NCBI GenBank assembly: GCA_947628815.1
Contig: CANRBJ010000002.1
Span: 67,584 to 127,035, forward strand
From: an uncultured Clostridia bacterium
GTDB taxonomy: Bacteria; Bacillota; Clostridia; TANB77; CAG-508
DNA: 59,452 nucleotides
Direction of reading: 5' to 3'
Shown here: in pieces, positions 1 through 59,452 of the stretch
Layout of the letters: every line of letters starts with the position of its first letter
Numbering within the stretch: position 1 is the stretch's first letter
Position numbers and translations under genes: made by a program
The notes under the pieces: model-generated
What the model was told of the DNA's origin: nothing
What the model saw: the letters and a program-made list of their open reading frames with translations, nothing else
The model's database searches: none

Positions 1-1294
1 GTATACTGTTCCAATCATATACTGGATCACCCTCTGGGAAATCTTGATTGGTAATATACATTTTAGCTTTCTGGGAATCAGATAATGTTGTATCTTCGTA
101 TATGGCTTTGTTTATCTCGAGGGCCTTTTGGCAATCTATTACTAATCCACAATCTACTCCGGCTTCTCTATTTAGAAATCTATTGAAATCTGGAAGAGTA
201 ACCAAGCTATCAAATGTATTGATATAATTTCTGCTGTTCTTATAAGCTTCTTTAGCAGTCTCTGGGCTTCTACCGGTTACTGTGTATGTATTAGGCAATT
301 CTATGGTGTTAGATAAATTAGATATGGTCAGTTCTCCTGAAGTACTATCTAATATATCGTCAGAAGGTATAGCAAGTAATAGATTTTCTAATACATCCTT
401 ACCAACACAACCAATTACTCCAGAACAATCTATCCAGTATATTACTAGATATGCGTTTGAATAATCCTCCATTTGATTCAAATAATTACTTATCTGAATC
501 TGGGCATTAGAATAAGAATCATAAGTTACTGCAAATCTAGGTTCAGGTTGGACAAATTCAGCAGCGCTGCTACATTGTACCCACCGCTCTGCTTTGAAAT
601 CTGAATCGCTAACAGTATTCTTTGCTTTCACCCATATAGCAGTAGTATCTACATGCTGAGATGGTAATCGTATTATATAATTATTTTTCTTTACTTGGGC
701 AACTGATACAGTGTAACTTCTCAATTCTCCCTCTATTGCAACTCGAGTAACACTTTCCCCAGGTTTTAGGTATACATTATCTACACTTGTAAATACATCT
801 TTATTTTCCGTCAATACCGTTCTTCTGCTTCTAGTTTCTGTGGCACCATAGGTACTAGTAGTTGGAAGAATATTATATGTAATTACTCGAGAATTGTTAG
901 TGATATCAGTATAGGCGTTAAGTGTAGAAAAATTATTGCCATTGAAACCTAGATTAAATTTCAAGTATTTATCTCCGGTACTATTTGTAAAAGTTACCTC
1001 CGTTCTTGCAGCAGTATACCACCCTAATTCGTATCCAATCAATGCAAATAATTTTTCCGCATTCTTTCGTTGAGAAACAGAAGGAGCAAATATTTCATTG
1101 GCAAGCCAATCAAGATTCACCCCTAACATATTTGCTACACTTGCTAACCATTTACCTAAAACCACTCCTGGATCTGCATCTGCTTCAGGTTTCCATAATT
1201 CTGTAAGAGTAGGTACAATCTTCCAGAATTCTTGCATTATACTCTCATAATCCCTACTAGAATAAGATAGCAAACCCTTCTTACTAATTATCAT
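1..1294 (-). CDS. Baseplate wedge protein, J/gp6-like (3' end outside window)
   Basis: The frame is open from an ATG at 1294 to the left edge, giving about 431 codons with no stop. The start overlaps the end of the gp25-like gene and has GGAGG nine bases upstream. The N-terminal part contains PEADADPGVVLGKWLAS, and the C-terminal visible part contains GRSPETAKEAYKNSR and FDSLVTLPDFNRFLNREAG. These are typical of the baseplate J / T4 gp6 wedge family, which joins the baseplate arms and triggers sheath contraction. It directly follows gp25 as in many myoviruses. The C-terminus is not visible, so full length is unknown. Confidence 0.8.
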   Translation of the reverse strand, partial: MIISKKGLLSYSSRDYESIMQEFWKIVPTLTELWKPEADADPGVVLGKWLASVANMLGVNLDWLANEIFAPSVSQRKNAEKLFALIGYELGWYTAARTEVTFTNSTGDKYLKFNLGFNGNNFSTLNAYTDITNNSRVITYNILPTTSTYGATETRSRRTVLTENKDVFTSVDNVYLKPGESVTRVAIEGELRSYTVSVAQVKKNNYIIRLPSQHVDTTAIWVKAKNTVSDSDFKAERWVQCSSAAEFVQPEPRFAVTYDSYSNAQIQISNYLNQMEDYSNAYLVIYWIDCSGVIGCVGKDVLENLLLAIPSDDILDSTSGELTISNLSNTIELPNTYTVTGRSPETAKEAYKNSRNYINTFDSLVTLPDFNRFLNREAGVDCGLVIDCQKALEINKAIYEDTTLSDSQKAKMYITNQDFPEGDPVYDWNSI

Positions 1295-1694
1295 TAACAT
1301 TAACCTCCACATTATCTCCAAATATAGTTCGAAGACCGACAGTCATCTTTAATTTGTTATATTCTTGAGATGATATTGAATCTGAAGTATCTCCTGTAAA
1401 TAAAAGACCATCTGAGAAAGAAGTCATATCGGATTTTACACATGGTTCAAATTTATTTAATTGAGATTTTATTTTATCTTTAATCATAGCCTTAGTATTA
1501 TCTGTATTATATTGCCATATGTACTTCTTGAGGCCTACACCAAAATCTGGATCATTATACATTTCTGTTGGTTCTGTCATCATGAGAAGTCTACACCTGT
1601 TTACTATTGATGCGTCATCAGATAATACTGCAACTGTATTACGGGCTACGTCAAACATATTAGGAAATGCAAGAGATGAAGTCTTTGCTGACAT
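1284..1694 (-). CDS. Baseplate wedge protein gp25-like
   Basis: 136 aa, with AGGAGG before the ATG. The size and the motif DPDFGVGLKKYIWQ near residue 50 fit the T4 gp25 / phage GPW lysozyme-like family. This protein is a sheath-polymerisation initiator in the baseplate wedge, not an active lysozyme. It sits between the OB-fold spike gene and the gp6/J-like gene, the usual order. It ends in TAG followed directly by TAA. Confidence 0.8.
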   Translation of the reverse strand: MSAKTSSLAFPNMFDVARNTVAVLSDDASIVNRCRLLMMTEPTEMYNDPDFGVGLKKYIWQYNTDNTKAMIKDKIKSQLNKFEPCVKSDMTSFSDGLLFTGDTSDSISSQEYNKLKMTVGLRTIFGDNVEVNVNDN

Positions 1695-1708
1695 AAGTAT
1701 CCTCCTCT

Positions 1709-2002
1709 TTAAGGTGATGTAATGTTAAGAGAGTATCTTCCACCAGTTAACCCTATTACTAGAAAATCTGTATCATTATCATTTGTAGCAATTAAAGCTA
1801 CTACTTCATCGGTCGTAGGTAGATGAGGTAGTAATAAAGATTGGTAGTAAGGAAGATCTTTATCCTGGGTATAATTTCTTACTGAATTACCTTTATATTC
1901 TGATTGAGAATTAGGACCGTGTATGTTTGGTATTCTAACCTTTATCATCAAGGTACCATCTCCGGTATATTGATACTCTTTCGCATATCCATATACTATC
2001 AT
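1709..2002 (-). CDS. Baseplate spike/hub OB-fold protein (gp5/gpV N-terminal type)
   Basis: 97 aa, beta-rich. MIVYGYAKEYQYTGDGTLMI begins a strand-rich module with KVRIPNIHGP, LPHLPTTDEVVALIA and FLVIGLTGGRY. This resembles the OB-fold domain of phage spike proteins (T4 gp5 or P2 gpV N-terminus), which caps the tail tube. It lies between the hydrolase protein and gp25. No C-terminal needle is present, so the tip must be another protein. The assignment rests on pattern and position. Confidence 0.55.
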   Translation of the reverse strand: MIVYGYAKEYQYTGDGTLMIKVRIPNIHGPNSQSEYKGNSVRNYTQDKDLPYYQSLLLPHLPTTDEVVALIATNDNDTDFLVIGLTGGRYSLNITSP

Positions 2003-2011
2003 ATATTCACC

Positions 2012-3664
2012 TCAATTCCTTCTATCAAAGAATCTAACTCCCCCGTAGGTAAGAATATACACCTGACTTTCATGCCATGCAGAACTACAAATTGAAGGAT
2101 TGTACATATATAGTATTCTATGCTGTACTGCCATTCCACCTTTATCAAACACATAACTAACTGCATCTTTAGCGGCTTGAGTAGGGGTATTAGTATTTGC
2201 AAAACCGTCATAACCCATTCCGGTAGGTAGATTTTCAACGGAACTACATTGGTCATATACCAATGCATCTCTTAAACATTGGGCTATCAATATAGAACCT
2301 GTCTTATCTGATCCGAATTCTCCGTTTACTATACGAACTAGTATATCACGTTCGCTACTTTTCAACTCTCTACCCTTCCATTGTTTATAGGAAGGGCTTC
2401 TATAGTTTTTATCTACCGGAGCATCCTTTATAAGCACATCACTAGAATCTGTGACTCCTCCATTATCATAACTATTACTATATAAAGTAGAAGAAGTAGC
2501 AAATACCTCAGATAAAGGACCTAACATTGTAGTATAATTCAACATAGACAACTTAATATCCGTTGATAATATAGAAGGTTCCCCATCTTTGAAATAGCAT
2601 ACTTCTCTTATTGTAGCATCGTCTTTTGTATTCTCAAATTCATATAAGGGTGCTCCTCCTATAGTTAGATTACCGCTTATATCAGATATATCATCAGTGA
2701 CTCCGCCTACCTTATGCCACTTAGGTCTAAAATATCCTACAATACATTTATCAGTTACATCGTAAGTTCTAGTAGTTACTTTAGATTTTGAATTACTGTC
2801 CGCTGTAGCATTTCCAGATGTGAATTCAAATTTATTCCCATTAACAGATGTAACTATTCCTACATGGCTGCAATCATATATATTAGATGAAGTACCTCCA
2901 GAATTCATAGTGCCACATATGTCTCCAACTTGGGGACCTGGAGTATCACCATGGTAAGGTCCTCTATAGAAGGTGCCCATACTAGGTACACCCTTTCCAA
3001 TAATCTCACTTGTGATCCAACTTTCATATATTACCTTACCTAAAATTCCAGCTTCTTTTGCGCAAGCACAGATAAAAGCAGCACACCAAGGTTGATTCTT
3101 GCCTATTCCGACTTTACTACAAGTCCAGCTATTGCCTTTGCCTACTTGAGATTTAGCAGCATTGATGAACTTAGCAAAAGGTGTAGCATCAGAAGAGGAG
3201 ATAGTCCCAGAACTTACACCTGGATTATATATGAATCCCTGTAACTGATACGCAGATGTATTGTTGGTGTATAAGGGTGGGTAAAGCTTAGAGAGGTAGA
3301 AATTGGAGCCTCCCCAAGCACTGTTAGAGGTTAAGATAGATCCATCTTCATAAATCTCCTCTACTATTGCAACATGACCACCCGCACCTCTTCCCCAATC
3401 GGTCCAACATACGACAGCGCCTAACCTGGGTTTACTCTTACTTCGAGTATAACCATCTTCTGTATGACCGTAGAAATCTCGCGCATTACCAGTAGATAAT
3501 TTTGGATATTTACCAGATATCTCCCAGAATCTTCCGAAAGCATAACACGTACAATTAGGCATACCATAGTTAGCTTTGTAGAAAGGATTACCACTGTAAT
3601 AATGTTTATCTGAAGTAGATGGTTCGGTTTTTCTAGGAATAAATTTATCAGCCACGGTCTGCAT
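2012..3664 (-). CDS. Baseplate-associated triple peptidoglycan hydrolase: CHAP + CHAP + SleB-like
   Basis: About 550 aa with three putative wall-degrading domains. The first is CHAP-like, with Cys in NCTCYAFGRFWE (about residue 38) and His in GGHVAIVEEI (about 97). The second is CHAP-like, with Cys in QPWCAAFICACAKEAG (about 194) and His in DCSHVGIV (about 267). The C-terminal SleB/Hydrolase_2-like domain has IVNGEFGSD (Glu about 449) and AVQHRILYMY, and ends in SAWHESQ and GVRFFD. The ATG at 3664 is preferred because it follows a GGGGGAG sequence; a GTG at 3679 is the alternative. It overlaps the GH25 gene and sits in the baseplate cluster, so it probably locally digests the wall during tube penetration. 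The SleB domain is paralogous to the one at 24097-24867. Confidence 0.8.
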   Translation of the reverse strand: MQTVADKFIPRKTEPSTSDKHYYSGNPFYKANYGMPNCTCYAFGRFWEISGKYPKLSTGNARDFYGHTEDGYTRSKSKPRLGAVVCWTDWGRGAGGHVAIVEEIYEDGSILTSNSAWGGSNFYLSKLYPPLYTNNTSAYQLQGFIYNPGVSSGTISSSDATPFAKFINAAKSQVGKGNSWTCSKVGIGKNQPWCAAFICACAKEAGILGKVIYESWITSEIIGKGVPSMGTFYRGPYHGDTPGPQVGDICGTMNSGGTSSNIYDCSHVGIVTSVNGNKFEFTSGNATADSNSKSKVTTRTYDVTDKCIVGYFRPKWHKVGGVTDDISDISGNLTIGGAPLYEFENTKDDATIREVCYFKDGEPSILSTDIKLSMLNYTTMLGPLSEVFATSSTLYSNSYDNGGVTDSSDVLIKDAPVDKNYRSPSYKQWKGRELKSSERDILVRIVNGEFGSDKTGSILIAQCLRDALVYDQCSSVENLPTGMGYDGFANTNTPTQAAKDAVSYVFDKGGMAVQHRILYMYNPSICSSAWHESQVYILTYGGVRFFDRRN

Positions 3665-4895
3665 TCTCCCCCTTTCCACTTAAGAAGAATGAGGGAGTTA
3701 ATAACTCATTCAACTCTGAAACATCACTTATATGATTCACTAACCATAAACAATAATGATCAGACCATCGAGTCTCCCAAGATATGCTACCTAGTTGACC
3801 TTTAGAACAAATTAGACCTATCTTATTTATGAGACCTAACCTTACTAATTCTTCATAGTAACGCTGGAGTATGTTATCATTTACAGATTTATTGTTAGTG
3901 AAGGTACATTTTAACCAAAGTCCTAGTTTTGGAGGATATAGGCGCACACAAGGTCTTAATTCCTCTATTTCATTATTAGCATCTGAAACACTCTTTGCTA
4001 ACATTTCACAATACAAGCCCCAAGGAAGTCCGGCATCCTTTATACCCTTTATTTGTGATTTCAACTTTGGGCTTCTATAATCAACCTTAAGGTGGGATTT
4101 ATTGAATAATTTTCCAGCCTCTACTAATACCCCACATACTCCATAATCTTTCATCTTATTCCATTCTTTAGAACTTATAGTATGGGTATTTCTGTCAATT
4201 GTAATTATATATGGATTTAAAGATTCTACATCAACTGTAATAGATGGAGCATTCCACATATCTGAAGTATAGTCAGAATCGTCTGCTAATAGGTCTACAT
4301 TTGAAACTCTTACTCCTGTGGATGGATCTTTGATTATCTTATTACAGTCAACATCTCCATGTATACCGGGTATGTTTCCTTCAAAACTAAATTGCCATAT
4401 ATCACAATCTATAGAAGGAGAAGAAGCTCCTGGAGCAGCGTGCCATATAGAACCTAATTTTTTGATTTTATTTAGGTCTAATAAATTAACCGCCCAATTA
4501 TAATTTGCATATACTCCGGCATTTAATCCACCATCAATTATGGCCTCCATAAAAGCAACTGCGAATTTGGTCAAAGTTGTCTTTCCAAATGTCTGTTGCC
4601 AATCATACTCCATATCGTAATATATAGGTAGGTCAAATGATTTACCTTTAACATATTTAAGACACCTTGCAGCTTCTTGAGATGCGCCTTCTACTGTATT
4701 ACAAGCACAGAAAAAATAACCTCCTACTTTTAATCCAGCAGCTTTAGCAGATTTATAGTAGGATTCGAATCTATTGTCCTTGAACGTACCTTCTCCAATT
4801 TTCATAATTACTGAAGTGATACCATAATTCTTTACTTTCTTAAAATCTATATCTCCATTCCAAGATGAGATATCTATGCACGTAAAATTAATCAT
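3648..4895 (-). CDS. GH25 lysozyme with a second, decayed GH25-like barrel
   Basis: 415 aa. Residues 1-200 are a GH25 muramidase: N-terminal CIDISSWNGDIDF, central VGGYFF, and the acid pair D94-x-E96 in PIYYDMEYD. Residues about 225-400 repeat the same architecture: IDRNTHTISSKEWNKMKDYG, then LPWGLYCEML. The catalytic strand, however, reads LGLWLKCTF, without Asp or Glu. I infer an internal duplication whose second copy lost activity and may bind the wall or act as a structural part. ATGA overlap with the upstream M23-like gene implies translational coupling. Confidence 0.85.
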   Translation of the reverse strand: MINFTCIDISSWNGDIDFKKVKNYGITSVIMKIGEGTFKDNRFESYYKSAKAAGLKVGGYFFCACNTVEGASQEAARCLKYVKGKSFDLPIYYDMEYDWQQTFGKTTLTKFAVAFMEAIIDGGLNAGVYANYNWAVNLLDLNKIKKLGSIWHAAPGASSPSIDCDIWQFSFEGNIPGIHGDVDCNKIIKDPSTGVRVSNVDLLADDSDYTSDMWNAPSITVDVESLNPYIITIDRNTHTISSKEWNKMKDYGVCGVLVEAGKLFNKSHLKVDYRSPKLKSQIKGIKDAGLPWGLYCEMLAKSVSDANNEIEELRPCVRLYPPKLGLWLKCTFTNNKSVNDNILQRYYEELVRLGLINKIGLICSKGQLGSISWETRWSDHYCLWLVNHISDVSELNELLTPSFFLSGKGENADRG

Positions 4896-5356
4896 TGTAC
4901 ACCTCTAGGAACTAATGGACATTGTAGAATAATTTTCCCAGTTAATACGTCTAATGGATCATGCTTATAATATGTATATTCTTCTATCCTTACTGGCCAA
5001 TTAGAATCACATTGAAATTGAGTAGCATACTCAAATTGGCCTCTACCATATGAAGTATCGCCGACTTTATCGGAAGGGTGGATATACTGACCAGTCTTAA
5101 CATCTACGGAATTTAGATTACAATATCTCAATATAGTAGAAGAATCGAACCTTACAGTGACTACATATCTATTGTTAGAATTCTTCTCTACTGAATAAAC
5201 TGACCCATAGCACATACTATAGAAAGAATCAGTCGCTATCTCTATACATTCATTTAATCTTTTATATTTCTTAAAATCTGGACTATTTTTACTATCAATA
5301 TAAGGACAAATTATGATAGCATCGGATTTGGTTATTTCACAGTTCTTAATGACCAT
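4892..5356 (-). CDS. Degenerate M23 (LytM)-like baseplate protein
   Basis: 154 aa with AAGGAG before the ATG. The central part (GSVYSVEKNSNNRYVVTVRF, NLNSVDVKTGQYIHPSDKVG, then GRGQFEYAT) follows the beta-strand pattern of M23 lysostaphin-type peptidases. The zinc ligands are absent: no HxxxD near the start and no HxH at the end. It is therefore probably a non-catalytic fold used structurally. It lies between the hub and the GH25 gene and overlaps the latter by 4 bp. The family assignment is by pattern only. Confidence 0.45.
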   Translation of the reverse strand: MVIKNCEITKSDAIIICPYIDSKNSPDFKKYKRLNECIEIATDSFYSMCYGSVYSVEKNSNNRYVVTVRFDSSTILRYCNLNSVDVKTGQYIHPSDKVGDTSYGRGQFEYATQFQCDSNWPVRIEEYTYYKHDPLDVLTGKIILQCPLVPRGVQ

Positions 5357-5365
5357 AATTACTCC

Positions 5366-6820
5366 TTATAACGTAGTCATATGTTCAAATGTAGGATACA
5401 TGATACCAAAATCTACCTTGTATGGGCTTTTGATATTAGGTGTAGTAGTAAACGAATTTGAACGGTAGTTACTACTTCCCGATACAAATATACCTTGCAT
5501 AGATGCAACCGTAGAAGCTGAGCTCATGACTAACCTCTGAATCTTCAAGGTAGTTATAAATGAATTTGCTATTGTATGAGATACTGATATAATATTATAT
5601 ATACCAGTTACAGGAGAAATGGTATTTCCGGACATGACTAATAAAGAAATAGGTTGGGCAATTTGATATGCCTTTACATTCCCTGGAATCTGTATTGTAA
5701 AATCACCACTGAATTGAGATGCTAGAGCATTAAGATCATTTATGATATTTACAGTTTGAAATACCTTCGCCAATGAACTACTCCAGCTATTTACTACTTC
5801 ATCTTCTTGGGCTATTGTATTACCACTACCATCTACAGAGAATCCTACTTGAGAAAATCTCATATCAGTCATATTATAAGCTACTCCATTATAAGAACCA
5901 TTCAAAGATAATATATTAGAATTAGATGTCCCGTATTCTAATATATCAGATACCTGAGAAGTTGCAAGTCCCGCATTACTCTTATAGTGAATTACTCCCG
6001 GTTGGGTCATAGTAGGTTCATCTACCCAATAAGAAAATGAGGAGCATTGAATAGTATTATCTGTTAAACTCTTCTTTAAATATTCAGATACTGGAGTTAC
6101 TGTGGTATTATTGATCACCTGACTCAATTTATTTGCTTTAAAAGTATTTAGCCCAGCAGCATCTCTACTTGAACTATAAGATTTAGATAACTTCAATAAT
6201 CCGGGAAAGCTGTCATAATCATCTTCTCCATTATAAGTACCTCTTACATATTTCTTGAAACTTGTGGTCAAAGCTCCATGCTGTACTAGAGTAGGGGCAT
6301 CATTGTGATCTATATCCAACTCATAATAAGAATCTGCTTTGATACCCTTTGCCAAAGCTTCTACTAGAGCAGAGGGTTGAACTATGCCACTTACCTCAGG
6401 TATTCTTAATACTGGCATACTGCTTTGGATGGCCAATGACGCATAACCTTGTATTTCATACTTCATATATAATCCAGATGTAGCTACCTTAAATGTCAAG
6501 GTAAATCCTTGATAAGAAGTATACTCGGATATGTTACCATCTTCGTCCAGCCATCCAAATATAAATGATACTGGTATCCCACTGGAGTTTGCATAAGCAC
6601 TAGCATCTTGAGCTGCAGTATACAGCAATGCTTCAAATGCTGCAATATTTACCTTTTCTCTATCACTTCCAGATACTACGCAATTTAAAGTCCAAGAAGT
6701 CATAGAGGTAATCTCGCTATTAGATAAATCTAAAGAAGTAAAAGGAGAAGGTATCTTGAGACCGAATTCAGTTATAGATACTCCTGCCAACATAAAATTG
6801 ACAAAGGGTTGTCTTTTCAT
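5366..6820 (-). CDS. Baseplate hub protein (gp27/gpD-like)
   Basis: 484 aa. The size, the beta-rich composition, the early segment FVNFMLAGVSITEFGLK and the C-terminal GIYNIISVSHTIANSFITTL fit phage hub/late-control proteins. These form the trimeric adaptor between tail tube and spike. It is located between gp53-like and the spike/hydrolase genes. No enzymatic motif was seen. GGAGAGG lies upstream of the ATG. Confidence 0.55.
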   Translation of the reverse strand: MKRQPFVNFMLAGVSITEFGLKIPSPFTSLDLSNSEITSMTSWTLNCVVSGSDREKVNIAAFEALLYTAAQDASAYANSSGIPVSFIFGWLDEDGNISEYTSYQGFTLTFKVATSGLYMKYEIQGYASLAIQSSMPVLRIPEVSGIVQPSALVEALAKGIKADSYYELDIDHNDAPTLVQHGALTTSFKKYVRGTYNGEDDYDSFPGLLKLSKSYSSSRDAAGLNTFKANKLSQVINNTTVTPVSEYLKKSLTDNTIQCSSFSYWVDEPTMTQPGVIHYKSNAGLATSQVSDILEYGTSNSNILSLNGSYNGVAYNMTDMRFSQVGFSVDGSGNTIAQEDEVVNSWSSSLAKVFQTVNIINDLNALASQFSGDFTIQIPGNVKAYQIAQPISLLVMSGNTISPVTGIYNIISVSHTIANSFITTLKIQRLVMSSASTVASMQGIFVSGSSNYRSNSFTTTPNIKSPYKVDFGIMYPTFEHMTTL

Positions 6821-6826
6821 ACCAAA

Positions 6827-7249
6827 TCATTCCTCTCCAAGATTAAGTTGATAAGGTGAAACCGAAGCCAATATCTCACCATTTGCAAATAGAGCAGATA
6901 TAGATTTAGGTATAGCTAACTTTTGACCCTCTCTAACCGTGTAACCATCTGATATACCATTGAAATATGCTATCACCCAGCTATACATAGGAGAACCTAA
7001 GAATTTCTGAGATATGATATCTAATCTATTCTCTTCAACATATGGTACTTGGTAATATTGTACTTCTACATTAGAAGAAAAGTTATTAGGTATCTCTAAT
7101 GTAACTGACCTTTCAGAATCATGAGGATTGTGAATAACTTGACGAAGATCCTTGTATCTACTTATATGCTCAAAATCCTTACAAGTGGTATATTGGATTC
7201 CTCTATACTCTACTTCTTCATAAGGTATTAAAGTATCGTAAAATTTCAT
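6827..7249 (-). CDS. LysM-like tail/baseplate adaptor (gp53-like)
   Basis: The fourth-codon region offers several starts. ATG at 7249 (MKFYDTLIPYEE) has a GGTGAT sequence upstream, and a GTG at 7261 is the alternative. The C-terminal half contains NRLDIISQKFLGSPMYSWVI, AYFNGI and VREGQKLAIP, a LysM-like pattern seen in gp53-type wedge proteins and tail adaptors that hold tube and baseplate together. It is next to the hub gene. Confidence 0.6.
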   Translation of the reverse strand: MKFYDTLIPYEEVEYRGIQYTTCKDFEHISRYKDLRQVIHNPHDSERSVTLEIPNNFSSNVEVQYYQVPYVEENRLDIISQKFLGSPMYSWVIAYFNGISDGYTVREGQKLAIPKSISALFANGEILASVSPYQLNLGEE

Positions 7250-7276
7250 AAGGATCACCACTCTTTTACTTGATCA

Positions 7277-7633
7277 TTATTTTGCTTCATTAGTTTCTGG
7301 ATCAATTTGGGAAGCATCTGCCTCATCACGAGTTATAATATTTGAATGCTTATCTAATTTACAGGAACCACATTCTGGACAATAATTGTAAAGAATAGCA
7401 TATTTCTTACCGCAACGAGGGCAAGTATAAATATGTCTGGTATAGGTTTTGCCAGAACCATCCTTAGATTCGCATTTCCTAGAGGTCTTGATCCAATAAG
7501 TCGGCTTCAATTCAGCAAGAAGCACAGATATACACGTGTAAAGTAGTCTTGTACTATGTGATATAAATTTTTTAGATCTGCGCTTGTGTACCTCGTTCAT
7601 CAATTCTTCTGGAAATCCTCGATTAATTTTCAT
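7277..7633 (-). CDS. Zinc-ribbon protein of the baseplate cluster
   Basis: 118 aa. A four-cysteine ribbon CPRCGKKYAILYNYCPECG is visible at residues about 70-88, preceded by a basic N-terminus (KRRSKKFISHSTR). Such ribbons bind zinc. Its presence between the tube-initiator and gp53-like genes suggests an assembly or structural role, but I do not recognise the family. Confidence 0.6.
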   Translation of the reverse strand: MKINRGFPEELMNEVHKRRSKKFISHSTRLLYTCISVLLAELKPTYWIKTSRKCESKDGSGKTYTRHIYTCPRCGKKYAILYNYCPECGSCKLDKHSNIITRDEADASQIDPETNEAK

Positions 7634-7658
7634 GATTATTTACCTACTTTCTAATAAT

Positions 7659-8729
7659 TTATCCGATTAAGCCTTTAGAGGCAACGGTACTATAATTAAG
7701 AGGTATACTTGATACCGCTATAATAGATAATGTAAGTACACAATGTAAATACCATCCATCTAATCCAATAGGACCATCCCACGTAACATCTACATTGGTA
7801 AGTACTCCTCGTATTAAAGGAGACCCATTTATATATAATGTAACTAACGAAGTATTTACAGAGGAACCATTATATTCTGGATAGCAATTTGCTTCACAGA
7901 ATCTGATAAGTTCATTGCATTTACCATCTCTATGATCTCCTGTCCACATATCTCTATGCATATCAAATTTAAAAACATTACTATTTCTACTAGAGGATCT
8001 ATACAATTGCCATGGTTCATATTGATATAGCATATCCGGCATCTGTTCATACGAAGCAGCTACACCATCTTCATATACTTCGGGATACACAGGAATATCT
8101 ATAGATTTATCTGATAAAGAAGAATAAAGAGATATCTGACCCCAAGGAATATTGAACCACTCCATAGGTTGTTCTACTCTTAAACCTAAATCCGCTAAAG
8201 TAGCCGGTTTAGCAACGCTATATTCATTAAATATAGAAGGATCTATTGTATGCGGATATGTCGATAATTGATTCAAGGCAGTATCATGAATCACCTTAGA
8301 TACTGGAGTATCATTTCCTAACAGAGTAGAAGCTGAAGAAGTATCAGGTAGAATGATGCTTTCTGGTATCTTAAGCATACCTGGAAAGGTTCCGAGATTA
8401 TTATATATTACCCAATCATCCTCACCCATAAGGGCTGCAAGCTCAAATACATCAGAATCAGTAGACATTGAATTTAACAATGTATATTTACGTTGCCAAG
8501 GTAACGTAGATGAACCATCTTCGTCCCCTACTGTAGGAATATCACCTATATTATTAGTATTTACCACTCCAATATCCAAAGCATCTTTACATACTCTATT
8601 AAATTGCATACCTATATTAGGAGCTCTATTTAAATTATTTACTGCTAATATATTATCTACATTTTGAGGACCTACAATATCTATTAATTCTTCAAGTGTC
8701 ATAGAATCACTGATAGGCAAATACTGCAT
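7659..8729 (-). CDS. Baseplate/tail-tube junction protein (gp48/gp54-like candidate)
   Basis: 356 aa. The last ~110 residues look like a tube-initiator fold: FKFDMHRDMWTG, ELIRFCEANCYPEYNG, LVTLYINGSPLIRGVLTNVD, then GWYLHCVLTLSI. This part of T4 gp48/gp54-type proteins mimics the tube subunit and nucleates tube growth. The N-terminal ILAVNNLNRAPNIG resembles a LysM-like segment. It is ordered between the large structural protein and the gp53-like gene. Confidence 0.55.
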   Translation of the reverse strand: MQYLPISDSMTLEELIDIVGPQNVDNILAVNNLNRAPNIGMQFNRVCKDALDIGVVNTNNIGDIPTVGDEDGSSTLPWQRKYTLLNSMSTDSDVFELAALMGEDDWVIYNNLGTFPGMLKIPESIILPDTSSASTLLGNDTPVSKVIHDTALNQLSTYPHTIDPSIFNEYSVAKPATLADLGLRVEQPMEWFNIPWGQISLYSSLSDKSIDIPVYPEVYEDGVAASYEQMPDMLYQYEPWQLYRSSSRNSNVFKFDMHRDMWTGDHRDGKCNELIRFCEANCYPEYNGSSVNTSLVTLYINGSPLIRGVLTNVDVTWDGPIGLDGWYLHCVLTLSIIAVSSIPLNYSTVASKGLIG

Positions 8730-8732
8730 ATA

Positions 8733-9284
8733 TTAACACCCCTTCCCTATAGGGCTCACCTGATTCAGCCTTAAGTACTTGAGAACATGAGGCTCTCCAA
8801 ACATAGTAGGAGAACGATTTCCTTTATCCTCTGATGGTAACTTTCTGAGCCAAATCTGACTTATCTCCAGGCATCTTCTTGATATAAGTGCATTGAACTC
8901 ATCATCTATATTATCCATACCTAGCATCACAAAGAAGTCGTGTAAATCTTGTTTATCGCTCTTTACACTAAGCACCTCACCCATCATGTATGAATACATC
9001 CAATCTGGTAATGTATAGTAATTAGATGAAGTAGATTCATTAGATTGATATTTCTTGAGCTGCTCAATATGGTACTTCAAACTATCTACTAAATTATCAT
9101 AAGGGATTCTCAATGAATTATCTAGTAGAGGATAGTTGTCATAGAAGAAGCAAAATGAATTTTCTTTATCATTAAGAAAAGCATCACACATCTCTATATC
9201 AGAAATAAGATGATAAGGATAATTAGGTAGGTAACCTATCCTAACATATTTCATCTTTATTATATCGTGAATAAAAGAACTCAA
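8733..9284 (-). CDS. Unknown baseplate-cluster protein (TTG start)
   Basis: 183 aa from a TTG at 9284, which overlaps the previous gene's TGA as TTGA and lies nine bases after GGAGG. A later ATG at 9254 lacks such a site. The protein is acidic and aromatic, with YYTLPDWMYSYMMGEVLS in the middle and CLEISQIWLRKLP near the end. I do not recognise a family. Its position between the 1082-aa structural protein and the tube initiator suggests a wedge or tail component. Confidence 0.6.
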   Translation of the reverse strand: MSSFIHDIIKMKYVRIGYLPNYPYHLISDIEMCDAFLNDKENSFCFFYDNYPLLDNSLRIPYDNLVDSLKYHIEQLKKYQSNESTSSNYYTLPDWMYSYMMGEVLSVKSDKQDLHDFFVMLGMDNIDDEFNALISRRCLEISQIWLRKLPSEDKGNRSPTMFGEPHVLKYLRLNQVSPIGKGC

Positions 9285-12200
9285 GATATAACACCTCCGG
9301 AAAAGATATGAAATTCTCCAGAAGACCAACCAGGTATGTTAGTGGATATGTCACTATCTATCCAGGAGGTATCTGCTAATATAGCTATGCTTCCATCTGT
9401 GACAGAATCAGAATTAGAGTCATATGATTGAGTAACAAATGTAAAATTAGTATCTGTTAATCTTTGTTTATCGCCAGAAGGGTAGCTGGAAATATAATTA
9501 CCAGTAACTTTTAACTTCCTGGATAAACAACTATCAGCATATTGCAGCCCAGCCCCTTGAGGTAGCTTGACAGATTTAGAAATTATAAATTTACCTTCAA
9601 CTATATTAACGGTACTGGAATTCTTCATCATAATCTGGCAACCAATTATACTTCCGTCGGAACCAAATGTAAGACTCTTCAATGAATAATAATAATGATA
9701 ATCATTTACTACTGTCTCTGTCCAACCTTCCACTGATTCAGTAGAAGTATATGCTTGCTCATCTATTACTGTCATATTATCTACTAGTAACTTAGGATCA
9801 CCACTGTCATATCTTTCATACCACAACTTCAATCCATCTACTATAGGCCTCAAGGGCGTGTTGACTCCATCTACCATTGTATATCCATAAACTCGTTTAA
9901 GCTTGTCCATAACAGCTACATCATAATATAAGCAGCAGTTATCTATATTTATAATCGGATAGCTTATCGAATTTGAATCTTCTCCTGCATATCCACCTAT
10001 ATTACTATCAATTCTTATTTTCTGGCAATTCTGAATATTTATAGTAGTATTTTTATCAGCGTTTCCGTTTATATGAAGATATATTGCGGTGCCAAACCTG
10101 CTATCAATATTCTTAATTGTTAAAGTATTAGGAGAATCTTCTTTCTGCAAAGTAATATTAATATTTATGATGTAGGGGTTACTGCTATTTGTAGACATCT
10201 GGGTACTGTTTGGAAAAGCTATTCTATCATTTATATAATCATCTACATACAGTTGAACTTCCTCAGTAGTTAAACCAGCATCAATAGTTATATCTTGACC
10301 TAATTGATATGCGGCTACTCCAGACCTAAGTAAAGTATAATCCATAAGTCTTAGATGACCGGTTTCATCTAAATATACATATCCGTTATCTAGATGACTA
10401 TTATCATCTGGTACATTATAAAATCCACCAACTATGTTTTCTTCTGCGAGACCTATCTGCTTTGTTAATATAATAGGATTAGAATAAGATTTACTTGAAG
10501 TAGACATAGTTACATAATAATATTTTTGATTTTGATATACCAAAGTAAAATAATCTTTGTAAGGTGTTCCGTTATATCCACCGGCATCTAAATTAAATTG
10601 ATTTTTCACCCATTCAATATCATGCAATCCCGGGTCCTCGTCAACCTCAATTCTTTTTAATTCTACCCCAACAGGAGGTTCAGAAAATAATAGAGTACCA
10701 ACATATCCCCAAAGAGTTATGTATGCGTTGTAATACTTTTCTTTTTTAGATAGAAAATCAAGATTCTTTGATTCATAATCAGCCTTCTGAGATCTATACA
10801 CTTCTGACGCAGAATTATATAATCCAGTAACATAAGATAATAAATCCTTCAGATAGGACTTTATGCTATTTATATCACTATTTAAAGTATCTATATCACT
10901 GTAGCTGGTCGAAGAATCATATAACTTCTTTACAGCTTTGGACAAGCTACTTATATTTGTTGTTATATTAGTTTTATTTTCACTATTAGATAATTTATCT
11001 ACATTTCCGGATAAGGTTGATATATTGGAATTTATGCTTGATATATCAGAAATTATGGTATCTATATCATTTGCAAGATCGTTGAGGTTCTTATCAGAAG
11101 AATCCGACTCTAGGCCGTATATTACAGAGTTCAACCTGCCCCTAATAGTATCTAGATTATTCATCAAAGTTTCTGAATTGTCCATATTGGTCTTTGAATC
11201 ATTCATGGCAGATTGAGATGAATCCAGATCGGACTTCAATTGCACCAATATTTCATTTTCCATAATAGAATTCGCAGCATCTTTGGTAGGAGATATAGAT
11301 TGAACTACGCCACCTTTCACCATATACATAGTAACTGGAGGATCGCTATATCCCAAACTTTGGTCAGAACCAACCAGAATATAATATCCAGCTTCCCAAT
11401 TAGGATTTATATCTGGTAATTCTGATACATTCGATATACTTTCAATGTACCCTATATACTTACTGTCTGGAATAGTATATATCTTATCAACTACCTTCTT
11501 GTATATATCTTTTATCTTGTCAGTAAAATTCTTATTTACAATACCAGGGGAACCTGAATCATAATTTGCGATAGGTAACTTAAGATGTACAGGTATGTAA
11601 GGATCTGTAGTGCCATCCACTTGCTTATGAGGTAGATAAAGACGCGCATCTCTATCAGTTGTTATGAACTTAGCGCCCTCTCCTCTGGCATTAGGATCTA
11701 TCAACTTATAAGTACCAGGTACAGATGATTTTGTAGTTGGGTCATTATCCCATACTACTAAGCTATCAGTAGCCCTACACCACGTATCTTTATCTATTCC
11801 CTTATTTGCAAATACATATAGCTCATTAGGTTGAAGACCTGTCTTATTTATGAATGTATCATCAACGAAATCTTGAATATCACTTAATCTATCCGCTGAC
11901 ATAATTTTAATCTTATCATCGTTCTGGCGTATATCAGATATAGCACCATTAGCAAATCTAAAGGTACCTAATTTGATGTGGGCTGTAACTAGATCTTCTC
12001 GATTTGGTACATCCTCCGGTAAATTAAAATAGTTGCTATCTCTGCCAGAAGCACTGCCGCCTTCCCATTCTGGAAGAATTACTATCTGAATCCCATCATA
12101 CATCATGTCGGAATTATTTTCAGCTTTGATACTACCAACCATCGCAGATTTACTATCTACATTATACATGGCTCGGATACCTACACATAATTTACCTTTT

Positions 12201-12529
12201 AGAGGAGACATACCTTCCGATATATTCTTAGCATTTGCCTCAGCAATATCTATAGATATAGGTACCAATAATTCTACATAATGGCCGTTTATCAATGCTT
12301 TACCACTACTTATATTTAGAACAGTACTACCTACCGAAGTCTTATCTAAACTGAAATCATCTTTAGAATGAGTATAAGAAGGGCCTATCATGTAGGTTAC
12401 TTGAGGTGATGTTGCTATACTTTCCCTCGATCTTAAATTAAATTCTGTTAGAAGCTGACCACCTGCCGTACTATTAGTTATAGGAAATATATTTGTACTT
12501 CCTACTGGAAAAGCTCTGAATAGGGCCAT
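9281..12529 (-). CDS. Large virion structural protein with central coiled coil, baseplate-associated
   Basis: 1082 aa. The N-terminus (FNLRSRESIATSPQVTYMIG, SGKALINGHYVELLVP) resembles large structural proteins of big Firmicute myoviruses. Residues about 430-620 are a long Asn/Ser/Leu-rich coiled-coil stretch with many NS and SxIN repeats (DIDTIISDISSINSNIS). The C-terminal third is beta-rich (HINGNADKNTTINIQNC), as in fibre or receptor-binding modules. It lies directly after the tape measure. A wedge-fibre adaptor or large wedge role is inferred. Confidence 0.6.
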   Translation of the reverse strand: MALFRAFPVGSTNIFPITNSTAGGQLLTEFNLRSRESIATSPQVTYMIGPSYTHSKDDFSLDKTSVGSTVLNISSGKALINGHYVELLVPISIDIAEANAKNISEGMSPLKGKLCVGIRAMYNVDSKSAMVGSIKAENNSDMMYDGIQIVILPEWEGGSASGRDSNYFNLPEDVPNREDLVTAHIKLGTFRFANGAISDIRQNDDKIKIMSADRLSDIQDFVDDTFINKTGLQPNELYVFANKGIDKDTWCRATDSLVVWDNDPTTKSSVPGTYKLIDPNARGEGAKFITTDRDARLYLPHKQVDGTTDPYIPVHLKLPIANYDSGSPGIVNKNFTDKIKDIYKKVVDKIYTIPDSKYIGYIESISNVSELPDINPNWEAGYYILVGSDQSLGYSDPPVTMYMVKGGVVQSISPTKDAANSIMENEILVQLKSDLDSSQSAMNDSKTNMDNSETLMNNLDTIRGRLNSVIYGLESDSSDKNLNDLANDIDTIISDISSINSNISTLSGNVDKLSNSENKTNITTNISSLSKAVKKLYDSSTSYSDIDTLNSDINSIKSYLKDLLSYVTGLYNSASEVYRSQKADYESKNLDFLSKKEKYYNAYITLWGYVGTLLFSEPPVGVELKRIEVDEDPGLHDIEWVKNQFNLDAGGYNGTPYKDYFTLVYQNQKYYYVTMSTSSKSYSNPIILTKQIGLAEENIVGGFYNVPDDNSHLDNGYVYLDETGHLRLMDYTLLRSGVAAYQLGQDITIDAGLTTEEVQLYVDDYINDRIAFPNSTQMSTNSSNPYIININITLQKEDSPNTLTIKNIDSRFGTAIYLHINGNADKNTTINIQNCQKIRIDSNIGGYAGEDSNSISYPIINIDNCCLYYDVAVMDKLKRVYGYTMVDGVNTPLRPIVDGLKLWYERYDSGDPKLLVDNMTVIDEQAYTSTESVEGWTETVVNDYHYYYSLKSLTFGSDGSIIGCQIMMKNSSTVNIVEGKFIISKSVKLPQGAGLQYADSCLSRKLKVTGNYISSYPSGDKQRLTDTNFTFVTQSYDSNSDSVTDGSIAILADTSWIDSDISTNIPGWSSGEFHIFSGGVIS

Positions 12530-12572
12530 ATGATTATATACCTCCTCGAATATCTTATATGTATATATTTAT

Positions 12573-12592
12573 ATAAGGTGGTGATACCTTAT
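12573..12592 (-). terminator. Short hairpin after the tape-measure gene
   Basis: A 7-bp stem ATAAGGT/ACCTTAT with a 6-nt loop starts at the stop codon of the tape-measure gene. It is followed by an A/T-rich run without a clean U-tract. It may be a weak terminator or a transcript-end stabiliser that still allows read-through into the 1082-aa gene. The TATAAATA at 12566-12573 (minus strand) lies beside it. Confidence 0.35.
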
Positions 12593-15500
12593 CAAGTACC
12601 TCCTAATGATAATGATGCTAATGCATCTGAGAAAGATAAGGTACCAGCTGTTTCATTAGTGTTCTGTACAATGGCTAATAATTGAACTAATATCTCTGCC
12701 AATAAGGCATTTGTTTGAACTACCGGATCTTTAAGATCAGTCTGATTTTTTGTAAGTATCTCGGCTAATGCTTGTATAGCAGTATCTTTATTATCCTTTT
12801 CTTTGTTCTGAACCTCTGCTACTTTACTATAATAATTAGTACCTATTGCAGCATCATATACCTTATGAAGTATAAAGTAATCTGTGAAAGATCGGAAGAA
12901 GTTATTCCATCCGTTAGTATCATTTCCTAAAGAATTGCTCCAGCTTTCATAGAAATTATGCCAATTGAAATAATCTCTAAAAGTGCCCCAACATTCTAAC
13001 CAATTATCAAGCCTATCTATTATACTATCTAATCTAAAATTAGTTTCATTTATTAGTTCTACCAATTGTCTGGTGTATTCTTCTTCAACTACCCAGAATT
13101 CTCTGCCCTTATCTCTGAAGTCTTGCTCATCAACATATCTATCTGATACCGCTCTGGTGCCTTCTTGAGTAGCTATGGATTCAAACCTGCTTCTTACTTG
13201 ACTTTCAGTATATCCTGCAGCTTCTAGAGCCTCTGATAAATTAGCTATCCCAAAGTCAGAAGCAGAAGCTGCCCAATCATCATATGTCTTACCTTCTTGG
13301 ACCAATTTAGTAATGTATTCATCTTCTAGCATCTTACTCAATTTACTAGTTGCTATTGTCTGAGATACATTTACTATATTATTCGGTGGTTTAGCTACAA
13401 GATCACCAGATTGATATGAACTACCATAAGCACTTGCCGCGGATTTACCTAAATCACCCCATTTATACTTTGAATTTATATCATTATAATTTGCACTTGA
13501 TCGACTGGATAGATGACTATAACCAGTACCAAGTAATTCATTCAGAATATATGTTGGGTCGCTTGCAATCACGCCTAGAGCTCTATTTAATCTACGATAA
13601 TCCGATACTGATCCATAAGCAGATACTCCACCTAACATATTAACTAGATCGTCAGTTATATTTAATAACTGACCTCTTGTAGTTAATTGATACATAGATT
13701 CTGGATTACCTTTACCTACCTTGCCTAACTCTAATACTTGGCGTATATCAGACTCTTGGGCATACCCTTCTTGGATAGTAGATACCATATCTCCTAACTC
13801 TGCAAACCAAAGCGCAGGATTGAGTATCTTAGATATATTATATATGGTCTCTCTAATACCTTCAAGAAACTCTAAAGCAGCTCCTTTTAATTCTACTGCA
13901 TATGTAGATTCCTGCATCTGTAAAGCTATCTGCTCATCCCACATATGCTGCTGAATAGCTCTAGCAGCCTCATTATCCAGTACAAGGGCGAGGCCTTCTT
14001 CAATCATGTATTCGTTTATCTGCTGATTACGAAGTTGCTCAGCAGTTAAAGTGGTCTCTCCAGATCTTAATAATGCCAGATTTTCATTCAAGGCATTATT
14101 ATTTACATCCATATTAGAAATAGCTTTGGCCAAATAGTTGAAGTCTATTCTGGCAAATGCATCCATAGATACACCAAATACCCCAGACAATCCTTCTGCT
14201 ACTTCCATGTAGTTATCGTTAGACATATTCTGCATATTAGCAAGATTGGTAAATAAAGTTGTAAATACCTTCTTCGGGTCATCTGCCAATGCCCTTAAGA
14301 ATTCGGTATTAGACGCATTTATACCTGCTAACGAGCGAAGTGCTACAATCTCAGAGGAATTACCACCGGTCGCAGCTTTAACTATTACATCGGTGATAGA
14401 ACTGGTTAAATCGGGAGCTATTGCACCAGTTATGGCTGCTACCGAAGTAAGTACACCTGCAATGTTAGAAGGGTTACCACTTTTAGCAGTCTGAGATATC
14501 TTTACAGCATCTTCAAATAGATTTTTAGCGTTAGTGAGTCCGGTAGTAAAACCACCTGCTAATTGTCTATCTGCGTATAAGATATCACTTGCAAATAATT
14601 CTAATTGTTTATTTGCATATTCTATGGCCTCTTCTTGAGACTTACCAGCCCTTATAGCCCAAAATGCTAACGAAGCATAAGTATCTGCATATTGTAGAAA
14701 ATCCTGAGTAGGGATCTCTGCATTTAACTTTGTAGCTTGATATGCAAATTCCTCTGCAACTTTACCACTCAAACCCGCTTCTAATACAGAAGATAAAGAA
14801 GTAGTTATGTCTGCAGAACTAATTACCTTAGTTAAACCCTCATCTCTTAATCTTTGAGCAAAATTACTAATAAGATCTTGTAGGTCAGATTTAGAATAAC
14901 CTTGAGTAGCGTTTATCTTCTGAAGATTAGCATCCCAAGTATCATACATCTTCTGAGCAGCAGCTTGCATTATATCAAAAGGAGTCTTTATTAAGGTTTC
15001 TACATCACTAGACAAACGCTTTTTGGCTTCTTCTACTGCTTTCTTTCTACTCTCATTATATCTATTGCCAGATCTCTGAAGCTCTCCAAATAGTATCTTA
15101 GTACCTTCTATAGCAGGAGCTAGAGCTTCCATAACTATAGTGACAGCTACTATTGCAGCCAACAAAGGCAAAGCTTTAGACGCAATCATGGTCACTGCTT
15201 CTCCTAAGCCTGCTATGATAGCTTCTAACTCCATAGCCCCAGAGGCTACCTCTGCGGCCTCTTCTCCGCCTTCTATTAAAGATAATCCAACTTCAGTTGT
15301 CTTTGGAGCATTAGAGGCTATTAAATCGGTAGAACTAGATTCTGCCGCTACAATAGATTTCGCATTATCCCCTAAGCTTGATTCTGCTACATCTTTCAGC
15401 TCACCTGATAAATCAGTAATAGAATTAGACTCCTCCGGATGCTCTATATTCGATTGAGCTTTATCCACTTCAGGTAATTTTTCTTTGTTATCTATCAATA

Positions 15501-16290
15501 CATTATCGGCATATACTGTTAAATTTTCTACTGATAATTCTGCAACTTGTCTTTTTAATTCTTCTGATCTGGAAGTTTCCTTTTCTACATTATTTACAGC
15601 TTGATTTGTATAACCTTTTACAGTTTCCGCGCCTACATTTCTAACATCTTGCGCTTTATTATGATTACCGAAGCTTACATCAGGCTGATTTGGATGCGAT
15701 TCATTATATTTAGCAACACCTTGATTAAAGGCGTCCTTTATACGTGAAAAAGCATTATCTCCGGCTTTGGTCATGTCCCCTAGTAATCTACTACCGATAT
15801 CTGTAGATCTAAATTTATTTATTAATGACCTTCCGAAAGCTTGACCCAAAGTCTTAGGTACATCTTCTAGATGCACCCCCATCATATCGGCAAATTCATC
15901 TAAGCTACCTCTAACTTTTTTCTTAAAGTCAGACGCGCCTAAAGCTTCCATAAGAGATTCTCTTATGCCCTCACCAAAATCACTTGTAGCACTTCCGTAT
16001 CCACTTCTTCTACGTCTGGAGTTTCTACCTGGAGCATACCTCATATCACTCCAAGAATCACCACTACTTTGCCTACTTCGAAAATCACTTCTATTAGGCA
16101 TACTATTTCGAGCATTAGCAGCGGACGTATGTCTACCCTCTCTTAGTAACTGACGAAGTGAGTCGTCTATAGATCTCAAATATTCTAAATATTCCTTAGA
16201 ATAATAAGGATTGGCATTATCTTTGACATTAGAATCAGTATCGCCAGAATTCTTAGGATCATTCATATAACCATCCATAACATCTGCCAT
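12592..16290 (-). CDS. Tail tape measure protein
   Basis: 1232 aa, the longest gene here, with AGGAGGTGAG before the ATG. It has an N-terminal Ser/Arg-rich segment (residues 50-110). Long helical stretches follow, with hydrophobic runs near residues 350-400 (ALPLLAAIVAVTIVMEALAP) and 600-680 (Ala/Ile-rich). The C-terminal half is rich in helices. Length, composition and position directly after two chaperone-like ORFs are those of tape measures, which set tail length and pass through the membrane. Confidence 0.85.
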   Translation of the reverse strand: MADVMDGYMNDPKNSGDTDSNVKDNANPYYSKEYLEYLRSIDDSLRQLLREGRHTSAANARNSMPNRSDFRSRQSSGDSWSDMRYAPGRNSRRRRSGYGSATSDFGEGIRESLMEALGASDFKKKVRGSLDEFADMMGVHLEDVPKTLGQAFGRSLINKFRSTDIGSRLLGDMTKAGDNAFSRIKDAFNQGVAKYNESHPNQPDVSFGNHNKAQDVRNVGAETVKGYTNQAVNNVEKETSRSEELKRQVAELSVENLTVYADNVLIDNKEKLPEVDKAQSNIEHPEESNSITDLSGELKDVAESSLGDNAKSIVAAESSSTDLIASNAPKTTEVGLSLIEGGEEAAEVASGAMELEAIIAGLGEAVTMIASKALPLLAAIVAVTIVMEALAPAIEGTKILFGELQRSGNRYNESRKKAVEEAKKRLSSDVETLIKTPFDIMQAAAQKMYDTWDANLQKINATQGYSKSDLQDLISNFAQRLRDEGLTKVISSADITTSLSSVLEAGLSGKVAEEFAYQATKLNAEIPTQDFLQYADTYASLAFWAIRAGKSQEEAIEYANKQLELFASDILYADRQLAGGFTTGLTNAKNLFEDAVKISQTAKSGNPSNIAGVLTSVAAITGAIAPDLTSSITDVIVKAATGGNSSEIVALRSLAGINASNTEFLRALADDPKKVFTTLFTNLANMQNMSNDNYMEVAEGLSGVFGVSMDAFARIDFNYLAKAISNMDVNNNALNENLALLRSGETTLTAEQLRNQQINEYMIEEGLALVLDNEAARAIQQHMWDEQIALQMQESTYAVELKGAALEFLEGIRETIYNISKILNPALWFAELGDMVSTIQEGYAQESDIRQVLELGKVGKGNPESMYQLTTRGQLLNITDDLVNMLGGVSAYGSVSDYRRLNRALGVIASDPTYILNELLGTGYSHLSSRSSANYNDINSKYKWGDLGKSAASAYGSSYQSGDLVAKPPNNIVNVSQTIATSKLSKMLEDEYITKLVQEGKTYDDWAASASDFGIANLSEALEAAGYTESQVRSRFESIATQEGTRAVSDRYVDEQDFRDKGREFWVVEEEYTRQLVELINETNFRLDSIIDRLDNWLECWGTFRDYFNWHNFYESWSNSLGNDTNGWNNFFRSFTDYFILHKVYDAAIGTNYYSKVAEVQNKEKDNKDTAIQALAEILTKNQTDLKDPVVQTNALLAEILVQLLAIVQNTNETAGTLSFSDALASLSLGGT

Positions 16291-16315
16291 AAGTACTCAC
16301 CTCCTATAATAAAAA

Positions 16316-16342
16316 TAGGGTGGATATAAAATAACCACCCTA
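16316..16342 (-). terminator. Intrinsic terminator/attenuator before the tape measure
   Basis: The perfect 8-bp stem TAGGGTGG/CCACCCTA with an 11-nt loop is followed on the minus strand by TTTTTATT. It lies between the small chaperone-like gene and the ribosome binding site of the tape measure. It could lower tape-measure expression relative to upstream genes. Confidence 0.6.
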
Positions 16343-16348
16343 GATACG

Positions 16349-16549
16349 TTATCTCTTCTTTGATTTGAGAGCCCTATCCCGAGCTTTTATCTCCTCGTCA
16401 AATATCTTCACGTATTTCTTTCTTACAAATATAGGTTGTTCCATAACCCATTCTGCAGATACAGCACCTTCGGAAGCCCTAGATATAAATAATGTTTCAT
16501 CAATTATATTCTCATATAGCTGCTGTCTTATCTCCAGATAAGTTTTCAT
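16349..16549 (-). CDS. Small tail-assembly chaperone-like protein
   Basis: 66 aa. It overlaps the end of the preceding gene by 38 bases and lies just before the tape measure, the usual position of tail-assembly chaperone downstream products. The motif VMEQPIFVRKKYVKIFDEE, with a very basic C-terminus, resembles such short proteins. AAGGGG lies upstream of the ATG. I saw no convincing slippery heptamer for a frameshift fusion with the upstream gene. Confidence 0.5.
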   Translation of the reverse strand: MKTYLEIRQQLYENIIDETLFISRASEGAVSAEWVMEQPIFVRKKYVKIFDEEIKARDRALKSKKR

Positions 16550-17336
16550 CTGACCCCTTACCTCTATCGAGTTTCCATCTCCGTAGATCTCCCAGGGTCG
16601 GACGAAAAAACTTATCGTTTGTCAATGCTATGAAAGCAGCTTCTTTGTTACCACAATTAGGACAATGAGCTATTCCACCAGCCCTTAGGCCGTAGTCAGA
16701 CAGATTAAGTACCTCATTCTTAAGGACAACATAATCCGCTGGAGACATCTCCTGCTGAATCAAAAGTTTAACTTCAATGGGTGTAAGGTTAGATTTACCC
16801 TTAATAGACTTTATCATATAGCAAATTCTGCCGAGCTCTTTATTTATACTACCATCACTATTTAAGAATGCTTTATCTTTCTCCCAGTTCATCTTATCTT
16901 GAATAGTAGGAAGTTTGATAATTACATCTCCCTCAAAATCCAAAAATTCATCTCTTGATATTTTAATTTCATTTACAAAACCATCAGGGAGAGCCTTTAC
17001 ATTTATCGTTCTTAGGTCTACAATATATTCACCATAAGATGTTTTATGACAATCACTACAATATATTGCATTTGTTGTGTAGTAAGGCCCGAAGTTAAGA
17101 AATCTCAGGCACCTGCATAACCAATTATAATCAATCTCTAATAGATCTTTACAACTGATATCTTCGACTATAGCAGACGGTAAAATCTTATCGAGCATAG
17201 TAGCATCGAAATCTTCTCCACTTACATATTCTAATTCGGATACAGTTGGGATACTCGTGATAGTAATTTCATCTGGAATATCCGCATACAAACCCTTACC
17301 AAGCAAGGTCACTTTTTCTGACATTGTAGACGGCAT
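16512..17336 (-). CDS. Tail/baseplate assembly protein, T4 gp26/gp51-like, with Cys pairs
   Basis: 274 aa. The N-terminus EKVTLLGKGLYADIPDEITI, with ILPSAIVEDISCKDLLEIDY and LRFLNFGPYYTTNAIYCSDC, matches the T4-baseplate (gp26/gp51-type) family placed before tape measures in many myoviruses. Cysteines in YCSDCH and near the C-terminus (AHCPNCGNKEAAF) suggest a zinc-binding module. It probably acts as an assembly chaperone. It is the first gene of the left structural block, and a hairpin lies about 100 bases upstream. Confidence 0.65.
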   Translation of the reverse strand: MPSTMSEKVTLLGKGLYADIPDEITITSIPTVSELEYVSGEDFDATMLDKILPSAIVEDISCKDLLEIDYNWLCRCLRFLNFGPYYTTNAIYCSDCHKTSYGEYIVDLRTINVKALPDGFVNEIKISRDEFLDFEGDVIIKLPTIQDKMNWEKDKAFLNSDGSINKELGRICYMIKSIKGKSNLTPIEVKLLIQQEMSPADYVVLKNEVLNLSDYGLRAGGIAHCPNCGNKEAAFIALTNDKFFRPTLGDLRRWKLDRGKGSDENLSGDKTAAI

Positions 17337-17438
17337 AGATAATATCTCTCCTAACAGTTTTAGATTAGATTTATATTAATATAAAAGGTTTAAGTAATAT
17401 CATCAACGATCTTGACTAACCTCATGGATTATCCAAAT

Positions 17439-17465
17439 GGTTTGATAACTTAAGTTGATCAAACC
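17439..17465. terminator. Hairpin between the accessory and left tail regions
   Basis: An 8-bp stem GGTTTGAT/ATCAAACC encloses AACTTAAGTTG, itself palindromic. It sits in the 141-base gap between a small accessory gene and the gp26-like gene. Neither strand shows a strong U-tract, so it may be a terminator, an operator or a processing site. The same gap has a TCGTTG variant of the motif described at other operon heads. Confidence 0.4.
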
Positions 17466-17477
17466 TTAATATTTTAA

Positions 17478-17792
17478 TTATATCAACTCTTTTATAGTTA
17501 TATCTATTTTATCTTCTTGATTTCTACGCATATCGAAAGAATACTTACCTTTAGCTATCAAAGACGCTCTGACGTTAGGCCACCAACTGCTGTATTTATA
17601 TGTATAATTGTCGATAGTATGAAGCGTGTATCCAGACTCTTCTGAAGTTTTTACAATCTGGCCTAGATAAGAAATAACATCATCCATATCACATCCGGTG
17701 ATATTAGAAAAAGAATGACCAATTATAAGATTGATCAACTTAGAAATAGTACCTCTAAATTCAATATGTATACAATATCTTTTTCCTTCCAT
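17478..17792 (-). CDS. Hypothetical protein, 104 aa
   Basis: Unrecognised. It begins MEGKRYCIHIEFRGTISKLI and ends with a charged segment KIDITIKELI. The mixed alpha/beta pattern suggests a small globular protein. AAGGA-like sequence lies upstream of the ATG. It is the last intact gene of the accessory region before the tail genes. Confidence 0.6.
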   Translation of the reverse strand: MEGKRYCIHIEFRGTISKLINLIIGHSFSNITGCDMDDVISYLGQIVKTSEESGYTLHTIDNYTYKYSSWWPNVRASLIAKGKYSFDMRRNQEDKIDITIKELI

Positions 17793-17854
17793 GATCTTAA
17801 TAATATCCTTTCTTATTTATCAATAATGATCAATCGAAGTCATGTTCACATATT

Positions 17855-18016
17855 TTAATCTGACTGTTCTACATTTACATCATCAAAATCTACAACAGCA
17901 ACTGGTGATTTCTGATAAGATTCAAACTCTTCAAACGCTAGCTCTTTGGCTTCTTTTTCAGAATCTGCTTCTACCCAATATTCGAAATATTTAGTAAATG
18001 TTACAAGATACTTCAT
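17855..18016 (-). CDS. Small acidic protein, 53 aa, DpnD/PcfM-like pattern
   Basis: It starts at ATG 18016 after GGAGGTTGCAA and ends with TAA. MKYLVTFTKYFEYWVEADSE is followed by EKEAKELAFEEF, a strand-helix pattern seen in short DpnD/PcfM-like phage proteins, and then an acidic tail VVDFDDVNVEQSD. Function unknown. Confidence 0.6.
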   Translation of the reverse strand: MKYLVTFTKYFEYWVEADSEKEAKELAFEEFESYQKSPVAVVDFDDVNVEQSD

Positions 18017-18034
18017 TTGCAACCTCCAACCATA

Positions 18035-18331
18035 TTATTCTTTATTTTTTCTTCTGTATCTTATAATAGATATAACGATAATAGTAGTCATGATAAAATA
18101 ATCCATAGATAAAATAATTACTGATGACAATGAGCTGACTTGTGAAATATGAAAATTCATATCCAGATAAATATAAAACGAAGAAAACATGAGCCCTATG
18201 ATAGATAAGGAGATACAAATTAAATAATATATAGAAGTGCATTTAGACCTATCATTTCTGACATGACCACGTTTAGATTCTATATTTCCTTTTGCATCTG
18301 GACCATAATTCTCTAAAATCATTGACCACAT
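18035..18331 (-). CDS. Small membrane protein with two predicted TM helices
   Basis: 98 aa from the ATG at 18331, which has AAGGAGG six bases upstream; a start at 18349 would be inside that site. There are hydrophobic segments YYLICISLSIIGLMFSSFYI and YFIMTTIIVISIIRY, and the C-terminus is basic (RRKNKE). Family not recognised. It could be an inner-membrane accessory protein. No lysis-specific signature is visible. Confidence 0.6.
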   Translation of the reverse strand: MWSMILENYGPDAKGNIESKRGHVRNDRSKCTSIYYLICISLSIIGLMFSSFYIYLDMNFHISQVSSLSSVIILSMDYFIMTTIIVISIIRYRRKNKE

Positions 18332-18501
18332 ATGAACCTCCTTAAACAAGTTTTTACCATCTTTATATTTTTCTTTCTAACTCTTCTCTTCTTTGCATGT
18401 ATCGCTAGATGTATCACCCAGTTGTTTGGAAGAGAATAACTACATTGATTAAGAGCTTCTCAAGCGTTGTTGAAAGCTTCAATTAATGATTCATTATTCA
18501 C
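18319..18501 (-). pseudogene. Small gene interrupted by in-frame TGA
   Basis: A GTG at 18501 follows AGGAGAGG by six bases and overlaps the stop of the upstream gene. The frame reads MNNESLIEAFNNA, then TGA, then EALNQCSYSLPNNWVIHLAI and a basic KKRRVRKK stretch. It runs on to a TGA just inside the next gene's start. The continuation looks coding, so I read this as a gene broken by one nonsense codon (TGG or CGA to TGA). A 13-aa peptide is the alternative. Confidence 0.5.
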
Positions 18502-18682
18502 CTTTAACCTCTCCTTTTAAGACAAATTTTTCAATGGTTTCTTCAGCCCATTTAATTAATTGTTTTTTCTTAAATCGTTTAGTGCAATCTCCTCGAAACA
18601 CAAGCTTGTCATTTTTTAATATGTATACATCATTACCGTTGTAACTCTGATGAATTGTATAATCTTTAACGTGTACCGTCAT
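18494..18682 (-). CDS. Hypothetical protein, 62 aa
   Basis: Unrecognised small basic protein (KRFKKKQLIKWAEETIEKF). The ATG overlaps the upstream zinc-ribbon gene's TGA as ATGA, implying coupled translation. It ends close to the ribosome binding site of the interrupted gene downstream. Confidence 0.6.
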   Translation of the reverse strand: MTVHVKDYTIHQSYNGNDVYILKNDKLVFRGDCTKRFKKKQLIKWAEETIEKFVLKGEVKGE

Positions 18683-18969
18683 TCAATCTCCGACCAATCT
18701 AAGGCTTGTCCACAGCATTCGCAATAATCATCATTGACAACATTGTCACAATCAGGGCAATAACCAAGATGGATTTCACAATTGAATTCATCATATTTAT
18801 TTGGTTTCTTCGGTGTCGACTTTTCTTTCAATTCCTTGACTTTCTCAATAGTTAAACCGATTTCGTCAAACTGCTGCTTGAATTTAAGGGACGAGATTGC
18901 TATATCCTTTACATTATCTGGAATAGTGTTATGTTCTTGAATATATTTAATTGCTTCCTGTGGTTTCAT
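18679..18969 (-). CDS. Small protein with C-terminal zinc ribbon
   Basis: 96 aa. The helical N-terminal half contains IKYIQEHNTIPDNVKDI. The C-terminal half has CPDC and CECCGQALDWSE, a four-cysteine ribbon ending typical of small phage and prophage proteins of Clostridia. It is coupled by ATGA overlaps with its neighbours on both sides. Role unknown, possibly nucleic-acid or protein binding. Confidence 0.65.
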   Translation of the reverse strand: MKPQEAIKYIQEHNTIPDNVKDIAISSLKFKQQFDEIGLTIEKVKELKEKSTPKKPNKYDEFNCEIHLGYCPDCDNVVNDDYCECCGQALDWSEIE

Positions 18970-19085
18970 TTTTCCTCACCGTCCTTTACACGATTTGGTT
19001 TTGCTCCAAGCGCTACTCCAAGGATGTATGGAGCTAATTTCCCTAATGGAACATTAAATACAATCCATATCAATAGGTTTTTCAT
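18966..19085 (-). CDS. Very small hydrophobic protein, 39 aa
   Basis: ATG at 19085 with AAGGAG upstream. The hydrophobic core LLIWIVFNVPLGKLAPYILG is followed by a charged end RVKDGEEK. The stop overlaps the next start (ATGA). This tight coupling supports a real gene. A single membrane segment is likely. Confidence 0.6.
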   Translation of the reverse strand: MKNLLIWIVFNVPLGKLAPYILGVALGAKPNRVKDGEEK

Positions 19086-19091
19086 TCCTGT

Positions 19092-19274
19092 TCACTCCTT
19101 AACAATTACTTCTGCAATGATAATAAATGTATGTTTTGTAAATCCTCGATCGGCGTGTTTTGCCGATTGCTCTAGGTGGTCTTAAAGACTTGTCCAAAGA
19201 CCCCAAATAGAAAGATACTTTCTACTTAATTTATAAAGATCTTCGGTATATACATCTATTAAATCATCAAACAT
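19092..19274 (-). pseudogene. Small gene interrupted by in-frame TAA
   Basis: ATG at 19274 after AAGGAG. The frame reads 30 codons (MFDDLIDVYTEDLYKLSRKY onward), then TAA. It then continues 29 codons (DHLEQSAKHADRGFTKHTFI...) to a TGA lying exactly in the ribosome binding site of the next gene. The good fit of the second half to the gene spacing suggests one original ~60-aa protein. A short hairpin ATCGGC/GCCGAT (19149-19167) lies inside. Confidence 0.4.
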
Positions 19275-19289
19275 TATCAACTATTCTCC

Positions 19290-19490
19290 TTATATCCCTG
19301 CCGACGCAAAGTATGCCCAGCTTGCAAGCACTCCGAAAAAGAATGCAAATACCGTACATAGAACTGCACAGTTTTCTAATCCATTTGAACGCTTTGCTTT
19401 ATAGAAACATATAAAAGCGCTTATTGCACTTAATAAGAACAAAAAACAAAGAGCTATAAGGCCTATATATTTAAATTCTAGAATATTCAC
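19290..19490 (-). CDS. Small membrane protein with two TM helices
   Basis: 66 aa with hydrophobic segments YIGLIALCFLFLLSAISAFI and VLCTVFAFFFGVLASWAYF, separated by a short basic loop (KAKRSNG). The family is not recognised. Topology alone is compatible with many phage accessory membrane proteins. Confidence 0.6.
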   Translation of the reverse strand: MNILEFKYIGLIALCFLFLLSAISAFICFYKAKRSNGLENCAVLCTVFAFFFGVLASWAYFASAGI

Positions 19491-19536
19491 GTCTCAACAC
19501 CATCCTTGCATATAGATAAATTCTCTACATTTTAGA

Positions 19537-19779
19537 TCAACACAACTTAGACTTTTCTGATTTATTCATCTTTTTCATACAATTACCAAGTTTTGAAACT
19601 ACCCTATGTAACTTGGTCTTTGTTAGCAACTCAGTATGTATCTCAATACTAAAATTTCAACAACTTGCTCGAAAATCATACGGTTGTTCCAATATACATG
19701 AAATATGAGCTCTTCCATCTGGTGACCCATTTCTCGCTGTCACGGGTCCACCACAATATTTACATTTACATATTAACAC
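19537..19779 (-). pseudogene. Zinc-binding small gene interrupted by in-frame TGA
   Basis: A GTG at 19779 follows GAGGGTGA. Forty codons (MLICKCKYCGGPVTARNGSP, then ISC and ...FRASC) are followed by TGA. The same frame then goes on for 39 codons (NFSIEIHTELLTKTKLHRVV...) to another TGA. The first part alone could be a complete Cys-rich peptide. The open continuation argues for a broken longer gene. An inverted repeat ACCAAGTT/AACTTGGT (19585-19617) lies in the second half. Confidence 0.4.
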
Positions 19780-19864
19780 TATGCATCACCCTCGTTAATA
19801 AACTACTTTTATTAGATCCTTATAAATACTTATTAATAATTCTTTCTGTGTTTCTATAATAATC

Positions 19865-20113
19865 TTACTTGTCCCAATTATCTAATTCAACATCAAAACC
19901 AAATGATTGTAATAATTTTGTACTGTATTTATAGTGTGAACCATAAAATGTATGTGTACTTAAATATGCATGATGTTTAGCATAATTCGTTTCCGTCTCT
20001 TCTGTTTCAACTTTGGGCTCTATACGACCACGGCAATTATCTTCAACATGGATTACATATTTTCCATTATCCAGACCGTTTAATTCTTCCCAATTTTTAA
20101 TTAATTTCGGCAT
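19865..20113 (-). CDS. Hypothetical protein, 82 aa
   Basis: The ATG at 20113 is chosen because it follows GGGAGGGG at good distance. The frame extends upstream to a TTG at 20203 with a hydrophobic stretch (FIVMIIYMIVIVFAV), which might give a membrane-anchored longer form. The body begins MPKLIKNWEELNGLDNGKYV and is acidic in the middle. Known only as a type seen in Firmicute phages; function unknown. Confidence 0.55.
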   Translation of the reverse strand: MPKLIKNWEELNGLDNGKYVIHVEDNCRGRIEPKVETEETETNYAKHHAYLSTHTFYGSHYKYSTKLLQSFGFDVELDNWDK

Positions 20114-20186
20114 TTGATTACCCCTCCCATCTATTTTTACAGCAAAGACAATAACTATCATATAGATTATCATAACAATAAACTGT

Positions 20187-20936
20187 TTATTTAACCTCTT
20201 CAATTCTTAAGTTATCTATTTTTGATCTTAATTCTAACATCAACTTGTTCACAACTCTACAGAAGTAAGGTTGACTAATGCCATACTTAGTACAGTAATA
20301 ATTCCATGCCCTCTTTTCTTCATAAATTAAATCATAAATGTACTCTACAAAAAGAGACTTGAGGTCATGATGCTTAGATCTAGGATATTTTATATTATCC
20401 AAGATAGTATCAATATCTGTATATATTTCATCTAACTCTAGCATCAAGTACACATCATCTTCTGGGTCTGGAATTGTATCTCCTATAGTTATAATATCTC
20501 CGTCATCTTTAATACCCTTAACAGTATCCTCTAAATACAAAACATCACATGTACAATCATTGTAATCATTTATAGTGATATTTAGATCTCTCAATAAGTC
20601 GTCGATAGTATTATAAGGATTATCTGTTTGATATTTAAAGATTTTATATCTTAAATCAAGTACTTTCCTTGGAAATCTAATTACACCTTTATTTTGTCTT
20701 AGATAACTTGATACATGTCCCCAAATCATAGAATAACTATATGTACTAAAACTATAACCAAGATTTGGATCAAATCGGTTAGCTGCTTCAATTAACCCCA
20801 TACACCCCTCTTGAAAACAATCATCATAATCTTGATTATTAGGGCGTAAATGAAAAGAATTCTGTACTATATAATGCACAAAATTAATATTGTTTAAAAT
20901 AAGACCTTCAATGTCTTTATTCAAAACAGCTTTCAC
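20187..20936 (-). CDS. Sigma-70 family RNA polymerase sigma factor
   Basis: 249 aa. Region 2 is clear: CFQEGCMGLIEAANRFDPNL, then GYSFSTYSYSMIWGHVSSYL and RFPRK. An acidic linker follows (EDTVKGIKDDGDIITIGDTI, DPEDD), and the C-terminal region-4-like helices include AWNYYCTKYGISQPYFCRVV. This resembles SigB/F/K-type factors and would redirect host RNA polymerase to phage promoters. It starts with GTG overlapping the MazF-domain gene's TGA (GTGA), so the two are translationally coupled. Confidence 0.85.
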   Translation of the reverse strand: MKAVLNKDIEGLILNNINFVHYIVQNSFHLRPNNQDYDDCFQEGCMGLIEAANRFDPNLGYSFSTYSYSMIWGHVSSYLRQNKGVIRFPRKVLDLRYKIFKYQTDNPYNTIDDLLRDLNITINDYNDCTCDVLYLEDTVKGIKDDGDIITIGDTIPDPEDDVYLMLELDEIYTDIDTILDNIKYPRSKHHDLKSLFVEYIYDLIYEEKRAWNYYCTKYGISQPYFCRVVNKLMLELRSKIDNLRIEEVK

Positions 20937-21772
20937 TTATTCATCTGACCTTTATAAGTATAATATGCTTTCATAATACGTTTTCTATCAGTATATCCGT
21001 ATTTCTTCATATACTCATCCATTGTAAGTAATTCTTTATCTCTTATAAATTGTTTCTTTCTGTCAGGTGTCCAATATCCCCTTGGTTTGATATTAGTATC
21101 TTTCGCCTTACTGCAATTAGTGATTTCTTTCTTATCTTGAGAATCTATGGTCTTTGATGTGCTTATCCCCATCCGTATTTTAGAGTTGTATTTGTTCAAA
21201 GAACTAATATCATGATTAAGTTCCTCTACTGTACTGTTGTAGTATTTATGCATTCCAGAATACAGCTTTTTGAGTTCAGCTGCTACATCTCTTATTACCT
21301 TTTCATCTTTAGAAGTGTCATGCAGTTTCTCAGATTTCAAAACTGAAAGATCTGTCAATATCTTATATATCTCATCAATTTTGCTATCAATATCTTCTAT
21401 ATTATTATGCATACCATTATCAGTTGCTAATTTAAAGGCCTTATCGACTTTAGACATTATGTCTTCAGATAATGTATACATGTATTTACTTAGATCTTCT
21501 TTAGATACAGTATTTATTTGATTACATAATATAATATTAGGGGTTTCATTTACATCTATGTATTTTACGTTTACAGGTAAATTTCCTTTAATTGATTTTG
21601 ATGTAATCTTAAATACTATTAAAGTACTGTTGTGCTCATTACCTTTATCGCTGCTATAGATTACAACAGGTCTCGCACCTCTCTGCACAGAACCAATTGT
21701 TTGATGTTTGTTTGATATACTGTCTTCCATCCACCAAACTTGACCTCTCTTATAAGTTAGAACATCGCTCAT
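20933..21772 (-). CDS. MazF/PemK-like endoribonuclease domain fused to a long C-terminal region
   Basis: 279 aa with AGGAGG before the ATG. Residues 1-120 match the MazF/PemK fold: YKRGQVWWMED, GARPVVIYSSDKGNEHNSTL, then NLPVNVKY and NIILCNQINTVSKEDL. The linker (130-215) is helical. Residues 228-279 are basic and helical (RGYWTPDRKKQFIRDKE, YMKKYGYTDRKRIMKAYYTY), like a DNA- or RNA-binding tail. No antitoxin gene is adjacent. MazF proteins cleave mRNA, so a host-shutoff or RNA-processing role is possible. It is coupled to the sigma factor downstream. Confidence 0.75.
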   Translation of the reverse strand: MSDVLTYKRGQVWWMEDSISNKHQTIGSVQRGARPVVIYSSDKGNEHNSTLIVFKITSKSIKGNLPVNVKYIDVNETPNIILCNQINTVSKEDLSKYMYTLSEDIMSKVDKAFKLATDNGMHNNIEDIDSKIDEIYKILTDLSVLKSEKLHDTSKDEKVIRDVAAELKKLYSGMHKYYNSTVEELNHDISSLNKYNSKIRMGISTSKTIDSQDKKEITNCSKAKDTNIKPRGYWTPDRKKQFIRDKELLTMDEYMKKYGYTDRKRIMKAYYTYKGQMNK

Positions 21773-21820
21773 TTTATAATTCCTCCTATTTAATCAATAA
21801 ATTTATACTTCTATAGTTAA

Positions 21821-21826
21821 TAACGA
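21821..21826 (-). promoter_or_regulatory. TCGTTA motif upstream of the MazF-sigma operon
   Basis: The minus strand reads TTTCGTTATTAACTATAG 46 bases before the MazF-domain start. It is one of several copies of a core TCGTTA followed by an A/T-rich run at operon heads (see 29079, 31267, 45539, 52474, 57252, 58188). Confidence 0.35.
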
Positions 21827-21855
21827 AACAAAATAATTAAAATATCAAAGTACCA

Positions 21856-22173
21856 TCAATCTAATTCTCTCAATAGAGCGCTGGCCTTTTCAAAAGCCGA
21901 TTGTTTCATTACATCATCAGATTTTCTCCGCATTCGGAGAGGACAATATTTACTCGGACGTGCTTGATGCTTACCACATTTTGAGCAACAATAACTACGC
22001 CGTTTTTGTTTCTTACATCCTCGATTCTTAACTGGAACTGGCTCAACAGTATCTAAATTTACAAAATCTTGTCTATGTATTAATCTTAAAACTTCCTCTT
22101 TATCAGCTTCACTATGAAAGTTTGTCTACACAATATCGATATGTAATTTATCAACATCAATATATCTACCCAA
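21856..22173 (-). pseudogene. RYIDVDKL-type phage gene interrupted by in-frame TAG
   Basis: From a TTG at 22173 the frame reads MGRYIDVDKLHIDIV, TAG, then NFHSEADKEEVLRLI and further. The rest holds a Cys-rich centre (YCCSKCGK, KYCPLRMRRKS) and ends SAFEKASALLRELD before TGA. The N-terminus is the same family as the genes at 23474 and 25758, and the downstream 89 codons are plainly coding. A single TGG or CAG to TAG change, or suppression of the amber codon, would explain it. Confidence 0.6.
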
Positions 22174-22190
22174 TGTACTCTCATCCTTCC

Positions 22191-22418
22191 TTATACTGCT
22201 CTTTTTAATTTGGAAGTTTCTGAATAAAAAGAAATAGCGTTTTCTGAAATTTTACCGTAATGATTAAAAGTATTTAAGAACTTCCCATTTATTGATTCTT
22301 GTTCAATCAGCTTATACCAAACAAACAAAAGTTCTTTATAGATACTACTATTGTTCGTTCTTTTTGCTTCATTTATAGCCTCAACTAAAATAAATCTATT
22401 AAAAATCATTCTATTCAC
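22191..22418 (-). CDS. Hypothetical protein, 75 aa
   Basis: Helical small protein (FILVEAINEAKRTNNSSIYK, LLFVWYKLIEQE). It starts with GTG overlapping the previous TGA (GTGA), and an in-frame ATG follows three codons later. Unrecognised. Confidence 0.55.
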   Translation of the reverse strand: MNRMIFNRFILVEAINEAKRTNNSSIYKELLFVWYKLIEQESINGKFLNTFNHYGKISENAISFYSETSKLKRAV

Positions 22419-22588
22419 CTACTCAAATTATTGCATTTCATAAAGTCTATTATCAATTTGTTTACTACATCAATTCCTTTTTCATATCCATCAAAATAAG
22501 CATTAAATTTAACCTGTGCCTCGGACTTCTGTTTATTCATTTCGTTGTATGCCTGTTCATCAATTTTTCTTGCTTCCTCTATTGTCAT
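22415..22588 (-). CDS. Hypothetical protein, 57 aa
   Basis: The ATG at 22588 overlaps the TGA that ends the preceding interrupted gene. Highly charged helix MTIEEARKIDEQAYNEMNKQ followed by FDGYEKGIDVVNKLIIDFMK. The downstream GTGA overlap and good spacing support a real gene. Function unknown. Confidence 0.55.
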   Translation of the reverse strand: MTIEEARKIDEQAYNEMNKQKSEAQVKFNAYFDGYEKGIDVVNKLIIDFMKCNNLSR

Positions 22589-22893
22589 TCCTGCTCACGC
22601 TCCTTTTTCATTGGTACAACATTTGCAGTCACACTCAAATTTCTCTTATTTATGTATTTCTGTAACTTTTTTAGTTTTTTAGCTGCTGCCTACGGCGTTT
22701 TAAAAAATCTTATATAGTTTTTATAGCGTGTGATTACATATCTACTTCTCATGCGATTTTTTAAAAATTTGAATTTAAAATTGATTTTTGATAAATATCC
22801 AATATTGTATTCATTAAATACTTGTCTGAACTGTATTGCATATTTTCGCATTTGCGGTCGCCTCAATTTATTCCTATCCATTTTTATTTTCAT
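22585..22893 (-). pseudogene. Basic small gene interrupted by in-frame TAG
   Basis: The ATG at 22893 opens 67 codons of a very basic protein (MDRNKLRRPQMRKYAIQFRQ..., ending RFFKTP), then TAG. It continues 34 codons (AAAKKLKKLQKYINKRNLSV...EREQE) to a TGA that overlaps the next gene's ATG by 4 bp. That overlap is the normal gene junction here, so translation or ancestry through the TAG is strongly suggested. Either a TGG/CAG to TAG nonsense change or read-through applies. Confidence 0.6.
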
Positions 22894-22973
22894 TCCTGCT
22901 CACCTTTGTCCTCTTTGTCAATAGTTTTTCTGATTTATTTTTATATTTTCTTTAATTTTTTTCACATATGTAT

Positions 22974-23444
22974 TTACACTTTGCTATTAACAATTTCGTA
23001 TATATGTTCATCCAAATATTTATTATTATATTTCAGAACCTGATGTAAAATTATTTTATTGCCATCAAAGTGTTTGACGAAATTATCATAGTGTCTTTGA
23101 ACCGGATTAGTTCCAATCATTCTCCATTCAATTCTTCTATGGTTTTTCATTAATTCTTTCATTTTCCTATATACATCAAATCCAATAGTGGAATCTTTCT
23201 TAAAAGAATACAATCTAAATTGCCATACATTGTCTGAAAATCTATCTATTTGATAGGAAAGGAAACCAACTATTTCATTATCTTTATTTATAATCGCATA
23301 ATTAAAAAGATTTTCCTTTGGTGTTAAATCCGGTAGGCTGTTGCGATACGGATAACCAGTATAAAAAATCATATTATCGTCATATAAATGCTCCATAAAC
23401 AATTTTTCTATTTCATCGCACTTAGATATAGCGGGAATTAACAT
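22974..23444 (-). CDS. GNAT-type acetyltransferase-like protein
   Basis: 156 aa. The central strand-rich part FNYAIINKDNEIVGFLSYQI, followed by a helix and IEWRMIGTNPVQRHYDNFVK, follows the GNAT fold order, although the acetyl-CoA loop is not canonical. It is a paralogue of the gene at 24937-25452, with shared NPV and a C-terminal YEI. Substrate unknown. AAAGGA upstream of the ATG. Confidence 0.55.
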   Translation of the reverse strand: MLIPAISKCDEIEKLFMEHLYDDNMIFYTGYPYRNSLPDLTPKENLFNYAIINKDNEIVGFLSYQIDRFSDNVWQFRLYSFKKDSTIGFDVYRKMKELMKNHRRIEWRMIGTNPVQRHYDNFVKHFDGNKIILHQVLKYNNKYLDEHIYEIVNSKV

Positions 23445-23473
23445 ATTTATCTTTCCTTTCTTCTAAACTATCA

Positions 23474-23623
23474 TTATAATAGTTGACCCATAAAGTAATC
23501 AGTATCATAAGCTGTATTTATACCCAACCCCATATCTCTGCCTCTTTGCCACCTACAATCAACATTGGCATAAAACTCACTTAAATCTTGAACTAACTTG
23601 TCAGCATCAATATATCTGCTCAT
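23474..23623 (-). CDS. Small RYIDADKL-family protein, 49 aa
   Basis: ATG overlaps the previous gene's TGA. MSRYIDADKLVQDLSEFYAN is a common N-terminus of tiny phage/prophage proteins in Clostridia. The partner at 25758 has the same start and the same upstream neighbour type. Role unknown. Confidence 0.6.
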   Translation of the reverse strand: MSRYIDADKLVQDLSEFYANVDCRWQRGRDMGLGINTAYDTDYFMGQLL

Positions 23624-23677
23624 TTTGTTTCACGCTCCCTCAACGCCTGTTCGGCGGATTCTTTTGTGAGGAATACG
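23601..23677. repeat. 77-bp duplicated gene-junction sequence, copy 1
   Basis: Nearly identical to 25951-26027. It covers the end of one gene (encoding ESAEQALRERETK) and the start of the next (MSRYIDADKL). It indicates duplication of a two-gene module, or recombination at gene borders. Confidence 0.8.
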
Positions 23678-24072
23678 TCTTTCAACGGAACTATGTATGC
23701 GCTTTGAGAACCATATTGAAATTCTTCATATCCATATTGACATATATCATCAACATCGAATGAACCATTTATTCCACTACCTAAAAACGCATAATTTTCA
23801 TTACAACCAAGAAATATATATCCGGTATAACCGTCATATGAATCAATAACCCAGACTTTACTGCCTATTTTGTATGGAATTTTCACTATTTTGGATTTAT
23901 CTTTCTGGTATATTGCGTTTATAGCAACATCGATTGATTTTTCTATTAGAGACTTTATTTCCTCTTCTTCACGAGATAATTCACCCTTAAATATTGAAGA
24001 TATAAGCTCTTTTAAACTTAAAAGAACACTAACAGCCTTCTTAGATGAAATTTTATCGGTTGGTTTCTTCAT
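23620..24072 (-). CDS. Hypothetical phage protein with conserved VFLTKESA C-terminus
   Basis: 150 aa. Helical N-terminal half (AVSVLLSLKELISSIFKGEL), then a beta-rich half with YKIGSKVWVIDSYDGYTGYI and ending DVFLTKESAEQALRERETK. The C-terminal half is shared with the gene at 25970 and with many Clostridia phage proteins. Function unknown. An ATGA overlap links it to the RYIDADKL gene. Confidence 0.6.
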   Translation of the reverse strand: MKKPTDKISSKKAVSVLLSLKELISSIFKGELSREEEEIKSLIEKSIDVAINAIYQKDKSKIVKIPYKIGSKVWVIDSYDGYTGYIFLGCNENYAFLGSGINGSFDVDDICQYGYEEFQYGSQSAYIVPLKDVFLTKESAEQALRERETK

Positions 24073-24096
24073 AATTGAAAACTCCTCTATATAATA

Positions 24097-24867
24097 TTAC
24101 CAAGCATCAAAAAATCTTACACCTTGATATTCACATATAAAATTTTGACTTTCGTGCCAAGCACTATATGTATTATTCATATATAATATTCTGTGTTGTA
24201 CTGCTGCATTTCCACTAAATATGTAATCTATGGCATCATAACTATCCGAATTTGGGTTACCATTATATCCATAGTACCCCATATTGACGAGGGCATCATT
24301 AGCAGAATAACCATAAGTTTGCATCGCATCTCTGATTGCTTGGGCAATTAAAGCACATCCAGTAAAACCGCCTCCGCCGAATTCACCCATTACTACACAA
24401 GCTATATCATATTTTTCGGAATTCGACAAACTAAATGCCTTAGGGTTGTACCCCGGATCAACTTTACTAATAGATAACAAATATTGCGGAGATAATTTAT
24501 CAGATTGTTGAATTGTTTCAGCTTTTGACTTAACCTCTTCTGTAGGTTCGGTGACTGCTACATAAGTATCAACAGACTTCTTAACTTTCTTACGGCTTTT
24601 GCAGGTCTCTTTTGTAGATTCAGATATCTCCTCAGTAGTAACCTCTGTGACGACCTGAAACATTGATTTTTCAGTAGATTTGGTAGTATTAGTCTCGGCC
24701 TCCTCATTAGTACTAATCTTTTTTATTTCACCAACAGTTGATATAGATGTCTCTTCTTTGTTAGATGAACTACCTTTTTCATTTCCAATACTAATAACTG
24801 ATATTATAACTAAACCTAAAGACACTACAGTCAATGCACATATTTTACTAAATGTAACTCTATTCAA
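24097..24867 (-). CDS. Signal-anchored SleB-type cell-wall hydrolase
   Basis: 256 aa from a TTG with GAGGAAAG upstream. Residues 5-27 are a hydrophobic signal or anchor (ICALTVVSLGLVIISVISIG). Residues 30-130 are a Thr/Glu/Lys-rich linker. The C-terminal domain (about 148-256) is SleB/Hydrolase_2-like, with CVVMGEFGGGG (catalytic Glu candidate), AVQHRILYMN, SAWHES and GVRFFD. It may be a secreted endolysin or superinfection-related hydrolase. The domain is a close paralogue of the baseplate hydrolase C-terminus (2012-3664). Confidence 0.75.
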   Translation of the reverse strand: MNRVTFSKICALTVVSLGLVIISVISIGNEKGSSSNKEETSISTVGEIKKISTNEEAETNTTKSTEKSMFQVVTEVTTEEISESTKETCKSRKKVKKSVDTYVAVTEPTEEVKSKAETIQQSDKLSPQYLLSISKVDPGYNPKAFSLSNSEKYDIACVVMGEFGGGGFTGCALIAQAIRDAMQTYGYSANDALVNMGYYGYNGNPNSDSYDAIDYIFSGNAAVQHRILYMNNTYSAWHESQNFICEYQGVRFFDAW

Positions 24868-24936
24868 ATCTTTCCTCTTTCTATATTAGAAATTAACTAT
24901 CATACCTATTCTAGATTCAATAGTTCAATAATTTAA

Positions 24937-25452
24937 TTAATTCGATCTACGCTTTAATTTCTCGCTGGCGTAATCTTCTCGAGAGATCTCGTATAATTTT
25001 ACATCGTACAAATTACCATCTGAAAGACAAACATGATCTTTATAGGTACCTACAACTCTTCCACCATACTTATGACACATTATATTATAAGATTTCTCAA
25101 CAGGATTTCCAACTACCACTTCAAAATTCAATTTATTGAAATTAAATTTCTCAAATATATCCCTCAATACAATTTCTAAATCCCTTGAAAAAGTTAAAGA
25201 TGGATTTTCTTCAAAATTTATTATTCCTAAATCGTATACACGATTACTGGTGCGACAGATACAGTATGAAATATAACCAATTACCTTATTATCTTTAATA
25301 GATACAAATTGGTGGGAATTATATGTATCTTGTGTAAGTTTCGTATCACTATACCAGCAATCCTCATTGTAATATTTATATCTATCGTTGAACCAAGTTG
25401 AATAAAATAACTCTTTTAAAGATTCAGAATGTTTAATTGCAACATCCAGCAT
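24937..25452 (-). CDS. GNAT-type acetyltransferase-like protein, second copy
   Basis: 171 aa with GGAGGTGG upstream of the ATG. SIKDNKVIGYISYCI is the central strand pair; NFEVVVGNPVEKSYNIMCHK matches the late GNAT region. It is a distant paralogue of the gene at 22974. Two divergent copies in one accessory region suggest different substrates. None can be named. Confidence 0.5.
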   Translation of the reverse strand: MLDVAIKHSESLKELFYSTWFNDRYKYYNEDCWYSDTKLTQDTYNSHQFVSIKDNKVIGYISYCICRTSNRVYDLGIINFEENPSLTFSRDLEIVLRDIFEKFNFNKLNFEVVVGNPVEKSYNIMCHKYGGRVVGTYKDHVCLSDGNLYDVKLYEISREDYASEKLKRRSN

Positions 25453-25524
25453 AACAGACCACCTCCATGACTCAAATTAGCAAGATCAAACTTCTGCATA
25501 CAGCGAATAAGATGACAAATATTA

Positions 25525-25710
25525 TCATTCTTTTATTCTTTGATTCTAGTGATCAATAACTTCTTCCATAGTTTCTGATTCTGGAACTACTGCACGGCAC
25601 TTTGAACACTTAATCAAATATGGTTTAGATGCAAGACCATGTGCACCTCTTGATATATGTAACTCTGCTTCTCCTCCGCAAAATGGGCAAGATTTTAAGC
25701 TTTTCTCTAT
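25525..25710 (-). pseudogene. Lar-like zinc-finger gene with TAG at a conserved Trp position
   Basis: The frame reads EKSLKSCPFCGGEAELHISR, then KCSKC, then SETMEEVIDH, TAG, and NQRIKE. Lar restriction-alleviation-like proteins usually end with a WN-R motif, so TAG stands exactly where Trp is expected (TGG to TAG). The apparent start codon is ATA after AAAGGTGG, where ATG would be expected (ATGG to ATAG). Both changes are G to A before G. A decayed gene is the simplest reading. Confidence 0.65.
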
Positions 25711-25757
25711 TAAATATCCACCTTTCTTTTAGATCACTAATCTTTAAAATCTTGATA

Positions 25758-25973
25758 TTATTTATAACGAATACAATCTCTTAAAGTACCGTCATTCATT
25801 TGGACTTTTTTACTTTGCCAATAAACACAATCCTTACATCTGACAACTTCCTGCACATCTGCGGTGGGTTGTTGATTTATTAATTCTAAAACAACGTCTT
25901 CATCAGCCGCATCATAAAATTCTGTATCCATAGCGGCAATATATAATTTATCCGCATCAATATATCTGCTCAT
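25758..25973 (-). CDS. Small RYIDADKL-family protein, 71 aa
   Basis: MSRYIDADKLYIAAMDTEFY, then VVLELINQQPTADVQEVVRC and CKDCVYWQ. This is the N-terminal and Cys-containing layout of a frequent phage hypothetical family. Its ATG overlaps the upstream TGA. The 3' end carries TATTCGTTATAAATAAT, a copy of the operon-head motif, just before the Lar-like pseudogene. Confidence 0.65.
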   Translation of the reverse strand: MSRYIDADKLYIAAMDTEFYDAADEDVVLELINQQPTADVQEVVRCKDCVYWQSKKVQMNDGTLRDCIRYK

Positions 25974-26027
25974 TTTGTTTCACGCTCCCTCAACGCCTGT
26001 TTGGCGGATTCTTTTGTTAGAAATACG
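25951..26027. repeat. 77-bp duplicated gene-junction sequence, copy 2
   Basis: Matches 23601-23677 with few differences and spans the same gene junction. An exact 47-base core is shared. Confidence 0.8.
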
Positions 26028-26338
26028 GTTTTGCCAAAATCATTACAGGAAAGGCAATGACAAAATGAAAGAACAATAAATTTACCGTGACTGTTTATGG
26101 ATATTTGTCTCACAACATCTTCTTCAATAATCACAGTATTCTTACCATCCTGTAAAGTTTTGAAATAATATACCGTATCTCCAACCTTACACGTCAATTC
26201 AATTACTTTGGATTTATCCTTGAAAAATGAGCATCTTTCAGCACCTTTGTCAAAAAACAGATTTACCTTTGGCATAATAACAGAGTGGTTGGTGTTATAA
26301 TCACATAAAGAAAAATGAATACAATTTTTACAATTCAT
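25970..26338 (-). CDS. Cys-rich hypothetical protein with VFLTKESA C-terminus
   Basis: 122 aa. MNCKNCIHFSLCDYN at the N-terminus gives a Cys cluster; the middle LTCKVGDTVYYFKTLQDGKN is beta-rich; the end KTVFLTKESAKQALRERETK is shared with the gene at 23620. This architecture is common in Clostridia phage proteins of unknown function. It is coupled by overlaps on both sides. Confidence 0.65.
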   Translation of the reverse strand: MNCKNCIHFSLCDYNTNHSVIMPKVNLFFDKGAERCSFFKDKSKVIELTCKVGDTVYYFKTLQDGKNTVIIEEDVVRQISINSHGKFIVLSFCHCLSCNDFGKTVFLTKESAKQALRERETK

Positions 26339-26517
26339 TCTTTTGTCCTCCTACGTATTTCAGACTTTATTACTTTTATTTTTGTTTTATTGTGATATTC
26401 AGGTAATTGTGATAGTGTAGCTTTTAGTTCATCTATGCTTGCGTATTTTAAATGATTTTTAAAATTACAATCATTGCAAGGACAACTAAGAAGCCAATTA
26501 ATGTTATTTTCATTCAT
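26335..26517 (-). CDS. Small Cys-containing protein, 60 aa
   Basis: WLLSCPCNDCNFKNHLKY, followed by a helical basic tail (KVIKSEIRRRTKE). GGAGG lies before the ATG and there is a 4-bp overlap with the next gene. Possible zinc binding. Unrecognised. Confidence 0.6.
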   Translation of the reverse strand: MNENNINWLLSCPCNDCNFKNHLKYASIDELKATLSQLPEYHNKTKIKVIKSEIRRRTKE

Positions 26518-27030
26518 TTAAATTTCCTCCAATAATTCGGGATTATCGTGTATGTTGCCGATAATTTCGCAGTTTAAAGCAACCTTTAAAAGATTTTGAG
26601 TTTTTAAGTAATTCTCAAAATTTGTTGGTTCGAGAAAATCAGGCACCGTGAAATTATCAACTTCGACATACCAACCCAAACACCCTGTTGGGTGATATTC
26701 GTCTTCACTTCCATCTTGATTATATTTACCGAAGCGAACGATTGAATGACAATGACAATCAAAACCGTCATATGTGTTATGTCTAACAATATCTCCCTCA
26801 AAAATCTTATTGCCGTTTTTGTCGGTCAAACCTGTATACTGTCCGACTGTTTCGGGGATAACTTCAAAACCAACGCAATAACAGCATCCCTCCTCATTTA
26901 CTTTTGTGCTTTCTGAAATGTTGTCAAAAGGTACAATGAAATGCTTCCCTGTCATATCATCATATAAATGATTTCCATATACCCACTCTTTGTTATCTTC
27001 TCTTTTTCCTCTGCATAATGTTTCCATCAT
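26518..27030 (-). CDS. YopX-like phage protein
   Basis: 170 aa. LCRGKREDNKEWVYGNHLYD, VIPETVGQYTGLTDKNGNKI, FEGDIVR and CEIIGNIHDNPELLEE are hallmark segments of the YopX family found in Firmicute phages. The family's role is unknown. GGAGGAAAG upstream of the ATG. Confidence 0.85.
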   Translation of the reverse strand: MMETLCRGKREDNKEWVYGNHLYDDMTGKHFIVPFDNISESTKVNEEGCCYCVGFEVIPETVGQYTGLTDKNGNKIFEGDIVRHNTYDGFDCHCHSIVRFGKYNQDGSEDEYHPTGCLGWYVEVDNFTVPDFLEPTNFENYLKTQNLLKVALNCEIIGNIHDNPELLEEI

Positions 27031-27858
27031 TTAGCTTTCCTCCAACTTACCTGTACCGGACACTGACACAAATTTATAATCTCCGCTTTGATAAATTACC
27101 TTGTTATAGCAATCTTTTAAAGTTGCATTTTCAAGTAAAATTAATTTATCTTTGTTTTTAAAGTCAATACATGGAGAAGTTATAATTGTTGATTGTCCTT
27201 TAGCTGTTTTAATCGTTGCATTGTCACAAATATATTTAATTGTTGCCCTGCCGCGAATGGTCTCAACTGTTGCGTTGTCGGAAATATCCTCAGCTGTTGC
27301 GTTGTCGTGAATACATCTAATTGTTGCATTGCCGTAAATACACTTGACTTTTGCATAACCGGAAATATCACTGACTTTTGCGTTGCCGTAAATACGCTCG
27401 ACTATTGCGTTGCTGTAAATACAATTAACTATTGCATTGTCGTAAATACAATTAACTGTTGCGTTGCCGCAAATACGATTAACTATTGCGTTGCCTGAAA
27501 TAACTACGTTTTTGCAATCTTTTATATAATGACCATCTCCACTGGTAATTTCTAAATTATCAACCCCAATGTGTATGTGATTTTTAGCCCATTCTTTTAC
27601 AGCTTCTATCATTCTTTGTTTATCATAATCTTCTACATACCAATCAGGTAAAATATCTTGGTCAACAACAAATTTCCAATCATTTATATCACTGAATACA
27701 TCTATACCCTTGGGAACAAGTTCAGCTCTAATAAATAATCTTTCGGCATTTTGACTGTTGTCATCTATACCTAATTCATCTAACATTTTCTGATGACTAT
27801 CATATTCAGGTATGAATACTCTGTCTTTTAATATTATTCCGCTTTTAAATCTACACAT
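27031..27858 (-). CDS. Beta-solenoid repeat protein (10-residue GNA-V repeats)
   Basis: 275 aa. Residues about 120-230 contain roughly ten repeats of ten residues, of form I-x-GNAxVxxI (GNAIVNRICGNATVNCIYDN and so on). This is the pattern of a pentapeptide-like right-handed beta-helix. The N-terminal domain (ISDINDWKFVVDQDILPDWY) is seen in many phage proteins. Such solenoids may mimic DNA or be structural scaffolds; function unknown. The DNA repeats make all frames locally open. Confidence 0.65.
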   Translation of the reverse strand: MCRFKSGIILKDRVFIPEYDSHQKMLDELGIDDNSQNAERLFIRAELVPKGIDVFSDINDWKFVVDQDILPDWYVEDYDKQRMIEAVKEWAKNHIHIGVDNLEITSGDGHYIKDCKNVVISGNAIVNRICGNATVNCIYDNAIVNCIYSNAIVERIYGNAKVSDISGYAKVKCIYGNATIRCIHDNATAEDISDNATVETIRGRATIKYICDNATIKTAKGQSTIITSPCIDFKNKDKLILLENATLKDCYNKVIYQSGDYKFVSVSGTGKLEES

Positions 27859-27900
27859 TTAAATTTCCTCCAAATTTATTTACATAGGTTCTTTAGACAA

Positions 27901-28026
27901 TCAATACAAAACCGCCGACTTATGATCAGTAGCTGTCGCCAGCCACTGTTCATATGTCAGCGGTTCTTTATAACCTGTATAGGCGGTGAATAATTCTTTG
28001 GTCTTTGCGAATTCTGATTTTTTCAT
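27901..28026 (-). pseudogene. Truncated duplicate (41 aa) of the sigma-like protein N-terminus
   Basis: Its 41 codons are identical to the first 41 codons of the gene at 58291-59208 (MKKSEFAKTKELFTAYTGYK...). They end in TGA right at the edge of the 369-bp repeat. The promoter and leader are also identical. It is either a leftover of a partial duplication or a short leader peptide translated ahead of the accessory operon. Confidence 0.7.
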
Positions 28027-28045
28027 TTTTTTTCATTCCTTTTTT

Positions 28046-28079
28046 CGATAATTCTTGATATCTTTGATAATTCTTGATA
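28046..28079 (-). promoter_or_regulatory. Tandem 15-bp repeat in the leader
   Basis: On the minus strand ATATCAAGAATTATC occurs twice, separated by AAAG, between the promoter and the AAAGGA ribosome binding site. It could be a repressor or sigma-protein operator. The same pair is present in the second repeat copy. Confidence 0.45.
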
Positions 28080-28117
28080 TTTGAAGATCAGACCTTATTG
28101 ATTGACCCTACATGTAT

Positions 28118-28146
28118 ATTATAAGGGCTTTTTGTCAAAAAGTCAA
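28118..28146 (-). promoter_or_regulatory. Consensus sigma-A promoter, copy 1
   Basis: The minus strand shows TTGACT (28141-28146), a 17-bp spacer, and TATAAT (28118-28123). This is nearly perfect vegetative promoter spacing. It would drive transcription leftward into the accessory genes. Confidence 0.8.
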
Positions 28147-28228
28147 GGGGGTTTGAAAAAATTTCTGAAATTTTTTTTAAATTTTAATGATTTTGTAAAG
28201 ATTGAAGATCAATCTTACTAATTTTGGC

Positions 28229-28309
28229 CTATTTGTCGAAATTCTTAGAATTTATCTTTTCCGATCCTTTAATTCTACTAGCCCAATTTTCACATTTATG
28301 AATTTTCAT
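28229..28309 (-). CDS. Possible 26-aa ORF upstream of the promoter
   Basis: MKIHKCENWASRIKGSEKIN... ends in TAG. The ATG overlaps the stop of a 14-aa upstream frame and GAGAG lies nearby. The 28027-28395 stretch has no other gene; it holds the promoter, leader and A/T-rich sequence. Weak evidence. Confidence 0.25.
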   Translation of the reverse strand: MKIHKCENWASRIKGSEKINSKNFDK

Positions 28310-28371
28310 TTTTGATTTCTCTCATCTTTCATATATTTTATTCTATTCATTGAAACACCTTGCACAATCAA

Positions 28372-28377
28372 TAACGA
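28372..28377 (-). promoter_or_regulatory. TCGTTA motif after the 205-aa gene
   Basis: The minus strand reads CTATGTTTCGTTATTGATTG just after the 28396-29007 gene and ahead of tiny ORFs. It resembles the copy before the MazF gene (TTTGTTTCGTTATTAAC). Confidence 0.3.
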
Positions 28378-28395
28378 AACATAGGATTAGTTTTC

Positions 28396-29007
28396 TTAAT
28401 CATCTGTTTCATCCTTCTTTTCTTTTGAAAACAGATACGCCTTCATATCCGGAATCACCTTACTTTTATATTTATTGTACTCAAAAGATTCTGCCTGCTC
28501 AATAGCCCTATTCGTCTCAGACATAAGAATTCCAATTCTTTGAAACTCTTTCTTACTTTCGCACCTAGCTCTAAGTAATTCTTGGAGCTTCTGAACTACT
28601 AGATAACCTTGATACATGTTCAAATGAGTATCAGGTTCTCTCAAAAAGTGGAGAACATCCTGTAACATACCTTCATAAGTTCTTAATTCCTCTCTACGAA
28701 TTTCTAGATGTTCTATAAGATCGTGATTTATCTCTGCCTTCATATCAGAAATAGAAAGAGGTGCAATTGGTTCAAAGGATACAGGAGATTTGACATCTAC
28801 TTCTATAGTTTGAAATTCAGATACGTAATCCTCTTTACGAATAATCTTAAAATTACGTCTGGCACGCTTACTGCTATAATTTTTACGTATGTAATCAGAT
28901 GCCTCCCTGTCGCTAGAAAATAAATAAGCTTCCTCTGGATTAGATACAAAAACTCTCTTCTTTCCCTCCTCTAACTTACAAAATCTCCCATTACTATCTT
29001 GAATCAT
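28396..29007 (-). CDS. Hypothetical protein, ~203 aa, with helical C-terminal half
   Basis: The ATG at 29007 overlaps a 16-aa leader ORF (ATGA) that carries a strong ribosome binding site. The N-terminus MIQDSNGRFCKLEEGKKRVF and AYLFSSDREASDYI look like a small beta domain. Residues 95-200 are helical (EHLEIRREELRTYEGMLQDV). It lies after the tail-tube terminator and before the accessory operon. Unrecognised. Confidence 0.6.
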   Translation of the reverse strand: MIQDSNGRFCKLEEGKKRVFVSNPEEAYLFSSDREASDYIRKNYSSKRARRNFKIIRKEDYVSEFQTIEVDVKSPVSFEPIAPLSISDMKAEINHDLIEHLEIRREELRTYEGMLQDVLHFLREPDTHLNMYQGYLVVQKLQELLRARCESKKEFQRIGILMSETNRAIEQAESFEYNKYKSKVIPDMKAYLFSKEKKDETDD

Positions 29008-29054
29008 ATACAACGTCCGTCACCTACTTCATTTAAAAAATTAAATACATACAT
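29004..29054 (-). CDS. 16-aa leader peptide with perfect Shine-Dalgarno
   Basis: AAGGAGGTGA precedes ATG 29054. MYVFNFLNEVGDGRCI ends in TGA overlapping the next gene's ATG (ATGA). The strongest ribosome binding site of the area serves this peptide, so it probably couples or regulates the downstream gene. Confidence 0.45.
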   Translation of the reverse strand: MYVFNFLNEVGDGRCI

Positions 29055-29071
29055 AAAGTTTCACCTCCTTG

Positions 29072-29090
29072 ATTATATTAACGAATCGAC
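29072..29090 (-). promoter_or_regulatory. Operon-head motif, 19 bp
   Basis: The minus strand reads GTCGATTCGTTAATATAAT, matching 17 of 19 bases of GTCGAATCGTTATTATAAT at 57245-57263. It lies 18 bases before the 16-aa leader. A phage-specific promoter element is suspected. Confidence 0.5.
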
Positions 29091-29188
29091 ATTGAATATT
29101 TATATATTAATATATCAGATTCTTATGTGCATCACTCGATTCTAAATATTTATCATAAATATACTTCTTAGTTCAAGGATAAAATAAA

Positions 29189-29216
29189 CCCAGAAGATTT
29201 CAACATATCTTCTGGG
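29189..29216 (-). terminator. Intrinsic terminator after the tail-tube gene
   Basis: A 10-bp perfect stem CCCAGAAGAT/ATCTTCTGGG with an 8-nt loop is followed on the minus strand by TTTATTTTAT. It ends the sheath-tube transcription unit. Confidence 0.8.
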
Positions 29217-29277
29217 CATTATTTATATGATTATTAAAGATGGATACATAGCCAAACAAAATAATCTTAATTTATAG

Positions 29278-29826
29278 TTAAGATGTTAAATCTGCTTGGC
29301 TCATATATATTACTCGTGAGATAATAAAGGGCACCTTTATCTTGACGAGGTCTCCTCCTGTTTGGTTCATTGCACCATTATCAAGAGCACCTATCCAAGT
29401 ACCAGGACAACGAATAACATCTCTAACATTACCTTGACCATCATACTTAATAAAGAATACCTGTTTCATATACTCAGAAGGTAAACCCATTCTTTCAGTA
29501 TCAGGGTTATATACCAATTTTCTCCAGGCTCTTAAGGACTCAAGCACATTAGGTTGACAATAGCAATTGAGAGTCCATTCCACATCTTGAAATTGTACTT
29601 TACTTGGGAATTTAATAAGACCATTACCATAATGCACTGTAATAACGTCCTGAGTCTCTGAGATATTTCCTACTTCATCTGTACTTAAAGTAAGAAGGTC
29701 CGAAAACTCCGTAGGAGTAGTACCATCCATATTATATACCCTAACCTCGAAGTTATTAGTAGTAAGGGGTACAAAGTTATCAATACCAAGCATATGATTG
29801 GTACCCATATATAACGGAGAAAACAT
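29278..29826 (-). CDS. Tail tube protein
   Basis: 182 aa. The position (two genes after the sheath, before a terminator), size and beta-rich content fit contractile-tail tube proteins: NNFEVRVYNMDG, WTLNCYCQPNVLESLRAWRK, DTERMGLPSEYMKQVFFIKY, then FIISRVIYMSQ. These hexamers stack to form the DNA channel. GAGAGGAATG precedes the ATG inside a 49-bp repeat. Confidence 0.75.
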   Translation of the reverse strand: MFSPLYMGTNHMLGIDNFVPLTTNNFEVRVYNMDGTTPTEFSDLLTLSTDEVGNISETQDVITVHYGNGLIKFPSKVQFQDVEWTLNCYCQPNVLESLRAWRKLVYNPDTERMGLPSEYMKQVFFIKYDGQGNVRDVIRCPGTWIGALDNGAMNQTGGDLVKIKVPFIISRVIYMSQADLTS

Positions 29827-29872
29827 AATATCATTCCTCTCTTTATAGAATCGTATTTAATCTATTTATATA
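29824..29872. repeat. 49-bp direct repeat, right after the LRR gene
   Basis: Identical to 30919-30967. It includes start codon, GAGAGG ribosome binding site and TATAAATA. With the other copy it brackets the LRR gene exactly. Confidence 0.9.
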
Positions 29873-29898
29873 ATCTTATTGTCATCTTCTACAATGTA

Positions 29899-30921
29899 CT
29901 AGATTAATTCATAATTGATATCATTACTTATTGCATATTTCTCGGCATAGCTACCTTCATGACATCTTATTGTTAGGTTTGGACACTGTTTAAATGCCCA
30001 GCTACTAATCTCGGTTACGCTATCAGGGATGGTAATGGTCTTAAGACTTGTACAACCCTTAAAGGTCTCAGAATAAACATTGGTAACGCTGTCAGGGATA
30101 ATTATACTTATAAGACTTGAACAGTTCCAAAACGCTTCTCTTCCAATATGCATTACGCTATTTGGAATAGTAATTCTTGTTAGATTTGAACACCCCTCAA
30201 ACGCATTAGTATATATCTCTAGTACACCATTAGGGATGGTTATTTTCTTAAGATTTTCACAATTAGCAAACGCATATTGACCAATAATTTTAAGGCTATT
30301 TGGAAGTTTTATATCTGTTAAATTATAGCACCCAGAAAATGCACCCCAACCAATATTAGTTACACGATCTCCTAATCTTACATTTTTCAGGTTTCTACAG
30401 TCCTGGAATGTACCATCTTCGATAGTTCTTAGTCCACTACCTATTACAGCATCAGTTAAATCATCATATCCTTTAAATGCATAACTTTCAATGCTGGTCA
30501 CATCATCTGATACTACTAAGGTCGTTCTACCATTTTCTTCAACCATATCAACCCCCTCAGGTAGGACGAAATCGGTTTTCTCGTCTTCACCACCGTCATA
30601 ATATTCGTATTCGTCTATATAAGGCTCTACCGCCTCTTCTACATAGCAATCTGGGAAACTATCTAGAACTATTTCATTATAAAGATCTTCGTTTTCCATT
30701 TCCAAACTTTTAGAACTCGTATACCATAAGTTAGGATGGTCCCAAGCTCCCGCATAACTAGATTTCTCAGCTAAGTTAGCCCAAGCAACGGCGGCCTCTT
30801 CGTAATGGGTTGGATCAATACCGTATTCAGGTCCATATAGTTCTTTGATCCTACGAAGTAAAATCTTGTACTGCTTAGTTTGCTTTATAGAGTCTGATGC
30901 AGAATACACATATCTTTTCAT
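29899..30921 (-). CDS. BspA-type leucine-rich-repeat protein inside the tail operon
   Basis: 340 aa. Residues 1-130 are an acidic, aromatic N-terminal domain (ILLRRIKELYGPEYGIDPTH). Residues about 135-325 contain roughly seven LRR_5/BspA repeats of about 23 aa (AFSGCYNLTDIKLPNSLKII, AFEGCSNLTRITIPNSV). BspA-like repeats mediate surface or protein binding. It lies between sheath and tube and is flanked by 49-bp repeats, so it is probably an inserted cargo gene that may decorate the virion or alter host adhesion. The stop is TAG; the frame continues 11 codons to TAA. Confidence 0.8.
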   Translation of the reverse strand: MKRYVYSASDSIKQTKQYKILLRRIKELYGPEYGIDPTHYEEAAVAWANLAEKSSYAGAWDHPNLWYTSSKSLEMENEDLYNEIVLDSFPDCYVEEAVEPYIDEYEYYDGGEDEKTDFVLPEGVDMVEENGRTTLVVSDDVTSIESYAFKGYDDLTDAVIGSGLRTIEDGTFQDCRNLKNVRLGDRVTNIGWGAFSGCYNLTDIKLPNSLKIIGQYAFANCENLKKITIPNGVLEIYTNAFEGCSNLTRITIPNSVMHIGREAFWNCSSLISIIIPDSVTNVYSETFKGCTSLKTITIPDSVTEISSWAFKQCPNLTIRCHEGSYAEKYAISNDINYELI

Positions 30922-30967
30922 AATATCATTCCTCTCTTTATAGAATCGTATTTAATCTATTTATATA
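30919..30967. repeat. 49-bp direct repeat, upstream of the LRR gene
   Basis: The same sequence as 29824-29872, 1,095 bp apart, covering the LRR start codon and leader. Confidence 0.9.
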
Positions 30968-31022
30968 GAAGGTTATATAATCTTCGTAGTATATGGATTC
31001 TTAATCTTTTATATAGGATCGT

Positions 31023-31226
31023 TCAAATAGTATCGGGAAATTCTAATTCATCATCAAGAGCCTCGTATACCTGACCATCATTAAATTCTATTAGATAAAA
31101 ACCATTACCTAACCATTCTACGACTTTGCAAATCTCCCCATCACGGCGGAGCAGACGCTCTTCATAAAGATTAGTAGGTTCTTCTATATTTGAATGATAT
31201 ATTACATCTTTAATTAATCTTTTCAT
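31023..31226 (-). CDS. Small protein, 67 aa, between sheath and LRR gene
   Basis: The ATG at 31226 follows GAGGTG. MKRLIKDVIYHSNIEEPTNL, then GEICKVVEWLGNGFYLIEFN: a compact SH3-like beta pattern. The MKR start resembles that of the LRR protein next door. Function unknown; probably cargo. Confidence 0.55.
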   Translation of the reverse strand: MKRLIKDVIYHSNIEEPTNLYEERLLRRDGEICKVVEWLGNGFYLIEFNDGQVYEALDDELEFPDTI

Positions 31227-31266
31227 AATGAACACCTCATTAGATAGTACTTCCTATATTCGTATA

Positions 31267-31272
31267 TAACGA
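31267..31272 (-). promoter_or_regulatory. TCGTTA motif before the 67-aa gene
   Basis: The minus strand reads GATATCGTTATATACGAATATAGG 40 bases upstream of the start. It shares the 9-mer ATCGTTATA with the copies at 45539 and 52474. Confidence 0.35.
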
Positions 31273-31292
31273 TATCTATAATACTTAAGAAA

Positions 31293-33128
31293 TCAGGCTT
31301 TATACTGGTTGAGATCTGCTGAAGGGGGTAGAACCACAAGATCAACTATAATGTCGTTGATTACGCCATTAACTATCAAATAAACCTTACCAATGACCGT
31401 ATTCGCATTTACCTGGTCTAGTCCATTAATATCAGCGGCCATCTTAACATAGTAACCCTCTATAGCATTCACATTCTTCATAGTATCCAGTAATGGGGTT
31501 ACGCCTGCGTAGAACTTATTATAAGCCTGTTCATTATTATACTGGAAAGTAATAGAAATACCACACTTGTAAACTATATTTTCTACAGCATCTACTAAGA
31601 ATCTTGTAGATAGGTTGGCCAGGGCTTGATAGGTTGCAGCCGGTACATTATATAAAGTAGAATTACCCCATACATTTACCCCAAGATCCGGAATAGAGGT
31701 AATTGCATTAACACCTACTCCTTCAGATTTTTGCCAAGCATCTAGATATTTCTTAGGTACGGGATAATCTAATCTTCCGATAGAAAGATTATGCTGACGA
31801 TTTGTTGGTAAAGCCCACTCATACTGAAGAGATTGATTAAGAATCATAGCTCTTTGAGTAAGCAAAAATAAGAAAGAAGGAGGAGCAGGCATCTGCTTCA
31901 TCATACCTACATATCTATAATTGCCCCATGGTGCAAATAAAGCGGAATGAGTAGTATATAAAGAATTAAGTGGGCCTCCTAAATCATCATTAGGTACTGC
32001 ATCAGATAAGATCTCTGCATATTTATTATCGTCCTCACCCATAGAATGCACGTCGGCTCTATTCAAACATCTAGGTACATCTATTAAAGATGTCCCGCAC
32101 CTACTTCTATATGCTACCTCCATCAATGTCTTATGAATAGGGGTAATAGGGGTTGCATCTTTTTGGAAAGTTATCTTAATTCCTCTATCACCAGTTAAAA
32201 ATTCTATATCAGCATCGTCCCAACCTGGGCTGATTATTCTTTGAGGGCTGTAAGAAAGCTTATCGGTAAGAAGGTAATATATACCTTGATTGCACATAGA
32301 ATCGAATATCCACTCTCGGTAACCTATGATATTTCGTTTACTTTCATCAGAATCTAAATTATCTTTAATGTTAGAAATGTTCTCGGCCGAAGTATAATTA
32401 GTATACCTATCTACCCAAGCCTTAACGGTATCAGCATCCCAACTTCTATTATCGGTACCACCAGATAGACGCACACCACTATCGGCATGAGACTCATCTG
32501 AGATTTCATCTAGATCTATGGTTAAGAAATTAGAATCTGCATCCTCATAATAAGTATATAACTCGTCATCTAGATCTAAAGAAATGATTATATTTTCTAC
32601 TGCAGTCTCTACACCAGATGAATCTACAACGTAAGTTATGAAATTATAATATGAACAAGATTTACCGCTGGAATTAATATATTTGCCGCTATTAATTTTA
32701 ACCTTCAGATTATTGCCGAAAGTACCAGCATATTTTGCTTTCAATGCAAATTTCTTAAAGGTACCGTCTACTGCGTCTTTAGCTATTATAGTAGCCTCTG
32801 CTTTAGCTCCTGGGCACAGACGACACACAAGCACATCATATCCTGAAGATAATAAAGTCATTGCCATCTGATAAGAATAATCTTTAGCAGCTCTATATAT
32901 AGATGCAGGACCTCTATATGTAGATACAAAGTTCTCTAGTCCTGATTGAGTGGAGGGAAATCTTTCCCACCTTAAAGACTCAATCTGTTCATCATTCTCC
33001 TTATCTGCTGGATATTCATAAGCAGGACCCCAACTAGCTGTAATAGGGAGAGCTACTGTGGCAAATGATGAATTACCAATATTATAAGTATAATTTTGGC
33101 TTATCTCATTTATAGTAATATTAGCCAT
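31293..33128 (-). CDS. Tail sheath protein
   Basis: 611 aa. The N-terminus (FATVALPITASWGPAYEYP, YRGPASIYRAAKDYSYQMAM) and the C-terminal Gly/Val-rich domain with YVKMAADINGLDQVNANTVI and GKVYLIVNGVINDIIVDLVV are typical of contractile-tail sheaths. Sheath subunits contract to drive the tube through the envelope. The start overlaps the stop of the upstream 87-aa gene. Confidence 0.9.
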   Translation of the reverse strand: MANITINEISQNYTYNIGNSSFATVALPITASWGPAYEYPADKENDEQIESLRWERFPSTQSGLENFVSTYRGPASIYRAAKDYSYQMAMTLLSSGYDVLVCRLCPGAKAEATIIAKDAVDGTFKKFALKAKYAGTFGNNLKVKINSGKYINSSGKSCSYYNFITYVVDSSGVETAVENIIISLDLDDELYTYYEDADSNFLTIDLDEISDESHADSGVRLSGGTDNRSWDADTVKAWVDRYTNYTSAENISNIKDNLDSDESKRNIIGYREWIFDSMCNQGIYYLLTDKLSYSPQRIISPGWDDADIEFLTGDRGIKITFQKDATPITPIHKTLMEVAYRSRCGTSLIDVPRCLNRADVHSMGEDDNKYAEILSDAVPNDDLGGPLNSLYTTHSALFAPWGNYRYVGMMKQMPAPPSFLFLLTQRAMILNQSLQYEWALPTNRQHNLSIGRLDYPVPKKYLDAWQKSEGVGVNAITSIPDLGVNVWGNSTLYNVPAATYQALANLSTRFLVDAVENIVYKCGISITFQYNNEQAYNKFYAGVTPLLDTMKNVNAIEGYYVKMAADINGLDQVNANTVIGKVYLIVNGVINDIIVDLVVLPPSADLNQYKA

Positions 33129-33384
33129 CTAAATTCGCCTCCTGTGAATTTGTTTGATTATTTGCTTGATTATCTATTTTAGAAACCTTGGGCTTTGGAT
33201 TTGGACTTGGTTTCTTAATATTCAATTGAGTATTAGATTTAATTAATCTTTTTGCGATACCATCTGGATATCTAATGAATTTTGGGTCATTTATAGGGCC
33301 AGCTACTTCTTTTATCTCCCCTGGTTCAAAAGTTACTCCATAATAGGTCTTAGATATCATTGTATTGTTCTTATAATAAAACAT
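33121..33384 (-). CDS. Small protein with Pro/Asn-rich tail
   Basis: 87 aa from the ATG at 33384; a GTG at 33399 is possible. MFYYKNNTMISKTYYGVTFE, PGEIKEVAGPINDPKFIRY, then a disordered NQANNQTNSQE tail. It lies between the tail-completion candidate and sheath. Similar short virion proteins exist in big Firmicute phages, but I cannot assign a role. Confidence 0.55.
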   Translation of the reverse strand: MFYYKNNTMISKTYYGVTFEPGEIKEVAGPINDPKFIRYPDGIAKRLIKSNTQLNIKKPSPNPKPKVSKIDNQANNQTNSQEANLDG

Positions 33385-33423
33385 ATATTTCAGTAACACC
33401 TCTCATTCTATAGTATAAAAGGT

Positions 33424-34026
33424 TTATTTTATGATTGGTTCAATCTCGTGAGTTACTCTAACCAGCTTAGCAGGAGTATATGATACCAATACACAACCTT
33501 CGCACCTAATAGGAATCACAGTCTCATATAACTGACCTGCTGATAAATATTCATAACTTCCAGATTTTCTCTCTATACCATCTGGATCTATTACTACTCC
33601 AAATCTAATTTTTCTGTTACACTCATAAGGGAGATTGATGGTTAGAAAATACATAGAAGTATATTTAAATAATATTTCCTTTACTAATTCATCCATATCT
33701 GCTGTGTTAGTAGTAAGTATAGACATATCATACTCCAAATTTATCGGAATGGCTTTTTCATAATACAATTCATTAGTTTCTGGATCAATTACAGATTGGA
33801 CACCTTTATGAATTCTAGTGAAATTAGTCCTATTTGTATCTATAGAAGTACCAGGTTTTCTGTCTAACGCTACTACCGGAAATTTCACAGCATCTTCCTT
33901 CATTTGGGCTACTAGTGAGATGATTGATTCAGGAGAGATTACTTTAACCACTGAATCATTTGCATTATCTGAATCAAAGCTATTCTGTAAATCCTTTACT
34001 ATAGCATTATCATATAGATATAACAT
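33424..34026 (-). CDS. Tail terminator / completion protein candidate
   Basis: 200 aa. Mixed alpha/beta with YEKAIPINLEYDMSILTTNT and YTSMYFLTINLPYECNRKIR. Its position immediately before sheath and after the neck candidate is where T4 gp15-type tail-completion proteins sit. No diagnostic motif; inference from position. Confidence 0.45.
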   Translation of the reverse strand: MLYLYDNAIVKDLQNSFDSDNANDSVVKVISPESIISLVAQMKEDAVKFPVVALDRKPGTSIDTNRTNFTRIHKGVQSVIDPETNELYYEKAIPINLEYDMSILTTNTADMDELVKEILFKYTSMYFLTINLPYECNRKIRFGVVIDPDGIERKSGSYEYLSAGQLYETVIPIRCEGCVLVSYTPAKLVRVTHEIEPIIK

Positions 34027-34028
34027 GA

Positions 34029-34565
34029 TTATCTCTCCCTTTTCTCATCTGTAATATAATTACCCCTGTAATCAGTAGGTATAGATAAGAAATGATTTGA
34101 TTTATTATATTTCTTCTTAACTTCCTGCTCAGTATAGCCTACAGGTTGCTGATCATATACAGGAACAACTTGAGCAACCATATGGTCAGGAGCTTGAATA
34201 TCGCAAGTTAATTCAGTTACTCTAAATACTCTATCAGGTAAAGAAGTATATTGACCAGATAATCGAAATAGACTATCTTTTTGAAGATAAGGTAGATTAA
34301 AACTACATCTTATCAAAAAAGGTAAATCTTTATCATTTTCAACTACCCAACCTAATCTCTTATAAGTCTTGGCTTTGGGACTTCCATCAAAAAATATATA
34401 AGTATCTATTATCTCTGAATAACTATCTGCTACAGACTCACCTTGAACATTTGTACCAGCCATTAGAGGATATTGATATCGACAAGGTATGCCTTGCATA
34501 TGAAGGGCCTCGTCATATCGTTTCCTCATAATCTCAATATCTTCACCTATTAGATTAACTGACAT
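34029..34565 (-). CDS. Head-tail neck/connector candidate
   Basis: 178 aa. IEIMRKRYDEALHMQGIPCR at the start, then beta strands (KRLGWVVENDKDLPFLIRCS, QYTSLPDRVFRVTELTCDIQ). Similar proteins lie between portal and sheath in large myoviruses and act as neck or head completion. Motif support is weak. Confidence 0.45.
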   Translation of the reverse strand: MSVNLIGEDIEIMRKRYDEALHMQGIPCRYQYPLMAGTNVQGESVADSYSEIIDTYIFFDGSPKAKTYKRLGWVVENDKDLPFLIRCSFNLPYLQKDSLFRLSGQYTSLPDRVFRVTELTCDIQAPDHMVAQVVPVYDQQPVGYTEQEVKKKYNKSNHFLSIPTDYRGNYITDEKRER

Positions 34566-34618
34566 ATTAACCTCTCCTTATGTAATATAAGGACATCTAT
34601 ACATATTTGAGTACTATT

Positions 34619-35260
34619 TCATGATGCGTTGTCCTTCAATATGTCTGATATATTAGCTACATAGTCTAACCATGACCAATCATATTTTCTAGATTCGCTT
34701 ATGGTAGAAATATCCATTGCACTGCCTTCCTTTAGAGATCTAATAAAATTAGACTGCTCTTCTGTAAATGCATTATCAATCCATAGTGGATTCTGCTTGA
34801 TTTTAAATACTACTATGTGATTCTCTATGTAAGATTGACTGGTCTTTCTATCAAAGCATCGAACCTTAAGTATCCTTAACTTATCGAAATGAAGACTACT
34901 TATAGTCATCAAAAAACTAAGCTGATCACCACTAAGATTAGCTCTTTTATCGTAGGTTACAAAAAATCCATATTTCTCTAATTCAGAGAGTATTTGATCG
35001 GGGGATAATTCAAATGGAGCATAATCACCATCTCTTATATTCATCATACGACCTCCCCCATCTACTATACAGGCGAATAAGGTACCAAAACTATCATGAT
35101 GCACTTCAATACGAGTCCCTGAAATCATATCATTGTATTGGTCAATAATGAAATCTGCGACCCTTATTCTTAAGGATGGTCCAGCTGTATTTGATATACA
35201 TCCAGTCAATTGATGCCAATCACTTATCTGATATCGCAAGGGCTGATCAATACTATACAT
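34619..35260 (-). CDS. Unknown structural-cluster protein, 213 aa
   Basis: QISDWHQLTGCISNTAGPSL, RIEVHHDSFGTLFACIVDGG and LRILKVRCFDRKTSQSYIEN suggest a beta-rich fold. It overlaps the 114-aa gene upstream and lies in the portal-sheath interval, so a connector or head-associated role is likely. Family not recognised. Confidence 0.55.
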   Translation of the reverse strand: MYSIDQPLRYQISDWHQLTGCISNTAGPSLRIRVADFIIDQYNDMISGTRIEVHHDSFGTLFACIVDGGGRMMNIRDGDYAPFELSPDQILSELEKYGFFVTYDKRANLSGDQLSFLMTISSLHFDKLRILKVRCFDRKTSQSYIENHIVVFKIKQNPLWIDNAFTEEQSNFIRSLKEGSAMDISTISESRKYDWSWLDYVANISDILKDNAS

Positions 35261-35597
35261 GAAAACCTCCTCTATTATCTTTAAGATAATGCTGCAATTC
35301 TAATTGAAATAACCTAAGATGATCTGTCGCATCTATATCAGGACTTGGGTATTCTGAAAAGTACCTGGCTATTAGATCAATCCGGAGTGTATAATATAAT
35401 ACCCTTAGATCTGTAATATCTATCTCCGGATGATTCTCACAAAATATGAAATATCGAGTGACGACAGCGCTAAATGCTTTAAGAGTATTAGCATCTACAT
35501 CATTTAGATCTGCCTTCTGTATATTCCTGAAGTTAGTAGAATTATATTTTTTTAGATCGTGAAAGAAGATATTAGTTAATTTAGTACTAGAAACCAT
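35253..35597 (-). CDS. Small helical protein after the portal gene
   Basis: 114 aa, mostly helical (ANTLKAFSAVVTRYFIFCEN, LRLFQLELQHYLKDN), with GGAGGAGAG upstream. It overlaps both neighbours. It could be a head-tail adaptor. The stop is TAG with a TGA two codons later. Confidence 0.5.
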   Translation of the reverse strand: MVSSTKLTNIFFHDLKKYNSTNFRNIQKADLNDVDANTLKAFSAVVTRYFIFCENHPEIDITDLRVLYYTLRIDLIARYFSEYPSPDIDATDHLRLFQLELQHYLKDNRGGFHV

Positions 35598-37101
35598 CAG
35601 GCTCTCCTCCTTCCCAGTCCCCTTCCTTGTCGCTTAATTGAGGATCAATACTCCAAGAAGAGGTAGCAGCTCCTATCTGCGGGAACACCTCTGATAAGAT
35701 TTCTTGTAGAGCAATTAAATAATCTTCTTTATCTTTTACATTTAGATTCTTGAGCATATCTACCAATTGAGTAGCTTGAGATAAAGCAGAATCTCTCTTC
35801 TCAAATTGAATAGTGCTTTGAGTAGTTATGATAGGGTTCATATGTAAGGTAAAAGTATCTACATATGAGGATAGTCCCCTATTAATAAAGTATTTGTTGA
35901 AAGCATCAGTCCACCCTGTTTTATAAGCTGTCTCCAATCTCTGAAGAGAATTTGCATATAGAGCAGACCTTTGAGATAATACAGAACCGGCTCCGCCTAA
36001 CCCTTCATTTGAAGAGAAATTCATGGCCTCTTTAGGTACACCTAATACTGATAACTTTTTATCTTGATAATAATCCAGTAACTTAGAATCTGTATCATTA
36101 GCTTCTGCCATATTTAGATCTGTTATACTTATAGCATCTTGTCCGTTTACTTTTGGTAAATATATCAGGTTATTTGGAGATTGAGGATTGACAAAACTTT
36201 GAGCATCTCCATTATTGGTATTAATAGATAACTGTTGTTCAATTACATCTTTTATCTGCTGAAGTGTGTCACGAATCTCTGGTTCTTCTGCCTGTGACCC
36301 GCATTCTACATTTATAAATTTAACTACTCTAGATAAAGAAGAGAGTACTAATGAATCTTCTAATAACGATAATGTCTGAGTAGGTTGAACTGCTTTATCC
36401 ATCAAAGGCGTAGCAAATTGAATATCATACGTCTCCGTACTGCCATCAGACATCATAGCGTCTATAGTATAATCTCCTAAAATACCTCCAAGTGAAAAAT
36501 GGATAACAGCATCTTCTGGATATATCTTTAGATCACTCCCACCATCTTCTGGTTGATACATGTAACCCTTTGGTTCACCATTTAACCAAATATGTAATAT
36601 ATCCTCTGGTGGTATCTTGTATGCTGGAATTATATCATAATCTTCTTCCGGTATAGTATTATTATCTAATACTATTTTCTTGCTAGAACCTAATGATCTA
36701 TCTTCACGATAGAACATAGTAGAGGGAAGATATAGATTTCCTATAGTAGCTAATTCCAATATGTGGTCTCGAGCATATGCATTTATCTTCCACCTCTTGA
36801 ATAGAGCATTTATGATAGTAGCTACTTCTTTATGCTTAACATCATTCGCTGTCGCCCATATTATATCCCCTGCAGTGTTACAAGTAGTAGCATCTGTAGC
36901 ATAATAAGACAATGCGGTGTTTATTTGAGAATCTCTCGCTAACGCCCTCATAACATTTATCTGGGTATGTATATCTGCTAAACTGGTGTTACCCCTTAAA
37001 TCAGACCTATTAAATATAGAACCTCCTATGACCCTTCTTAAATAAGAGGTTGGATCGGATCTATTACGATTTACTAGTTTATCGTACCATCTACTCTTCA
37101 A
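35587..37101 (-). CDS. Portal protein
   Basis: 504 aa from a TTG with GAGGTGA upstream. SLADIHTQINVMRALARDSQ, INTALSYYATDATTCNTAGD, PPEDILHIWLNG, and the wing/crown region SVLGVPKEAMNFSSNEGLGG with SVLSQRSALYANSLQRLETA match T4-like portal proteins. These form the dodecameric DNA entry ring. It follows TerL and the ligase-like gene. Ends in TAG, with a TAA two codons on. Confidence 0.85.
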   Translation of the reverse strand: MKSRWYDKLVNRNRSDPTSYLRRVIGGSIFNRSDLRGNTSLADIHTQINVMRALARDSQINTALSYYATDATTCNTAGDIIWATANDVKHKEVATIINALFKRWKINAYARDHILELATIGNLYLPSTMFYREDRSLGSSKKIVLDNNTIPEEDYDIIPAYKIPPEDILHIWLNGEPKGYMYQPEDGGSDLKIYPEDAVIHFSLGGILGDYTIDAMMSDGSTETYDIQFATPLMDKAVQPTQTLSLLEDSLVLSSLSRVVKFINVECGSQAEEPEIRDTLQQIKDVIEQQLSINTNNGDAQSFVNPQSPNNLIYLPKVNGQDAISITDLNMAEANDTDSKLLDYYQDKKLSVLGVPKEAMNFSSNEGLGGAGSVLSQRSALYANSLQRLETAYKTGWTDAFNKYFINRGLSSYVDTFTLHMNPIITTQSTIQFEKRDSALSQATQLVDMLKNLNVKDKEDYLIALQEILSEVFPQIGAATSSWSIDPQLSDKEGDWEGGEPDGF

Positions 37102-37126
37102 AATTACTCACCTCAATACATCGATA

Positions 37127-38704
37127 TTAAAGGTTCTCTTTCAAATCTTTATCAATTTCGTAAAGATTAAAGAAACTAACTTCATCATAGATAGGAATAC
37201 GAATATCTCGAGCCTTACGAATTGCTGATCCATTCATTTCTTCCATAGTACCACCTGTAATGACGCATTGAATACCATCAACCCATTCTGTATAAACTTC
37301 AGCAGAATAACTCTTCAAGATAGCTATTATATCAGAAGTAGAACCGTGCAAGAAATTTCCAGTTATCAATATCTTCTTACCTCTAAATATAGGAGCTCCC
37401 TCAAATTTCTTATTCGTCTCTACAAATGATAATATATCTGAGTTTACTATTTTACATATATCTATAACATTTTCTTTATCAGATAACCATTCCATAAGAT
37501 TCTTGCCATAACGTCCATCTAATCTAATGAATGATGCCATTCTATCGGGATGTTGAATATAATAAATAATATTTTGAATGTTATTATTGCACTGATTTGT
37601 AAAAGAAGAAATGGAGGCTTTATCTGTACAACCTACCGGTACCATCGCCTCTAGTAAGTCGTGTGGGGTAGTCTCAATAGTTATATCCTGAGATTTTAAA
37701 TAACTTGCTATATCTGAAAATCTAAAGAACATCTGCGTCTTACTAGAAATAAAATAACCAAAGTAATCTTCAGCTGAAATCGTAGGTAATTTAAAATATG
37801 ATAAGAAATGATTGATATTTGGTAATTGATTAGACATACAATGTACATCTGTGCATCTTATATCTTCTCCGGAGTTCGGATCAATCTTAAAAGTATTACC
37901 ACAAATTTGACAAGTTACATTGGTACTTCTTTTATCTCGTTTTTTACTATCAGTCGTCTCCGCATAAATTACATTATTATATTTATCCATGACCAAAAGT
38001 GTGTTGGTATGAATATTATACTTAACTACTTGAGAGTAATCAACAAATATATCTTCACAATCACTTTTAAAAGATATCTTAGCTTTTAAATTTCCATAAG
38101 CATCGATGTATCTGCTTACACATTTCACAATATATTGACGTAATTCGGTAGAAACATAAGATACTTTATCATTACGATGTACAATATAACCAGAGATCAG
38201 AGGGAACTTGAAAGGAAAACTATCTGTATTAACCATTTTAATGAATCTTTCTCTAGTTAAATCAGATGGAACTATATATCCAGGTAGAACATGAAACTTA
38301 GACATATTTAACCAATTTCTTATAGGAGAGGCTCCTTTAAATTGAGTAGCATTGCTATCTACTGTTGCTGCAAAGAAATTGAATCTGTTAGGATTATCTA
38401 AGTAAGCAGATACCAAATTATTCTCTACAGATTCCGGCAGAGAACCCTCTGTCTGATAAACGCCAGAAGTATATAGCACCCCGAATACATAAGTGGTACC
38501 TCCTAAGATAGATATAGATACAGGAGCAGTAGCATTATTTCGGAATGTCTGGGTAATATCAAGGGATAATGATTTCTTTAGGTCACCATATCCGGAATGA
38601 ATCTTCTCCAATATGCCATTAGAATTGTATTGAAGAGTCACATTAAGTCCCAATGGAAGTACCGTTAGGTGGTCTCCAGGATTTAGACAATTTCTTACAT
38701 ACAT
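37127..38704 (-). CDS. Catalytically degenerate NAD+-dependent DNA-ligase-like protein (OB, Zn, HhH, BRCT)
   Basis: 525 aa. The order of parts follows LigA. A nucleotidyltransferase-like N-terminus (residues 10-185) includes FPLISGYIVHRNDK where LigA has its IDGVVVK strand. Next are an OB-like part and a four-Cys zinc motif (C265, C268, C284, C289). Then come HhH-like helices (AMVPVGCTDKASISSFTNQC) and a C-terminal BRCT domain (FRGKKILITGNF, about 440-515). The adenylated lysine motif KxDG is replaced by LPLGLN, so it should not ligate. Its place between terminase and portal suggests a DNA-end or packaging role. Confidence 0.6.
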   Translation of the reverse strand: MYVRNCLNPGDHLTVLPLGLNVTLQYNSNGILEKIHSGYGDLKKSLSLDITQTFRNNATAPVSISILGGTTYVFGVLYTSGVYQTEGSLPESVENNLVSAYLDNPNRFNFFAATVDSNATQFKGASPIRNWLNMSKFHVLPGYIVPSDLTRERFIKMVNTDSFPFKFPLISGYIVHRNDKVSYVSTELRQYIVKCVSRYIDAYGNLKAKISFKSDCEDIFVDYSQVVKYNIHTNTLLVMDKYNNVIYAETTDSKKRDKRSTNVTCQICGNTFKIDPNSGEDIRCTDVHCMSNQLPNINHFLSYFKLPTISAEDYFGYFISSKTQMFFRFSDIASYLKSQDITIETTPHDLLEAMVPVGCTDKASISSFTNQCNNNIQNIIYYIQHPDRMASFIRLDGRYGKNLMEWLSDKENVIDICKIVNSDILSFVETNKKFEGAPIFRGKKILITGNFLHGSTSDIIAILKSYSAEVYTEWVDGIQCVITGGTMEEMNGSAIRKARDIRIPIYDEVSFFNLYEIDKDLKENL

Positions 38705-38763
38705 TGTACATCACCCCCAAATAAGTTAATAAGTTCTGGAGTAGACAGTTTCTTACCCTTCAT
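38695..38763 (-). CDS. 22-aa ORF coupled to the ligase-like gene
   Basis: MKGKKLSTPELINLFGGDVQ plus two residues, with AGAGG upstream, and its stop overlapping the next ATG (ATGTA). It may be a leader for translational coupling, or a fragment of a longer N-terminus lost by frameshift. Confidence 0.4.
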   Translation of the reverse strand: MKGKKLSTPELINLFGGDVQCM

Positions 38764-38780
38764 AAATCTTTACCTCTTTC

Positions 38781-40727
38781 TTATTGAAATTTTTTATATG
38801 GACTATTAAAGACAGATGGAATTGGTCCTTGGTTATTTGATCTATTGCCTCCACCCAATCTATTACCATTTAATTTAGATATAACATTTACTACAGTCTT
38901 AGTATTTACTAGTACTCCTGGATTATTCTGTGTAGCATTCCATACACTACCAGCTAATGAATCCGCCACGTCTTTACTTCCTCCAACTGGGTGATCAATC
39001 CTTCCAGTTATACTATCTCTTTGAAGATGTATCAATTCATCTTGAAGTAATTGCACATCTAACATATCTATTCTTTTTTCTAATAAAATAGAACGAAAAG
39101 CTTCGTAACCATCAGGGGTCCTATCTAACGATAATTTAGTAACTTTAAAACCTTGATCTTCTAATAACTGACCCATATACTCACTTTGAAATTGGTCTCT
39201 GCTTATTCCTTGGATATTAAATCCAGATCGTCTCAACCAACATATGAATGAAGTTATCTTAGAATATGCTATCTTATCCCCTCTGGGGGCCTCAATAGAC
39301 AAACTGAATACATGGGAATAAACGGGTTGAGATATTTTCTTACCTCCCTCATCTTCCACATCCTTTCTACCAGTTACAGCTACCCCAGATATACCGGTTT
39401 TATCTGTATTAAGCGACAGATCCAAATGTATAAACATAGGTGCCTGTTTGAGGGATGGATCTACTACTTCCATATGGAAATACTCTTCTATAGTTACTTT
39501 ATCTTGAGTACCTATTTGAAGTATATCCATGAAGAATGGATTTCTTCTGTTGCCTATGCACCTAGTAATAGACTCCTGAGATATAAACGATAATGCACCT
39601 GCTACAGATATTCCTGCTAAATCTCTCAATGCAATATGAAAATCAGCTAAGAAATCTGGCTTCATGTCTATAGGAGGGGTTAATAATTTATATCCCTGAT
39701 TTCTTAATTCATCTAAAGCTTCTGGAAAAGTTTGATTATCAGGTACTACAAAACCTTTTTGATGGCGATTACCTACTGCTATATAAAATTTTTCGGGGCT
39801 GAAAGTACTAGGAGGTAAAACTTCCCATTGAGGGGCATCTGATATGTACATATGATCACCAGCACCAGCATTGATCTGTTCTTGTACATATGCTTCCATA
39901 AAGTCACTATCACTTCTCTTAGAGCTTACAGCAAATATCTTACCATATACATCCCCATCTTGACGGAATGTGCCCTTTACACGAGCTGAAATAGTATTAT
40001 AAGTATCTTTCATTGTTGCTTTTGCTTTAGATATATCTTTTATTCCAGCCTTACTGAAGTTACACTCGTCCATAAAACCTACAAATACCTGCTGACCTAA
40101 TCCGTGAGAAGCATCTGAGCCATAATCTATTACTATCTTATTACCTTCTGGTATGTAATAAAAATTCTTCTCACTCCTGGAAAAACTTCCGTGAGCGCAG
40201 AACCAAGGGCTTTCTTTTAGAGTGTCGTTGAATTCTCTATATGCTACACCTTTAGCAAGATCTTTAGTTATATTGAAAAATAATATAGAGAATTTAGATA
40301 CCTCTTTCTTATGAAAGAATTTCTGTGGGTCTCTTAAACACATCAACCTATATAACATATAAGCGGTTCCTGTAATAGCAGTGGAAGATTTACCAATACG
40401 AGTTGCACCAGTTAATATCACTTCGTGAAACTGATTACCGGAATTAAATATATCCCTTAAAACCTTTCTCCAAAATGGATATACAGCCTCACCATTTCTA
40501 TTTGTCTTACCTAAATAAGTATCAGATTCTATGAAAGTGTCTATAGATACTGGTATCTCTTTATAATCTGCCAACCATATTTGTTCATATGTAGTGGAAT
40601 AACCATCTATGCTTATTTCTTCAAGTATCTGCCTTAAGTATTTTTGTTCTTCTTTTGAACAACTTGCATATATGTCCTTAATTCGGAAGGGTAGATCATC
40701 CATTTGATCTTGCAATTCGAACGACAT
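38781..40727 (-). CDS. terL: Terminase large subunit
   Basis: 648 aa. ATPase: Walker A GATRIGKSS at residues 107-115, Walker B region VFVGFMDECNF near 215, and a coupling segment FAVSSKR. Nuclease: HLDLSLNTDKTGISG near residue 410 supplies the first acidic residues of the RNase H fold, and DVADSLAGSVWN the last. It cuts and pumps concatemeric DNA through the portal. The upstream 167-aa gene may be its small-subunit partner. Confidence 0.95.
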   Translation of the reverse strand: MSFELQDQMDDLPFRIKDIYASCSKEEQKYLRQILEEISIDGYSTTYEQIWLADYKEIPVSIDTFIESDTYLGKTNRNGEAVYPFWRKVLRDIFNSGNQFHEVILTGATRIGKSSTAITGTAYMLYRLMCLRDPQKFFHKKEVSKFSILFFNITKDLAKGVAYREFNDTLKESPWFCAHGSFSRSEKNFYYIPEGNKIVIDYGSDASHGLGQQVFVGFMDECNFSKAGIKDISKAKATMKDTYNTISARVKGTFRQDGDVYGKIFAVSSKRSDSDFMEAYVQEQINAGAGDHMYISDAPQWEVLPPSTFSPEKFYIAVGNRHQKGFVVPDNQTFPEALDELRNQGYKLLTPPIDMKPDFLADFHIALRDLAGISVAGALSFISQESITRCIGNRRNPFFMDILQIGTQDKVTIEEYFHMEVVDPSLKQAPMFIHLDLSLNTDKTGISGVAVTGRKDVEDEGGKKISQPVYSHVFSLSIEAPRGDKIAYSKITSFICWLRRSGFNIQGISRDQFQSEYMGQLLEDQGFKVTKLSLDRTPDGYEAFRSILLEKRIDMLDVQLLQDELIHLQRDSITGRIDHPVGGSKDVADSLAGSVWNATQNNPGVLVNTKTVVNVISKLNGNRLGGGNRSNNQGPIPSVFNSPYKKFQ

Positions 40728-40736
40728 AAAATATAA

Positions 40737-41240
40737 TCACACCACCAATTGAGCCAGCACCTCTTGGGCTCTAGTCCTAATCTTTTCTCTAGACTCAGCA
40801 CCTATTAATATATTAGAATTAGTTGAATTAACTTCTTCGTTATTAGACGTCAATTCAACTATACTGAATTCTTGAATATCCAAATAAGGTTGTAGAAGCT
40901 TATGAGATTCAATCATAGTTTTCTGTAATCTTTCTTGAGCATTGAGTAACATCATCCAAGTGGACATGCTATCCTCTTTAGCATTATCTATAGTATGCTC
41001 TAGTGCCTTATACAGCTTATCCTCTAACTTATCCATTAATTCTAGGTATTTTATGATTCTGGCTATTTGATGATAAACTCTCATCGTAGTAATATTCTGG
41101 ATAGCTCTTTTTGTGGTGATAGGATCGTCTGAACAAGCCAACAAGGACGTCCGCATTCTACTGACGCCCTCTTTTTGATGCCTATATAACGGGTCTAATA
41201 TCTCTGGAGTTGACCCCTCAAAAGTATCGAGGTTCGACAA
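40737..41240 (-). CDS. Terminase small subunit candidate
   Basis: 167 aa from a TTG with GGGGGAA upstream. Helical: ITTKRAIQNITTMRVYHQIA, RIIKYLELMDKLEDKLYKAL, LNAQERLQKTMIESHKLLQP. It directly precedes TerL and has the coiled, acidic/basic helix content of small terminases, but no HTH is obvious. Confidence 0.45.
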   Translation of the reverse strand: MSNLDTFEGSTPEILDPLYRHQKEGVSRMRTSLLACSDDPITTKRAIQNITTMRVYHQIARIIKYLELMDKLEDKLYKALEHTIDNAKEDSMSTWMMLLNAQERLQKTMIESHKLLQPYLDIQEFSIVELTSNNEEVNSTNSNILIGAESREKIRTRAQEVLAQLVV

Positions 41241-41261
41241 TGTAAGTTCCCCCTAATTTTA

Positions 41262-41462
41262 TTAATCTAGATCAAATAATACTACTCCTAGATTTGCAAT
41301 TGCTTCCTTAGCAACTGTATCATCTTTTGCTATCTTTCCTAATTCATCAATAGCCGATAAAATATACTTCTTACTAACAGCATATTTACCAGTTATGGTG
41401 GCCTTGATATCTTTAGGAGATGTATCGGCAGCAACTTTTAGATTTTTCTTTTCTAGTTTCAT
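41262..41462 (-). CDS. Small hypothetical protein, 66 aa
   Basis: Basic, helical (KYAVSKKYILSAIDELGKIA). ATGA overlap with the preceding gene shows coupling. Lies between unknown genes and the terminase pair. Function unknown. Confidence 0.55.
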   Translation of the reverse strand: MKLEKKNLKVAADTSPKDIKATITGKYAVSKKYILSAIDELGKIAKDDTVAKEAIANLGVVLFDLD

Positions 41463-41761
41463 GATTGAATCACTCCTCGCAATTGGTTCAATTTAGCATA
41501 TATTGTAATATCTTCGGAATCTAATGTATCTGAAAAATTTTGAAATGATACACTCAAATCCTCATCATCAGATAGCACATCTTTTATATTATTTTTCAAA
41601 GATATAAGATTATTCCTAATCTCATTAACATCTGGAAATACTTTATAAACTGATATCTCAAGATTTGCGATCATCTCAACGATTTGAAAATCCCATATAT
41701 AATTTCTTAAATTCTTATACAACTTTATGTAAACAGACTGTAAATCATTAGAACTTAACAT
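41459..41761 (-). CDS. Small helical protein, 100 aa
   Basis: Acidic helical protein (VYIKLYKNLRNYIWDFQIVE, NEIRNNLISLKNNIKDVLSD). Overlaps both neighbours. Unrecognised. Confidence 0.5.
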   Translation of the reverse strand: MLSSNDLQSVYIKLYKNLRNYIWDFQIVEMIANLEISVYKVFPDVNEIRNNLISLKNNIKDVLSDDEDLSVSFQNFSDTLDSEDITIYAKLNQLRGVIQS

Positions 41762-41954
41762 AATCCCTCAATCCTTCATAAGTATTTTCAATTACTTTAC
41801 TAAGTATTAGAGCATTTATATCATTATTTAGTAGCATGTAAGACATCTCATATTCTATGTTCTCATCTTGAACTCTCATCATGTACTCCAAATAAAATTT
41901 TTCAAATGGCACATTCGGACTAGATGAAATATAATCTTTAATTGTTTCCAGCAT
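41748..41954 (-). CDS. Small hypothetical protein, 68 aa
   Basis: MLETIKDYISSSPNVPFEKF, then YMLLNNDINALILSKVIENT. Helical, overlapping genes on both sides in a tight cluster. Function unknown. Confidence 0.5.
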   Translation of the reverse strand: MLETIKDYISSSPNVPFEKFYLEYMMRVQDENIEYEMSYMLLNNDINALILSKVIENTYEGLRDYVKF

Positions 41955-42267
41955 TATATATGTTCCTTAACTTGAAAAATAACTGATGAAGAGAAGGGGG
42001 TACATCTATCAAAGATTTACTCTTCTTTATCTCCACATCATATAACCACTGTAGGGCATCTATACTTCTAGATAACTCTTCAAGAGTAGGTATAGCTATA
42101 GTTTCCCCTCCAGCATACTTACACAAATTAATTAAACTTTCGTGACCTATAATAGAAAATAATTCAGGTAACCACGCATACTCTGGAACATCATGTAAAG
42201 GTGGCATAAGGCCTAGTAAATAATGAAAATCCAGCTCCTCAGTGATAGGTAACTTATTACTTGACAT
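41938..42267 (-). CDS. Small hypothetical protein, 109 aa
   Basis: EELDFHYLLGLMPPLHDVPE, then LFSIIGHESLINLCKYAGGE and LEELSRSIDALQWLYDVEIK. The last part is a regulatory-helix-like segment. It overlaps the following gene. A DNA-binding role is possible but unproven. Confidence 0.5.
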   Translation of the reverse strand: MSSNKLPITEELDFHYLLGLMPPLHDVPEYAWLPELFSIIGHESLINLCKYAGGETIAIPTLEELSRSIDALQWLYDVEIKKSKSLIDVPPSLHQLFFKLRNIYNAGNN

Positions 42268-42913
42268 CTTCTACCTCTTTCAGACTCTTAATGCTATTCG
42301 AAGTATCTGATATAGACAATTCAAATACCATGGCATTATCAGTCCTCGCTAATCTATTAAAATCTAAATACGTGTATCCGGATGCATTTAGAAATTCTAA
42401 CACAGAACCCATTACATTGTTTAGATTTACTTTATCATTATAATACACCCATACCTCATTCTCTCTGAGAAGGATTCTATCCACTCCGGAGGTATCTTGT
42501 CTAGAGTTCAATGTACCTTTTAATTCATTTACAAGATTACTAGTATCCAATTCTGTAGATGAGACTACAGCAGTGCGAGTTACTTTGCGAGATGATTCTA
42601 AAGAATCATCTGCATCTTCTGTAGGTTCCGATTTGTCATCTCTAGTATCGTCTGTATCATCTCTAGTATCATCTGTATCATCTGGAATGTTAGAGGTATT
42701 TGAGGTAAATTGAGCCGGTTTAGCTTTCCTATCTTCCGAAGACTTACCCTTATCAACCTTATCTTGAACTTCCTTATTGATTGCATCATCCCTTAGATAC
42801 TGTCTAAGCTGCTGAACCAATTCTCGATTGACTGGATCTTCTATAGCAGCTCGTATCTTATCTTTTTTCTTGTGGGCTCTATATAATTTAGAGGAATATA
42901 TAGCTTCTAGCAT
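42257..42913 (-). CDS. Protein with acidic repeat linker, 218 aa
   Basis: The ATG at 42913 (MLEAIYSSKLYRAHKKKDKI) is preferred; GAGGTGG lies before it. The middle has a repeated DDTRDDTDDTRDD stretch (residues about 80-100), an acidic low-complexity linker. The C-terminal domain (VWVYYNDKVNLNNVMGSVLE) is alpha/beta. Scaffold-like composition, but too little to assign. Confidence 0.5.
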   Translation of the reverse strand: MLEAIYSSKLYRAHKKKDKIRAAIEDPVNRELVQQLRQYLRDDAINKEVQDKVDKGKSSEDRKAKPAQFTSNTSNIPDDTDDTRDDTDDTRDDKSEPTEDADDSLESSRKVTRTAVVSSTELDTSNLVNELKGTLNSRQDTSGVDRILLRENEVWVYYNDKVNLNNVMGSVLEFLNASGYTYLDFNRLARTDNAMVFELSISDTSNSIKSLKEVEDVK

Positions 42914-42984
42914 ATTTGACCACCTCATATCATTATCTCATATCAGCATCGCATCTGTAGAAATTCGTAAGTAATCTTTTCAAT

Positions 42985-43374
42985 CTAACAATTATCCCTA
43001 TTCATGTAGATATAAGGCCTATCCGGATTATCATCCTGTATTATATAAGAGAAGAATAGACTATAAATAATCTCGGTACTCGTATCTATGAACGATAACT
43101 TGTATATATGTTGACCTATAGAAGTATCTAATGCTTCCTTATTTATCTTGATCCAAGGTCTATTACACTCTCTATGTATATATCTGGATATAGGTACTTC
43201 CTTATTGGTATCGCCTATTATATCAATTTGATATAATTCACAGTATATAGATACATCTTCTGGAAGATGAACCCATATGATGGAATCTAAAGATTGAAGA
43301 TTAAATACCTTAGTATTAGAAGATATATCTTTGTATCTACAGGCCTCTAATTTAGTTACAGGATAATCAGACAT
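42985..43374 (-). CDS. Small beta-rich hypothetical protein, 129 aa
   Basis: LDSIIWVHLPEDVSIYCELY and IYKLSFIDTSTEIIYSLFFS form an Ig-like strand pattern. It starts just inside the preceding gene's end. Ends in TAG; the frame continues 14 codons. Possibly a virion protein. Confidence 0.5.
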   Translation of the reverse strand: MSDYPVTKLEACRYKDISSNTKVFNLQSLDSIIWVHLPEDVSIYCELYQIDIIGDTNKEVPISRYIHRECNRPWIKINKEALDTSIGQHIYKLSFIDTSTEIIYSLFFSYIIQDDNPDRPYIYMNRDNC

Positions 43375-43375
43375 G

Positions 43376-43651
43376 CTATCCCTTCTTTTTCCACTTGATA
43401 ATATACATCGAATCTGTAATAGATGTATCAGTACGAGTTTCTACAAGATAACCGTAACTTTCTAAAATCTGCATCATCTCCTTACTGATTGGTTTGTTCC
43501 ATTCAGTAGAATACTCCCCAGTATTGGCCGCATTATTGAGTGCGTGAGCTATTGACATCTGCTCATGTGCTAATTCGGCACAATCTGCTACATCTACAAG
43601 TGTATCTGCAGCATAAAGAGTTGTCATATCTTTAGATTGTATCAACGCCAT
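43376..43651 (-). CDS. Small helical protein, 91 aa, first gene of the structural block
   Basis: TLVDVADCAELAHEQMSIAH, ALNNAANTGEYSTEWNKPIS, LESYGYLVETRT. The pattern ISKEMMQILESYGYLVE resembles small virion or assembly proteins that precede terminases in big phages. AGGTGGTATG upstream. Ends TAG with TGA three codons later. Confidence 0.5.
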   Translation of the reverse strand: MALIQSKDMTTLYAADTLVDVADCAELAHEQMSIAHALNNAANTGEYSTEWNKPISKEMMQILESYGYLVETRTDTSITDSMYIIKWKKKG

Positions 43652-43695
43652 AAGATCATACCACCTCTAATAACTGATCTGATATATAAATATAA

Positions 43696-43727
43696 AAGGT
43701 TGATACAGAGATCTCCACACCAACCTT
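43696..43727 (-). terminator. Terminator between replication and structural blocks
   Basis: The stem AAGGTTG/CAACCTT encloses an internal GAGATCTC palindrome and is followed on the minus strand by TTATATTTATAT. It separates the diphosphohydrolase gene from the first small structural-block gene. Confidence 0.6.
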
Positions 43728-43783
43728 ATACCTCAACCTAACATTTTATTGATTATTCGTGTCCGATTCAAACATATCTGATG

Positions 43784-44293
43784 TTACTTTTTAAAAGAAA
43801 TATCTATCATACTGGGTGTATTTTTCATAGTCCACATAGCGCCTAACATGTTCCAGATAAATGCCCTACCATGAGGCTCATCTGTATCTCCTCTCCAGTA
43901 TTTCATCAGATGCCTAACACCGCTATCGATGTAGCAATGGAGCGGAATACCTTTCTCCCAGTTGCGCTCTCCATATTTCTTGCAGCCCTCTTCATAGTGT
44001 TTCGCTACCTCAAGTGCTACCGTAAAGATATCGCCGTCGCTGAATTTATCAGAAAACTGATTGATAGCATCAATTAAGCATTCATCGTCACCTGTATCGC
44101 AGAAACATCCAATACTTTTTATAATAGCTCCACAATTCTTATGTGTAGAAGATATTACATCTGCAAGCTCCTTCAGCGGAACAAGATCGAACCGACCCTT
44201 TCCATCTACAATGTCCCTAACAGCACCGCTTTTGAATTCTCTTCGTGAACCAGAATCTAAAATCTTTGCTTCGTCTGTGTGAAGTTTACTCAT
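43784..44293 (-). CDS. dATP/dGTP diphosphohydrolase-like protein (PF18909-type)
   Basis: 169 aa. DSGSRREFKSGAVRDIVDGK, GRFDLVPLKELADVI, VAKHYEEGCKKYGERNWEKG and CYIDSGVRHLMKYWRGDTDE, then FIWNMLGAMWT match the phage family named dATP/dGTP diphosphohydrolase (MazG/MazZ-related). Such enzymes shift dNTP pools, and relatives serve modified-base genomes. It directly follows the DpdA-like gene, so a link to base modification is plausible. No PurZ was seen. Confidence 0.75.
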   Translation of the reverse strand: MSKLHTDEAKILDSGSRREFKSGAVRDIVDGKGRFDLVPLKELADVISSTHKNCGAIIKSIGCFCDTGDDECLIDAINQFSDKFSDGDIFTVALEVAKHYEEGCKKYGERNWEKGIPLHCYIDSGVRHLMKYWRGDTDEPHGRAFIWNMLGAMWTMKNTPSMIDISFKK

Positions 44294-44307
44294 TTAGAAA
44301 TCTCCTA

Positions 44308-45267
44308 TCATAATGAAAATAATTTTTTTGACCGTTTAACTCGGTCTTCCTTATAAGCATATCGAGTTTTTATCATCTTCTGAATATTATGCATTGTCAT
44401 TGCAGCTCTTGCAGAAGAAGAATCCTGAATTTGCTCCAATGTAAATCCAAGCGATTCAATCTCCTTCTTCAATAGATTCAAGTTGTATTCGTCAGCTGTA
44501 TCAACAAAGCTTAGATTCGACTTAGTTGAAGATGTACGAATCCGCTTAGATACCGAAATGACTCCGAAGTTTTCTGACAATATCTTTGCATAACCTGAAA
44601 TCAATCTGTGACTGATTGAATCTGCAGAATAGCAAGGATACTTCGATAAAGCATCAAGGCTGGTCATGCCATAAAGGTGAGTCTTTACATTCGGATTATT
44701 TGACATCTTTATTGTGTTTGCAACTTCGTTCAAATAGACATTTTTGGCTTGCTGATTCACATCGTTGGCCGGACTAATTCCAATGTAGTCAAGCATATTA
44801 CCTTCGTCATCTTTCCAAGAAAGCATCTTCCAGAGTACCGAGAAATCTTCACCATAGTGGAATACCGGCATCAACTTATGAGGCGATTTAACTCTGCTCC
44901 TCATGTAAAGAAAATTCTCCCAGGAGAGCCTTGCAGACTCCTCATAATCTTCTTTCGACTTCGGTTTTTGAAATTGACCAGGAATCTTATCAAGCTGTGC
45001 AAACACATCGATATCATCATCAATACTATTTAGATATTCAATGTATTCATCCGCAGTTGTATTCGCATTACCTGTATGAATACTGAATGCACCTGAATCT
45101 ATAAATAACCATCTGCAAAAACCGCTATGTTTCCACTTGATTGCTTTCTTAATTGCACTTTTATCCAGCTGCGATATCAGAATATCCAAAGGCTCAAAAT
45201 CAGGCATTGTAATCAACATATCGTGCATCTCATCTGTCAGTGAACCTGAAAACACATACTTTTCCAT
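44308..45267 (-). CDS. DpdA/TGT-like 7-deazaguanine DNA transglycosylase candidate
   Basis: 319 aa TIM-barrel protein. Motifs: RWLFIDSGAFSIHTG (DSGAF as in the TGT superfamily), DVFAQLDKIPG (candidate catalytic Asp), LMPVFHYGEDFSVLWKML, LDYIGISPAND, and THLYGMTSLDALSKYPCYSA followed by DS-S. These are shared with phage DpdA-like proteins that exchange guanine in DNA for 7-deazaguanines. The zinc site of tRNA-type TGT is not evident. A QueD-like gene lies upstream at 57265. Actual DNA modification is inferred. Confidence 0.6.
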   Translation of the reverse strand: MEKYVFSGSLTDEMHDMLITMPDFEPLDILISQLDKSAIKKAIKWKHSGFCRWLFIDSGAFSIHTGNANTTADEYIEYLNSIDDDIDVFAQLDKIPGQFQKPKSKEDYEESARLSWENFLYMRSRVKSPHKLMPVFHYGEDFSVLWKMLSWKDDEGNMLDYIGISPANDVNQQAKNVYLNEVANTIKMSNNPNVKTHLYGMTSLDALSKYPCYSADSISHRLISGYAKILSENFGVISVSKRIRTSSTKSNLSFVDTADEYNLNLLKKEIESLGFTLEQIQDSSSARAAMTMHNIQKMIKTRYAYKEDRVKRSKKLFSL

Positions 45268-45279
45268 ATGCTCATCTCC

Positions 45280-45513
45280 TTATGTGGGTAATTGTTCCAT
45301 TTGATGATATCTGCTGTAAAGAATCGACTCTATATGATCTTTCAAATCTGAAAGTGTCTTTGTGTCGAGCCTTGTAAGCTGAAACGATCTAGGCATCACT
45401 ATCAAGTTACAATCTTTTGATAAAGTTTCTCTTACTTGGCTGAATGTTTCTTTCAGATCTTCTTGATTAGTCTCATTCATATCATAAGTTAATAGGAACA
45501 GTTTGTTATTCAT
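45280..45513 (-). CDS. Small alpha/beta protein, 77 aa
   Basis: The ATG at 45513 has AGGAGG nine bases upstream; a TTG three codons earlier lies too near it. MNNKLFLLTYDMNETNQEDL, a helix, NLIVMPRSFQLTRL, a helix: a ferredoxin-like babbab start. It precedes the DpdA-like gene. Function unknown. Confidence 0.55.
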   Translation of the reverse strand: MNNKLFLLTYDMNETNQEDLKETFSQVRETLSKDCNLIVMPRSFQLTRLDTKTLSDLKDHIESILYSRYHQMEQLPT

Positions 45514-45538
45514 ATATGCCAACCTCCTACAAATTTTA

Positions 45539-45544
45539 TAACGA
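45539..45544 (-). promoter_or_regulatory. TCGTTA motif before the 77-aa/DpdA/diphosphohydrolase set
   Basis: The minus strand reads GTAATCGTTATAAAATTTGTAGGAGG, 26 bases before the start. Shares ATCGTTATA with 31267 and 52474. Confidence 0.35.
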
Positions 45545-45549
45545 TTACA

Positions 45550-46332
45550 TCAATCTCCGTACTTGCAATCAAATACAAATTTCGCTAGAACTGCATGAGA
45601 GGCAATTCGATATGAATTTAACTCCCTTATACAATTCATTGCATACTTTCTCACCTTGTCGGATCTAGATGTGCTCATTATGTAATTAATAACAAAGGCT
45701 GGATCATTTTCTGAATTATCGTTGAAATGACCAAGCTTCCAAACTATGTTAGAAACTGTATCCTTGAAGTTTACTATTTCTAAAAGCTCATCGAAGTATC
45801 TAAACTGATCTTCTGTAAATTGGTACACCATATCGACATCTTTCAATGTTTTAACAGCCTTCCAGACAAGGAGATTACTACACTTCATATACTTAGCAGC
45901 ATCTCGAACCTCTGCATAAGTTTTAATATCTGCTCCTATAGGAGATGACATACTCACACAAGCACTCCTACTGATGATAGTATCAGGGACTTTATATCGA
46001 TTTCGGCAAGTCACTACGATATAAACATTTTCGGCAGGCTCCTCTAAAAATTTCAAAAGTGTAAACGACGAACCTGCTACACCTGTATCTAGATTCTCTA
46101 TACAGAACATTACAGGATTCGATAAGTTATAGCTTATATCAATTACATCTCGGATTGACTGCACCGTTGGGTGCACAGTATAGAAATCAGATACTCCGAG
46201 CATCTGTGCATATTGCTTGGCAAGATAGGATTTACCGCAGCCTACCTGTCCTTCAATCAACACACTATGACGATTTCCCTTCGCAAGCGACTGCAACTCC
46301 TTTATTGATTCTTCTTGAAATTTCAGATTCAT
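45550..46332 (-). CDS. Clamp-loader delta-prime-like AAA+ protein
   Basis: 260 aa. Walker A GQVGCGKSYLAKQ (residues about 28-40), a Walker-B-like segment VMFCIENLD, and the clamp-loader stretch LKFLEEPAENVYIVVTCRNR with IISRSACVSM (SRC-like arginine finger region). It pairs with the delta and gamma/tau genes to load the sliding clamp. It overlaps the delta gene by ATGA. Confidence 0.75.
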   Translation of the reverse strand: MNLKFQEESIKELQSLAKGNRHSVLIEGQVGCGKSYLAKQYAQMLGVSDFYTVHPTVQSIRDVIDISYNLSNPVMFCIENLDTGVAGSSFTLLKFLEEPAENVYIVVTCRNRYKVPDTIISRSACVSMSSPIGADIKTYAEVRDAAKYMKCSNLLVWKAVKTLKDVDMVYQFTEDQFRYFDELLEIVNFKDTVSNIVWKLGHFNDNSENDPAFVINYIMSTSRSDKVRKYAMNCIRELNSYRIASHAVLAKFVFDCKYGD

Positions 46333-47246
46333 ATCATCTCTCCTATATCAGGTATCTCAGAAAACTGCAGTAAGCCGAAAAGGTAAATCAAACTCGACTT
46401 GACATCAGTGGCGTAAGACCGTAACTTTCGGATCACATCGTAAGTATTCATAAACATGTTGTATACATCTTTCTTTGTCCAACGCTTTACATATTCTCGA
46501 ATATCCGACTGGGTGTAGCTGTTGCTCAGAAGCCTTTCAAGCTCGATCATAGTTGACAAAATTGTGTATAAGATAGAATCAAGCTCTCCTGTATATGTTT
46601 CAAGTAAGTTATTGAGGTAGGAAAAATTCCTCGATGCTATACCTTTCTTGAATTCTGCATCTGATACACTTGTAATTTTTCCAAATAACGCTGTCAGCTG
46701 GGCATCTGTTAGAGCAAACAACTCTTCAGGACGTACTGTTGACATACTCTTACAAATATTTCTCGAATCTCCATAATTCGCTCCTATACGAGCGGCCAGC
46801 GAGATCAAGCGATCTGGTAGGTTCGAAAAGTCACTATGAAGATACTTTATCACGAAAGACTCACTAACAGCGTCTATGCTTACTGTATAATCTCCGAGGT
46901 ATTTCGATGCTTTGTTCAATCCTTTTGATGTACTGTCATATAAGCAAACTATAGTTCCAACGATATCAGTAGACTCTATCTTTCGCTTAGTACCATCAGA
47001 AAGCGAAGCAAGAAACTCCTCATCATATCGTATGACATAGAGTGTAGGCTTCAAGGGAACAAAATGCTTCATTGACATCATATCCAAAATCTGAGAAACA
47101 CTAGGCGACTCTTTTTTCGCTCCGTAGTGCTCTTCCAGAATAGATATATACTTCTCTTTGATACCTTGCTCAGATCCTGCAAAGATATAAAATTTCTTCG
47201 GCTTGTTACCGAGTATATCTGTACCTACTTCTTGTATCGTCAACAT
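46329..47246 (-). CDS. Clamp-loader delta subunit-like protein (HolA-type)
   Basis: 305 aa. KKFYIFAGSEQGIKEKYISI at the N-terminus resembles the HolA first strand; TLYVIRYDEEFLASLSDGTK and IVCLYDSTSKG mark the second. LFALTDAQLTALFGKITSVS and FSYLNNLLETYTGELDSILY correspond to the C-terminal collar. No Walker A, as expected for delta. Lies between delta-prime and the nuclease gene. Confidence 0.65.
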   Translation of the reverse strand: MLTIQEVGTDILGNKPKKFYIFAGSEQGIKEKYISILEEHYGAKKESPSVSQILDMMSMKHFVPLKPTLYVIRYDEEFLASLSDGTKRKIESTDIVGTIVCLYDSTSKGLNKASKYLGDYTVSIDAVSESFVIKYLHSDFSNLPDRLISLAARIGANYGDSRNICKSMSTVRPEELFALTDAQLTALFGKITSVSDAEFKKGIASRNFSYLNNLLETYTGELDSILYTILSTMIELERLLSNSYTQSDIREYVKRWTKKDVYNMFMNTYDVIRKLRSYATDVKSSLIYLFGLLQFSEIPDIGEMI

Positions 47247-47725
47247 CGTATCACCTCTCTAAATGTCGATATATCTGATAACAACACTAACGAATCGCCT
47301 AGCTTGATCTTGTATACAGCTCCTTTAGCTAATTCATAATGACTGAAATTTAGTGTATTCATCGACGTTCTTTTTGACAACAATGACGGTAGAGGTGCAA
47401 ATTGTTTACCCTTGTGCGAGATATCTAACATCGAAAAAATAACCCATGTTCGATTTAATTTCTGTGAACCGTCATCTACAAAGTATGCTGCGAATCGAAA
47501 CTTCGCCGCTGCTTCGTCAACTATCTTAGACCATATCTTGCTGTCAAAATGTATCTTATGATCTGGAGTAGTGTGTGTCTTGCACTCCCCTAACCAACTG
47601 TCACATTCTACATCACCAGTAACAATCGGTCTTGCGCCGCTGCCTTTTACTTGTTGCCAATCTAAGAAATCAGCGATAGACTTTTCTTGTTTATCGCTGA
47701 AAACCTTGTTACTCTTCTTCGCCAT
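47240..47725 (-). CDS. PD-(D/E)XK nuclease, resolvase-like
   Basis: The ATG at 47725 (MAKKSNKVFSDKQEKSIADF) is preferred over a start 7 codons earlier. VKGSGARPIVTGDVECDSWL and GECKTHTTPDHKIHFDSKIW give the GD...ECK core of PD-(D/E)XK nucleases such as phage Holliday-junction resolvases. It overlaps recA's 3' end, suggesting a recombination role. Confidence 0.6.
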   Translation of the reverse strand: MAKKSNKVFSDKQEKSIADFLDWQQVKGSGARPIVTGDVECDSWLGECKTHTTPDHKIHFDSKIWSKIVDEAAAKFRFAAYFVDDGSQKLNRTWVIFSMLDISHKGKQFAPLPSLLSKRTSMNTLNFSHYELAKGAVYKIKLGDSLVLLSDISTFREVIRC

Positions 47726-48869
47726 CAGAAATACCTTTGCCTTCAATATCGTTCAAAATGAATGTTTTTAGTGTTTCGTAATATTCTGGATTTGACTGCA
47801 AGTAATCGAAAACTCTCGATTTTCCATTGAGCTTGACTGGCCTACCTTCGCCATCTTCAATTAGCTCACCTGTATTCGGATCACACAATGTGAACCAAGC
47901 ACCTGATTTTCTTATGATCCCATATTTAGAAATTGCAAGCATTGCTAAGTCCATATCTACTCGGATGCCTGATTGAACCATCAAGTAATAAGAGCCGTTT
48001 CGTCTATCCCAAGGAGCAGATTTCTGCTTCACGATCTTTGCATTGACGATGTACCCTGCTGGATTCTCTGCGTTAGACGGTAACTCGTTCCCCAGGAAAT
48101 CTACAGGAGATCCGATTCTGAAGAGAATTCTCAGAGAGCAGTAGAACTTGAGGGCTTTTCCGCCAGGAGTATTTACCACATATGGATTATCCATATTATC
48201 TCTAACCTGATTAATAACAAGCAATGTACAATCGCATCTTGTTAAGATAGGTACAATCTTTCTACAAAACACAGTCAACAACCCTGCAAGGGACGCAACC
48301 GTACGCTCTCCATATTTCTTATCAAGCTCTTGAGATGTTATGAGGGACGGAATGCTGTCCAGAACTACAAGTCCAAGCTCGCTAGTTTCTATCAGCTCTT
48401 GCACAGTCTGCAAGATAATTTCAGCAGTAACATCAGGCGGCTGCATGATATCTATTTCATTTTCTTCAATGCCAAGCTTTCTCGCCCAAGCTCCGTCAAA
48501 CGAATGCTCAAGGTCGATGTAAAGTACTTTCTTCGGTCCAATCTCCCTCAAATCATCAAGTTCGGGAGCTAACGCCTTGTTGCCTCTGCTCACTTTATCT
48601 TCAAGATCATTGAGCTTTGCATTGTACTCATCTAAAAATATCTGTCTTGCATTCTTACAGATATCTACTGCAGTTGTAGATTTACCTCCACCAGGGTCAC
48701 CAAAAAACTCTGTTATCATATTCCTTGGAATACCACCATAAGTTGAATAGTTCAGCAGAGGGCTAGAGAACGGCAACTTCTTTCCTCGATCTGCATTCGC
48801 TCCATCCATGAGTCCAGAACACTGCCACTCTCGTTTCTTTTTATTGATTATATCTGAGTAACTTGACAT
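47709..48869 (-). CDS. recA: RecA-like recombinase
   Basis: 386 aa. Walker A GDPGGGKSTT (57-66), DLEHSFDGAWARKLGI, Walker B LGLVVLDSIPSLI, LLVINQVRDNMDNPYVVNTP and GGKALKFYCSLRILF are all RecA hallmarks. It promotes strand exchange for recombination-dependent replication and repair. It sits between the helical 195-aa protein and the nuclease gene. Confidence 0.93.
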   Translation of the reverse strand: MSSYSDIINKKKREWQCSGLMDGANADRGKKLPFSSPLLNYSTYGGIPRNMITEFFGDPGGGKSTTAVDICKNARQIFLDEYNAKLNDLEDKVSRGNKALAPELDDLREIGPKKVLYIDLEHSFDGAWARKLGIEENEIDIMQPPDVTAEIILQTVQELIETSELGLVVLDSIPSLITSQELDKKYGERTVASLAGLLTVFCRKIVPILTRCDCTLLVINQVRDNMDNPYVVNTPGGKALKFYCSLRILFRIGSPVDFLGNELPSNAENPAGYIVNAKIVKQKSAPWDRRNGSYYLMVQSGIRVDMDLAMLAISKYGIIRKSGAWFTLCDPNTGELIEDGEGRPVKLNGKSRVFDYLQSNPEYYETLKTFILNDIEGKGISDGEEE

Positions 48870-48903
48870 ATATTAATACCTCCGATACTTGAATACAATA
48901 ATA

Positions 48904-49488
48904 TCACTTGATATATTGTTTTGGGAGTCGATAATCTGGCAACTCTGATTCGTCTTCGGGAACGACAGGCCCAACAGGATCAGACGACTCTGCGCCTCTC
49001 CTAGAGTCCCAAATCTTTTTAGCTCCCATGATGAGTTCTCTAGCGAAAGACTGTTCATTCTCTACCCTTGTAATAACTGAGTTATACGCTGAAAGCAAAA
49101 TTTCATACTCAACCATCTTTTCGTTGAGAGCTCTACTGACAATCTCTTGTCTACTAGACTTACTTTGCTCTACTTGAGTAACCTCTTCCATCAAAGTTCT
49201 TCGAGTCTTCTCAAGAGTCTCCTTATTTTTGAGCTTGACAACTTCATGGTCAAGTCTCAATTTATTTAGATTCTCAGCCGCAGAGAAAAGCTCAAGCGGC
49301 AGATCTGTCAAAATATACGCAAGTTCCTCATTAGAGATAGGATGCGTCTTTGATTTCAGTCTAGTGTAGAGATCTCGTACACCATCAAAATATACACTAA
49401 AATTCTTTGAATATAAATCTTCGCAGAATTCATGAATTGCCTCTGCATCTTCTCTGTATTGATCAAATGTTTCAGATATAGTAGACAT
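48904..49488 (-). CDS. Coiled-coil protein between clamp loader and RecA
   Basis: 194 aa from ATG 49488, which overlaps the upstream gene's stop. Helical coiled coil in the middle (LRLDHEVVKLKNKETLEKTR...), acidic Pro-rich tail (DPVGPVVPEDESELPDYRLP). Its location suggests a recombination mediator or replisome adaptor, but no family is recognised. Confidence 0.6.
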   Translation of the reverse strand: MSTISETFDQYREDAEAIHEFCEDLYSKNFSVYFDGVRDLYTRLKSKTHPISNEELAYILTDLPLELFSAAENLNKLRLDHEVVKLKNKETLEKTRRTLMEEVTQVEQSKSSRQEIVSRALNEKMVEYEILLSAYNSVITRVENEQSFARELIMGAKKIWDSRRGAESSDPVGPVVPEDESELPDYRLPKQYIK

Positions 49489-50522
49489 CACTTATCCCCT
49501 TTCTTCGGAACACTACAAAGATAGGTGAGTGCAATCTCCTGAAGATACTGAGTAGATTTAAGATCAGCATTCAACTTGAGTAGTTTATTAGCAAGCTTCA
49601 AGCAGATAGCCGAATGTGCTATTCCGTAATTTGAGATCTTATTAAGATACTGGTTTGGAATCATTGTCTTCTCGATATCCTGAAGGAAAATATATTTCAC
49701 GACATTAATAACGAAAGAATGAAATCCTTCAAACCATTTGACGAAGTTTACTCCTGAATTATATACTTTATGAATGACTGATGTAATTGTCTTGTTGTCT
49801 TTCTTAGCGTAGGCAGACAGCAGCTCGAAATAATCATCGTATTCAGGAAGATTCAGTGCAGACATCAGCGTTTCAGACGTGATCGTATCACTATAGGCCA
49901 GTGCTTTGTCGAGTAGTGTCAAAGCGTCTCTCATACCACCATTGGCCATCTTTGCGATGTAGCTAACTGCATCTACATCATATTGAATATTCCTTCCTTC
50001 AGACTTCTCCATCTCGATAACTTTCACAAGCCGATTAGTGATACCTTCCAAGCTGATTTTAGAGAGCTGAAAAGTTTGAACCCTCGAAAGGATAGTTGCT
50101 GGTATCTTCTCAGGGTTAGTGGTGCAAAGAATAAACACACTTTTTGCTGGACCCTCTTCGAGCGTCTTCAGAAGAACTTGCCACGCTTGATTACTGAAAG
50201 AGTGTACTTCATCAAGAATAAACACCTTATAATTACTGCCTACAGGATATGACCTCGCCTGCTGAACAATTTCTCGTACACTATCTACACCGTTGTGAGA
50301 TGCAGCATCCATCTCAATTGGCTCTCCTTCTCCTTCGTTCAACACATTAGCCATGATACGAGCAGTTGTTGTCTTTCCAGTCCCTGCTGGTCCGATAAGA
50401 AGAAAATTTCGACTGTCAAGCTCCGGACGCTTACAGAGGTTTGAAATCATATTCACTACCAATGTCTGCTCTACAACATCATCAAAAGTCTTTGGTCTAT
50501 ATTTCACTGCTAAATTTGCCAT
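49488..50522 (-). CDS. dnaX: Clamp-loader ATPase, DnaX gamma/tau-like
   Basis: 344 aa. VKYRPKTFDDVVEQTLVV, Walker A GPAGTGKTTT (44-53), EMDAASHNGVDSVREI, Walker B VFILDEVHSFSNQAWQVLLK and ATILSRVQTF are near-textbook DnaX. It lacks the four-Cys zinc module of bacterial DnaX, so it is shorter than usual and gamma-like. With delta and delta-prime it forms a complete bacterial-type clamp loader. Confidence 0.93.
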   Translation of the reverse strand: MANLAVKYRPKTFDDVVEQTLVVNMISNLCKRPELDSRNFLLIGPAGTGKTTTARIMANVLNEGEGEPIEMDAASHNGVDSVREIVQQARSYPVGSNYKVFILDEVHSFSNQAWQVLLKTLEEGPAKSVFILCTTNPEKIPATILSRVQTFQLSKISLEGITNRLVKVIEMEKSEGRNIQYDVDAVSYIAKMANGGMRDALTLLDKALAYSDTITSETLMSALNLPEYDDYFELLSAYAKKDNKTITSVIHKVYNSGVNFVKWFEGFHSFVINVVKYIFLQDIEKTMIPNQYLNKISNYGIAHSAICLKLANKLLKLNADLKSTQYLQEIALTYLCSVPKKGDK

Positions 50523-50550
50523 GCATTCTCACCTCCAAATATACTAAAAA

Positions 50551-51336
50551 TCACCTACCGTACTCAGAGCATTTTTTATAGTAGGGACACATAGCAGACG
50601 TGCACCACTTATCACCTCTTGGAAGAGGTTCAGGTGCAAGATTCTTCTTAACCATGTCCATAACATATTCAAATCTGTTGAGTACTTCTTGACGCTCTAT
50701 GTCAGTGATTTTAACCTCATAGCACTTGAATTCTCCGTACTGTCTATCCTGGTAGAGGAAGAGAACTCCGCTGAGCTGCAGAAGTGTTGCATAACACTTT
50801 ATTTGATCAACGTGTTCTTCTTTCGGATCTGTCATTGAGTTCCAAGAAGAAAACTCTGATGTCTTTATTTCAAGGAGATACTTCTTTCCTCTCCACCGTA
50901 TAATTCCGTCACATGCAAATCTGATAGGCGGACTGACGATTTCTATCTGGTGCTCAAAACCGCTGTCATCTACTTTCAGCGAATACTGATAAGGAAAATC
51001 GATTGACTTCAAGTGATCTTCTACCGAGATCCAATCGTCTTTCAAAGCATCTTTCAAGTTACTTTGAATGATTCTATGACAAGCAGTTCCTATCTCTGCA
51101 GTAAAATTCAAAGTTCTGTCGACTACCTTGACATTATCTGGCTCAACTCCCCGAAGTCTGAACCAAGACCTCCTATTACATCTAAACGAAGACGCTGCAA
51201 AAGTAGAATGGGAGGGGCGAGCTGCCGCCTCCCGAATCTTATTATCTATATACTCTTCGTAAAAATCAAGAAATTCAGAACTTGTCGCAGAGTTGAATCG
51301 AGCTAAGTGTTGAGCTTCCCAGCTTCTAAATGCCAT
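50551..51336 (-). CDS. Cas4/RecB-like nuclease with Fe-S cysteines
   Basis: 261 aa. Catalytic core: H in GTACHRIIQ, D in FACDGIIRW, ExK in LLEIKTSEF, and QIKCYATLL. Cysteines: C53 in SFRCNRRSW plus C245, C250 and C256 near the end, the usual four ligands of a 4Fe-4S cluster in Cas4/AddB-type nucleases. It probably processes DNA ends during replication or recombination. No other CRISPR genes are near. Confidence 0.75.
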   Translation of the reverse strand: MAFRSWEAQHLARFNSATSSEFLDFYEEYIDNKIREAAARPSHSTFAASSFRCNRRSWFRLRGVEPDNVKVVDRTLNFTAEIGTACHRIIQSNLKDALKDDWISVEDHLKSIDFPYQYSLKVDDSGFEHQIEIVSPPIRFACDGIIRWRGKKYLLEIKTSEFSSWNSMTDPKEEHVDQIKCYATLLQLSGVLFLYQDRQYGEFKCYEVKITDIERQEVLNRFEYVMDMVKKNLAPEPLPRGDKWCTSAMCPYYKKCSEYGR

Positions 51337-51337
51337 A

Positions 51338-52441
51338 CTACTCCACCCCTGCTATAATTGTTGTAAGGTCTTTATTCCAAACAAGGATACCAATAACTTG
51401 ATCATCCTGTGACATCGGACTGATACAAACAGTTTCGTCGTTGTAATTAGCAATAACCTTTCTCAGCGATTCAAGCTTGAACTCAACAGAATAATCAATT
51501 GACTCCTCACCATCTACAGGGATGTTACCGTCCACATTTCTATCCTTAAGGTTGAGAACATTATTGCTAACTTTCCATTTGATGCTATCTTCAGAAGTAG
51601 AGGACAAAAGGATAGCCTGATTCAAAAGCTTAGTCACAGCAGATACGCTCACTGTAGAGAATGTATCTGGATGTTGCATCATCTCAAGAAATATAGCAGC
51701 ATTGTAACTACCAACATTGTCATCGTATTCGTATTCTGGTGTAAATTGTGTCACATATGAATATCCATCAGTGGAAAGCTGGACTAGATAATCTTTTTCA
51801 ACTTTGATGAGCTTTGCACCTTCAGGAAGTGAATTGAAAAGATTGATAATAGAATCTTGCAACAAGCAAGTAGTTCCAAGCTTGCTCTTGTTAGAATATG
51901 TAAACAAACTAGAGTCAAAATCACCTACCAAGACTTGGCCTTTCTCACCTACCCATACACGAGTATATACAGGATGCACAAACGCCATTGAAATTGCATA
52001 CATCTGATTGTCTTTGATAAACTTCCAATCCGATTTGTCAATATCAATGCTCGTCGGATTGTAATCAGGCAGCACAGGAGATCGAAGCTCAAACTCTGTT
52101 ACATCGAGCATTTTCGGAAGAGTGAATCTAGATTTACCGGACTGAATAATCAGGCCGCCTTCTTCAAACTCAAGAGTGATTGTCGAAGACTCAAGAGTAC
52201 TTGCAAGCTGTTTCAAGAGCAAGCTATCAACAAAGATAGTTGCAGGCTCGCCTTCACCGGAACCTTTGAGGTGGATCTCTGTGCAGATCCTAGATGCTTC
52301 GATATTAATTTTAAGCATATTGCTATCAGCACTGACCTGAACGATGCAACTTTTTTTATGGAAATTCGATACATTAGAGTTGATGATGCCTAACGCAAGG
52401 GCATCAGCAAAGGGTTTAGTGTTCGTTTGAAATTTCATCAT
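51338..52441 (-). CDS. dnaN: DNA polymerase sliding clamp, beta/DnaN-like
   Basis: 367 aa. Three-fold DnaN pattern: an N-terminal domain with PFADALALGIINSNVSNFHK; ATIFVDSLLLKQLASTLES; SGKSRFTLPKMLDVTEFELR (DnaN-like SGxxxFxL). The C-terminal domain ends with VCISPMSQDDQVIGILVWNK. It tethers the polymerase. GGAGA upstream. Its stop is TAG, overlapped closely by the nuclease gene's start. Confidence 0.85.
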   Translation of the reverse strand: MMKFQTNTKPFADALALGIINSNVSNFHKKSCIVQVSADSNMLKINIEASRICTEIHLKGSGEGEPATIFVDSLLLKQLASTLESSTITLEFEEGGLIIQSGKSRFTLPKMLDVTEFELRSPVLPDYNPTSIDIDKSDWKFIKDNQMYAISMAFVHPVYTRVWVGEKGQVLVGDFDSSLFTYSNKSKLGTTCLLQDSIINLFNSLPEGAKLIKVEKDYLVQLSTDGYSYVTQFTPEYEYDDNVGSYNAAIFLEMMQHPDTFSTVSVSAVTKLLNQAILLSSTSEDSIKWKVSNNVLNLKDRNVDGNIPVDGEESIDYSVEFKLESLRKVIANYNDETVCISPMSQDDQVIGILVWNKDLTTIIAGVE

Positions 52442-52473
52442 GATTGATTTCTCCTTTTAAATAATACTTACTA

Positions 52474-52479
52474 TAACGA
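52474..52479 (-). promoter_or_regulatory. TCGTTA motif before the clamp gene
   Basis: The minus strand reads GCTGAATCGTTATAGTAAGTATTATT starting at the polymerase stop codon, about 35 bases before the clamp ATG. Shares ATCGTTATA with 31267 and 45539. Confidence 0.4.
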
Positions 52480-52480
52480 T

Positions 52481-54796
52481 TCAGCGACCTTGGAAGACTT
52501 TTGTCTCTATGTGGTCAATAAATTCTTCATCGGTCTTGAGGTTATATCGTTTCTTATAATGAGCTATGGCGCTGTCATAAGCATCGCTTATTATACCATT
52601 TACACCTAAGGCAGCATCTCCCCTTGGCTTATCGCCGTTCTCATCTTTGAATACAGGCAACTTATATTCAAGCTCGCACAAGCAATATTGTAACCATTTA
52701 ACCTCCTCGGGTTCTACTGTATCTAAAGATGTAGGCTTCTTGTATGGACAAGGATACTCTAATCCGTACCACCTCAATGTAGTTGTTACATCGCATTTAC
52801 TGCTGAATGGAAGGAAATCAGCAGCTTGTACCATCATTTCACTGAGTATCTCACCACCACGCTCCCATTGATCAATAGGAACTTCGGCAATCAGTTCATC
52901 GTGTACAGGTACAAGAAGCCTGCCTCCAATATCATTCCACTCTTGATTCTCTTTGAGTCTAAGAAGGGCTAACTTCGTCTGATCTGCGGCACTGCCTTGA
53001 ATGATACTATTTCCTGTGATGTAAACTTTGCCATTTCTTCTGGCTATCCAAGTATGCGTAGCTGTCTGCACACACCAACACATATCTGACTTCGTCATTG
53101 ATTTATGACGTGGATAGATTTGTGCTCGCTTTACTCTGAGGATGTTTACTGTCCAATATGGATTCTTAGTTTGCACATTTGTCTGTTTACTAGGCAAAGA
53201 ATCAGAATAATCAGCATTAGGATTCTTCCACCTTGCTATGTCCTCTGGAGTTATTTCATAAGCATTTGACGCTTTTCCTGCAACAAAGCATAATGCCTGA
53301 AACAGATCCTTCTTCAAAGCAGAGTTGCAGGTGTAAGTTATATTGCCTGCATTGTCACCCAAAGTACCGTCGCCTTCAATCATAGAAGTCATCACGATTT
53401 CAGCTTGTCTCTCAGACAAAGAAAATATGAAATCATATGTCAATACTCTATCGGGAAATGTTTTCCATATCTTCTCAGTAGTCTGCACTTTGTTCAAGTA
53501 TATTTCATGATAAACACCATCACTGCATCTATCATTGAAAGGAATCTGTAACTCCGACAATGTCGAAATCATGGAGGCATACACCTTAGCATTTTTCTTT
53601 CGCTTCGTGGATTGGTAAATATGAATACCATAGTGGATGTTTCCTGTAGTTTCGCTGCCTTGTTTGGAGTAGCAACCGTCTGTCATCACCCACCCAAGCA
53701 ACTTCAACTCGTTGTCAGACCACATCAAATTGTCTTCAAAGCAGTTGTCGCCTACTCTAAGTATCGGATAGTCAGGCCACCGGTTCTTGTATATGTTAGA
53801 AGTTTCTACTATCCTCGGATCTGTTTTTGATGTAGAGGAAACCCACCTATGATTCATAGTTGTAAGAGCATCAAATGTAGGTGATTTGAATTGAACCATT
53901 TCAACAGGCTCATGAGAAACAATGATGTCCTCTATGGAATCATGTACGACAGATTGCTCATTTACATCATATGCAAGTATCTCCTCGCCTACATGTATTT
54001 GATCATACCGCTTCCAGCCGTCTTCGGTGAGTATCTCAGTCTCCGCGTCTACACAATTCACACACTGCCGAGTAGCATCTGTAATCTTAGGACGATTGTT
54101 GATTACTTTGATATGCTCTTCCTCATAGAGTTCTCTTGTTCTCTTTGCAATCTGCCCAAAATACTTGTAGCCAGCAAACTCCTTCTTCAGAGCAGCGACA
54201 ACACGTTCTGGTATCTCGTCTTTGTTATTCAAAGTAGACGGGTCAAGCGGATCAACATCTGGATTGATATATCCTTGCATCGCTTTGAATTCAAATTCCG
54301 GTAGTTGCATATCGGGGAGATGTCTGCGCCTTCCAAGAATCGTTTCAACATATCCTTGAACCCTTGCAGCTTTTTGAGCACTTGTCATGAGTGTACGAAG
54401 ATTAGGAAAAGCATTCAGTACCGAATCATATATCTTCTGTGCGCTGCTTATCTTTTCTTCTGGAGTCATATTGTCATTTGTACCAAATAGCTGATCTGCG
54501 ATAGTTACAACGGAACGACCGTAGGTTATGCCGAGCACAATTGTTTTGGCTTCCCCTCGTCTCGCTTTACCATCGGGCTGATACTCTCCAGTTTCAGGAT
54601 GAAACTCCAAACATTTTTCATAAGGAAGATTGAAAGCGAGGCTCGCAATTGTTGCGTAGATGTCTTTGTTGTCTTTGAAAGCCTGTATCATCTTTTCATC
54701 TTTACTGACAAATGCAGTGAGTTTCGGTTCCTGTTGTGAGTAGTCGCTACTAAGCATTACATATGCGGGTGTTCGTACTGGAATTCTAATTGCCAT
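52481..54796 (-). CDS. polA: DNA polymerase I-like, C-terminal polypeptide, intein-containing
   Basis: 771 aa precursor. N-terminal extein: motif A SSDYSQQEPKLTAF (residues 16-29), O-helix/motif B KARRGEAKTIVLGITYG (77-93). After the intein (248-596): SIIQGSAADQTKLAL and motif C LLVPVHDELIAEVP. AGGAGG lies eight bases before ATG, inside the last codons of the upstream polymerase ORF. The palm is therefore split from its exonuclease/thumb half. After splicing the polypeptide would be 422 aa. Confidence 0.9.
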   Translation of the reverse strand: MAIRIPVRTPAYVMLSSDYSQQEPKLTAFVSKDEKMIQAFKDNKDIYATIASLAFNLPYEKCLEFHPETGEYQPDGKARRGEAKTIVLGITYGRSVVTIADQLFGTNDNMTPEEKISSAQKIYDSVLNAFPNLRTLMTSAQKAARVQGYVETILGRRRHLPDMQLPEFEFKAMQGYINPDVDPLDPSTLNNKDEIPERVVAALKKEFAGYKYFGQIAKRTRELYEEEHIKVINNRPKITDATRQCVNCVDAETEILTEDGWKRYDQIHVGEEILAYDVNEQSVVHDSIEDIIVSHEPVEMVQFKSPTFDALTTMNHRWVSSTSKTDPRIVETSNIYKNRWPDYPILRVGDNCFEDNLMWSDNELKLLGWVMTDGCYSKQGSETTGNIHYGIHIYQSTKRKKNAKVYASMISTLSELQIPFNDRCSDGVYHEIYLNKVQTTEKIWKTFPDRVLTYDFIFSLSERQAEIVMTSMIEGDGTLGDNAGNITYTCNSALKKDLFQALCFVAGKASNAYEITPEDIARWKNPNADYSDSLPSKQTNVQTKNPYWTVNILRVKRAQIYPRHKSMTKSDMCWCVQTATHTWIARRNGKVYITGNSIIQGSAADQTKLALLRLKENQEWNDIGGRLLVPVHDELIAEVPIDQWERGGEILSEMMVQAADFLPFSSKCDVTTTLRWYGLEYPCPYKKPTSLDTVEPEEVKWLQYCLCELEYKLPVFKDENGDKPRGDAALGVNGIISDAYDSAIAHYKKRYNLKTDEEFIDHIETKVFQGR
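53009..54055 (-). other. LAGLIDADG intein in the polymerase active-site motif
   Basis: 349 codons between QCVN and SIIQGSAAD. Block A: CVDAETEILTEDGWKRYDQI. Block B region: TTMNHRWV. Homing-endonuclease dodecapeptides LLGWVMTDG and MTSMIEGDG. Block F/G: THTWIARRNGKVYITGN, ending in Asn with Ser as the +1 residue. Cys1, Asn349 and Ser+1 are all present, so splicing should work. The penultimate residue is Gly, not His. Confidence 0.9.
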
Positions 54797-54798
54797 CT

Positions 54799-56364
54799 TT
54801 ACACCCTCCTCATTGTCAAATTGATATCCTTAGATGCTCTGACTACATCGAGTATCTGAAGAAATATTTTAGTTCCGTTCTCGATAGCTTCGATAATATC
54901 ACCGACCCTTAGGTCTTCAGAATTCTTCTCCTCGTGAGTATCGGTGTATACTTTATCATAACGAAACAGAGTAACAGTTATCTTATCGCCATCCTCTACA
55001 GCATCTTTGACATCATCTCTTGATGCAGTTGCTCTGAACATATGGCGGATGTCTACTGCATGAGAAGGGATATTCTGCATATTTGGATCTGCGCTTGACA
55101 TTCTTCCTGTGTCTGCACCTATCTGCTTAAACTGGGCATGGATTCTACTGTCAGAAGTAGTTGCCTTTGGCAGCTTCTCCACAAATGTAGAAATAAGAAC
55201 GCCTAAACTTCGTACTTTCAATATCTGCTTTGTTACTGGCAAGTTGAGATCATTGAGGACTGATTTGTCTGTTGACTCTCCACCCTTGCCTTTCGGCAGA
55301 TTCATGACCTTATAGAGAAGATATCTCACATGCACCGGAGATTTTGGATTGAAATCATCACCTCGTGTGAATGGTTTCTTATCGAATGAAGATATGGAGG
55401 TAGATTCGTCTAATAATTTATCTACCATACCCGCAAGGATCGCCATCTCGCGGCGCTCTTCGCCTTTATATCGATCAATCAATACACTGGAGATATCTTT
55501 ATCCAAGTAGATTCCTGTACGATGCATCTGCTGACATACTTTAATGAGAGGTATCTCTACATCCCAAACAAGCGATGCAATGGCCTCTAGATGTGCTTTC
55601 TTACACTTTGGATGGTCAGGAGTAACATAAGGTAACTGCCACTTAAACAGCTCAAATGTTATCTTTGCGTCATTTGCTGCATACAGCTTTGCAACATCAG
55701 GACTGCAATAAGGAAACAGCTGTGGTGTAAAGAAATCCCGGAACTTCATTGGATCTCCTTTGCCTTTCAGCACATACTTGTTATAAAGTCCTTTCAATGT
55801 GTTATCCATCTCATTTTCTTTTAAGCAACGCCATGCAAGGATCACATCATAGTAGCAAACATCACACATGTCGACCTTCAAATCTTTATGTATCATCGAC
55901 AAGTCGAAATCTGCGTTTGCAAATATCATCTTTGACTTTGAGTCAACAAACCTCTGTAATTCTTTTCCTACCTGCTCATAAGTCAACTGCCCTTTGTAAG
56001 GCTCGTCTATGATAGGTACCAAATGTTTCATGGGGATGTAACACTCTACACCCCCTGGATAATAGAGAGATGCTCCGACAACGGTGTCTTTGATTCTATC
56101 AAGTCCTGTCGTTTCTGTATCTATTCCTACATACGCAGATTCGATAGCTTTGGTGACGTAATCATGCAGCTCTTCTACAGATGTTATCAAGATAGCTGAA
56201 GAGTCTTGAAAGTAATCAATAACTTTCTGCGACATCTCTTTGATGTCTGAGCTGATACTCTTTGATTTGACTGGCTTTGCAGGTTCGTTCAGCTGGAGGC
56301 TCCTCTTTGCTATCTCATCTATATCGGCTCTTTTTGCCTGAGAGACAAGATTAAAAATAGCCAA
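54799..56364 (-). CDS. polA: DNA polymerase I-like, N-terminal polypeptide (3'-5' exonuclease and thumb)
   Basis: 521 aa from a TTG seven bases after GGAGG. Exonuclease motif I YVGIDTETTGLDR (about 93-105), Exo II region IFANADFDLSMIHK, Exo III YAANDAKITFELFK. Polymerase part: GRMSSADPNMQNIPSHAVDI and HMFRATA, just before motif A. The last ~74 residues (KVYTDTHEEKNSEDLRVGDI and following) are an extra beta-rich, Hint-like segment ahead of the stop. The gene ends two bases before the second polymerase ORF begins. Confidence 0.88.
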   Translation of the reverse strand: MAIFNLVSQAKRADIDEIAKRSLQLNEPAKPVKSKSISSDIKEMSQKVIDYFQDSSAILITSVEELHDYVTKAIESAYVGIDTETTGLDRIKDTVVGASLYYPGGVECYIPMKHLVPIIDEPYKGQLTYEQVGKELQRFVDSKSKMIFANADFDLSMIHKDLKVDMCDVCYYDVILAWRCLKENEMDNTLKGLYNKYVLKGKGDPMKFRDFFTPQLFPYCSPDVAKLYAANDAKITFELFKWQLPYVTPDHPKCKKAHLEAIASLVWDVEIPLIKVCQQMHRTGIYLDKDISSVLIDRYKGEERREMAILAGMVDKLLDESTSISSFDKKPFTRGDDFNPKSPVHVRYLLYKVMNLPKGKGGESTDKSVLNDLNLPVTKQILKVRSLGVLISTFVEKLPKATTSDSRIHAQFKQIGADTGRMSSADPNMQNIPSHAVDIRHMFRATASRDDVKDAVEDGDKITVTLFRYDKVYTDTHEEKNSEDLRVGDIIEAIENGTKIFLQILDVVRASKDINLTMRRV

Positions 56365-56431
56365 CGTCTTACCTCCTTTTCAGATAATAGGCCGGCAATA
56401 TCTGTAAGACATTACCAGCCATTTGATTCAT

Positions 56432-57202
56432 TTAGAATACTACATTGTCGATATCTTCGTCAGAATCAGACAGTGCAGTTTCGTCATTGTCAGATGGTAG
56501 CATATCGCTACCTACAGGAGTGTAACTTGGGATCTCGTTGTTCGGTTCCTTGACTGTCGAAAAATCGGGAATCTGCGTCGATTTAGTAGGAACATTTGAC
56601 TGAGCCGATACTCTGGGAGTAACTTGATAACTTGAAAGACTTTCGCTATAAGAATCCCTCGACGACGAAGACGAAATCATCTTCAATAATTGAGACGCTG
56701 AAATGTCTTTGCAGATGTTTTCATAGTAGTCAGGCATCTTGACGTTGAACTCGTTAAGAATCTCTTGGTAGCTCGCTGACGTATTCTTACCTACTGCTTG
56801 AATGTTGTAAGTAGTGTTGATGTCACCAGATGCACCGTTTCTGGTGATTCGGAAGACAAAATCACTCGGATTAGGGCACTTTTCAAACACATCTGTGCTC
56901 AACTGATTTTCGAATCGCACATTCCTATCCCAAAACTGAATCTCATTTGCAGTGATGTTATAAACAGGAATGAAAAGCTTTGATTGAACCCTAATCTTAC
57001 GCTCGCAAGCGGGACAACCTCTACCGCAGCAATGAACATATCCAGAATAATCCGGAGATTTTATATAATGAGTATCTGCGATTAAAACGTCATCAAGATT
57101 ACGATACAAGAACACTACATCTGCGTAGTCGCCATGATTGCGGAGCAGGAAAAGACCACCGAACCGCTCCTCATTATATTCTTTTACACTTTTAAATGCC
57201 AT
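56432..57202 (-). CDS. Single-stranded DNA-binding protein, gp32-like
   Basis: 256 aa. N-terminal FKSVKEYNEERFGGLFLLRN, zinc motif HCCGRGCPACERK (near residues 73-85), RFENQLSTDVFEKCPNPSDF, and a Ser-rich linker to an acidic tail DNDETALSDSDEDIDN. Layout and acidic end match T4 gp32-type SSBs, where the tail binds replisome partners. It is expressed just ahead of the polymerase. Confidence 0.75.
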   Translation of the reverse strand: MAFKSVKEYNEERFGGLFLLRNHGDYADVVFLYRNLDDVLIADTHYIKSPDYSGYVHCCGRGCPACERKIRVQSKLFIPVYNITANEIQFWDRNVRFENQLSTDVFEKCPNPSDFVFRITRNGASGDINTTYNIQAVGKNTSASYQEILNEFNVKMPDYYENICKDISASQLLKMISSSSSRDSYSESLSSYQVTPRVSAQSNVPTKSTQIPDFSTVKEPNNEIPSYTPVGSDMLPSDNDETALSDSDEDIDNVVF

Positions 57203-57244
57203 AATACATTTCTCCTTTATTTAGTTGATATATTTTGATGTGTT

Positions 57245-57263
57245 ATTATAATAACGATTCGAC
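57245..57263 (-). promoter_or_regulatory. Operon-head motif, 19 bp, before the SSB gene
   Basis: GTCGAATCGTTATTATAAT on the minus strand, 17/19 identical to 29072-29090 and about 42 bases before the SSB ATG. It contains TATAAT but no TTGACA at normal spacing, hinting at an alternative sigma factor. Confidence 0.5.
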
Positions 57264-57264
57264 T

Positions 57265-57684
57265 CTACTTGATTGACCAAGTGGCGAAAGAATCATTAGT
57301 TTCTCGTAATTTCACTTCGATGACTCTCACACCAGGTTCAAACTCATCCAGCAATGACTGAAGATTTCTTGCAATTTTGAAGCAAAAGCTCTCCACAGAT
57401 AACTCACATGTAAATGCATATACAGGAATTCCAAGAGCATTTATCGCTTCCATTACTTTCTTTTCTTGCGCAGATTGCTTTGTAGAATAAAGAAACATTT
57501 TATCGAAAGTTACTTGGTTAACTAACCTCGCAAGATCTTTGAATTCAATAACACGACCATGATCCTTAAGTCTCTGCGGACCATCTACAGTTACCTCTAA
57601 ACGATATCTATGAGAATGTAACTCACACTCTTGTATATAGCTACTTTCAAACTCTGTTCGATATGATACAGTAGTTGACATCAT
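57265..57684 (-). CDS. queD: QueD / 6-pyruvoyl-tetrahydropterin synthase-like protein, divergent
   Basis: 139 aa. HSHRYRLEVTVDGP (the HxH zinc pair), GRVIEFKDLARLVNQ, ELSVESFCFKIARNL and VIEVKLRETNDSFATW align with the QueD order. The first zinc His of the usual FxAAH is a Tyr region (EFESSY), and the Cys to HxH spacing is one shorter, so activity is uncertain. QueD makes carboxy-tetrahydropterin for 7-deazaguanines, which fits the DpdA-like gene. Stop is TAG. Confidence 0.6.
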   Translation of the reverse strand: MMSTTVSYRTEFESSYIQECELHSHRYRLEVTVDGPQRLKDHGRVIEFKDLARLVNQVTFDKMFLYSTKQSAQEKKVMEAINALGIPVYAFTCELSVESFCFKIARNLQSLLDEFEPGVRVIEVKLRETNDSFATWSIK

Positions 57685-57726
57685 CTATTCACCTCCCTTC
57701 ACTTATCATCTGATTATAGAATATAA

Positions 57727-57891
57727 TTAAATATTATTAGCACGCCTTAAATTATATAAATACCAATAACCGTTGTTATAATATTCAATTCTAACGTGAA
57801 TTTTATATTTTTTAAATACCTGTTTACATTCTTCTATTGTGTTGTAATATCCACGTATCATGTTTTTACTACGAATTCTATATATTTTCAT
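57727..57891 (-). CDS. Small basic protein, 54 aa
   Basis: ATG 57891 with AGGAGGGA upstream. MKIYRIRSKNMIRGYYNTIE, then QVFKKYKIHVRIEYYNNGYW. A strand-helix-strand pattern common in tiny phage proteins. Unrecognised. Confidence 0.6.
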   Translation of the reverse strand: MKIYRIRSKNMIRGYYNTIEECKQVFKKYKIHVRIEYYNNGYWYLYNLRRANNI

Positions 57892-57893
57892 TG

Positions 57894-58136
57894 TTATCCC
57901 TCCTGCCTATAATCTGTTTCAAATGTTGCTATTAATGTATGTGTACGGCATGAATATAATTCAGTATATAATATACCATCTTCATAATAATGTTCAACGG
58001 TGAATAAATCAATCATTTTACCATCACATGATGACGATACAATCATGTCACAATTATTACAATCATATTCGTGAAATGTTGTCTTGCGTCCCTTTGCGTT
58101 TGTAAATTCTGTTTTAAATGTTGGTTGTTTTGTCAT
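57894..58136 (-). CDS. Small hypothetical protein, 80 aa
   Basis: FKTEFTNAKGRKTTFHEYDC, NNCDMIVSSSCDG, then ELYSCRTHTLIATFETDY. Cys/His content might bind metal. AAAGGAA upstream. It ends adjacent to the 54-aa gene. Function unknown. Confidence 0.55.
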   Translation of the reverse strand: MTKQPTFKTEFTNAKGRKTTFHEYDCNNCDMIVSSSCDGKMIDLFTVEHYYEDGILYTELYSCRTHTLIATFETDYRQEG

Positions 58137-58187
58137 TGCGTTTAAATTCCTTTCTTTGATTTTTCATTGTTACTTTCCTTACATATG

Positions 58188-58193
58188 TAACGA
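58188..58193 (-). promoter_or_regulatory. TCGTTA motif before the 80-aa gene
   Basis: The minus strand reads AATCAAATCGTTACATATGTAAGG, 52 bases before the start, followed by the palindrome TTACATATGTAA. One of the operon-head copies. The gap 58137-58290 has no other supported gene. Confidence 0.35.
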
Positions 58194-58290
58194 TTTGATT
58201 AATAATCGATGTAGCCTAAAGCGTCATCGACTAAGATGATTCCATTACTGCACTTTTCCTATGATTATATACTACTCATTTACTTGTTTA

Positions 58291-59208
58291 TTATATGAAG
58301 AAATCTTTAACCTCTTTCAATGCATCTGCAAGCTCAGATATGATCTGCGCTTTTCTTGATTCGGATACGCTCTTAATTTCACTTTCGGTAAAAGCTTTTG
58401 CGCCTGTATATTGACGCTCCTCTCGAACAGAATATTTGAGTCTTACAAAAGGCTTGCCTTGCTCATCTGTCTTATGCTCTTCTATGAATGTTTCACTGAC
58501 AAGATTTTCCCCATACTTGGATCTGATTGCAGCTTTTTTGATTTCAACTCTTGCAGGACTGCAATTTTCAGATTTCTTGTATACTCTCTTATCTTTTTCA
58601 ACCTTCTTCGGATCTGTTGGGCGAAAGTCGAAATCATGATACTCCCCTGTATAGTCGAGGTTGTCTCCGAGTAACGAAGCTACTACTATTATATAGTCTT
58701 TCTTATGCTCTTTATCCTTTTTGCAAAGATCATCGATTGTCTTCCAGATCTTTTCACGAGCGGCTTCTTTAGCATTCTTCATCTCTTCATCATATATGCC
58801 TACGCTATCGAACAAATCGTATTCGTCTCCGTCAGCGCCAACTGCAATGTTGCTGGTTTCATTTTCGTATGCCTGCTTGAATCTGTTAGGATCTCTACAC
58901 AAGCAGTATAAGCAGTTGTAAACGACTTTATAAATATATGCGGGTTTGAATCTTTCTTTGTCGCTCATAATAAGTGGCACGTTCTTCTCTAAGTACTGCA
59001 TTACTTCTGCGACCCCGTCTTCCTCTGTCGAATAGACGCTTGCAAGCTTATACCAAGCCCTTGTAATAATGTCAAAAAATTGACAATACAAAACCGCCGA
59101 CTTATGATCAGTAGCTGTCGCCAGCCACTGTTCATATGTCAGCGGTTCTTTATAACCTGTATAGGCGGTGAATAATTCTTTGGTCTTTGCGAATTCTGAT
59201 TTTTTCAT
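58291..59208 (-). CDS. Sigma-like protein at the head of the replication transcript
   Basis: 305 aa. The region FFDIITRAWYKLASVYSTEE, VAEVMQYLEKNVPLIMSD, FKPAYIYKVVYNCLYCLCRD looks like sigma region 2: paired helices, aromatic residues, then a YI-N helix. The C-terminal half is highly charged and lacks a clear region 4. A divergent sigma-like or transcription-associated protein is the best guess. It is led by a consensus sigma-A promoter in the 369-bp repeat, so it should be expressed early. The first 41 codons are duplicated at 27901-28026. Confidence 0.45.
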   Translation of the reverse strand: MKKSEFAKTKELFTAYTGYKEPLTYEQWLATATDHKSAVLYCQFFDIITRAWYKLASVYSTEEDGVAEVMQYLEKNVPLIMSDKERFKPAYIYKVVYNCLYCLCRDPNRFKQAYENETSNIAVGADGDEYDLFDSVGIYDEEMKNAKEAAREKIWKTIDDLCKKDKEHKKDYIIVVASLLGDNLDYTGEYHDFDFRPTDPKKVEKDKRVYKKSENCSPARVEIKKAAIRSKYGENLVSETFIEEHKTDEQGKPFVRLKYSVREERQYTGAKAFTESEIKSVSESRKAQIISELADALKEVKDFFI

Positions 59209-59452
59209 TTTTTTTCATTCCTTTTTTCGATAATTCTTGATATCTTTGATAATTCTTGATATTTGAAGATCAGACCTTATTGATTGACCCTACATGTATA
59301 TTATAAGGGCTTTTTGTCAAAAAGTCAAGGGGGTTTGAAAAAATTTCTGAAATTTTTTTTAAATTTTAATGATTTTGTAAAGATTGAAGATCAATCTTAC
59401 TAATTTTGGCCTATTTGTCGAAATTCTTAGAATTTATCTTTTCCGATCCTTT
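59084..59452. repeat. 369-bp perfect direct repeat, copy 2 (ends at the window edge)
   Basis: Identical to 27902-28270 and extends to the last base of the window, so its true length on this side is unknown. It contains the start and leader of the sigma-like gene and its promoter. Confidence 0.95.
59300..59328 (-). promoter_or_regulatory. Consensus sigma-A promoter, copy 2
   Basis: TTGACT (59323-59328), 17-bp spacer, TATAAT (59300-59305) on the minus strand. It drives the sigma-like gene and probably the replication genes beyond. Two 15-bp tandem repeats lie in the leader as in copy 1. Confidence 0.85.

Follow-up and report, generated by a model that had tools for sequence, protein, structure and literature searches.

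The bacterial NAD+-dependent DNA ligase (LigA, TIGR00575) carries adenylation, OB, zinc-finger, HhH and BRCT domains in this order, preceded by domain Ia, which binds NAD+. The protein described here, which we call the pseudo-ligase, shares with LigA the domain order, the folds and distant sequence homology; unlike LigA, it has no domain Ia, KxDG lysine, motif III glutamate, TRGDG, HhH hairpin glycines or BRCT lysine, and of the two only the pseudo-ligase is encoded between the genes for the terminase large subunit (TerL) and the portal protein of a phage.

In poxviruses, the processivity factor A20 has an inactive DNA ligase as its middle domain (PMC11142717). A20 (monkeypox A22) and the pseudo-ligase would both use an inactive adenylation and OB body in a non-catalytic role within a DNA machine. 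However, A20 belongs to the replication holoenzyme of a eukaryotic virus and works with a polymerase, not a packaging motor, and neither a zinc finger nor an HhH or BRCT domain has been described in its middle domain; the likeness is offered as an analogy, and homology is not claimed. A phage derivative of LigA is the heterodimeric DNA ligase of phage PR1 (PDB 9hu3 and 9i5i; one chain is named "DNA ligase subunit B"): its chains A/E match the adenylation/OB part of the pseudo-ligase and its chains B/F the zinc-finger/HhH part. The PR1 protein is titled as a heterodimer on nicked DNA, that is, presented as a working split enzyme, whereas the pseudo-ligase has both halves in a single chain, its adenylation half lacks the catalytic residues, and the phage encodes a complete catalytic LigA separately. 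Two BFVD entries with automatic annotation only, A0A8S5UC97 (Siphoviridae sp. ctgN495, "BRCT domain-containing protein") and A0A8S5UEV8 (ctX5W26, "DNA ligase"), match the pseudo-ligase structurally over the full length (TM 0.78, 29-33% identity) and are therefore very probably further members of the family; in ctgN495 a separate LigA (A0A8S5UCE9) is encoded as well.

Phage T4 provides precedents for a link of DNA repair with the portal and packaging: its ligase is required for encapsidation (Zachary & Black 1981, as cited in PMC10893049), and endonuclease VII (gp49) associates with the portal protein gp20 (Golz & Kemper 1999, as cited in PMC10893049). These T4 proteins differ from the pseudo-ligase in being active enzymes. 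Packaging motors cope poorly with gaps, branches and some nicked substrates, and T4 needs ligase for head filling (PMC10893049). A survey of jumbo phages described standalone ligase DNA-binding domains and proposed that they recruit the host ligase (PMC7824862). In the open-access full-text literature, the incomplete coverage of which makes absence only suggestive, we found no account of a protein like LigA encoded between the terminase and portal genes, nor of a phage pseudo-ligase, in agreement with the first-pass annotation of this locus, which knew of no described phage system using a pseudo-ligase in this way.

The pseudo-ligase gene and its phage genome

The window, that is, the whole stretch of 59,452 nucleotides analyzed here, comprises bases 67584-127035 of contig C2 (CANRBJ010000002.1; 127,035 bases) from a 1.78 Mb assembly of an uncultured Clostridia bacterium (GCA_947628815.1). 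Since the start and the end of the contig share the same 77 bases (an exact direct repeat, window 59376-59452 being identical to C2 1-77), C2 most likely represents an entire phage genome of ~126,958 bp, assembled as a circle and binned in a bacterial assembly. The bacterium sharing the bin with it need not be the phage host.

The first-pass annotation had described a dead NAD+-ligase-like protein with a zinc finger and a BRCT domain, encoded between terminase and portal genes and not among replication genes. The ORF was confirmed at the coordinates given there. It lies between TerL upstream and a T4-like portal gene downstream, and the following features were assigned:

35587-37101, (-): T4-like portal protein, downstream neighbour (PF07230, E 4e-14)
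37127-38704, (-): pseudo-ligase gene, 525 aa, ATG start
37130-37162, (-): acidic C-terminal tail YEIDxDLxxNL, conserved in the family alignment; candidate docking motif
37163-37408, (-): BRCT domain, residues 433-514 (hhalign, structure, PF00533)
37409-37828, (-): HhH-type helical domain, residues 293-432, hairpin glycines lost (separate AF2 model, structure comparison)
37829-37921, (-): Cys4 zinc finger, residues 262-292 (invariant Cys; hhalign)
37931-38140, (-): OB fold, residues ~189-258 (structure alignments; matches of the A1 profile to LigA genes)
38141-38704, (-): adenylation (nucleotidyltransferase) fold, residues 1-188, apparently catalytically dead (AF2 pLDDT ~90; structure and profile comparison)
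38648-38659, (-): lost KxDG site, residues 16-19, here LPLG, in the family V/L-P-x-G (31-member alignment)
38781-40727, (-): TerL, upstream neighbour (terminase profiles; identity to annotated terminases)

The profile matches of TerL are weak, and its identity to annotated terminases is 31-37%; a putative TerS is placed at 40737-41240. A Shine-Dalgarno-like sequence, GGGGGTGATG, is found just 5' of the pseudo-ligase start. A 22-codon ORF, MKGKKLSTPELINLFGGDVQCM (38695-38763, (-)), lies between TerL and the pseudo-ligase, overlaps the start of the latter and includes its ribosome-binding site; translational coupling of the two through this overlap is possible.

The separation from replication genes also held: the clamp, clamp-loader and polymerase genes form a cluster at 45-56 kb of the window, apart from the packaging genes, and the real LigA of the phage is encoded at 29.7-30.3 kb of C2.

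The family and its gene order

As a single query, the window's protein found no relative in viral contigs, while phmmer against the PDB yielded chance cytochrome matches only and a Pfam search a sub-threshold BRCT only. Relatives were reached first via relatives of TerL in viral contigs, 13 of 13 of which have a pseudo-ligase gene directly after TerL, and then via alignment search. The family comprises at least 31 distinct full-length proteins, the window's one and 30 others that are 28-47% identical to it; one locus, found with a tighter alignment in a scan of genome contigs, is in a Clostridium MAG. Most of the starts inspected follow a purine stretch resembling a Shine-Dalgarno sequence; in a few this is weaker.

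The placement seen in the window recurs in related phages. The next gene downstream is the portal in all 30 viral loci, and the next identified gene upstream is TerL in 29 of them, the contig of the remaining locus (L038) starting at the pseudo-ligase gene. The conserved run in these loci is putative TerS, TerL, pseudo-ligase, portal, four small genes and tail sheath. Mean pairwise identity is 33% for the pseudo-ligase versus 52% for TerL and 61% for the portal, so it evolves faster than its neighbours.

No member was found by tblastn of two family proteins against cultured phages. Judged by portal and TerL, the closest cultured phages are Bacillus phage SP-15 and Listeria phage LIS04; in both, the portal gene comes immediately after TerL, and no family relative was found near either gene in these two phages or in a Streptococcus phage. 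The gene is therefore a fixed feature of the TerL-portal junction in a single clade of gut phages, most of them uncultured. One SP-15 gene annotated as BRCT-similar, SP15_031, was rejected as a relative, its sequence and its site before the capsid gene suggesting a prohead protease or scaffold.

A pseudoenzyme derived from LigA

The pseudo-ligase is a pseudoenzyme derived from bacterial-type LigA that has kept the order adenylation-OB-zinc finger-HhH-BRCT and lost domain Ia. All 31 members match TIGR00575, the window's protein with 32 bits, far under the NCBIfam curated cut-off of 444. Comparison of the family with 21 catalytic LigA proteins by hhalign gave 99.5% and E 1.2e-22 over residues 18-518. 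Across 55 related bacterial genomes, the family profile had a match in 35 (own genome included), and the matched genes are LigA-sized and matched in the OB/zinc-finger and BRCT regions. Of the earlier statement that the domain order follows LigA, the part from the adenylation domain through BRCT thus stands, but domain Ia is missing: the first residue of the protein corresponds to LigA residue ~85, where the alignments begin.

The AF2 model of the full protein has a mean pLDDT of 88.4 and a pTM of 0.69; in the structure comparison the rmsd over the full length is ~19 A, because the domain arrangement differs or is uncertain at this pTM. By sequence, the N-terminal adenylation fold is the weakest link: its profile alone gave only 50% and E 1.6e-4 (versus 0.018-0.78 for shuffled columns), although it aligned to the correct LigA region. 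In the model, residues 1-186 can be overlaid on the adenylation domains of LigA (Z 11.1, 172 residues, 3.8 A); the refuting outcome named in the first-pass annotation, a structure prediction lacking this fold, was thus checked for and did not occur. The OB and HhH segments alone reach no profile significance, and both rest on structure and the full-length profile. For OB, structure alignments with chains A/E of the PR1 ligase and with M. tuberculosis LigA reach residues 246-264, and positions 214-336 of the A1 profile match LigA genes. The segment 258-432 with the zinc finger and HhH, modelled separately by AF2 (pLDDT 91), matches LigA structures with Z 9.8-10.8 (E. coli LigA 401-586: Z 10.1, 162 residues), the best non-ligase match having Z 4.0.

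The proposed zinc finger and BRCT domain were both confirmed. The zinc finger has the form CxxC...CxxxxC, with C265, C268, C284 and C289 invariant in 31/31 members, and its segment gave 96% and E 2e-9 by hhalign; the BRCT segment gave 96.8% and E 2e-10, PF00533 is detected in 23 of the 31 members, and residues 433-517 match the Rfc1 BRCT (Z 10.6, 82 residues, 2.6 A).

The reported loss of KxDG extends to the whole family. At position 16, the motif I lysine site, the 31 members have V (22), L (5), M (2), I (1) and T (1) and never K, while P17 and G19 are invariant (31/31). The motif III glutamate (RGE) is replaced by V, I, M or T, TRGDG being absent in all 31 proteins, and the aspartate of motif IV (DG) is mostly S, A or T in the profile alignment; the structural glycines G19 and G75 are retained in 31/31. 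The sequence of the 525-aa protein contains no intact nucleotidyl-lysine motif elsewhere. At the same time, 24 columns are invariant among the 31 members, and the dN/dS ratio is 0.084 in the closest pair (L011/L016, dS 0.89), the other pairs being near saturation. To judge from these alignments, the pseudo-ligase is an ancestral, conserved and catalytically dead protein and not a fresh pseudogene. Profiles, structure, the conserved active-site loss and the fixed synteny all agree with the dead NAD+-ligase-like identity.

Possible roles in packaging and alternatives

Taken with the gene order, this suggests that genome packaging has taken over the body of a repair enzyme for a role without catalysis. 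In the best reading, given moderate confidence, the pseudo-ligase serves the packaging machine as a non-catalytic adaptor. The synteny is observed directly, and co-expression with terminase and portal is inferred. The adaptor would be made together with these proteins; its BRCT domain and acidic tail would dock on a packaging partner, for example TerL or the portal, and the ligase-shaped clamp would hold or gauge the duplex entering the head. It could possibly couple nick or branch repair with packaging, sealing itself being left to the separate LigA, whose gene and motif are present and which is presumably active. A more specific version seems unlikely, in which the protein would grip the concatemer where terminase and portal meet, detect nicks or ends by means of its clamp and BRCT, and license packaging or make it pause; we know of no tailed phage with such a packaging quality-control step. 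These two gradings, for the adaptor as a whole and for nick or end sensing, follow from the fixed neighbours and the T4 precedents, set against the loss of DNA-contact features. Of the first-pass interpretation, the dead ligase between terminase and portal is supported, and its packaging role is suggested by location and conservation.

The proposal of nick or end binding did not fare as well. None of the five glycine columns conserved in the HhH region of LigA is matched by a conserved glycine in the family, and the phosphate-binding lysine of BRCT alpha-2 is absent. The net charge of the BRCT core is ~-2 in the family versus ~+3 in the phages' own LigA and -1 in bacterial LigA, and the overall fraction of basic residues is lower (0.094 versus 0.126). 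Conserved basic residues are few (R441, K443, K270, H/R453 and K/R499). Because the hairpin glycines and the phosphate-binding lysine are lost, specific binding of nicks or 5' ends is possible but weakened. The tail YEIDxDLxxNL is conserved (Y515, I517 and D518 in 30/31 each, D520 in 31/31), was not seen in the aligned catalytic LigA proteins and is a candidate docking site.

The same observations could be explained by a purely structural or assembly protein, a portal-associated or minor head scaffold making no DNA contact, which we consider somewhat unlikely. The loss of HhH glycines, BRCT lysine and basic residues, the scarcity of conserved basic positions, a conserved acidic tail suggestive of protein contacts and the position in a run of head genes would all fit such a protein; but the protein retains its full series of five DNA-handling domains in their order, the invariant Cys4 zinc finger included, and a scaffold has no obvious need of them. 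The packaging adaptor, too, has points against it: the weakened DNA-contact features, evolution faster than that of TerL and portal, and the nearest cultured relatives, which package DNA without the gene.

C2 encodes a separate, 560-aa LigA with intact KLDG (L002:628-2310, (-)), near 29-31 kb and outside the window. Its BRCT is found in an overlapping frame (L002:399-668), which therefore implies a frameshift between HhH and BRCT, either real or an assembly error. A LigA of the catalytic type is present in 11 of 20 related records (in L081 the motif reads KEDG); those without it may be incomplete contigs, and in three of them, with the same proviso, no ATP-dependent ligase was found. The pseudo-ligase could accordingly be a partner or regulator of a catalytic LigA of phage or host, recruiting it to late DNA or keeping it off concatemer ends. 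The LigA genes of this phage and of the 11 records are consistent with this idea, as are the proposed host-ligase recruiters of other jumbo phages (PMC7824862), but the pseudo-ligase gene is in the packaging cluster and has no genetic linkage to the catalytic ligase. Moreover, family members score a median of 24 bits against bacterial-type LigA and -1 bits against the main phage LigA group, so the pseudo-ligase is no recent duplicate of the supposed partner, and we regard this explanation as rather improbable. On the same scores we rejected an origin as a recent duplicate of the LigA of the phage, bearing in mind that this LigA is divergent too.

Still less probable is a replication or late-transcription clamp factor similar to poxvirus A20 and merely encoded among late genes. 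Foldseek matches do include the poxvirus A22/A20 processivity factors (E ~1e-6), and the BRCT resembles that of the clamp loader Rfc1; yet clamp, clamp-loader and polymerase genes have their own cluster, and the invariant neighbours of the pseudo-ligase are TerL and portal. A decaying or mis-assembled, functionless ligase relic, as the missing catalytic residues and domain Ia might indicate, is refuted by the conservation of at least 31 intact full-length homologues with 24 invariant columns under purifying selection.

A ligase body lacking catalysis would be a concrete candidate for a link between DNA integrity and packaging, its gene being fixed between those of motor and portal across a broad clade of phages in which a real ligase is also retained. 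The LigA scaffold would thus be recruitable as a pseudoenzyme in bacterial viruses, as the ligase fold was in poxviruses, and some of the gut-phage proteins annotated as "DNA ligase" may be dead.

Several minor observations concern other genes. Separate from packaging, 45550-51336 (-) contains a replication-recombination cluster of two or three clamp-loader-like genes together with genes for a RecA/UvsX-like recombinase and a Cas4/RecB-like exonuclease, and 44308-45267 (-) a queuine tRNA-ribosyltransferase-like gene (phrog_887, E 4.5e-39), possibly involved in DNA or tRNA modification. A family A DNA polymerase is split across the adjacent ORFs 52481-54796 (-) and 54799-56364 (-), the break lying just ahead of the polymerase motif DYSQ; the second ORF of the pair has an intein-like insert from CVDAETEILTEDGW to VYITGN, followed by SIIQGSAADQ. 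Apparent intein-like interruptions (VYDI...NGVVSHN and VYDIEV...NGLVVHNS), unannotated in the record, are also seen in TerL of Streptococcus phage vB_SagM-GXN1 (L100:3783-6744).
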